From positions 1 through 29,174 of the IMG/VR virus record IMGVR_UViG_3300034520_000331: a DNA stretch of 29,174 bases, one strand, 5' to 3'. The notes under the pieces were generated by a model. The model had not been told where the DNA came from, did not search any database, and was given only the letters and a program-made list of their open reading frames with translations. The position numbers and the translations under genes were made by a program. Of the stretch, positions 1-29,174 are shown piece by piece; position 1 is the stretch's first letter; each line of letters begins with the position of its first letter. Source of the DNA: a virus.

Positions 1-108
1 ATCAATTGCTTTTGAACGTACCAAACGTTCTTTTAGATTTTCATTTGGGAAAGGGTTACTTAAGATTTCTCTACTTAATCTATGCTTCTTTTTAATTATT
101 TTTTTCAT
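1..108 (-). CDS. Partial hypothetical protein (5' end only), third gene of the kinase cassette
   Basis: The first 36 codons of a reading frame run off the left edge, starting at ATG 108-106. An AGGAAAGGGG-type ribosome binding site lies just upstream. The visible N-terminus (MKKIIKKKHRLSREIL...) is very basic and otherwise uninformative. It begins 25 bases after the kinase stop codon, on the same strand, so it is probably co-transcribed with the kinase and the RuvC-like gene. No function can be assigned from 36 residues. Confidence 0.6.
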   Translation of the reverse strand, partial: MKKIIKKKHRLSREILSNPFPNENLKERLVRSKAID

Positions 109-132
109 AAGCTTCCATTCCCCTTTCCTTAA

Positions 133-1188
133 TTAATTGTTTTCCTTAATAATTCTCTCAATTTCTTTATATACAGACTTATTTGTAGTGTGCCCTTTAC
201 TGCAGTATTTATACATTCTAGTGATTCTTCCTGATAGCAAATTGGTCTTAGTACATATTATTTCAACTTTACCATTTTCGTTCTTTGTACTTATAGATAT
301 CTTATTATTACCTTTAAGTAAATAGTACAGTTCATTTGAATCTCCTGTAAAATTCCAATCGAGATTTTCATCTATATCACTTAAATCGTTCATCATTTGT
401 ATAACATTATTATATCGCTTACTTGTATCAATATCCAAGGCTTTTTTAATAATTCTTCTTAATTTATTAGGAATATGTGGTAAATAATAGTCTCTTTTGG
501 GATATTCACCTTTTAATATTACTTCTTTTAACTTGTTCTTGCTATCAATTTTTAGTGATGCAAATTGTTCTCTTAATATATTGTTGCCATTACAAATTCT
601 ATATAATGTTAATCCTATTTGGTAAATATCAGATAATACTGTTCTACCTGAATGAAGAAGAAATTCTGGGTCAAAATGATATGTATAGTTAATTGGCTGG
701 TTTGCAACTCCATTTTCATCTATATATCTTGATAAACCAAAATCAGTTAAAATTGCTCTATCAGATTGATCTAACAATACATTAGTAGGCTTTATATCTA
801 AATGAAGCAAACCTTTTGAATGGATGTATGCAACACCACTTAATAAATCTAAAGAATACTTTATTATTTCACGTACAGTTAGATGCTTTTTATCAATTAA
901 TGAATTTAAAGACCCTTTTTTATGATATGGCATAGATAGATAAATATAATTACTATCCTGTGAAGCATATTGTATCTCCATTATATTAGGATGCTTACAA
1001 TCGTATAATATTTTTGCTTCTAAAAAATACTCATCAATGTTATTAAACTTTGATATTTCCATCTGTTTAACAACAAGTTCTGCATCTAGTTGTTTATCTC
1101 TTGCCAAGAAAACTTTTGAATTCTTTCCCTCATTATTGCCTATAGGTCTAATTAAATCAAATTCAATATTAGCTTTTCTACATAACAT
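133..1188 (-). CDS. Hanks-type serine/threonine protein kinase
   Basis: About 351 residues; the ATG at 1188 is preferred because AGGAG lies 8 bases upstream. The kinase core is readable in order: glycine-rich loop region near 17-24, catalytic Lys in VVKQ (about 41), Glu in the alpha-C helix (about 57), HLDIKPTN catalytic loop (129-136), DFG (149-151), a DPE motif in place of APE (173-175), and Asp in SDIYQIG (187). The HLD form, without Arg before the Asp, marks it as a non-RD kinase. The last 80 residues form a separate alpha/beta tail I do not recognise. There is no membrane segment and no PASTA repeat, so it is cytoplasmic and unlike the housekeeping PrkC type. It lies downstream of an RNase H-fold gene and upstream of a third gene, after the terminase. 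I infer an accessory phage cargo or defence function; the catalytic activity is well supported, the role is not. Confidence 0.88.
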   Translation of the reverse strand: MLCRKANIEFDLIRPIGNNEGKNSKVFLARDKQLDAELVVKQMEISKFNNIDEYFLEAKILYDCKHPNIMEIQYASQDSNYIYLSMPYHKKGSLNSLIDKKHLTVREIIKYSLDLLSGVAYIHSKGLLHLDIKPTNVLLDQSDRAILTDFGLSRYIDENGVANQPINYTYHFDPEFLLHSGRTVLSDIYQIGLTLYRICNGNNILREQFASLKIDSKNKLKEVILKGEYPKRDYYLPHIPNKLRRIIKKALDIDTSKRYNNVIQMMNDLSDIDENLDWNFTGDSNELYYLLKGNNKISISTKNENGKVEIICTKTNLLSGRITRMYKYCSKGHTTNKSVYKEIERIIKENN

Positions 1189-1199
1189 AAACATCACTC

Positions 1200-1679
1200 C
1201 TAAAAAAGAGCCGCAACCGCAACTACTAAGGATTCTTTATTATTATCATTCAGCTTTTTTCCTTCATCTGTTAAATCAGTTTCTTCAATGCCTAAATCAC
1301 TAGCCATTTCTTTAACTGGTTTAGACTTAATCTCTAGAATTGCTGAAATGTTAGATGCAACACCTAAAAGATATTTTTCAACGGAACTATTTGCAAATAG
1401 CTCTAAAAATATTCCTTCCAAATTCAATCTTAAGAAAGTTGCTAAATTTACCTTAGGTCTTGCATTACCTTCAATTAATTTAATACCTGCCCTCGTTATT
1501 TTATATTGTTTAATTAACGTATTAAAAGTGTTCCTTACATAACTTAATTTGCATGGAATATCTAATGCTTTAGGTACTTTTATATGTGAAATACTAATAA
1601 TCTTAAATCCATCATCCTCTATATCAACAATAGAATAATATATTTCACTAGGTGTAACCCTTATCCCAATAGACGCCAT
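1200..1679 (-). CDS. RuvC/RNase H-fold-like protein, probably catalytically degenerate
   Basis: A 159-residue protein starting at ATG 1679 after AGGAGGAGAATA. Its layout resembles the RuvC resolvase family: an opening beta hairpin (SIGIRVTPSEIYYSIVD), a central strand with a conserved-looking Glu (IKLIEGN), a long helix region, and a final helix (NNKESLVVAVAAL) that recalls the DDAADALAVA ending of RuvC. The first catalytic Asp of GIDPG is replaced (GIRVT) and the last acidic pair is weakened, so nuclease activity is doubtful. It is the first gene of a cassette with its own promoter, followed 11 bases later by the kinase start. The fold call is my inference from pattern; it could instead be an unrelated DUF3010-like family member. 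No specific function is claimed. Confidence 0.6.
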   Translation of the reverse strand: MASIGIRVTPSEIYYSIVDIEDDGFKIISISHIKVPKALDIPCKLSYVRNTFNTLIKQYKITRAGIKLIEGNARPKVNLATFLRLNLEGIFLELFANSSVEKYLLGVASNISAILEIKSKPVKEMASDLGIEETDLTDEGKKLNDNNKESLVVAVAALF

Positions 1680-1733
1680 TATTCTCCTCCTATAATTTCA
1701 CATTTTTCTAATCATATATATTGAATAAGATTA

Positions 1734-1763
1734 ATTATACCATGATTTAACAATATATTACAA
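1734..1763 (-). promoter_or_regulatory. Sigma-70-type promoter of the RuvC-like/kinase cassette
   Basis: On the minus strand a TTGTAA box (1763-1758) and a perfect TATAAT box (1739-1734) are separated by 18 bases. The -35 box overlaps the stop codon of the large terminase gene, and the first cassette gene starts 55 bases after the -10 box. This gives the cassette its own transcription, as expected for lysogenically expressed cargo. Confidence 0.6.
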
Positions 1764-3308
1764 CACCAATATCCCTCTCTCATCATACACACTCCCACTA
1801 CTACCTTTATTCCTAATTGCTCTATCAAGCGCCATAACCATTGCTACAACTCCATCTATTTTTTCATTAGATTTTGCTTTATCAGGCTTTATATTTCCTG
1901 CTGGATCTGTTCTTACATGAATGTTATCTACCATCCAAGATAAAACTGGATGTCCTCCATGAGCTATTTTCTTTTCTAATGTTAACTCCATAAGCCTTTT
2001 ACTCGGTGGACTCATATCTTTAAACCCTTGTCCAAAGGGAATTACAGTAAATCCTAGATACTCTAAATTTTGAGTCATTTGAACAGCCCCCCATCGGTCA
2101 AAGGCGATTTCTTTTATATTATATTTTTTTCCTAACTCTTCTATAAACTTTTCTATAAATCCATAATGTATAACATTTCCCTCTGTAGTTTGAAGGTAGC
2201 CTTGCTTTTCCCAAATATCATAGGGGACATGATCTCGTCTTACTCTTAGCTTTAAATTTTCCTCTGGTATCCAAAAGTAAGGAAGTACGTAATATCTATC
2301 ATCTGCCTCTGTTGGAGGAAATACTAAAACGAAGGCTGTTATATCTGTTGAACTTGAAAGGTCAAGTCCACCATAACATTCTCTCCCCTTTAATTTTTCA
2401 GGGTCTACTTCAAATGAACACTTTTCCCAAAGACTCATTGGCATCCACTTTATTTGTTGCTTTAGCCACATATTTAGTCTTAATTGCTTAAATAAGGCTT
2501 CTTCAACAGGGTCTTGTTTTGCCTGCTGAAAATGCTCCCTTACTCTATCTAATTGAATGGTATAGCCAAGACTTGGATTTGCTTTATACCAGTTTTTCTC
2601 ATCTTCCCAATCATCATTTTCTTCAAGTCCATATATTATAGGCAAAAAGGCAGGATCATTTCTTCTTCCTTCTAAAATATCCTTAGCCTTGCAGTGCATC
2701 TCCCATCCATAACCGGATAATTTATCTCCTGCAGTTGTAAGATATATAAATAAGGGTTGTTCTCTTGCATCTCCTGAACCAGTAGTTAGCATTTTTGCAA
2801 GGTCTGCATTAGGATATGTCCATATTTCATCTAATATAACACAGGAAACATTTAGTCCCGATTTTGACTTTACATCAGAACTTAATACCTGATAAAAACT
2901 ACCGGTTCTTGGATATACAATTCTTTTAGTAGAACGAATGGTTTTCGTAACTCTTGAAAGTGTTTTATTTCCTTCTACAAAATTTACACTGGTATTAAAG
3001 ATAATACTTGCCTGCTGACGGTCACATGCTGCAACGTATACTTCTGCATTAGATTCTCCATCTGCTAAAAGCATATAAAGTGCAATAGCTGCACCAATTT
3101 CTGATTTACCTGATTTTTTAGGAATTTCTACATAAACTGTTCTGTACTGCCTTGTTCCATCTTCCCTTAATGTGCCGAATACTTTTTTGATTAAATCTAA
3201 CTCCCAAGGTAGAAGAATAAAAGGCTTACCTGCCCACTTTCCTTTTGTGAGCTTCAGCTGTTGAATAAAGTTTACTGCATGATTGGCTCTCGCTTCACTA
3301 TATGGCAC
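1758..3308 (-). CDS. terL: Phage terminase large subunit (Terminase_1 family)
   Basis: A 516-residue DNA-packaging motor. The start is GTG at 3308, with AAGGAGT 11 bases upstream in the 17-base gap after the small subunit. Residues 18-40 (LTKGKWAGKPFILLPWELDLI) are the usual opening of this family. Walker A is IPKKSGKS (62-69), Walker B is CVILDE (156-161), and the coupling motif lies near LTTAG. The nuclease half shows GGLDLS, AFDRWGA and DGVVAMVMAL, which carry the acidic metal-binding residues. The length and C-terminus (SVYDERGILVL) look complete. A portal gene normally follows; here the next gene downstream is a cargo cassette, so the structural genes are either displaced beyond the window or lost. 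Confidence 0.96.
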   Translation of the reverse strand: MPYSEARANHAVNFIQQLKLTKGKWAGKPFILLPWELDLIKKVFGTLREDGTRQYRTVYVEIPKKSGKSEIGAAIALYMLLADGESNAEVYVAACDRQQASIIFNTSVNFVEGNKTLSRVTKTIRSTKRIVYPRTGSFYQVLSSDVKSKSGLNVSCVILDEIWTYPNADLAKMLTTGSGDAREQPLFIYLTTAGDKLSGYGWEMHCKAKDILEGRRNDPAFLPIIYGLEENDDWEDEKNWYKANPSLGYTIQLDRVREHFQQAKQDPVEEALFKQLRLNMWLKQQIKWMPMSLWEKCSFEVDPEKLKGRECYGGLDLSSSTDITAFVLVFPPTEADDRYYVLPYFWIPEENLKLRVRRDHVPYDIWEKQGYLQTTEGNVIHYGFIEKFIEELGKKYNIKEIAFDRWGAVQMTQNLEYLGFTVIPFGQGFKDMSPPSKRLMELTLEKKIAHGGHPVLSWMVDNIHVRTDPAGNIKPDKAKSNEKIDGVVAMVMALDRAIRNKGSSGSVYDERGILVL

Positions 3309-3325
3309 TCTTTTTACTCCTTCCT

Positions 3326-3829
3326 TTAAGAATCATTTATTAAATCCTCCCCTTTTGGCACATTTAAAAGCAGCATTTCCATCTCATCCCCTTCTTGATT
3401 TTCTCCTTCTAATCCCACATGAAGCCTTGTTCTTGATGCAGGAGTAAGTCCAAACTCAGAGCAGAAATCCTTCATTATCTTAAGATAAGCTTGAGCAATA
3501 GATACCTGTGGTACTTGCTGAATATATCCTGATGGTGTTTTAAAGATGGTACCATGCTTTGATAGAAATTCTTCAGCTTCCTTCCATCTTGCATAGGCTT
3601 GGCAATATCCTGCAAAAGCTGCCCCATCTACTTTTGTTAGGATACCTATGGCTTCAAGTGCTTTGCTCATTCTTCTCCATTCTTTTTTTGCTTCTTTATC
3701 AAGCCATGTTGGACATTTGGGTGCTGTATTTTCAGGCTTTGGCTCATTTTTGTTTAGGGGCCTTTTTCCTGGATTTCCTTCAAGTTCTTTTATTGCTGTA
3801 GGCTTTGGTTTTCTTCCCCTCCTTGCCAT
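3326..3829 (-). CDS. terS: Phage terminase small subunit (P27 family)
   Basis: About 167 residues, starting at ATG 3829 with GGAGGTGAT ideally placed; a TTG codon five residues upstream is not needed. The N-terminus MARRGRKPKPTAIKELEGNPGKR is the signature of P27-type small terminases, whose role is to recognise the packaging site and load the large subunit. The helical middle (WLDKEAKKEWRRMSKAL, AYARWKEAEEFL) is the oligomerisation region, and the end is acidic. It lies 17 bases before terL. It is preceded by a terminator hairpin (3861-3890), so expression probably needs readthrough or antitermination. Confidence 0.94.
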   Translation of the reverse strand: MARRGRKPKPTAIKELEGNPGKRPLNKNEPKPENTAPKCPTWLDKEAKKEWRRMSKALEAIGILTKVDGAAFAGYCQAYARWKEAEEFLSKHGTIFKTPSGYIQQVPQVSIAQAYLKIMKDFCSEFGLTPASRTRLHVGLEGENQEGDEMEMLLLNVPKGEDLINDS

Positions 3830-3860
3830 AGGTATCACCTCCAATCCTAAAAATTCGCAT

Positions 3861-3890
3861 AAGAAAAGAGCCTACTATTTTAGCAGACCC
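3861..3890 (-). terminator. Rho-independent terminator before terS
   Basis: On the minus strand GGGTCTGCTA and TAGTAGGCTC can form a 10-pair stem including wobbles, with a short A-rich loop, followed by TTTTCTT. It sits between the Zn-finger gene and the small terminase gene on the transcribed strand. Confidence 0.7.
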
Positions 3891-3899
3891 TTGTTTTGT

Positions 3900-4106
3900 T
3901 TAACCTCTGATACCTTTATAATTGTAATTGCCTTTTTTAATCTGTTCATGATCAGCCTTTAATGCCTTTTTATAATCCTTATCCTTTTTTTCTTTTTTAC
4001 AGCAATCCATGCAAATGCAATCCGTATTAAACATGGACATGATTCTACCATTCTTTAAACTGCCACCACACCTGTCGCATTTTTCTTGGGTGAAGAATTT
4101 ATCCAT
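3900..4106 (-). CDS. Small cysteine-rich (zinc-ribbon-like) phage protein
   Basis: A 68-residue basic protein. CDRC (10-13) and the cluster CICMDCC (30-36) give two CxxC knuckles, consistent with one bound zinc. The rest is a lysine-rich helix (KKEKKDKDYKKALKADHEQIKKGNYNYKGIRG). Its ATG overlaps the end of the upstream cyclotransferase gene by 8 bases, which implies translational coupling, and GGTGGTGA provides a ribosome binding site. I do not recognise a specific function; the tight coupling suggests it works with the cyclotransferase/amidoligase set. Confidence 0.8.
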   Translation of the reverse strand: MDKFFTQEKCDRCGGSLKNGRIMSMFNTDCICMDCCKKEKKDKDYKKALKADHEQIKKGNYNYKGIRG

Positions 4107-4545
4107 TTAATGTCACCACCCTTTGACTAGATTTTCTTATGCTTTCTTCCCTTGCTTTAATAAGGGTGTCTGTTGGAAGTTCCCAATCCTTAAAGCCTTG
4201 TTTTATAGTTTTGTAGTAAGCACCTGAAGGTTCTTCTACCCCTTTTCTTACCATAACATATACAAATGCTTCATAGGTTTTGCCTTTATCATCCTCAACT
4301 TCCACATTGATTTTTTTGTAAAGCTTTGGATACCCTTCATAAATATCAAGATTTTTAATATCTATATGGGACACTTCATAAACTGCTCCATGAACAACCC
4401 CTTTAGGACTTTTAATAATATCAGCTACCCTGTTGAAAACAAGCTCACACCCTTTTAATTTTACTTTGGCTATAGGCACTGAATCTGGGCATCTTTTTTT
4501 CATCTGAAGCATGTTCAGATTCGACCCGTATGTAAAATATAGCAT
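4099..4545 (-). CDS. Gamma-glutamylcyclotransferase / AIG2-like family protein
   Basis: A 148-residue protein, start ATG 4545 with GAAGGAGGAAAGAAG directly upstream. The N-terminal YFTYGSNL is the substrate-binding loop of the GGCT/AIG2 fold, and LDIYEGYPKLY carries the expected catalytic Glu. Members release 5-oxoproline from gamma-glutamyl amines or amides. The neighbouring gene encodes an amidoligase, which makes amide bonds to acidic side chains. Published comparative work on amidoligases (Iyer, Aravind and colleagues) describes phage operons pairing the two families. I infer that this enzyme reverses or trims the product of the amidoligase. A conserved promoter-like element lies upstream at 4577-4608. 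Confidence 0.88.
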   Translation of the reverse strand: MLYFTYGSNLNMLQMKKRCPDSVPIAKVKLKGCELVFNRVADIIKSPKGVVHGAVYEVSHIDIKNLDIYEGYPKLYKKINVEVEDDKGKTYEAFVYVMVRKGVEEPSGAYYKTIKQGFKDWELPTDTLIKAREESIRKSSQRVVTLNG

Positions 4546-4576
4546 TCTTCTTTCCTCCTTCACCTTTTAGTCCATC

Positions 4577-4608
4577 TATATATCACTCTAGTAAGAGATT
4601 TTTTCAAG
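4577..4608 (-). promoter_or_regulatory. Conserved leader element A (promoter-like), copy 1 of 3
   Basis: Minus strand: TTGAAA (4607-4602), 17 bases, GATATA (4584-4579), with TAGAGT just before the -10-like box (TAGAGTGATATATA). It is related to the elements at 5747 and 6558 and lies just upstream of the cyclotransferase gene. In this copy I could not find the flanking complementary arms seen in the other two. Confidence 0.6.
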
Positions 4609-4789
4609 CCTATTTTGCAAAAATCTTAATTCCATTTTATTTTCTCCATTTATACCTTCCTCTGTGTTTCAAAGTGATTTAAAAATGGGATAATCATTCC
4701 TCCCTAAGCTTTTCTTTTAAAATTTTGCCCTTCTGTGGGCTCCTAAGGGGATAACAGCAAGAATCACTACAGCAGTTAAAACGGGGGCT

Positions 4790-5710
4790 TTACTCCCCTG
4801 CTGCCATTCTTTCAGGTCTTCCCCTTCTAAAAGCTGCATCCCCTTCTAGGTTTGCTAGTAGGTGAAGTCTTGCCGTTTCAAATTCTTCTCCAATAAGACC
4901 TAATCTTAAAAGCCAAGTTCTAAAGGTGTACTTTTCATTATCGGTTTGAGTTTTCTTAGAACTTGCACTTCTTTGGTTTAAGGCTTGATGACTTACTGCT
5001 AAACAAAACTGTATATAGGCCTTAATTTTCCCTGCATGGGTGGTACTATTAAAAATTCTAAACTCAACTGTATTACCATTGAAAAAGCTGTGGAGGCTAA
5101 GGCCATAATATCTACTTCTATGGTAATGCCTTCTACTATCTTCTAGACTATAATCTTCATACCAAAAGTCTTTAAATTCTTTTAGGTCTTTGGTTTTTTT
5201 CTTGTTAAGCCTTTCTAAAAATCTAGTGTTTACTTTTTTACAATACTTTGCTTCTCTCTTTTTGCTTACTTTCAAAGCTTTATAAATCAAATCTTCTTTG
5301 CTTGCAATGATATTGACTAAATTTTTCAAAGTTTTAGCTGTAAATTTTTCTTTTCCTACATGTATATGAATGCCACAAGATTCATTTTCAAAGGCTCCTA
5401 TCTTTCTAAGGCTTCTCACAATTTCCTGAATGGTTTCAATATCATCGTACTTACAAATTGGAGAAACCAACTCAACTCTATAGGTAGGGTTTGCAGAAAC
5501 CTTTATTTTTCCTTTTTTCTTTTGAGGAGTTAAGCTTGCATCATTTACAATCTTCCATGTTCTTCTATCAAAATCTTTAACTTCCCAAGTATCATATCCC
5601 CCACCTAAATGCCTTGCTTCTGTTTCAGAATAATCTGCTACTACCTTTGCTGCCTTTTCCCTTGTGATTCCCGTAAGTTCTATTTCAATCCCAAAGGTCA
5701 AATTTTTCAT
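4790..5710 (-). CDS. Phage amidoligase (ATP-dependent, glutamine synthetase-like fold)
   Basis: About 306 residues; ATG 5710 is chosen over an upstream TTG because GAGAGGG is spaced 8 bases before it. The motifs of the Amidoligase_2 family are present: GIEIELTG (7-14) with the paired Glu residues, RVELVSPI (78-85), SCGIHIHVG (111-119) with the His pair, and TVEFRIFNST later on. These residues bind ATP and metal in the glutamine-synthetase-like fold. The family joins amines or peptides to Glu/Asp carboxylates. The C-terminal 60 residues (NEKYTFRTWLLRLGLIGEEFE...) are shared with the next upstream gene's product, which has lost the catalytic motifs. A leader element with promoter-like boxes sits at 5726-5775. 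The protein substrate is unknown. Confidence 0.9.
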   Translation of the reverse strand: MKNLTFGIEIELTGITREKAAKVVADYSETEARHLGGGYDTWEVKDFDRRTWKIVNDASLTPQKKKGKIKVSANPTYRVELVSPICKYDDIETIQEIVRSLRKIGAFENESCGIHIHVGKEKFTAKTLKNLVNIIASKEDLIYKALKVSKKREAKYCKKVNTRFLERLNKKKTKDLKEFKDFWYEDYSLEDSRRHYHRSRYYGLSLHSFFNGNTVEFRIFNSTTHAGKIKAYIQFCLAVSHQALNQRSASSKKTQTDNEKYTFRTWLLRLGLIGEEFETARLHLLANLEGDAAFRRGRPERMAAGE

Positions 5711-5725
5711 ATCCAAAACCCTCTC

Positions 5726-5775
5726 TGTGTGTTTTTCTTGTGTACATATATCACTCTAAACACACACATTATCAA
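5726..5775 (-). promoter_or_regulatory. Conserved leader element B: promoter-like core inside an inverted repeat, copy 2 of 3
   Basis: Minus strand: CTTGATAAT with TTGATA at 5775-5770, 17 bases, GATATA at 5752-5747, and the shared TTTAGAGTGATATATG core. Arms TGTGTGTTT (5766-5758) and AAACACACA (5734-5726) are perfectly complementary across 23 bases. The second arm abuts the ribosome binding site of the amidoligase gene. It can be read as a sigma-70 promoter or, if transcribed from upstream, as an RNA hairpin next to the start. Confidence 0.65.
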
Positions 5776-5839
5776 GTTAATTCTGGATATTAAGTTGATA
5801 ATTATCTTCTAAAAAAGCAAAGCTTTAAAGGCTCTGCTT

Positions 5840-6526
5840 TTATCTAAATGCACCATTACCTGTTAGATTTTTTAATAGAAGTTGTCTTGCCTTTTTATAT
5901 TCTGATCCTACAAATCCAAGTCTTATTAGAAAAGTTCTGAAGGTGAATTTTTCATTATTTGTTTCTGTAGGCTTCGGTGAAGATTGTTTTAACTTCCTTG
6001 CACTTTCATCAAGAGCCTTTGCAAATTGCATTGCTACTTCTATATCTTCAAAGGTTTTTAGGAAATTAAAGGATATTGTTTTATTATAAAAATCAAAACT
6101 TATTCCATGTATTTTTTCTGCTTCAATTTTTAGTGCTACACCTTTAAATTCCTCAAGGGTTGCTGGTTTTTCTTTAGTGATTTCTTCTATAAATTCTTTT
6201 GTTATAATATCTGCGTCAATTCCTACTGCCTTTTTAATAAGGAACTGTTTGCTATAAATCATATTTACTAGGTTTCTAAGGGTAACCCCTGTATGTCCAT
6301 CCATTGATAATATTAATTCCTCACCTTTGGTTTCTTCTTCGCCATTTAATAATGTTTCCAATTCAAATTCAGTACCTTCTAAATCTTTAATTTTTCCTTC
6401 CCTATCTATTATGAAAATTTGCCCTTCTTCTGTTGTAATCTGATATGCAAAGCTTGGTGCTCCCATATATTTAGGTCTAACTCCAAAATGCTCTCCTAAT
6501 TTTTTAACAAGTTCTTTTCTATTCAT
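5840..6526 (-). CDS. Amidoligase paralogue lacking catalytic motifs (pseudo-enzyme)
   Basis: A 228-residue protein, start ATG 6526 after AGGAGGAATAAGG. Its last 65 residues (NEKFTFRTFLIRLGFVGSEYKKARQLLLKNLTGNGAFR region) match the C-terminus of the downstream amidoligase, and LRNLVNMIYSKQFLIKKA matches LKNLVNIIASKEDLIYKA there. The N-terminal GIEIEL and the central GIHIHVG motifs are absent; the second aligns with LSMDGHTGV. The N-terminal 70 residues are different (GEHFGVRPKYMGAPSFAYQITTEEG). I infer a duplicated, catalytically silent partner that may bind substrate or pair with the active enzyme. Similar proteins are often labelled virulence-related. Its own leader element lies at 6538-6586. 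Confidence 0.8.
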   Translation of the reverse strand: MNRKELVKKLGEHFGVRPKYMGAPSFAYQITTEEGQIFIIDREGKIKDLEGTEFELETLLNGEEETKGEELILSMDGHTGVTLRNLVNMIYSKQFLIKKAVGIDADIITKEFIEEITKEKPATLEEFKGVALKIEAEKIHGISFDFYNKTISFNFLKTFEDIEVAMQFAKALDESARKLKQSSPKPTETNNEKFTFRTFLIRLGFVGSEYKKARQLLLKNLTGNGAFR

Positions 6527-6537
6527 CCTTATTCCTC

Positions 6538-6586
6538 CTGTACTTTTTGTTAATACATTAATCACTCTAAAGTACAGAATTATCAA
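6538..6586 (-). promoter_or_regulatory. Conserved leader element C: promoter-like core inside an inverted repeat, copy 3 of 3
   Basis: Minus strand: CTTGATAAT with TTGATA at 6586-6581, 17 bases, GATTAA at 6563-6558, and the core TTTAGAGTGATTAATG. Arms CTGTACTTT (6577-6569) and AAAGTACAG (6546-6538) are perfectly complementary over 22 bases. Their sequence differs from the arms of element B. The proximal arm overlaps the first two bases of the AGGAGG ribosome binding site. Confidence 0.65.
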
Positions 6587-6591
6587 GGGTT

Positions 6592-7941
6592 TTATTTATT
6601 TTCAGGTAAAGATTTTGCTACTTCATAAGCTACATTTACTGTAACTGCATTTCCTGCTTGTTTATAAAGTTGTGAATCAGAATTTACAGACCTAGCTTTT
6701 TCAAACAATTCATTTGGAAAACCTTGAAGCCTAAAGCATTCCTTTGGTGTAAGTCTTCTTATTCTATAGCTTTCTAAAAGTGTTCCCTGCATACACTTAG
6801 TATCCAAAGTTTGTGCTATCTTTTTACCTACTCTGCCTCGTCTTGTTTTACTACTTAGAAAGGAAATATTTATGCTATCTCCGATTTTAGCTTCAGCAAA
6901 TCCTTTTTTAGTAGCTTCTTTAATAGCAACACCATGTCTATCCTGTGAAGTTAAAGTAAACATTGGCTCATCGGCATTTTTCATTCTTCTTCCATTTTGA
7001 CGTTTTCTTTCTCTTTCAGGAGTTATAACGGCTCTAGCTTCAACAACTGCACTATTCATAGCAGTTCTATTTACAATTCCTGCAGTGTATCTTGAAGTAA
7101 TACATCTTGAGTTTTTAGTTAATTTAGGTTTTGTGTTGGATTGATCTATAAAATAAAGTCCTGTTTTAGCGCCTAAGCCTTCGCCATTTGCTGTTAAAGT
7201 AGGTGAAATCCCTTTTGCATCATATACATTTCCACTAGTACCTTTCCCACTTGGATTAATATTTCCAATTCGGTAAAGACCTGTCTTTGCTCCTACACCA
7301 CCTGCATTGCTTTGAAGTGTGCAGGATATCCCATCAGCATCATATACTCTATAACCTTGCATTCCACCTATAATTTGCTTAAGAGCTGCTGTGTTTTCTC
7401 CTTGGATAGGTAATATTTCTCGTCTACCTCTGCTTCTAAGATTTGCGATAATGAACACACGCTCTCGGTTTTGGGGAACTCCGAAGTCTTTAGAATTAAG
7501 CACCTGCCAGAGAGCATCATACCCTGCTTTGTAAATTTCAGTGAGAACTGTGGCAAAGTCCCATCCTCCATTAATTGATAGGAGGTTCTTAACGTTTTCA
7601 ATAAGTAAGTATGTGGGCTTATCTTTTTCTTCTTTGCCTTTGACAAGTTCAATAAATTTGAAATATAGTCCACTTCTTTTTCCACTGAGTCCTCTTTGTT
7701 TTCCTGCAACTGAGATATCAACGCATGGAAATCCTCCACACCAGATATCTGCATAGGGGATGTCTTCGCTTTTAAGTTTTGTAATATCATCTGCATACCA
7801 CTCACCTTCTGTATTAAACATTGCTCTATAACTTCTTACAGCAAATTTGTCTTTCTCGCAAAAACCAATACATTTATGTCCTGCAAGTTCTAATCCTAAT
7901 CGAAATCCACCTATTCCGGCAAAGAAATCTATAAATTCCAC
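6592..7941 (-). CDS. Phage DNA (cytosine-5) methyltransferase
   Basis: A 449-residue enzyme, start GTG 7941 because GGGGGTGAT lies six bases upstream; an ATG nine codons earlier has no ribosome binding site. Motif I is FIDFFAGIGGFRLG, motif IV GGFPCVDIS with catalytic Cys 73, motif VI IENVKN (115-119), and motif VIII QNRERVF (157-163). Motifs IX and X are RRLTPKECFRLQGFP and QAGNAVTVNVAYEVA. It transfers a methyl group from S-adenosylmethionine to C5 of cytosine. The variable region contains an internal duplication, YDADGISCTLQSNAGG...GAKTGLY followed by YDAKGISPTLTANGEG...GAKTGLY. No cognate endonuclease is adjacent. It is probably protective modification of phage DNA against host restriction, together with the neighbouring ParB-methyltransferase. 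Confidence 0.95.
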   Translation of the reverse strand: MEFIDFFAGIGGFRLGLELAGHKCIGFCEKDKFAVRSYRAMFNTEGEWYADDITKLKSEDIPYADIWCGGFPCVDISVAGKQRGLSGKRSGLYFKFIELVKGKEEKDKPTYLLIENVKNLLSINGGWDFATVLTEIYKAGYDALWQVLNSKDFGVPQNRERVFIIANLRSRGRREILPIQGENTAALKQIIGGMQGYRVYDADGISCTLQSNAGGVGAKTGLYRIGNINPSGKGTSGNVYDAKGISPTLTANGEGLGAKTGLYFIDQSNTKPKLTKNSRCITSRYTAGIVNRTAMNSAVVEARAVITPERERKRQNGRRMKNADEPMFTLTSQDRHGVAIKEATKKGFAEAKIGDSINISFLSSKTRRGRVGKKIAQTLDTKCMQGTLLESYRIRRLTPKECFRLQGFPNELFEKARSVNSDSQLYKQAGNAVTVNVAYEVAKSLPENK

Positions 7942-7953
7942 ATTATCACCCCC

Positions 7954-7991
7954 AAAAGAAAAGAGCATATAGCTAAATTGCTACTGCTCTT
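7954..7991 (-). terminator. Terminator hairpin overlapping the end of the ParB-methyltransferase gene
   Basis: Minus strand AAGAGCA (7991-7985) with TAGC pairs with GCTA and TGCTCTT (7967-7961), followed by TTCTTTT. The hairpin spans the TAG stop of the upstream gene and ends just before the ribosome binding site of the C5 methyltransferase, so it could reduce that gene's expression unless antiterminated. Confidence 0.65.
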
Positions 7992-9225
7992 TTACAACAT
8001 CTGAGTATTTTATTTTCTTATCATCTCTAATCAAAAACACCTCTACATCTGTTCCTGCCTGCTCTATATATCTTTTTACAATTACATCTACAAACTTTTC
8101 ATCAAGTTCTATAGTAAAGCAAATCCTATCTGTTTGCTCACAGGCTATTAATGTAGAGCCACTACCACCAAAGGGGTCAAGTACTATACAATTTGTCATA
8201 GATGAATTTTTTATAGGGTAAGCTACTAAAGGAATAGGTTTCATCGTACTATGGAGGTCACTCTTCGAAGGTTTATCAAATTCCCACACAGTTGTTTCAG
8301 TTCTTCCTGCATACCACTTGTGCTTCCCTTTTTTCTTCCATCCAAATAGGCAGGGCTCATGTTTCCATTGATATGGACTTCTACCCAAAACTAAAGATTG
8401 CTTTACCCATTGACAGACTCCTGATAAGTAAAATCCAGCATCATCAAATGCTTTTCTAAAAATGTGACCTTTTGTATCGGCATGAAAAACATATATAGAA
8501 GCATCATCTGCCATATTGTCATGCATATTCTTAAAGGCATCAAATAGAAATTTATAAAATTCTTCATCCTTCAAATTATCATTTTTAATAGTGCCTTTAC
8601 TTCCATCATAGGCTACCCCATATGGAGGATCAGTTACTACAAGATTTGCTTTTTTACCTTCCATCAGCTTTTTATATGTCTCTTCTTTTGTACTATCACC
8701 ACAAATAAGCCTATGCCTTCCAAGTATCCAAATATCCCCCTGCTTTGAAATGGGTGTTTCTTTTAAGGCTTCTTCCACATCAAAATCATCTTCATTAACA
8801 TCTTTATCATGAATCTGATTAAATAAATCATCTATCTCAGCCGCATCAAAACCTGTAAGGGAAATATCAAAGTCTAAATCTTTTAAAGCTTCAATTTCTA
8901 ATGCCAATAACTCATTGTCCCAACCTGCATCTAATGCTAATTTATTATCTGCTAGGATATAGGCTTTCTTTTGTGCTTCAGTTAAATGTTCTACTAAAAC
9001 ACATGGAACTTCTTTTATTCCTTCTTCTTTAGCAGCAGCTACCCTGCCATGGCCTGCTATGATATTTTTATCTTTATCTATAAGGATAGGATTTACAAAA
9101 CCAAATTCTCTAAGACTACTTCTTAATTTTTTTATCTGCTCTTTACTATGGGTTCTTGCATTATTCACATAAGGCACTAGTTCATCAATATCTATGATTT
9201 TTAGTTCTTCTGTTCTTTTCACCAT
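7981..9225 (-). CDS. ParB-domain / DNA adenine- or N4-cytosine methyltransferase fusion
   Basis: A 414-residue two-domain protein. Residues 1-115 form a ParB/sulfiredoxin-like domain (IDELVPYVNNARTHS, then IIAGHGRVAAAKEEG at 55-69, the nucleotide-binding motif). Residues 160-400 are a beta-class amino-methyltransferase: DPPYG (199-203) comes before the AdoMet-binding motif VLDPFGGSGSTLIA near 357. It methylates N6 of adenine or N4 of cytosine; which one cannot be decided by eye. This fusion is common in phages of Firmicutes. It starts at ATG 9225 behind a consensus AGGAGGTG. The gene lies between the HTH-Zn gene and the C5 methyltransferase, so the phage encodes at least two base-modifying enzymes side by side. 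Confidence 0.95.
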   Translation of the reverse strand: MVKRTEELKIIDIDELVPYVNNARTHSKEQIKKLRSSLREFGFVNPILIDKDKNIIAGHGRVAAAKEEGIKEVPCVLVEHLTEAQKKAYILADNKLALDAGWDNELLALEIEALKDLDFDISLTGFDAAEIDDLFNQIHDKDVNEDDFDVEEALKETPISKQGDIWILGRHRLICGDSTKEETYKKLMEGKKANLVVTDPPYGVAYDGSKGTIKNDNLKDEEFYKFLFDAFKNMHDNMADDASIYVFHADTKGHIFRKAFDDAGFYLSGVCQWVKQSLVLGRSPYQWKHEPCLFGWKKKGKHKWYAGRTETTVWEFDKPSKSDLHSTMKPIPLVAYPIKNSSMTNCIVLDPFGGSGSTLIACEQTDRICFTIELDEKFVDVIVKRYIEQAGTDVEVFLIRDDKKIKYSDVVKEQ

Positions 9226-9247
9226 CTACACCTCCTGTTTTTAGACA

Positions 9248-9697
9248 TTAAAAAAACACCTGCTCCTCTTGAGTGGTGCTACCAAATCTATAATCGGTTG
9301 AACATCTAACCGAGCAAAATTTTCTGTTTTTGTTTCCATAAGCTTTAAATTCTTTACCACAGTTTTTGCAGGTAAAAGTATACCATGCTTTTTTATTTTT
9401 CTTATGGCTGTTTTCCTTCCACCAAGTTCTTCTACAATTATCAGAGCAAAATTTTGATTTTCTGCCCTTACGCTCTTTTGTATTGATTTCTTTGCCGCAG
9501 TAAAGACATTCTCTTCGGATTCTTTTTTCTGTTTCCACCTCATCATTAATTGGCCGTCCGTATCCTGTAAGATTATGTTTTTTACATTCATTCCTAACTG
9601 CATCTCTGCTTATTCTCAAAACGCTAGCAATACTCTTATATCCATAACCTTTCTTTCGAAGGTTTAAAATTTGCTCTTTTTGCTCTGCTTGTAGCAT
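9248..9697 (-). CDS. HTH plus double zinc-finger phage protein
   Basis: About 149 residues from ATG 9697 (AGAGGTGAAAAAT upstream). The first 45 residues form a helix-turn-helix of the resolvase/sigma-region-4 type (EQILNLRKKGYGYKSIASVLRISRDAVRN). They are followed by two similar zinc knuckle units: CLYCGKEINTKERKGRKSKFCSDNC and CKNCGKEFKAYGNKNRKFCSVRC. Each unit has the CxxC...FCSxxC pattern. Such proteins are frequent between HNH and terminase genes in clostridial phages, and a DNA-binding role is likely. It is the first gene of the modification block and starts after the GC-rich repeat at 9782-9821. The exact function is unknown. Confidence 0.8.
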   Translation of the reverse strand: MLQAEQKEQILNLRKKGYGYKSIASVLRISRDAVRNECKKHNLTGYGRPINDEVETEKRIRRECLYCGKEINTKERKGRKSKFCSDNCRRTWWKENSHKKNKKAWYTFTCKNCGKEFKAYGNKNRKFCSVRCSTDYRFGSTTQEEQVFF

Positions 9698-9781
9698 ATT
9701 TTTCACCTCTTTTTTTACAGTTATCGTATTTTTCAAACTTAGCATTTACAATGGCTTGTGCAATTTCTCAAAATTCACCCT

Positions 9782-9821
9782 CCCCCCTATGCAAATTTGC
9801 GTTTTTCTACGTAAAGGGGGG
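9782..9821. other. GC-rich inverted repeat, candidate cos/packaging site
   Basis: CCCCCC (9782-9787) and GGGGGG (9816-9821) flank TATGCAAATTTGCG...CTACGTAAA, which contains the palindrome GCAAATTTGC. It stands out in a very AT-rich genome and lies in the 217-base stretch without a gene just after HNH. In many cos-type Firmicute phages the cohesive end site is beside the HNH gene, which takes part in cos cleavage. The location fits; the site itself is inferred. Confidence 0.4.
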
Positions 9822-9914
9822 CGGCGGTCTTGGTATCACTAGCTTGTAGAGATTTTACCCCCCTACCCCTTTTGGTCTTTTTCCTTCGATTTTTACTAGT
9901 TTTGCGTAATTGCT

Positions 9915-10280
9915 TTAATATTTATATTCAACATATCTATCCTTGGTCATGGTCTTTTTATCATGACACTTCTTGCAAAGTGGTTGCCAGTTACTCTCAT
10001 CCCAAAACAATTTATAATCTCCTCGATGGGGAACAATATGATCAACTACTGTAGCAGCAGTTATCTTTCCTTGCTTTTTACACTCTAAGCACAAAGGATT
10101 ACAGTTAAGAAATCTTTTTCTTGCTTTATTCCATCTGCTTCCGTAACCACGACTACTTGCACTCTCCCTTTTGTTTCTATGTAAATTTATATGCTTTTCA
10201 CAATATCTATCCTTCGTAAGATTAGGACATCCTGGATGCTTACAAGGTTTCAATGGCTTTGTTGGCACTTTTTTCACCAT
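9915..10280 (-). CDS. HNH endonuclease
   Basis: A 121-residue protein with the HNH core VVDHIVPHRGD...WDESNWQPLCKKCHDKKT. The catalytic DH, central Asn and final His are all present, and CLECKK and CKKC form the structural zinc site. An additional N-terminal zinc knuckle is CKHPGCPN...YCEKH. Phage HNH proteins of this size act with the terminase at cos sites. Here it lies just upstream of a GC-rich candidate cos site but 6 kb from the terminase genes, because a modification block intervenes. It is the first gene after the terminator/RNA element at 10299-10412. The ribosome binding site (AATAAGG) is unusually close to the ATG, so the adjacent GTG may be used. Confidence 0.92.
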   Translation of the reverse strand: MVKKVPTKPLKPCKHPGCPNLTKDRYCEKHINLHRNKRESASSRGYGSRWNKARKRFLNCNPLCLECKKQGKITAATVVDHIVPHRGDYKLFWDESNWQPLCKKCHDKKTMTKDRYVEYKY

Positions 10281-10298
10281 CCTTATTTTTTAAGCATA

Positions 10299-10331
10299 GA
10301 AAAAGCCCTTAAAGTTTATCTTCAAGGACTT
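10299..10331 (-). terminator. Rho-independent terminator upstream of HNH and the late block
   Basis: Minus strand AAGTCCTTGAAG, loop ATAAA, CTTTAAGGGCTT, then TTTTTCT. The 12-pair stem has two wobbles. It lies between the DUF1492 gene and HNH, at the early/late boundary, immediately after a foldable element (10336-10412). Confidence 0.8.
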
Positions 10332-10335
10332 GTTT

Positions 10336-10412
10336 ATTCAAGAATGCTGCGTTTCCTTAGAATCGAATCGATATAACCTCGGCATATACTACAGCATATG
10401 GTACTCTTGAAT
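10336..10412 (-). ncRNA. Candidate structured RNA / antitermination or attenuation leader
   Basis: This 77-base intergenic element folds on the minus strand. Outer stem: ATTCAAGA (10412-10405) with TCTTGAAT (10343-10336). Inner hairpin: CATATGC / TGTA loop / GTATATG (10400-10383). An alternative stem, ATGCTG (10397-10392) with CAGCAT (10349-10344), would stack directly on the outer stem. The middle holds GAGG, an ATCG/CGAT mini-hairpin and AAGGAAACG. The terminator follows 4 bases later. The 5' strand TTCAAG can pair either with the outer stem's CTTGAA or with the CTTGAA of the terminator's first arm, so two exclusive folds are possible. I recognise no known riboswitch or ribozyme class. A put-like antiterminator or a late-gene attenuator is my inference. 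Confidence 0.5.
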
Positions 10413-10430
10413 TTTCTATGCTTTTACAGT

Positions 10431-10892
10431 TTATATAATATCACATGTGGTAGGTGTCTTTCTATGTCTTTTAGTGTCCTCTTTTAAAATTTCATCAATT
10501 ATTTTTAAAGCTCTACCATGCAGCTTCATCGTATAACGCTTATCATAACCTATAACCATAGCAATCTCATCCCAACCTTTATTACTGATGTATCGCATTT
10601 CCAGTAGAAGCTGATAACAGGGGTCTTTAACTTGGCTAATGATGTCCATTATTTCTTTTTTCAGATCTACAAATCTGTCTATATCTGCAACTATCTCATG
10701 TTCTAAATCTATAATTTTTACAACAATTTCTTCCAATTGACTTTTCGTATTTTTCCCTCCTGATACATTATCCTCTCTGTATGTGTATGTTGTTTTTTCA
10801 GCCAGTGCCTTAAGTCTTACTTTTTCCTCCAGTTTATTATTGATGATTTTATCAAGCCAAATAGCCTGTGATAAATATTCCTTAGCCTTCAT
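10431..10892 (-). CDS. Phage late-gene regulator-like protein (DUF1492, sigma-70 region 4 / ArpU-RinA-like)
   Basis: A 153-residue protein starting MKAKEYLSQAIWLDKIINNKLEE, the hallmark of DUF1492. A long coiled-coil-like helix (SQLEEIVVKIIDLEHEIVADIDRFVDLKKEIMDIISQV) leads to a C-terminal helix-turn-helix of sigma-region-4 type (LEMRYISNKGWDEIAMVIGYDKRYTMKLHGRALKIIDEIL). Relatives (ArpU, RinA) switch on phage late genes. Its position as the last gene before the terminator and HNH is where such activators lie. Start ATG 10892 has AGAGGTGAT upstream, two bases after the preceding stop codon. I infer that it controls transcription across the following terminator into the packaging genes. Confidence 0.85.
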   Translation of the reverse strand: MKAKEYLSQAIWLDKIINNKLEEKVRLKALAEKTTYTYREDNVSGGKNTKSQLEEIVVKIIDLEHEIVADIDRFVDLKKEIMDIISQVKDPCYQLLLEMRYISNKGWDEIAMVIGYDKRYTMKLHGRALKIIDEILKEDTKRHRKTPTTCDII

Positions 10893-10894
10893 GA

Positions 10895-11137
10895 TTATAT
10901 CACCTCTATTTTTCCACCATAGTAGGTTTCAATTATACAATCCCTTTTATCTTTATCCAAAGAAAGTATTCTCTCAATTGCTTTCTTTTGTCCTAGCTTA
11001 AATTCTTCCTCAGTTTTATAAAACCTACATTCTGTTTCTTCATCAGTTCCTTCACATTTATTTGATTTTAAAATAGTGCATCTTTTGTTTTTATATGCAA
11101 AGCAATTTTCAGCTTCTTTAACATTCATATTTTTCAT
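10895..11137 (-). CDS. Small cysteine-containing phage protein
   Basis: An 80-residue protein from ATG 11137, whose codon overlaps the helicase stop (TGATG), so it is translationally coupled; GGGAGGGATGAAG is the ribosome binding site. Four cysteines at about 12, 19, 26 and 35 (NCFAYKNKRC, NKCEGT, TECRFY) suggest a small zinc-binding or disulfide-like fold, followed by a helix (EFKLGQKKAIERILSL). It recurs in the helicase-to-DUF1492 interval of clostridial phages. I do not know its function. Confidence 0.75.
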   Translation of the reverse strand: MKNMNVKEAENCFAYKNKRCTILKSNKCEGTDEETECRFYKTEEEFKLGQKKAIERILSLDKDKRDCIIETYYGGKIEVI

Positions 11138-12513
11138 CACTTCATCCCTCCCTCATTGTATTTATCCATTCGTGCTTTAACAGCTTCAATAAGAGCAGCT
11201 TGACTAGTATCTTTTTCTTTTAATGCTTTCATTACTCGCTCATCAATAGTGCCTTTTGCAAGAATATGATGGATAATTACTGTTTTTCTTTGTCCTTGCC
11301 TGTGAAGTCTAGCATTGGCTTGTTGATATAGTTCTAAGCTCCAAGTAAGTCCAAACCAAATGATAATATTTCCCCCAGCTTGAAGGTTAAGACCATGTCC
11401 ACAAGATGCAGGATGTGCTAAAAGAATTTGAATCTCTCCCCTATTCCAATCTTTAATATCTTTATCTGATTGAAGGGTTCTTGGTTTCAGTTTCTTAATG
11501 TAACTCATAATTCTATCTTTATCGTGTTGGTATCCATAAAATATGAGTACAGGTTTGCCACCAGCAGCTTCAATTAATTCATCTAATGCTTTTAATTTTT
11601 CATCATGAATATATCTTACTTCTCCGTCTTCATCATAAACAGCACCATTAGCCATTTGTAATAATTTATTTGCAAGTACTGCAGCAGAACCTGCCAATAT
11701 ATCCGAATCCTCAAGGGATAATATTAATTCCTTTTCTAATACTTCATATTGCTTTTTTGCCCCACTGGAAAGTTCAACCGAAATGATATTATCCATTCTT
11801 TCAGGCAATTCTAGGTAATCCTTCCCTTTCATACTCACACAAATATCCGATAACTTTTCGTAAATTTCCTCTTTTGCACCTTCTTTAGGTTTATAGGTGA
11901 AAATTATATGTTGATTTCTTTTATCTGGAAGAAAATATTTCTCCCTAAATCCAGTTACTGTTTTTCCTAGTCTTGCCCCTGAATCTAAAAGATAAATCTG
12001 TGACCATAAATCTATAAGTCCATTAGGAGCAGGTGTACCTGTAAGACCTACGATCCTTTTTATTAAAGGTCTTACTTTTCTAAGTGCTTTAAACCTTTGT
12101 GATTTCGGTGATTTAAAGCTAGATAATTCATCTATTACAACCATTTCAAAGGGCCAATTAGTTTTATAAAAATCCACAAGCCACTTTACATTTTCTCGAT
12201 TAATTATATAAATATCAGCCTTTGTATTTAGAGCCTTAATCCTTTCTTTTTCTGTTCCTATTACCTTTGATATCTTTATACTTTTAAGATGATCCCATTT
12301 AAAAACTTCTTCATCCCATGTACTTTGGGCTACACGTAAAGGTGCAATAACTAAAGCTTTAGTTATTTCAAAATAGTCATATAGCAAATCTGATATAGCT
12401 GTTAGGGTTATTACTGTTTTTCCAAGTCCACAATCTAAAAACAAAGCCGAATATTTTTTATCAATAATCCAATTGGTAGCATATTGCTGATACTGATAAG
12501 GCTTATAAATCAT
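11137..12513 (-). CDS. SNF2-family DEAD/DEAH-box helicase
   Basis: A 458-residue superfamily 2 ATPase. Motif I DCGLGKT (27-33), motif Ia region ALVIAPLRVAQSTW, motif II VIDELSS (126-132), motif III GLTGTPAPN, motif V AHPASCGHGLNLQ, and motif VI QANARLHRQGQ with its arginine finger. This is the compact SNF2 helicase of many Firmicute phages, acting as an ATP-driven DNA translocase in phage replication or recombination. The ATG overlaps the stop of the VRR-NUC gene by 4 bases. The pair SNF2 helicase plus VRR-NUC is a standard phage module thought to process branched DNA. Confidence 0.95.
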   Translation of the reverse strand: MIYKPYQYQQYATNWIIDKKYSALFLDCGLGKTVITLTAISDLLYDYFEITKALVIAPLRVAQSTWDEEVFKWDHLKSIKISKVIGTEKERIKALNTKADIYIINRENVKWLVDFYKTNWPFEMVVIDELSSFKSPKSQRFKALRKVRPLIKRIVGLTGTPAPNGLIDLWSQIYLLDSGARLGKTVTGFREKYFLPDKRNQHIIFTYKPKEGAKEEIYEKLSDICVSMKGKDYLELPERMDNIISVELSSGAKKQYEVLEKELILSLEDSDILAGSAAVLANKLLQMANGAVYDEDGEVRYIHDEKLKALDELIEAAGGKPVLIFYGYQHDKDRIMSYIKKLKPRTLQSDKDIKDWNRGEIQILLAHPASCGHGLNLQAGGNIIIWFGLTWSLELYQQANARLHRQGQRKTVIIHHILAKGTIDERVMKALKEKDTSQAALIEAVKARMDKYNEGGMK

Positions 12514-12788
12514 AAAACCATCTCCAAAAGCAGCATATCAATGTCTTTATAGCTATCAATTGTATAAACCTTAAAGCCCATCTCCTCCAGCTGATTTTTC
12601 CTTTTCCTTTGAAGTGCCCTAAGCTTTTTACTCGGTGATTTTAATTCTACAAAGGCAACCCTTGCATTTTTAAAGAGGATTAACCTATCTGGCACCCCTG
12701 CATTACCAGGTGATATGAGTTTTAAAGCTAGTCCTCCCATTTGTTGTACCTTTAATTTCAATCTTTTTTCTATATTCACTTCATTCAT
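12510..12788 (-). CDS. VRR-NUC domain nuclease
   Basis: About 92 residues from ATG 12788. The opening MNEVNIEKRLKLKV matches the usual start of these small proteins. Alternative ATG 12797 and GTG 12794 are possible; AAGGAG lies just upstream and its spacing does not decide the start. The PD-(D/E)xK active site is readable as GVPDR (31-35) followed by VELK (47-50). VRR-NUC proteins are structure-specific DNA nucleases, stand-alone in phages. It is coupled to the SNF2 helicase by a 4-base overlap. Confidence 0.92.
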   Translation of the reverse strand: MNEVNIEKRLKLKVQQMGGLALKLISPGNAGVPDRLILFKNARVAFVELKSPSKKLRALQRKRKNQLEEMGFKVYTIDSYKDIDMLLLEMVL

Positions 12789-12815
12789 TCTCACCATCAC
12801 TCCTTCACTTATTAA

Positions 12816-13060
12816 GGTATACATCTCTATCACAGTGTTTACAAGGCTTATAGAGTTTTGTATTCTCTGTATACCATTTTTAAGTGGACTTATATATATA
12901 TAGCTATTAGGGAGTATAGGGTATATATATTACTCTCTATTTATTCTATTTATTTTTTTATATATAAATAGGTATACAAAGTATATATAGTATAAATACT
13001 AGTAAGTATAAGGGGTTTGGTGTATACCTTCATTCCTTTTCAAAGTTTACAGGTATACAT
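12816..13060. repeat. Five GGTATACA sites in an AT-rich intergenic region (possible replication origin or operator)
   Basis: The octamer GGTATACA or its complement TGTATACC occurs at 12816-12823, 12868-12875, 12971-12978, 13021-13028 and 13052-13059, in alternating orientation. Between them lies a very AT-rich tract of TATATA and TTTATT runs (12890-13010). The last copy falls in the final codons of vapE. Because vapE encodes the likely replication initiator/primase, this is a candidate phage origin with iterons. Otherwise the gap holds no gene. Confidence 0.5.
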
Positions 13061-15470
13061 TTTCTCGTCTAAAGCCTTTTTGTATTCCATAGGTTTTATC
13101 AAATCTTACAGAACTTACCCTTTTCCATCCAGGGGTATTTTGAATAATCATATTAATCTCTTTTGCATCATATCTTGTCATGGTTGATATATCCTTTTGA
13201 AAAAGTTCCTCCCAAACCATTTGTGCACACACCTTGTTTAATTTCGTAGTGTGTTGGGGTTTATTATCTGCTTGTCCCATATGCAAATAGGCTCTTCTAG
13301 TTCCTATATCAAGTTCATACCAATTTAAAGGTACTGGTGTTTCTAAATAATTTCTTATACTTTCAGCAATTGGATTTTCTTGAGTATGAGCTGCTTGAAG
13401 CTCATGTGCCATCTTCTCCATATCTTTATTTAAAGTTAAAGCTTCACCTTTTTCATATAAAAATTTTGCTTCTGCCCAAATTTGATCTACTTCATCCTCA
13501 GTTAAGTCCTTCCATAAATTCTTTGTTCCACGTCCATCTACTGTAATGGGTAAAAACCTTCTGTTTCCTGTTGGGTCATTTAAAAAGTCATAATCATTGG
13601 TAGTTCCAAAGAAAACACATTGCCTTTTAAAGGTTTCATTATGTCTGCCATAAGCAACACGAAAGGTATCTTCTGCTTTGGAAATAAAATGTTTTACAGC
13701 TTCCACATCCACTTTTTTTGTAGCTGTAAGCTCTGCCATTTCTACAATCCATGCACCTTGAAGTTGTTCATAGGCTTCTTTACCTTTGACAGTTAACAAG
13801 GAGTCCGAGTGCCACTTTTTACCTAATCGCTTAATCACATAACTTTTCCCCACCCCCTGTGGACCTACCAAAACAACACAATAATCAAACTTTGTACCAG
13901 GGCGATAAATTCTTGTTACTGCTGCTACTAAAATGATTTTGGTAAATGCTCTTACACATGGATTATCATCAGCACCAAGGTATTCAATCATAATTGCTTC
14001 AATTCTCTTTTTCCCATCCCAAACCAAACTATCTAAATATTCTTTAATGGGATGAAACGCATTTTTCACTGCTACTTCACTCCATGCGTCTGCAATAATG
14101 CCAGCACCCTTAATACCGTATATGGAATATAAATAATTTCTAAGACTGGCATCATCAGCATCTGTCCAATATTCTCCTCTATCCACACTTCTCCAAGGAA
14201 CATCATCTTTTATAATTACACGATGTACAAAATCATTCATGGCAATTTTATTCTTTAATGATGGGTCATTTTCAAGAATTAAAATGACATTAGGTGCACT
14301 GGAGACTATATTCCCTTTTTGATCTCTTGTTAGTTCAGTAAGCCACTCCATATCTTCTTCTTTGAAATCTTCTTTTGTAAGACTTAACTGCTCCTTACCT
14401 AAAGTGATCTTTACTTCTTTATCTTTTAGTGCTTCCTCTACCATTGCTTTATAGGATGGTAAACGGTTTATAGGAGTTCCTTCTTTTACTGTTTCATCTA
14501 ATTCACCAAATTTATGAATACGAACTAAGTCAAAAGCATTACAAAGCTTTCCACTAATAGGGTCTGTAGAATGGTGAGAATATGCAAAATCCCCATTTTC
14601 ATATATCACAAGTCCTCCTGCTGTAGAACCTGCCACATAAGTATAACGGTTTGGGTCTTCACAAGGTGTATAGATGTCACTTAAGTATTTTTCAATAACT
14701 TCTGTAACAGAATAAGTCCTACAAAAAGCACCTACTACTCCATCTTTCTCTTTTGGATTTCCTTGTTTATCTGCAAGCTTTCTTCTCTCCTTTTTAGTTC
14801 TTGTGCTTTCTGGCCAATAAGATGAATCCTTCCAATCTGGATACCTTGAAAGTATAGTATCTGGGTCAACCCAAGGCTCATCCAACAGTTTAAAAACAAA
14901 TTCTCCATCTGATGATGTAGATGGCCAATACATAAGCCTGTGAACTTCATAAGTCGTATCATCAAAGAAATCAATACCAAGATCTGCTGCAATTCTTCTT
15001 GCAATAGGTATATATTCATCAGGAGTAACAGGTCTTGATAAAGGAATAACAAGTCTTAATCTAGGTTTATTGGGATGATGTTTGTGGGTTGAATACATAA
15101 CGCACCCATATCCAAAGATAGTCTCTACAGCTGCCCATAAATCACCTTTTACAAAGTCTGCATCAAGGGTTACAACTTGTCTCCAAACTACGCTGTCATG
15201 TTTTCTTCTGCCACCCTTTAAAGTCCCGCCTACAAAACCACCTACATCTTTAATTTCATCCTGTTTTGATTTTGAAAGTTTCTTATATTCCTCATAGGTT
15301 TCATGGGTTCTAACAGTTCTGCTTAGCCTTTGAACCATCTGGGACCATAGCATTTCTTTGTTTTTCCAGTTTATTTCTTTTCGATTCCTTCCGGTGGCTA
15401 TGGTGAGCATACCATCATGCTTTAATGAAATGTAAGCATCTTCAGCTTTATTCTTTATCTCCATTGCCAT
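13047..15470 (-). CDS. VapE-like phage primase-helicase (virulence-associated E family)
   Basis: An 807-residue replication protein, start ATG 15470 behind GGAGGTGGAAG; the frame is open eleven codons further but with no ribosome binding site. The N-terminal half looks like an archaeo-eukaryotic primase: LDADF (102-106) with the metal-binding Asp pair, STHKHHPNKPRLRLVIPL (127-144), and VHRLMYWPS with His 177. The C-terminal half is the VirE/D5-like helicase ATPase: Walker A GPQGVGKS (536-543) and Walker B AWIVEMAEL (573-581). This combines primer synthesis and unwinding at the phage origin. It overlaps the DUF4406 gene by 23 bases. Five GGTATACA sites follow its 3' end. Confidence 0.95.
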   Translation of the reverse strand: MAMEIKNKAEDAYISLKHDGMLTIATGRNRKEINWKNKEMLWSQMVQRLSRTVRTHETYEEYKKLSKSKQDEIKDVGGFVGGTLKGGRRKHDSVVWRQVVTLDADFVKGDLWAAVETIFGYGCVMYSTHKHHPNKPRLRLVIPLSRPVTPDEYIPIARRIAADLGIDFFDDTTYEVHRLMYWPSTSSDGEFVFKLLDEPWVDPDTILSRYPDWKDSSYWPESTRTKKERRKLADKQGNPKEKDGVVGAFCRTYSVTEVIEKYLSDIYTPCEDPNRYTYVAGSTAGGLVIYENGDFAYSHHSTDPISGKLCNAFDLVRIHKFGELDETVKEGTPINRLPSYKAMVEEALKDKEVKITLGKEQLSLTKEDFKEEDMEWLTELTRDQKGNIVSSAPNVILILENDPSLKNKIAMNDFVHRVIIKDDVPWRSVDRGEYWTDADDASLRNYLYSIYGIKGAGIIADAWSEVAVKNAFHPIKEYLDSLVWDGKKRIEAIMIEYLGADDNPCVRAFTKIILVAAVTRIYRPGTKFDYCVVLVGPQGVGKSYVIKRLGKKWHSDSLLTVKGKEAYEQLQGAWIVEMAELTATKKVDVEAVKHFISKAEDTFRVAYGRHNETFKRQCVFFGTTNDYDFLNDPTGNRRFLPITVDGRGTKNLWKDLTEDEVDQIWAEAKFLYEKGEALTLNKDMEKMAHELQAAHTQENPIAESIRNYLETPVPLNWYELDIGTRRAYLHMGQADNKPQHTTKLNKVCAQMVWEELFQKDISTMTRYDAKEINMIIQNTPGWKRVSSVRFDKTYGIQKGFRRENVYL

Positions 15471-15807
15471 CTTCCACCTCCAAAAGGATACACCTATCAT
15501 CAAACCTTTTTACTTTTAGTCCTAATGTTTTAGCTGCAGCTATTTCAGCAGCCATGCCTTCTGAGACTCTAGTGCCAAAACTCCACAGTTCATCGCATTT
15601 TCTTAAAAGCTCTATCCCCATTTCCATTCCTGCTGCTCTTTCACCAGGGTCTTCATCATCTAAGAATTGTGTAAAAATAATATGGGGAGCCAAGGGAATG
15701 CATCCCTTAGCATATACAAACCTTGCATACCCTATAGCTTTACTGATATTTCTTTTAATATCTCCCCTAAGTGGAGAACACACATAGATAAATGGCTTTT
15801 TTATCAT
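15448..15807 (-). CDS. DUF4406 / nucleoside 2-deoxyribosyltransferase-like protein
   Basis: About 119 residues. ATG 15807 is the likelier start; a GTG three codons upstream sits too close to GGAG. IYVCSPLRGDIKRNISKAIGYAR is the nucleotide-binding opening of DUF4406 and resembles deoxyribosyltransferases (YLAGPL...). GERAAGMEMGIELLRKCDELWSFG and SEGMAAEIAAAKTLG supply the acidic residues expected at the active site. A role in nucleotide metabolism is plausible but unproven. It is a common small gene next to vapE in Firmicute phages. Confidence 0.85.
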   Translation of the reverse strand: MIKKPFIYVCSPLRGDIKRNISKAIGYARFVYAKGCIPLAPHIIFTQFLDDEDPGERAAGMEMGIELLRKCDELWSFGTRVSEGMAAEIAAAKTLGLKVKRFDDRCILLEVEDGNGDKE

Positions 15808-15822
15808 AACCTTCACATCTCC

Positions 15823-16638
15823 TTATGCCGATTTAGTTCTTTCAATCATTGGTAGGAGGTTTCTTCTGTTTTTTAATAAATCATATAGGAATAATCTACC
15901 CTTTTGAGTCCAATAGGTGTGCATTACACTTCTCTCTGCATCAATGGCATGGGTCTTTGACTGAGTATATCCCATATTGGCATATTTTTGATATAAAAGC
16001 CAAGTATCCCCCATTTTGTACTGTACTCCTAAATCGTGAAGCAGTTTATTCATAGCTCTACCTGACATTCCATAATCCTTAGCAATTTTACTGATAGGAA
16101 CTAAGGATTCATTTTGAAGTATTAAATCATAATAGGTTGCTTTTGGTTTTAGCTCACCAATAATCTGCTTATTCTTGGCATTTTCAAGTTCTAATGCCCT
16201 TGCTCTTTCTTTTGCTTCTTTGTATTCAGTAAACAGTTTTATTCCGTAGTCTGGATTTTTAAGCATTTCATCTAAAAGCTTATCTGTAGCATACATTCCA
16301 TGTTTTCTGATATCTTTTAATATTTCTTTTACTTTCTTTTTAAATTTCTTAGCCATTGGTTTACGTGATTGCATTAAAACCTCATATAGTCCATCTTCAG
16401 TTAAAAACCACATTTCTGAACCACTCGGATTATTAATCGTAGTCCTTATTTTTATTTTCTCGTCTTCATCAACTGTTCTAAGCATAGCTGATACATCATA
16501 GTAGCCTTCTTTTGTAGTGTTATATTCAATCCACTGAGCTACATCTTTTGCCACAAACAATGGTTCATCTGGTGTTCCATAAATTTTAAAACTCTTACCA
16601 AACACTTCTCTTTCATCAATGACTTGTAAATTATTCAT
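15823..16638 (-). CDS. Phage antirepressor (BRO-N / KilAC domains)
   Basis: A 271-residue protein. Residues 5-110 are a BRO-N/Bro domain (EVFGKSFKIYGTPDEPLFVAKDVAQWIEY, WFLTEDGLYEVLMQSRKPMAKKFKKKVKEILKDIRKHG). A coiled coil follows at about 140-165 (YKEAKERARALELENAKNKQ). The C-terminal KilAC-type DNA-binding domain shows LVPISKIAKDYGMSGRAMNKLLHDLGVQYK and THAIDAERSVMHTYWTQKGRLFLYDLL. Such proteins counteract the cI-like repressor or control the early genes. ATG 16638 is preceded by AGGAGGAAATAGAAC, inside the end of the upstream Zn-ribbon gene. Confidence 0.93.
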   Translation of the reverse strand: MNNLQVIDEREVFGKSFKIYGTPDEPLFVAKDVAQWIEYNTTKEGYYDVSAMLRTVDEDEKIKIRTTINNPSGSEMWFLTEDGLYEVLMQSRKPMAKKFKKKVKEILKDIRKHGMYATDKLLDEMLKNPDYGIKLFTEYKEAKERARALELENAKNKQIIGELKPKATYYDLILQNESLVPISKIAKDYGMSGRAMNKLLHDLGVQYKMGDTWLLYQKYANMGYTQSKTHAIDAERSVMHTYWTQKGRLFLYDLLKNRRNLLPMIERTKSA

Positions 16639-16801
16639 GTTCTATTTCCTCCTGTTCTATGATATTTCCACATTCACATTCGTAAAAATAATCAACTATT
16701 TGTCCATGCTCTAGGTGCATATTAATTCTTGCATCTTCCCCACAAGCAGGGCATTTAGTAGTTTTAGCAATAGATTCATAAAAATCATCTTCCCATTTCA
16801 T
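16631..16801 (-). CDS. Small zinc-ribbon protein (56 residues)
   Basis: Begins MKWEDDFYESIAKTT and ends EEIEHE at TAA 16633-16631, overlapping the antirepressor start by 8 bases. CPAC (18-21) and CECG (42-45) form a classic four-cysteine zinc ribbon, and the rest is acidic. AAGGAG lies upstream of ATG 16801. The tight packing between polymerase and antirepressor genes, good ribosome binding site and paired CxxC motifs make it a real gene despite its size. Function unknown; DNA or protein binding is likely. Confidence 0.8.
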   Translation of the reverse strand: MKWEDDFYESIAKTTKCPACGEDARINMHLEHGQIVDYFYECECGNIIEQEEIEHE

Positions 16802-16818
16802 AGAATTACCGCTCCTTC

Positions 16819-18766
16819 CTAATCCTTTTTATAATAATCTGTTTCAAAACTATCAGCATTCAGCGGCAGACCTTTTGCCCAGCTAATAGGTCTTCCCATG
16901 ATTTCTTCTACTTCTTCCTTTGAACCCATGTCCTTTTTAACCTCAAGAATTACTTCATCATGGACATGAAATTTTATGTTATATCCTGCTTCATCAAGCC
17001 TTAACATTGCTACAGCTAGACAATCTCTTGCAATAGCTTGTATAATATTTTCTACAAGCTTACCCCCATAGGTAGGAATTCTACCCCACTGCTTTCCTTG
17101 TTCATTTCCTTCATAGGTAAGCTGCTCTTTTCCAAAACGCTCATCTACACCGATTTTAGGTCTTACATAGGAAAGAGAACGTCCTGAAGGCAGGGTAATA
17201 AATAAAATTCCTTTTTTATAATGAAATGTTAGTCCATACTGCATCTTTATTACTGCTTTTTCCTTCACTGCTTTTATTGCAGTAGCTTCAACATCCCACC
17301 AAAGCTTCACAGTATTTGGATTTGCATTTCGCCATGCTGTTACAAGTTCAGGTAATTCATCTTCCTTAAGTCCCATTTCAAATGCACCCATTTGCATTAA
17401 GGCTCCTTTAGATCCGCCATATCCAAGGGCAAGTTCTGCTATTTTTCCTTTCTGTCTTAATGGACTCCCCTTATCAATAGTTTCAATTGGTACTTTAAAC
17501 ATCTGTGCAGCTGATGCTTCATAAATCTTTCCATGAGAATTGAATACATCCATTCTCCACTTTTCCCCAGCAAGCCATGCTATAACTCTAGCTTCAATGG
17601 CACTAAAATCTGCTACGATAAATCTTGCATTTTCAGATGGTATGAAAGCTGTTCGTATAAGTTGTGATAATACATCAGCTGCATTATCAAAAAGAACATC
17701 TAATGCTTCAAAATTTCCTGATTTTAAAAGTTCTCTTGCTAAGTATAAATCTTTCATTTTATTCCTTGGCAGGTTGTGAATTTGAACAAGTCTGCCGGGC
17801 CCACCTCCCGGTTCTATTCGCACCATAAAACTGCAGCAGTCCACGAATTCTATTATCACTACATATAGAACGCATCATAGCTTCATACTTTTTCACAGAA
17901 GTTTTTGACATAGCTTGTCTTAGTTCTAATAGCTTTTTTACTTCTAAGTTGCCTACTTCACGTATAAGACTTTCAACCTTCTTTTTAGAAAGACTATCCA
18001 CTTCTATCCCTTTTTCTTTAAGCCAACTTTTTATTTGAGAAGGGCTATTAGGATTTTCAAGTCCTGTTAAATCCACAGCTTCATTGTAAAGTTTTCCTTG
18101 AAATTCTGTATCTGCTTTGATTGCATTTTTAACAAGTGCTGTATCAACTAAAACTCCCCCATCATTTATTCTTTGATCTAACTCCCAAAGTTTTTGCTCC
18201 ATCTTTGGGATAGAAAAGGCTTCTAGTTTCTTTCTTATGAGCCTTTCCACCTCAACATCCTGTTTGCAGTATTTTTTAAATATCTGCCACTTTTTTATGT
18301 CATGCTTTGGTAAATTTCTATTCCTTCCACCGTTTGCTTTTGTAGGTTTACAGGGCATAGAGAAATATCTGATTAAAGCTTTACCTTCCTTCATTTTTTG
18401 CTCCGGTAGCTTTAAACACTTAGCTACTCCATCTAAACTTCCCGGAAGCCCTAATGTTAAGGCATGAACCTGTGAACATCTCCACTCCTTAGGTGGCATT
18501 GGTTTTTTAAGATATTTTGCTAAACAAGTTCTTTCAAAATTTGCATTATAGGCTGTTTTTATAACGGTTGAATCTGTTAATGCATTAATAACATTTTCAG
18601 GAATTTTCTCCCCTTGAGCTAAATCAATAATTTGTACTTCTTCATCATTAAAGGCATATGCAAAAAGTAATATTTCAAAATCCTCTGAGTCACAGTAGGC
18701 ATAAACGCCACATTTGGTTAAGTCTTTACTACTGTAGGTTTCAAGATCTATACTTAAAATTGTCAT
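16819..18766 (-). pseudogene. Family A DNA polymerase of the phage, split by a one-base frameshift
   Basis: The first frame (18766-17759, 335 aa) carries a 3'-5' exonuclease domain: SIDLETYS, AYNANFE, and the later KQDVEVE. It leads up to LLQFYGANRTGRWA, then shifts to RQTCSNSQPAKE and stops. The second frame (open 17859-16819) carries GRLVQIHNLPRNK and the polymerase motifs: A (VADFSAIEARVIAWL), B (RQKGKIAELALGYGGSKGA), C (FHVHDEVILE). Deleting one base in the GGG run at 17797-17799 joins GRWA to GRLVQ and gives one 648-residue protein, the normal length for these phage polymerases. All catalytic motifs survive, so the lesion is recent, or a sequencing error. The ATG at 17859 has no ribosome binding site I trust. 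Confidence 0.9.
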
Positions 18767-18833
18767 TTTCTCTTATCACCCACTTTAAATTCTTCTTTGG
18801 AAAGAAGGAGAGAAGTTCATCTCTCCCCAGTAT

Positions 18834-19373
18834 TTAACCTAAAATATCGTCATCCTCATCATCTGCAAAATCATCCTCTGCACTACTTCTTCCTCCAAGT
18901 GGTTCTCCATCAGCTGTCTTCATAATATTTTGAAGTCCTGCTGCAATTCCCTTATTTCCATTTACATTAAACCCATAGAAGGTTAAGCTAACTCGTCCAT
19001 AGCATCCACTATAAAATTCACTTTGATCTATAATAGGATTTAAATCTGCATCCACAATGCCTGGTTTTATTTTGCTGTTGGCATTAATAAAATAGCTGTG
19101 TGCATAGGCTTCATCATCTTCCCTGTCCACATCTCCATCACGAAGGGGTGTTTTAAGATTTGCAGGAACCTTCCCTCCAAACTTGTCCTTATTTTCTTCG
19201 ATTGCCTTTTGAATAGCATCCTTTACTTTCTTGATTGCTTTTTTATCCGACTTTGGAATGATAATGCTAACAGAATACTTTAAATCACTGCCATTTACGC
19301 TAACTGGCTGATGTACATTTGCATAACTAAATCTAACTGGATTTTCCTTTGTTCCAAGTGTAATTTTTACCAT
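18834..19373 (-). CDS. DUF2815 phage single-stranded DNA-binding-like protein
   Basis: A 179-residue protein. MVKITLGTKENPVRFSYANVHQP, YSVSIIIPKSDKKAIKKVKDAIQKAI and SGCYGRVSLTFYGFNVNGNKGIAAGLQNI are the hallmarks of DUF2815, an OB-fold family related to T7 gp2.5-type single-strand binding proteins. The C-terminus is strongly acidic (AEDDFADDEDDDILG), as in SSB tails that recruit partners. It lies between the DUF2800 nuclease and the polymerase, the usual replication order. AGGAGGAAAAAATATT precedes ATG 19373. Confidence 0.93.
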   Translation of the reverse strand: MVKITLGTKENPVRFSYANVHQPVSVNGSDLKYSVSIIIPKSDKKAIKKVKDAIQKAIEENKDKFGGKVPANLKTPLRDGDVDREDDEAYAHSYFINANSKIKPGIVDADLNPIIDQSEFYSGCYGRVSLTFYGFNVNGNKGIAAGLQNIMKTADGEPLGGRSSAEDDFADDEDDDILG

Positions 19374-19391
19374 AATATTTTTTCCTCCTCA

Positions 19392-20543
19392 TTAATTAAA
19401 ATCTGCTTCTGGTGAAGCTTTGATTGCTTGTCTATCATCATCCTCAGGCACTAATTTTACTTTACCTTGGGATTTTGTTATAAGTGAGCCTAAAAGCTCA
19501 TTAAATGTTTTTTTACCTAGTGCTTTCTCAAGATTTGTAATGGTGTTAACTGATTTTTTATAAATTGCATCACTGTCATATCCTGCATCTAAAAGTGTTT
19601 TTGCTACTGCTTCTTCATCTATAAACTTGCGAGTACCTCTTCCCTTAACAAGCTTCATACAAGGCCACTGTTTGTTTTCTTCCATGGCTTGTTTTAAAGC
19701 ATAATCCTTAACATCTTTCGCCCACTTAATGAGTTCATCGATATTTATTAGTACTTCTACTACTTCTTCATCTGTAAGAAGTGGTGCCTCTTTAAAATCC
19801 ATGTAAGCTAGTTTCATATTTTCTTCTGCTCTAGCTCTGCAAGTTGCTTTTACTTTGCAAAACCTGCAATGAGTACCTGCGATAAACTCTCCATCACCTC
19901 TAAATGCAAGTTCTGCTTTTGGTTTAACAACTTCCTCTCCCCATTTCAGTAAATCTTCTACAGACATTTTAAAGGTAGAGATGCTATCAAGCCTTGGCTG
20001 ACAAATGGTCATATAGATTTTTTCAAGATCATAAAGGAAACCAAATTGATTAATAGCACCCAAAGCATATAGCTTCATCTGTGTGTTTTCATAGGCACTG
20101 ACAGCAATTCCTTTTCCATGCTTATAATCAATTATTTCTAATACTTTGTCCCCAATAATTGTGGTATCTGAAGTTCCAAATCCATCAGGCACCCAAGGAC
20201 TATAATCAAGTCTTTGTTCTAACATAATTACTGCATCCTTTGTTGTTGCTTTTGCTTCATTAAACCTTTCAATGCAAAATTCCTTGTATATCTCTGTAGC
20301 CTTGTCCATCTCTTCTGTATATAAGGGGTCTGACCTTATTTGCTGCAATTTCTTTAAATATTTTTGTTTTGATATTTTTCCTATCTCCACTGTTAGCTTG
20401 AGTTCAGCAAGGCTGTGTGCTAAGGTGCCTTCATTTGCATAAACAGATGATTCTTCTTCTATAGATTCTTCAAGTCTTGGTGCTTTGGTGCAAATCATCC
20501 ATCTATGAGCACTCGATGCAGAAAGCAGTGCATGATTTTTCAT
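19392..20543 (-). CDS. DUF2800 PD-(D/E)xK nuclease (Cas4/AddB-like, probable Fe-S cluster)
   Basis: A 383-residue protein. The RecB/Cas4-type active site is readable as GFGTSDTTIIGDKVLEIIDYKHGKG (121-145; Asp 126, Asp 139 and Lys 141) and YENTQMKLYALGA (Gln 155). HRWMICTKAPRLEES gives Cys 18 and CRFCKVKATC gives Cys 226, 229 and 235, the one-plus-three cysteine arrangement that holds a 4Fe-4S cluster in Cas4 and AddB. It is likely an exonuclease in phage recombination or replication. Its ATG shares one base with the upstream stop (TAATG), so the two genes are coupled. Confidence 0.9.
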   Translation of the reverse strand: MKNHALLSASSAHRWMICTKAPRLEESIEEESSVYANEGTLAHSLAELKLTVEIGKISKQKYLKKLQQIRSDPLYTEEMDKATEIYKEFCIERFNEAKATTKDAVIMLEQRLDYSPWVPDGFGTSDTTIIGDKVLEIIDYKHGKGIAVSAYENTQMKLYALGAINQFGFLYDLEKIYMTICQPRLDSISTFKMSVEDLLKWGEEVVKPKAELAFRGDGEFIAGTHCRFCKVKATCRARAEENMKLAYMDFKEAPLLTDEEVVEVLINIDELIKWAKDVKDYALKQAMEENKQWPCMKLVKGRGTRKFIDEEAVAKTLLDAGYDSDAIYKKSVNTITNLEKALGKKTFNELLGSLITKSQGKVKLVPEDDDRQAIKASPEADFN

Positions 20544-20905
20544 TACAGCACCTCTGCTTTCTCAAGGAGCTCTAGATATTTACATGAAGGAATATCACTT
20601 AGCTTTTTAGCACCGAATTCTGTTATGAGTGCTTTCACCTGTGCTTGTTTACCATCTTGGGATAATGCCGCAAGCTTTGCTCTAACTTCTTCTAATGTAA
20701 TTTCCTTTATTGCTTGTTTCTTAGTTTTCATTTTACTTTTATCCACTTGTTTAGGCTTGTTTTCTACTTTGGTTTCGGTTTGATCTGCCTTTGTTGATTC
20801 TTCAACAGCATTTTCATCAGATAATTCAGGCAGCATATTTGCTAAACGATTGATAGATTCAACTAGTTCTTGTGCTGATACGTTAACGTCTACTTTGATA
20901 ATCAT
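20543..20905 (-). CDS. Hypothetical early phage protein
   Basis: About 120 residues from ATG 20905 (AAGAGGTGAGAGAG). Residues 1-30 are a short alpha/beta segment (MIIKVDVNVSAQELVESINRLANMLPEL), then a charged low-complexity linker rich in Lys, Thr and Glu (about 35-68). A C-terminal helical domain follows (ITLEEVRAKLAALSQDGKQAQVKALITEFGAKKLSDIPSCKYLELLEKAEVL) that looks like a SAP/rho-N-type DNA-binding fold. This architecture is common in clostridial phages directly before DUF2800, sometimes misnamed an rRNA biogenesis protein. Function unknown. Confidence 0.8.
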   Translation of the reverse strand: MIIKVDVNVSAQELVESINRLANMLPELSDENAVEESTKADQTETKVENKPKQVDKSKMKTKKQAIKEITLEEVRAKLAALSQDGKQAQVKALITEFGAKKLSDIPSCKYLELLEKAEVL

Positions 20906-20935
20906 CTCTCTCACCTCTTTTAAAATTTGTTTTAT

Positions 20936-21181
20936 TTAGTCAACTTGTTGATTTTGTTCAACATTTTCAATAAAAAAATAATCCTCAAACTTCTCATTCG
21001 GATATGCTTTTTTAAATTTAATAATGAACTCTTGTCCTACAGCACTACTTTTCTTTTTAATCCTCCATAACTGTGATCGACTAACATTTAGCTTTTTAGC
21101 CATTTCTACCTCTGTCATATCTCCTTGGAGTTTTAGAAAATTAGATAAATTTAAGCGTATATTACTTGAAATATGTATCAT
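20936..21181 (-). CDS. Cro-like helix-turn-helix protein
   Basis: An 81-residue protein with an XRE-type HTH (MTEVEMAKKLNVSRSQLWRIKKKSSAVGQEFIIKF) and an acidic tail. ATG 21181 follows GGGGGGAGGAAGATAAGCT. It is the first gene of the leftward early operon and faces the rightward repressor gene across a shared operator region, the classic cro position. Confidence 0.85.
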   Translation of the reverse strand: MIHISSNIRLNLSNFLKLQGDMTEVEMAKKLNVSRSQLWRIKKKSSAVGQEFIIKFKKAYPNEKFEDYFFIENVEQNQQVD

Positions 21182-21210
21182 AGCTTATCTTCCTCCCCCC
21201 TTATTCTTAT

Positions 21211-21266
21211 ATGTTGATTTAATGTTACATTACTAAAATATCACAACTGTTCTTTCAAATCAACAT
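21211..21266. promoter_or_regulatory. Operator-like inverted repeat and leftward early promoter
   Basis: ATGTTGATTT (21211-21220) and AAATCAACAT (21257-21266) are perfect 10-base inverted copies separated by 36 bases. The right copy covers the -35 box TTGATT (21263-21258) of a minus-strand promoter whose -10 box is TATTTT (21240-21235, spacer 17, preceded by TGA). The left copy lies just downstream of the transcription start. A second palindrome, AATGTTACATT, follows at 21221-21231. This arrangement suits repressor or Cro binding. Confidence 0.6.
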
Positions 21267-21290
21267 TTTTCTTATCATATATATAAATTG

Positions 21291-21319
21291 TTGCATCACT
21301 GTTACAATTATGATACAAT
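21291..21319 (+). promoter_or_regulatory. Promoter of the repressor/ImmA operon
   Basis: TTGCAT (21291-21296), 17 bases, TACAAT (21314-21319) with TGA just before it, an extended -10. The repressor ATG is 23 bases downstream, behind AAAGGAGGTG. Confidence 0.7.
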
Positions 21320-21341
21320 AATCGTAAAAGGAGGTGCTTAT

Positions 21342-21704
21342 ATGTCTCATAATTTTTCAACTGAAATGACTTTAGGTAAATATATCGCAAAAAAAAGAAA
21401 AGCTAAAAATTTGAGCCAACGTGAATTAGCAAAGGATATTAAAATAAGTCATTCTACTATATCTAGAATTGAAAAAGATGACGGTATCTCCCCAGACAAT
21501 TCTACTTTAAGAGCCTTAGCAAAAAGATTAGATTTAGATTATAATTATTTGCTTGCACTTAATAAGTCCATTGATGATGAACCTGAAATTCGTGTCATCC
21601 AAAGAGCTGCGAAAAAAATGAATGCCGCTCAAAAAAAGAAAATGTTAAATATTCTTAAGGCTTCTTTTGATGATTTATTCGATGAGGATGATGATGTTGA
21701 ATGA
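21342..21704 (+). CDS. cI-like XRE-family repressor
   Basis: A 120-residue protein starting at ATG 21342 with AAAGGAGGTGCTTAT upstream; an in-frame upstream ATG lies inside the promoter. The N-terminal XRE HTH is LGKYIAKKRKAKNLSQRELAKDIKISHSTISRIEKDDG. A linker and an acidic C-terminal tail (AAQKKKMLNILKASFDDLFDEDDDVE) follow. It lacks the LexA-like self-cleaving domain, so inactivation is probably by the adjacent ImmA/IrrE peptidase, as known for ICEBs1 ImmR/ImmA. Its stop overlaps the ImmA start (ATGA). Confidence 0.92.
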   Translation: MSHNFSTEMTLGKYIAKKRKAKNLSQRELAKDIKISHSTISRIEKDDGISPDNSTLRALAKRLDLDYNYLLALNKSIDDEPEIRVIQRAAKKMNAAQKKKMLNILKASFDDLFDEDDDVE

Positions 21705-23017
21705 CACCAAATTATGATTTAGCAGTAAAAGAGAGCATCAATACATTAAATGAATATGGATTTAATTCCATTCCTATAAATTTGGATATAATTTTTACAG
21801 AACTAAAAAGAACAATAAAAAAATGCTCTTATAGCAAATTTTCAATTCAATCTGGATTGAGCATCGATGAAATTTGTGAATACTTTGAAAGTGATTTAGG
21901 TGCTTGTGTATATGACCGTAGTAGAGAGCGATATGTTATATATTATAATGATACTAAGCTTAATCCCGCACTAGATAGATTTACAATAGCTCATGAACTC
22001 GGTCATTTTTTCTTAAATCATTATGAATATGTAGATACCGATATTTTATTAAGAAAACCCTTATCTGAAAAAAAATATAAAAAATTTGAAAATGAAGCAA
22101 ATTGTTTTGCTCGTAATCTTCTTGCTCCTGTTCCTTTGGTTAATAGAGTTACAAATATCAAATGTACTAATTCCACAACTGATATTATGAATGCTTTTGA
22201 TGTTTCATTTAAAGCTGCTAAAGCAAGACTTGATTTCTATAAAGTAGATAATTATAGAATGACAGCTGATTATTACACCTATTTTAATACATATACTATT
22301 TCTTATGGTTACTATTGTTTAAACTGCAAAAACAGCGAAGTAGATAACTCTAAACATTGTAAAATATGTGGACAGGGATATAGTGTTTTTGAAAAAGGAG
22401 TTGATAGAGTGCTTTATGATGGTTTAGAGTTAGATAGCAATATGAAATTAAAGGTTTGTCCAAAATGCTTAAATTCTTATTTCTCTGAAAATGAAGATAA
22501 ATGTAATATATGTGGACAGTATTTATTTAATGATTGTTCTAATGACTTCTGTGGTATTACTAAATTGTCTGGAAATACTCGCTGTTGTCCCGAGTGTGGT
22601 TCTGATACAACATTTGTATATTCTGGTATATTAAAAAATTGGGAGGATTCTTTAATTTTCCAATTAAACAAATTAGAATTCGAAAGTGATCTTTGTGGAA
22701 AATATGGAAAGTCTATAGAAATAGATGACTGGTCTTTTTTTGTTTTTGAACTAAAAAATAATAATAAAGAGTACATAAGCAAGCTTTTAGAACACACTAC
22801 AGCAAAACTATGTGGTAGTACACTGATAATTTATGCTCCAAACCCTATAATAAAAGAAAAACTTGATAATCAATATATTCTTGAAATTATTATGGACAAT
22901 CTTGAACCAGAATTTAGTATAAAAGCTGATAACATAGAAATAGCCTGTATAGAAGATTTCTATCCAAAACATTCTGCTACTATTGATAAGATTGATGATT
23001 CTGATATACCATTTTAA
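21701..23017 (+). CDS. ImmA/IrrE-family metallopeptidase with zinc ribbons and a replication-protein-like C-terminus
   Basis: 438 residues, far longer than the usual 150-250. The N-terminal peptidase has HELGH (98-102) and the third ligand in FENEANCFARNLLAP (Glu 132), so it should be an active zinc protease; by analogy with ICEBs1 it cleaves the coupled repressor. Residues 200-300 hold several CxxC pairs (CLNC, CKIC, CPKC, CNIC, CPEC), consistent with two or three zinc ribbons. Residues 343-400 (DWSFFVFELKNNN..., STLIIYAPNPIIKEKLDNQY) resemble DnaA domain I, a helicase/regulator-binding KH-like domain; DnaX domain V is similar. The last eight residues, IDDSDIPF, mimic the SSB C-terminal peptide (DDDIPF). 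The last two readings are my inference from pattern. Confidence 0.88.
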   Translation: MTPNYDLAVKESINTLNEYGFNSIPINLDIIFTELKRTIKKCSYSKFSIQSGLSIDEICEYFESDLGACVYDRSRERYVIYYNDTKLNPALDRFTIAHELGHFFLNHYEYVDTDILLRKPLSEKKYKKFENEANCFARNLLAPVPLVNRVTNIKCTNSTTDIMNAFDVSFKAAKARLDFYKVDNYRMTADYYTYFNTYTISYGYYCLNCKNSEVDNSKHCKICGQGYSVFEKGVDRVLYDGLELDSNMKLKVCPKCLNSYFSENEDKCNICGQYLFNDCSNDFCGITKLSGNTRCCPECGSDTTFVYSGILKNWEDSLIFQLNKLEFESDLCGKYGKSIEIDDWSFFVFELKNNNKEYISKLLEHTTAKLCGSTLIIYAPNPIIKEKLDNQYILEIIMDNLEPEFSIKADNIEIACIEDFYPKHSATIDKIDDSDIPF

Positions 23018-23331
23018 AAAAATATATAGATGTGTGTCTCTACAATTTAATCTATTGGAACTATATGATTCATTAAAAACGATTTTTTCCAGCCCTGTAT
23101 ATATATCCAATTTATTACACAGCAAAGTTTAATTTTTATCAAATGTAAAAAAGGATACTTATGATATAATACTCATAGTATCCTTACTCTTAAATTATAA
23201 CTTTTTTAATTCTTTCCTATAATACTTACTAATGCCATAGCAATTACTCTCCATTCGACCTCATGCATCAAGAAATATTCCTTGCACTTTACCTTATATA
23301 CATACTATAATAAACACTCTCTTCTCTATAT
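23018..23331. other. Intergenic region between the converging ImmA and C5-methyltransferase genes
   Basis: This 314-base AT-rich stretch holds one clear element, the terminator at 23145-23185. I see no credible gene on either strand and no repeat shared with other parts of the window. Confidence 0.6.
23145..23185 (-). terminator. Terminator of the restriction-modification operon
   Basis: Minus strand AAGGATACTATGA and TCATAAGTATCCTT form a 13-pair stem with one bulged base and a short AT loop, followed by TTTT. The hairpin may also slow transcription from the opposite ImmA operon. It isolates the restriction operon from the lysogeny switch. Confidence 0.75.
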
Positions 23332-24387
23332 TTATTTATTACTTCTTTTAATTACTTCTTCTGCAATAGCTTTCCCTAATAATGGTGGAACTGCATTACC
23401 AACCTGTTTCATCTGTGAGGATTTCTTTCCGTAAAAGATAAAGCTATCTGGAAATGACTGAAGCCGTGCAGCTTCTCTCACAGTTATGCATCTATTAAGA
23501 AATGGATGAGTAAATCTTCCAGAAGATGGAGTGTCAAATCTTGTCGTAATAGTGACAGATTGTTCATTTCCTATCATCCTAGACCAAGTTCCACTATAAA
23601 TAGATTTTGTTAATAACTCTTTGGGTAATATTTCTTTACCCATACCAACTGGTATCATCTTTAATTTTTCAATAGACTCTTTGGAATGATTAGTAGCTAC
23701 GTGATTATGAAGTATATTCATTGTCCCTCGCATTGTTTTTTGATATTCTGAATTTGGTAGAAAAGGATATATTTGTTGTTCCTTACCTTCTCCAGCTTCA
23801 AGAAAAGCCAAATCACTGATTGCTTCATCAATTGTAACTTTTGGTGATTTACCTTCAGGAAGATTAACTTTGTCAGTACCTAAACTTCCCAAAATAAAAG
23901 CTCTCCGTCTTATTTGTGGGACACCAAAATCAGCAGCATTTAAAACCTTACAATCAAGAGTATAACCGATATTTTGAAATAATTTTTCTATTTCTTTTTT
24001 AAAAAATCCGCTTTCTGCAGTTAAAAGGTTAGGGACATTTTCCATTAAAAAATACTTAGGTCTTAAGAATTCAACTACTTTATAATAATATCGAAATAAA
24101 AAATTTCTTTCATCATGAATTGTTTTTCTACTTCCCTTTTGAGAAAACCCTTGACAAGGTGGTCCTCCAATAACCATATCTATTGAATCTCTATAGTGTC
24201 CAAATGTTTTTTCGATATCTAGCTTTGTTATATCTTCATTAATCATTTTTGTTCCTTTATGATTTTTTGTATAAGCGTAGGCAATATCTGAGTCTTTCTC
24301 ATTAGCAAGAACAATTTCACAACCTGCTTCAGCAAACCCAAATGAGAGTCCGCCTACACCCGCAAATAAATCTACTACTTTTAGCAT
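23332..24387 (-). CDS. DNA (cytosine-5) methyltransferase of the restriction-modification operon
   Basis: A 351-residue enzyme of typical length. Motif I VVDLFAGVGGLSFGF (4-18), motif IV GGPPCQGFS with catalytic Cys 78, motif VI MENV, motif VIII QIRRRAFI. The target recognition region lies around 190-290, followed by CITVREAARLQSFPDSF and QVGNAVPPLLGKAIA. It methylates cytosine at C5. It is the last gene of the operon, 12 bases after the N-methyltransferase stop, with AAGGAGAATTTGTT before ATG 24387. Unlike the phage C5 enzyme at 6592, it accompanies McrBC-like restriction genes, so it should protect the host DNA from them. Confidence 0.96.
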   Translation of the reverse strand: MLKVVDLFAGVGGLSFGFAEAGCEIVLANEKDSDIAYAYTKNHKGTKMINEDITKLDIEKTFGHYRDSIDMVIGGPPCQGFSQKGSRKTIHDERNFLFRYYYKVVEFLRPKYFLMENVPNLLTAESGFFKKEIEKLFQNIGYTLDCKVLNAADFGVPQIRRRAFILGSLGTDKVNLPEGKSPKVTIDEAISDLAFLEAGEGKEQQIYPFLPNSEYQKTMRGTMNILHNHVATNHSKESIEKLKMIPVGMGKEILPKELLTKSIYSGTWSRMIGNEQSVTITTRFDTPSSGRFTHPFLNRCITVREAARLQSFPDSFIFYGKKSSQMKQVGNAVPPLLGKAIAEEVIKRSNK

Positions 24388-24399
24388 AACAAATTCTCC

Positions 24400-25164
24400 T
24401 TAAACACTATTAATTACCTTCAACTCATATTTTTCATTTGTTTGAACATCTGCTATTCTTTTAAGAGCTATATCAAAATAGCTTTCTTTAAGTTCAATTC
24501 CTATAAAACTCCTACCACATCTTTTAGAAACGACTCCTGTTGTTCCACTGCCCATAAAAGGATCCATAACAACGTCTCCTGGATTTGATAATATTTCTAC
24601 AAAATGTTGAATGATAGACTCAGGTTTTTGAGTTGGATGTCCACCATACTTCTTTTCGCTTTTAGGCGTAACTGAACTTTCTACAAAATCATGAATAGCC
24701 AAGGAATTATTATTAAAAATTCCTGTTTTAGCTTGATTAATAAAATAAACCCACCCTTCAACAGAATTAATAAAGTGTAAATTCATATTTCTAGGCATCG
24801 GATTAGTCTTATGCCATATTCCTGTTGTTTTGTAATAAAATTTATTTTTTTCTGCAAGCTTAATAATTGTCTCAATTTTAATTAATGACATAAATACTAT
24901 CATTGAACCACCTTTTTTTAAAATTCGCTGTGATTCTTCAAAAAAGCTGTTCATATGTTTAGTCCACTCTTCAAACTCTAAATCATCCCAACCTGCATCT
25001 CCAAAAAAGTTCTCTCTCATTTTTTTCAAATTGGTATCACGATTGCGCATAAAATTACCTAAATTATATGGTGGATCTGTTACTATCAGATCCACGCTAT
25101 TGTTTTTTAGATTCTTCATAGTATCTATACAATTTCCTTTAATTAACATCATATTACTTTCCAT
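24400..25164 (-). CDS. DNA N4-cytosine/N6-adenine methyltransferase of the restriction-modification operon
   Basis: A 254-residue beta-class amino-methyltransferase: TDPPYNLGNF (29-38) precedes the AdoMet motif VVMDPFMGSGTTGV (about 196-209), and GGHPTQKPESII is the usual middle motif. No separate DNA-recognition domain is obvious apart from the segment around 40-75. Adenine and cytosine specificity cannot be told apart by eye. ATG 25164 follows AGAAGGAGATAAAT, 16 bases after the McrC-like gene. A second methyltransferase of a different chemistry in one operon suggests an asymmetric recognition site with one enzyme per strand. Confidence 0.95.
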   Translation of the reverse strand: MESNMMLIKGNCIDTMKNLKNNSVDLIVTDPPYNLGNFMRNRDTNLKKMRENFFGDAGWDDLEFEEWTKHMNSFFEESQRILKKGGSMIVFMSLIKIETIIKLAEKNKFYYKTTGIWHKTNPMPRNMNLHFINSVEGWVYFINQAKTGIFNNNSLAIHDFVESSVTPKSEKKYGGHPTQKPESIIQHFVEILSNPGDVVMDPFMGSGTTGVVSKRCGRSFIGIELKESYFDIALKRIADVQTNEKYELKVINSV

Positions 25165-25180
25165 ATTTATCTCCTTCTAA

Positions 25181-26413
25181 TTAAGTTAATAAATCTCGTA
25201 AGTGCTTTTTAAATAAAGTTTCATTTGTAGCAATAGACAAATCTACAGCACGTATCTTTAATTCCTTATCTGGAACAACATTAATAAAGGTATAATCTCC
25301 AACTACAGTATCTACCCTCTGTGTTTTTGGATACATAAGAATTGCTATATTTACTTTTGGAATTGCAGAAATGTATGCATTCATTTGATATACATCAGAT
25401 TCCTTTGCAAATGATTTTACAACTTTCCATTTTGCATCAACAACTATTTTAAATCCTTTATCAGTATTTATCAAGATATCAGGTTTAAGTTTAACTTTCT
25501 TTATGGTTCCTGTTTTGTTTGAAATCAAATAATTTTTACTATATTGATATGATATGTTTGAACCACAAATCTTTTTATATGATTTAAAAATAAACATTTC
25601 AAAAATCTTATTCATATCAAACAACATGGAAGTAACCGAGTGTTTTCCATTACTTAAACTAATAGTGTATCCTTCTAAAAATAAGTTGCTATATTCAATA
25701 ATTTCTTTAATCCTTGAGTTAATCCTTGTAATTTGAATATTTATATTAATAAGTTGTTGTTCATTAATTTGACTAACTTCATCAAAATATATTAAAGCTG
25801 TATTTAATCGTTTTATATTTGAAAAATCTTTACTAATTTTTTTCATTTCGATCATCGTGTACTTTATCAGCTGATTAACATTATTATCTATATCAAGTTT
25901 TGAATACTTGCAAAAAAATCTAGTTGGATTTATTACATTCTTATTAATATGCTTAGAAAAAACTACACTCCCTTTAACAGTAGTAATATTATTCACGACT
26001 TTGCGGTAAGAAGATAAAAAACCCTCTCTAATGTAGTATTCTATTTTTTCTAAGTAATTTGATATTAATATTTCAACCAATCCATTTTTAGAAAAGTCAA
26101 CTTTGGCATTAATATTCCTTTTAGTAGGTATATTATAAGCAATTTTAAACATATATAATAATGTTTCTTTAACTTCAGCATCATTATTCGAATTAGATAT
26201 TTTAGGTAAAATTTCCAAAGAAAGTCCCGGTAAACTTATCACTCCTACCCATTGTTGTGGAGTAATATATCTATTACCCCATTTGAAAATACCTTTATTA
26301 TTAATATCAATTATTCTAATAGATTCTGCATCTGCCTTTGAAATCTGTTTCTTTGCAATATCTCTTTTTTTTCCAATATAAATTTTTTCGTGTTCCAAAA
26401 CAGTTAAAATCAT
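25181..26413 (-). CDS. mcrC: McrC-like restriction nuclease subunit
   Basis: A 410-residue member of the McrBC 5-methylcytosine restriction family. The N-terminal half (FKWGNRYITPQQWVGVISLPGLSLEILPKI) is the McrC fold that contacts the McrB ring. The C-terminal half has the PD-(D/E)xK site: KLKPDILINTD followed by FKIVVDAKWK. The later QMNAYISAIPKVNIAILMYP completes the core. It cuts DNA when activated by the GTPase. Its ATG overlaps the mcrB stop (ATGA), so the two subunits are coupled. Confidence 0.93.
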   Translation of the reverse strand: MILTVLEHEKIYIGKKRDIAKKQISKADAESIRIIDINNKGIFKWGNRYITPQQWVGVISLPGLSLEILPKISNSNNDAEVKETLLYMFKIAYNIPTKRNINAKVDFSKNGLVEILISNYLEKIEYYIREGFLSSYRKVVNNITTVKGSVVFSKHINKNVINPTRFFCKYSKLDIDNNVNQLIKYTMIEMKKISKDFSNIKRLNTALIYFDEVSQINEQQLININIQITRINSRIKEIIEYSNLFLEGYTISLSNGKHSVTSMLFDMNKIFEMFIFKSYKKICGSNISYQYSKNYLISNKTGTIKKVKLKPDILINTDKGFKIVVDAKWKVVKSFAKESDVYQMNAYISAIPKVNIAILMYPKTQRVDTVVGDYTFINVVPDKELKIRAVDLSIATNETLFKKHLRDLLT

Positions 26414-27678
26414 AAAATCACTCCATCGTATATCTTTACGATAGCATCTTTATCAAAGCCTTTATTTACATAATAAACTTTCTTTGTTTCAATTGCATAC
26501 TCTCCAACAAAAGTCAACAATCTATCTACTTCAAGCTCTTCATGACAGTATATTGCATTACTAACTAAAGCTCCTGTGTCATCTATGTCATTTAATATCA
26601 TCTGAACTTTTTGTAAATCATTAAAGAAATACTCTTCTAGCAATGGAATGATTTTTTTCTCTAATATATCTTTGATATCTTTCCAACAGCTTACTTTCAT
26701 AAAAAAAGCATGTCCAATTATGTAATTACTGTCTAACAACAACTCTATTCTCTTATTTATAACTTTTAGTAACTTTATTACATCAATACCATCTACATTT
26801 TTTGCATCTACACCTCTAACTTTAAGTGCCTTGCTTAACTCTTCATATTCACACGGAAAATTAATAAAATCAAATCTTCTTCGTAGTGCAATGTCTATTG
26901 TTGCTATAGATTTATCTGCTGAGTTCATAGTTCCTATTATATTGAGATTATTTGGTACAGTAAAAGTTGTTTTTGAATAAGGTAATACAGCTTCTAATTC
27001 ACAATATTGTCCTTCTCTTTTATCTAACTCAATTAAACTAATTAATTCTCCAAAAATTTCAGATATGTTTCCTCTATTAATCTCATCAATGAACAAAGCA
27101 TATTGCTTTAGTGGATTTTTTCTTGCAATTTCACATATCTTCTTGAATATTCCATCTTGTGGATTGTATGTTAATATCTTTGTTACTGGATCAATAGACG
27201 GTCTTATTCCTTCAATAAAATCTTCATACACAAACGATTGATGAAAAGTAACAAAATCATACCTTTTTTCAATTTTAGCATTTTTCATATATTTAACCAT
27301 AAAGTCAGAGTCATGCTCTAATAACTTTAATCTATCTACAAACCACTTTCCACTGGATTCAAAAAAAATGCGTGGCAATTTTCTTAACACACCTATCGGA
27401 GATTCTTCAATAGAATGTTCTTCTAATACATCAGACACTGTACCAGTATAGCCTAGACCTAAAGTTTTTATTTTCTTAACAATATCTGGAGATGTCATTG
27501 GATTGTTATTTTGTAAAAGTACCAGTGTTATAAGTAACCAATCTTCAGATCTAAGAGTGTATGCTGCATGAATATCTTTATCGTCAATATGATAATCCGT
27601 ATACTTTTCAATTTGCTTTTGCATAAAATATGTTTTACCTGTTCCTGGGGGACCATAATAAATTACATTCTTTGCCAT
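26410..27678 (-). CDS. mcrB: McrB-like GTPase subunit without the usual N-terminal DNA-binding domain
   Basis: A 422-residue AAA+ protein. Walker A GPPGTGKT is at residues 9-16, so nothing precedes the motor; Walker B is LFIDEINRGN (195-204). MNSADKS (251-257) matches the McrB signature MNTADRS linked to GTP use, and IALRRRFDF holds the arginine finger. FHQSFVYEDFIEGIRP is another family hallmark. About 75 residues inserted after Walker A (LLITLVLLQNNNPMTSPDIVKKIKTLG...PRIFFESSGKWFVD, near 48-115) look like a winged helix of the HARE-HTH type. DNA recognition is therefore expected from this insert or from the LAGLIDADG protein encoded four bases upstream. Confidence 0.93.
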   Translation of the reverse strand: MAKNVIYYGPPGTGKTYFMQKQIEKYTDYHIDDKDIHAAYTLRSEDWLLITLVLLQNNNPMTSPDIVKKIKTLGLGYTGTVSDVLEEHSIEESPIGVLRKLPRIFFESSGKWFVDRLKLLEHDSDFMVKYMKNAKIEKRYDFVTFHQSFVYEDFIEGIRPSIDPVTKILTYNPQDGIFKKICEIARKNPLKQYALFIDEINRGNISEIFGELISLIELDKREGQYCELEAVLPYSKTTFTVPNNLNIIGTMNSADKSIATIDIALRRRFDFINFPCEYEELSKALKVRGVDAKNVDGIDVIKLLKVINKRIELLLDSNYIIGHAFFMKVSCWKDIKDILEKKIIPLLEEYFFNDLQKVQMILNDIDDTGALVSNAIYCHEELEVDRLLTFVGEYAIETKKVYYVNKGFDKDAIVKIYDGVIL

Positions 27679-27682
27679 TTTC

Positions 27683-28447
27683 TTACCTTCTCTCTATTGC
27701 TTTTAATCCTTTTAATATATTATCTTCGTTTTTAACTTTGTAATAGTTCACCATATCATAAGAACTCGTTGCAACATCAAATTTCTTTTTTGATATGAAC
27801 CCTATCTTTTCTACATAATTTTCACTTCCTGGAATCCTAAGTTGATCTTTTCTACGATTTCCACCTTCTAATCGTTCTCTTGCTTCTCCTCCATTATAAT
27901 TATAAGTGAATCCATAATCATCTAATACTTCACATAAAAATCTACCTACTATTTCATTTTCACAATCTAAAACAACGTATCTTATAGCACCAGTCTTTTT
28001 ATTTTTGTCAATAGACCCTCTTCCATCAAACATACCAGCTATAAAACATTTTTTAACTTCCTGTGATGATGCAAATAAAGCTCTTTTCACTTCTGGAATC
28101 ATATCTTCTAACCTTTGTTCATCTTTACTCCTAAAAAAAGTTCCGAATCCTACTAAACGATTAAATTTCCCAGAATCTAATTTATTACTTCTTATAGTTG
28201 ATGCCATCAATGTTTGATTCGATAATTTAGCAGCCAAAGCCTTAACATGTTGAAAATGATCCTCTAATTCTTCATTAGTTAAATATCCATTGTTATGTCT
28301 AACTGGTGCAATCCAGTATTTATTTCCATTGGCTATAACACTTTCATTGGCAGCAAATATACCTCCCAAAAAGTATGCACTTTCATTTATTAGATACTTC
28401 GTTCCCATTTCTAAATCAATATTTATAATTTGATATTTTTTTTGCAT
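27683..28447 (-). CDS. LAGLIDADG-fold protein with degenerate active sites, putative specificity subunit of the McrBC-like system
   Basis: A 254-residue protein. Two LAGLIDADG helices are readable: LGGIFAANE (27-35) and IAGMFDGRG (136-144), each at the start of a roughly 110-residue repeat, the single-chain monomeric layout. In active enzymes the eighth position of the motif is the metal-binding Asp or Glu; here it is Asn 34 and Arg 143. Cleavage is therefore unlikely, while the DNA-binding saddle could remain. It begins at ATG 28447 after AGGGGGGATATTAGG and ends four bases before mcrB. I infer a DNA-recognition role for the GTPase/nuclease pair. A remnant homing enzyme is the alternative. 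Confidence 0.75.
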   Translation of the reverse strand: MQKKYQIINIDLEMGTKYLINESAYFLGGIFAANESVIANGNKYWIAPVRHNNGYLTNEELEDHFQHVKALAAKLSNQTLMASTIRSNKLDSGKFNRLVGFGTFFRSKDEQRLEDMIPEVKRALFASSQEVKKCFIAGMFDGRGSIDKNKKTGAIRYVVLDCENEIVGRFLCEVLDDYGFTYNYNGGEARERLEGGNRRKDQLRIPGSENYVEKIGFISKKKFDVATSSYDMVNYYKVKNEDNILKGLKAIERR

Positions 28448-28519
28448 CCTAATATCCCCCCTAAAATATTTTTTAATTTATTACTTTTTTGTATAGTCGA
28501 TATATAAATCGTATAATAC

Positions 28520-28714
28520 TTAATTAGATTTAGATGCACCACCATTCTTAACCCATTCATCAATTTCACTAATCTTAAATTTCCATAGTTTACCTACACG
28601 GTGACAAGGAATACATTGATTTCGTATCCATTTGTGGATTGTATCCTTGTTAACCCCAAGATGTTGAGCAATTTCTTTTGTAGATACCCATCTCTCAGCT
28701 ACATTATCACTCAT
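28520..28714 (-). CDS. Excisionase-family (MerR-like) DNA-binding protein
   Basis: About 64 residues from ATG 28714, with GAGAGGTGCATTTAT upstream. The whole protein is a winged helix of the Xis/HTH_17 type: WVSTKEIAQHLGVNKDTIHKWIRNQCIPCHRVGKLWKFKISEIDEWVKNGG. It could be a true excisionase, given its place next to the element's host junction. It could equally be the controller of the restriction operon it heads, as such small HTH proteins often precede restriction and defence genes. A 14-base palindrome lies upstream at 28783-28796. Confidence 0.85.
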   Translation of the reverse strand: MSDNVAERWVSTKEIAQHLGVNKDTIHKWIRNQCIPCHRVGKLWKFKISEIDEWVKNGGASKSN

Positions 28715-28782
28715 ATAAATGCACCTCTCAAAATACTTTTTTATATATTTTATCATTTTCAACTTTGCTTGTATATATTTTT

Positions 28783-28796
28783 ATATGATTTCATAT
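28783..28796. promoter_or_regulatory. Palindrome upstream of the Xis-like gene (possible operator)
   Basis: ATATGA, TT, TCATAT is a perfect 14-base palindrome, 69 bases before the Xis-like start codon. The surrounding sequence is AT-rich, so chance is possible. Confidence 0.35.
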
Positions 28797-28888
28797 ATTT
28801 ATGTTGTTTTATTAACTGTTTACAAAATCTTTTAGATTCTTTGTTAAAATGATTTGTATGCAAAATATAATACACAATTTCCCACACC

Positions 28889-28916
28889 TTTTCGCAAATA
28901 TCTAATTCTGCGAAAA
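28889..28916. repeat. Inverted repeat near the host junction
   Basis: TTTTCGCA (28889-28896) and TGCGAAAA (28909-28916) are perfect 8-base inverted copies separated by 12 bases. No T-run follows, so it is not a terminator. It lies between rlmD and the Xis-like gene, where recombinase or excisionase binding sites would be expected. Confidence 0.4.
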
Positions 28917-28935
28917 CCCTTTACCCCCTCAAACC

Positions 28936-28964
28936 AAAAATCCCCCAAACCTATAGTCTGAGGG
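28936..28964 (-). terminator. Rho-independent terminator of rlmD
   Basis: Minus strand CCCTCAGAC, loop TATAG, GTTTGGGGG, then ATTTTT. The stem has 9 pairs with two wobbles. It is 57 bases after the rlmD stop codon. Confidence 0.75.
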
Positions 28965-29020
28965 AACATAAAACACACATGAATATTTAGTTAAAATCAT
29001 TCAAAGCCTTTGATTCCAAG

Positions 29021-29174
29021 CTATTTCTTCTCTATCAAGACGACTGTCTCCACATGGCTTGTTTGAGGAAACATATCTACAATAGATAATTTTGTTAATT
29101 TATATCCATTTGATACTAATATTTCTACATCTCTAGCTAATGTTGATGGATTACATGATATATATACTAATTCA
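29021..29174 (-). CDS. rlmD: 23S rRNA (uracil-5-)-methyltransferase RlmD, C-terminal end (partial)
   Basis: The last 50 residues of a gene whose 5' part lies beyond the right edge. [16 protein letters not shown] contains the SCNP catalytic-site motif of the RumA/TrmA family, with its nucleophilic Cys. [19 protein letters not shown] is the conserved C-terminus. The enzyme makes 5-methyluridine in 23S rRNA. This is the only chromosomal gene in the window and it marks the edge of the element; the coding end appears intact. The 3' end of this gene family is a known integration site, for example of the streptococcal element Phi-m46.1. Confidence 0.92.

What the first reader, a model, noticed from the sequence alone, without database searches (positions are those of the whole stretch)
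23332..28447. McrBC-like restriction-modification operon with a catalytically dead LAGLIDADG protein as the likely recognition subunit
The sequence shows five co-directional genes: a LAGLIDADG-fold protein, McrB-like GTPase, McrC-like nuclease, N4/N6 methyltransferase and C5 methyltransferase. McrB starts at residue 9 with Walker A and so lacks the N-terminal reader domain of known McrB. The gene four bases upstream encodes a two-motif LAGLIDADG protein whose metal-binding positions are Asn 34 and Arg 143. From known families: LlaJI of Lactococcus combines two methyltransferases with McrB/McrC-like subunits and cuts unmodified DNA. Inference: the LAGLIDADG saddle was recruited as a sequence reader and lost cleavage, giving a multi-subunit restriction system with a detached specificity protein.
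Basis: partly seen in the sequence, partly recalled or inferred. Interest (0 to 1): 0.78.

Follow-up and report, generated by a model that had tools for sequence, protein, structure and literature searches.

The report
Restriction system with borrowed DNA reader
A prophage of a gut-type Clostridia bacterium carries a phage-defence operon in which a former homing enzyme (LAGLIDADG fold) seems to have lost its cutting ability and become a separate, swappable subunit that tells a McrBC-type DNA-cutting motor which sequence to attack.

Summary
The gene set recurs in four other loci; Arg143 is invariant in 7/7 homologues; all eight LAG genes found lie in restriction operons. (1) Relatives of the methyltransferase pair also serve LlaJI-type systems whose McrB carries a ~300-aa N-terminal domain that follows the pair rather than the motor; standalone LAG occurs only where that domain is missing (6/6) and never where it is present (0/17). 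(2) LAG is fused to an intact HNH nuclease domain beside the same pair in two genomes. (3) That HNH module elsewhere carries a domain also found in McrB. Best explanation: a LlaJI-like restriction-modification system with a detached, cleavage-dead LAGLIDADG specificity subunit (0.78). DNA binding, target site and LAG-McrB contact are inferred. New variant of a known kind; no description found in the literature searched.

The parts
28520..28717 (-). HTH_17 / excisionase-like small DNA-binding protein, probable regulator of the operon
   Evidence: Pfam HTH_17 1.4e-13; NCBIfam MAD1 5.8e-17 but below its cut-off. A related HTH lies just upstream of the methyltransferase gene in L008 and L199.
27683..28447 (-). 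LAG: two-motif LAGLIDADG-fold protein, 254 aa; motif 1 LGGIFAANE (Asn34), motif 2 IAGMFDGRG (Arg143); proposed detached sequence reader
26410..27678 (-). McrB-like GTPase, 422 aa, 8 residues before Walker A, no N-terminal domain; winged-helix insertion at residues about 46-114
25181..26413 (-). McrC-like nuclease subunit, PD-(D/E)xK site intact
   Evidence: Pfam McrBC 4.5e-62; PD(311)..DAK
24400..25164 (-). beta-class DNA methyltransferase, DPPY motif, predicted N6-adenine
   Evidence: Pfam N6_N4_Mtase 1.2e-43; DPPY at 30, FMGSG at 203
23332..24387 (-). C5-cytosine DNA methyltransferase
   Evidence: Pfam DNA_methylase 2.5e-78; TIGR00675 2e-65
29021..29173 (-). C-terminus of RlmD (23S rRNA m5U methyltransferase), probably the chromosomal flank of the prophage; context, not part of the system
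   Evidence: Translation ...[19 protein letters not shown]; rlmD is also near the operon in L165 and L150
21345..23017 (+). Xre-type repressor and M78 (ImmA-like) peptidase: phage lysogeny module bordering the operon; context
   Evidence: Pfam HTH_3 6e-15, Peptidase_M78 8.6e-13

Best explanation
The operon is a prophage-borne restriction-modification system that works like LlaJI: two methyltransferases protect the two strands of a probably asymmetric site (m6A on one, m5C on the other), and a GTP-driven McrB/McrC machine cuts DNA carrying the unmodified site. The difference is where sequence recognition sits. In LlaJI-type systems it is a domain at the N-terminus of the McrB-like subunit. Here McrB has no such domain, and the separate upstream gene supplies it: a monomeric, two-fold LAGLIDADG saddle that has lost its metal-binding acids (an invariant Arg replaces the motif-2 acid) and binds the target so that McrB can be loaded and McrC can cut. 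Shown by sequence comparison: gene content, fold, missing acids, missing McrB domain, strict complementarity with the fused domain, fusion of the same LAG domain to HNH nucleases, intact catalytic motifs elsewhere. Inferred: DNA binding, target sequence, LAG-McrB contact, absence of cleavage by LAG, restriction of unmethylated DNA.
For: 1) Five loci have the same gene set: window, L165 (71-89% identical), L008, Kurthia L066, L166; a sixth, L151, has LAG with a different McrB branch. 2) Related methyltransferase pair, two alternative arrangements: standalone LAG with McrB having at most 67 open-frame residues before Walker A in 6/6, versus a 284-483-residue N-terminal region and no standalone LAG in 17/17. 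Nine of the 17 came from a scan made after the pattern was seen. 3) The N-terminal domain follows the methyltransferase pair, not the motor: L199 46% vs 33%, L203 45% vs 31%, L211 50% vs 33% (N-terminus vs AAA+). In phi1207.3, with an unrelated methyltransferase, the motor is 46% identical and the N-terminus does not match. So it behaves as the specificity module, and LAG occurs where it is missing. 4) LAG is fused to HNH with intact residues, beside the same pair, in two genomes. 5) The HNH module in Klebsiella plasmids (43% identity) carries an N-terminal domain also found at McrB N-termini: readers swap between HNH and McrB. 6) R1.LlaJI, the McrB-like subunit, is the sole specificity subunit by experiment (PMC1459862), and McrB N-terminal domains are the known readers (PMC7680126).
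Against: No experiment. LAG has no solved sequence relative and its model is only moderately confident. The loci are related by descent, so Fisher p about 1e-5 overstates the independence (two McrB branches carry standalone LAG). Naked McrBs also occur without any LAG (L067, L085, L096, L105), so lacking a reader domain does not by itself require one nearby. The winged-helix insertion in McrB could bind DNA. WhiA, the best known cleavage-dead LAGLIDADG protein, binds DNA mainly through an added HTH domain (PMC3781837), which LAG lacks. The family is rare: few hits in over 1,000 Bacillota genomes.
Confidence: 0.78

Rival explanations
1. The winged helix inserted in the McrB GTPase domain is the sequence reader; LAG is an accessory such as a loader, inhibitor or scaffold.
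For: The insertion is well modelled (pLDDT mostly about 85-95; three helices plus a beta hairpin, residues 46-114), and the CoCoNuT census says GTPase inserts probably encode specificity domains (PMC11090510). L080 has a naked McrB with a 286-residue insert beside two C5 MTases.
Against: The insertion belongs to a whole McrB clade, including members with their own N-terminal region or with no methyltransferase nearby (L002-L004, L067, L068), so it does not track this specificity. In L151 the McrB accompanying LAG is of another branch without this insertion. It does not explain LAG-HNH.
Confidence: 0.1
2. LAG is still a nuclease or nickase and adds a cut of its own to McrC cleavage.
For: L008 keeps Asp at motif 1; L066 could place Glu there in another register; residue 35 is Glu in the window.
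Against: Motif 2 is Arg in 7/7 and motif 1 is variable. HNH-fused members bring their own intact nuclease. McrC is intact.
Confidence: 0.05
3. LAG is a transcriptional controller of the operon, as WhiA is a LAGLIDADG-fold regulator.
For: WhiA precedent (PMC3781837); restriction operons often carry a controller gene.
Against: A separate HTH gene is already present in the window and in related operons. LAG sits four bases from mcrB and is fused to HNH in others. It is missing exactly where McrB has its own N-terminal domain.
Confidence: 0.05
4. LAG is an unrelated homing-endonuclease remnant carried along with the operon.
For: Homing endonucleases are common in phages; a free one and an intein turned up in phages.
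Against: The same gene is kept beside McrB across different genomes with conserved positions (R143, D141, D147, R192, Q202, R204). It is fused to HNH in two genomes and no free-standing member was found.
Confidence: 0.02

Closest known systems
LlaJI-type restriction-modification systems (R1.LlaJI McrB-like + R2.LlaJI McrC-like + two methyltransferases)
   Same: Two methyltransferases plus McrB-like GTPase and McrC-like PD-(D/E)xK nuclease. Streptococcus phage phiD12 has this pair (67% and 65% identical) with a LlaJI-annotated nuclease.
   Different: LlaJI has two C5 MTases, here m6A + m5C. LlaJI specificity is fused to the GTPase; here the GTPase has no such domain and a separate LAGLIDADG protein is present. 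The GTPase is of another branch, with a winged-helix insertion.
E. coli / Thermococcus McrBC (Type IV)
   Same: McrB GTPase and McrC nuclease are homologous with intact motifs.
   Different: No methyl-reading N-terminal domain (DUF3578, YTH); coupled to cognate methyltransferases, so modification should protect rather than provoke.
LAGLIDADG homing endonucleases (I-DmoI, PI-SceI)
   Same: Fold and two-motif layout.
   Different: Catalytic acids replaced; lives in restriction operons; not an intron-, intein- or free-standing homing endonuclease.
WhiA
   Same: Domesticated LAGLIDADG fold that lost catalysis; the LAG profile detects it.
   Different: WhiA is a regulator with a C-terminal HTH that does the DNA binding; LAG has no HTH.
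MADS (methylation-associated defence system) MAD1
   Same: The small HTH resembles MAD1 (E 5.8e-17, below cut-off).
   Different: No other MADS component was found in the operon.

Membership tests
LlaJI-type (McrBC-like Type II) restriction-modification | Two cognate methyltransferases in one operon | tested here: met
   NMT and C5M with intact motifs; one is predicted m6A rather than m5C
LlaJI-type (McrBC-like Type II) restriction-modification | McrB-like GTPase and McrC-like PD-(D/E)xK nuclease | tested here: met
LlaJI-type (McrBC-like Type II) restriction-modification | Specificity domain fused N-terminally to the GTPase subunit | tested here: not met
   8 residues before Walker A; LAG proposed in its place
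LlaJI-type (McrBC-like Type II) restriction-modification | Restricts unmethylated, spares methylated DNA at an asymmetric site | not testable with these tools
   Needs restriction assay and methylome
Type IV McrBC | Methyl-reading N-terminal domain; no cognate methyltransferase | tested here: not met
   No N-terminal domain; two methyltransferases in the operon
LAGLIDADG superfamily (fold) | Two LAGLIDADG helices with alpha-beta-beta-alpha repeats | tested here: met
   Model topology; 45 best PDB matches all LAGLIDADG proteins, though best E only 1.3e-3; profile hits to WhiA and homing endonucleases; Pfam below cut-off
Active LAGLIDADG homing endonuclease | Acidic metal-binding residue at the end of both motifs | tested here: not met
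   Asn34, Arg143; Arg in 7/7 homologues
Active LAGLIDADG homing endonuclease | Free-standing, intron or intein context | tested here: not met
   All family members found lie in restriction operons
WhiA | C-terminal HTH domain | tested here: not met
   LAG is 254 aa; no HTH family matched
MADS | Other MADS components in the operon | tested here: not met
   In the operon only the small HTH matches MADS well (MAD1, below the NCBIfam cut-off); McrB gives a marginal MAD8 match, E 0.0057

The most novel reading that the evidence does not exclude
A domesticated, cleavage-dead LAGLIDADG domain is a general, swappable DNA-specificity module of bacterial restriction. It serves as a free subunit for at least two McrBC branches and as a fused reader for HNH nucleases, paired with related m6A + m5C methyltransferases. 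That would make these the first restriction enzymes with a LAGLIDADG reader and the first McrBC machine with a detached specificity subunit, as far as the searched literature and my knowledge go.
Probability: 0.7. Interest if true: 0.8.

Novelty: new variant of a known kind. Interest (0 to 1): 0.74.

Why it matters
It would show selfish homing endonucleases turned into specificity subunits of phage defence, as WhiA was turned into a regulator. It would give McrBC an HsdS-like detachable reader, so the open question of how McrB is loaded at a site could be tested with reader and motor as separate proteins. The same LAG family fused to HNH, and the same methyltransferase pair with a different fused reader, form a natural set of swaps in which motor, nuclease and reader can be varied one at a time. 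LAGLIDADG saddles are already engineered for new targets, so a McrBC motor that accepts one as its reader could in principle be re-aimed.

Tried and rejected
Single-sequence scans for LAG relatives found nothing; relatives came only via McrB, via NMT and by profile searches of genomes. Nine weak genome hits look like histidine kinases in the six whose sequence was printed; the weak hits that I read are WhiA. A profile search of PDB sequences with LAG found nothing useful. I tested whether the 445-aa HNH protein of L151 carries a LAG domain: suggestive alignment, not significant (E 0.099). I tested whether the N-terminal domain of the LlaJI-type McrB is itself LAG-like: no, and it matches no Pfam or PDB family. 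Naked McrBs elsewhere (L011, L067, L080, L085, L096, L105) had no recognisable separate reader next to them. MADS membership of the HTH gene was rejected. A first run of the complementarity table miscounted L200 because of its start codon; it was redone with open-frame lengths. 148 genomes of the phylum of the Saprospiraceae locus gave no hit, which without a positive control shows little. Literature searches for LAGLIDADG with McrB or as a restriction specificity subunit found no description.
Full report
CHECK OF THE OBSERVATION. The window is a 29,174-base virus record from IMG/VR. Its left two thirds are phage genes on the minus strand: terminase, helicases/primase, DNA polymerase, exonuclease, with a patch of 78-81% DNA similarity to phages of Lachnospiraceae. 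A repressor and an M78 peptidase follow on the plus strand. The finding lies beyond them, and the window ends in the C-terminus of RlmD, a likely chromosomal flank. The five genes are at the stated coordinates with the stated families. A sixth gene, a 65-residue HTH protein at 28520-28717, lies 72 bases upstream in the same direction. McrB has eight residues before Walker A. LAG has Asn34 and Arg143 at the two metal positions.

IS IT REALLY LAGLIDADG? Pfam alone is weak (0.0015, below cut-off). A profile of LAG with its homologues finds WhiA in whole-genome searches at E about 1e-5 to 1e-3, and a viral scan with it finds an intein endonuclease and a free-standing homing endonuclease with an intact DGDG motif. 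The AlphaFold model, made from only three sequences, is moderate (pLDDT 62.7, pTM 0.71) but shows the repeated alpha-beta-beta-alpha layout. Its 45 best PDB matches are all LAGLIDADG proteins: inteins, I-DmoI, PI-SceI, WhiA. No single E-value there is below 0.001, but the unanimity of the list is convincing.

RELATIVES. LAG is rare. Single-sequence searches found none; McrB, NMT and profile searches found seven more. L165 (a Clostridia genome) has the whole operon at 71-89% identity. L008 is another prophage with the order HTH-NMT-C5M-LAG-McrB-McrC. L066, Kurthia huakuii, has LAG-McrB-McrC-NMT-C5M. L166 has the four other genes plus the C-terminus of LAG at a contig end. L151 has NMT-LAG-McrB-McrC with an McrB of another branch. 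L150 and L202 have LAG fused to a C-terminal HNH nuclease domain, divergently transcribed from the same NMT-C5M pair (65-68% identical to the window's), beside a LlaJI-type McrB/McrC. Every LAG-family gene found lies in a restriction operon. In the seven sequences that cover motif 2, D141, G142, R143 and D147 are invariant, as are R192, Q202, R204 and I205 in the second half. Motif 1 is variable: Asn, Asn, Asp (L008), Asn or Glu depending on register (L066), Cys, Cys, and Leu or Tyr (L151). Two intact metal sites are therefore not possible in any of these seven.

THE COMPARISON THAT DECIDES. The methyltransferase pair allows a natural test because it also occurs in LlaJI-type systems. Genome, phage and plasmid searches with NMT gave Streptococcus phage phiD12, two gut phages, an Acinetobacter plasmid and three bacterial genomes with the pair (NMT 57-67%, C5M 53-68% identical); one of the three genomes is L202. 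The other five genomes had an NMT-like gene with no sign of the rest of the system. Counting the open frame before Walker A gives 8-67 residues in the six loci with standalone LAG and 284-423 in the eight without. A later scan of viral contigs, made after this pattern was seen, added nine further loci with the pair, excluding a copy of phiD12: all have 299-483 residues there and none has LAG. Together 6/6 against 0/17; Fisher p about 1e-5, to be read with care because the loci are related and the LAG set covers only two McrB branches.

The extra N-terminal region is one homologous domain of about 300 residues. It is conserved with the methyltransferase pair even where the GTPase is of a different branch: 46% against 33% in L199, 45% against 31% in L203, 50% against 33% in L211. 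In phi1207.3, whose methyltransferase is only 29% identical to C5M, the GTPase is 46% identical but the N-terminal region does not match. So the domain behaves as the specificity module of this pair. In LlaJI itself the McrB-like subunit R1 was shown to be the only specificity subunit (PMC1459862), and known McrB readers are N-terminal: DUF3578, YTH, B3 (PMC7680126). LAG is present as a separate gene exactly where this domain is missing, which is what a replacement reader predicts. LAG is not a diverged version of that domain by profile comparison.

The second line is domain swapping. The HNH module of the LAG-HNH protein is 43% identical over 150 residues to HNH enzymes of Klebsiella plasmids. 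Their N-terminal domain is different and is found in the N-terminal regions of several McrBs (L049 E 8e-17, weaker in L026, L025, L006, L093, L095). Readers therefore move between HNH nucleases and McrB motors, and LAG is seen with both.

HOW IT MOST LIKELY WORKS. The two methyltransferases mark a probably asymmetric site, m6A (DPPY motif) on one strand and m5C on the other. LAG, a monomer with two unequal halves, is suited to an asymmetric site. It binds the unmodified site and, through the short N-terminus of McrB or another contact, positions the GTP-driven McrB ring with McrC, which cuts. Arg143, where a homing endonuclease has its metal-binding acid, may contact the DNA backbone instead. 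The order of events, the contact and the site are inference. The winged helix inserted in McrB (residues 46-114) is a clade feature shared with McrBs of other contexts and could add non-specific DNA grip.

WHAT IS KNOWN AND WHAT IS NEW. The system works like LlaJI but fails one of its defining features, the fused specificity domain, so it is filed as a variant. The McrBC census (PMC11090510) reports frequent methyltransferase association and probable specificity inserts in the GTPase and defers the methyltransferase-linked branches to a later paper; it does not mention LAGLIDADG. No open-access paper found links LAGLIDADG to McrB or to restriction specificity; subscription papers and unpublished surveys could. 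WhiA is the precedent for a LAGLIDADG protein that lost catalysis (PMC3781837), but WhiA binds DNA chiefly through an added HTH, so LAG would be a cleaner case of the saddle itself kept as a reader.

LIMITS.

Noticed in passing
window 29021-29173 (-); L165 18034-18999; L150 11199-12701: The window ends in the C-terminus of RlmD, and rlmD also lies about 8 kb from the operon in L165 and 2.5 kb from the LAG-HNH gene in L150: the 3' end of rlmD looks like an integration hotspot for elements carrying this system.
   Followed up: partly
window 16819-18766 (-): The phage DNA polymerase is split over two overlapping frames (PHROG 17 positions 670-976 then 980-1232), suggesting a frameshift, real or from assembly.
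   Followed up: no
window 6592-9225 (-): The phage encodes two further DNA methyltransferases, one fused to a ParB-like domain, besides the pair in the operon; possibly anti-restriction.
   Followed up: no
window 4790-5716 and 133-1197 (-): Amidoligase-like and serine/threonine-kinase-like genes flank the terminase genes.
   Followed up: no
McrB loci: The distance from Walker A to the FHQS motif in McrB falls mostly into two groups, about 20-50 and 130-153 residues; the longer group, which includes the window McrB, carries an insertion modelled as a winged helix in the window protein.
   Followed up: partly
L150 3234-5213 (-) and 16 related McrBs: A ~300-residue N-terminal domain of LlaJI-type McrB without Pfam or PDB match is conserved with the m6A + m5C methyltransferase pair: an uncharacterised probable reader domain.
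   Followed up: partly
L152 1507-2415; matches in 1,391 plasmid records, mostly Klebsiella: A widespread plasmid HNH endonuclease whose N-terminal domain is shared with McrB N-termini; in the two loci read it had no annotated methyltransferase beside it, so it may be modification-dependent.
   Followed up: partly
L222, L223: Viral contigs with truncated NMT, C5M and McrC of the window type and no LAG or McrB recognised: probably a decayed copy of the system.
   Followed up: no
L151 6290-7624 (-): A 445-aa HNH protein in the LAG operon whose N-terminal part may be a diverged second LAG domain (hhalign E 0.099).
   Followed up: partly
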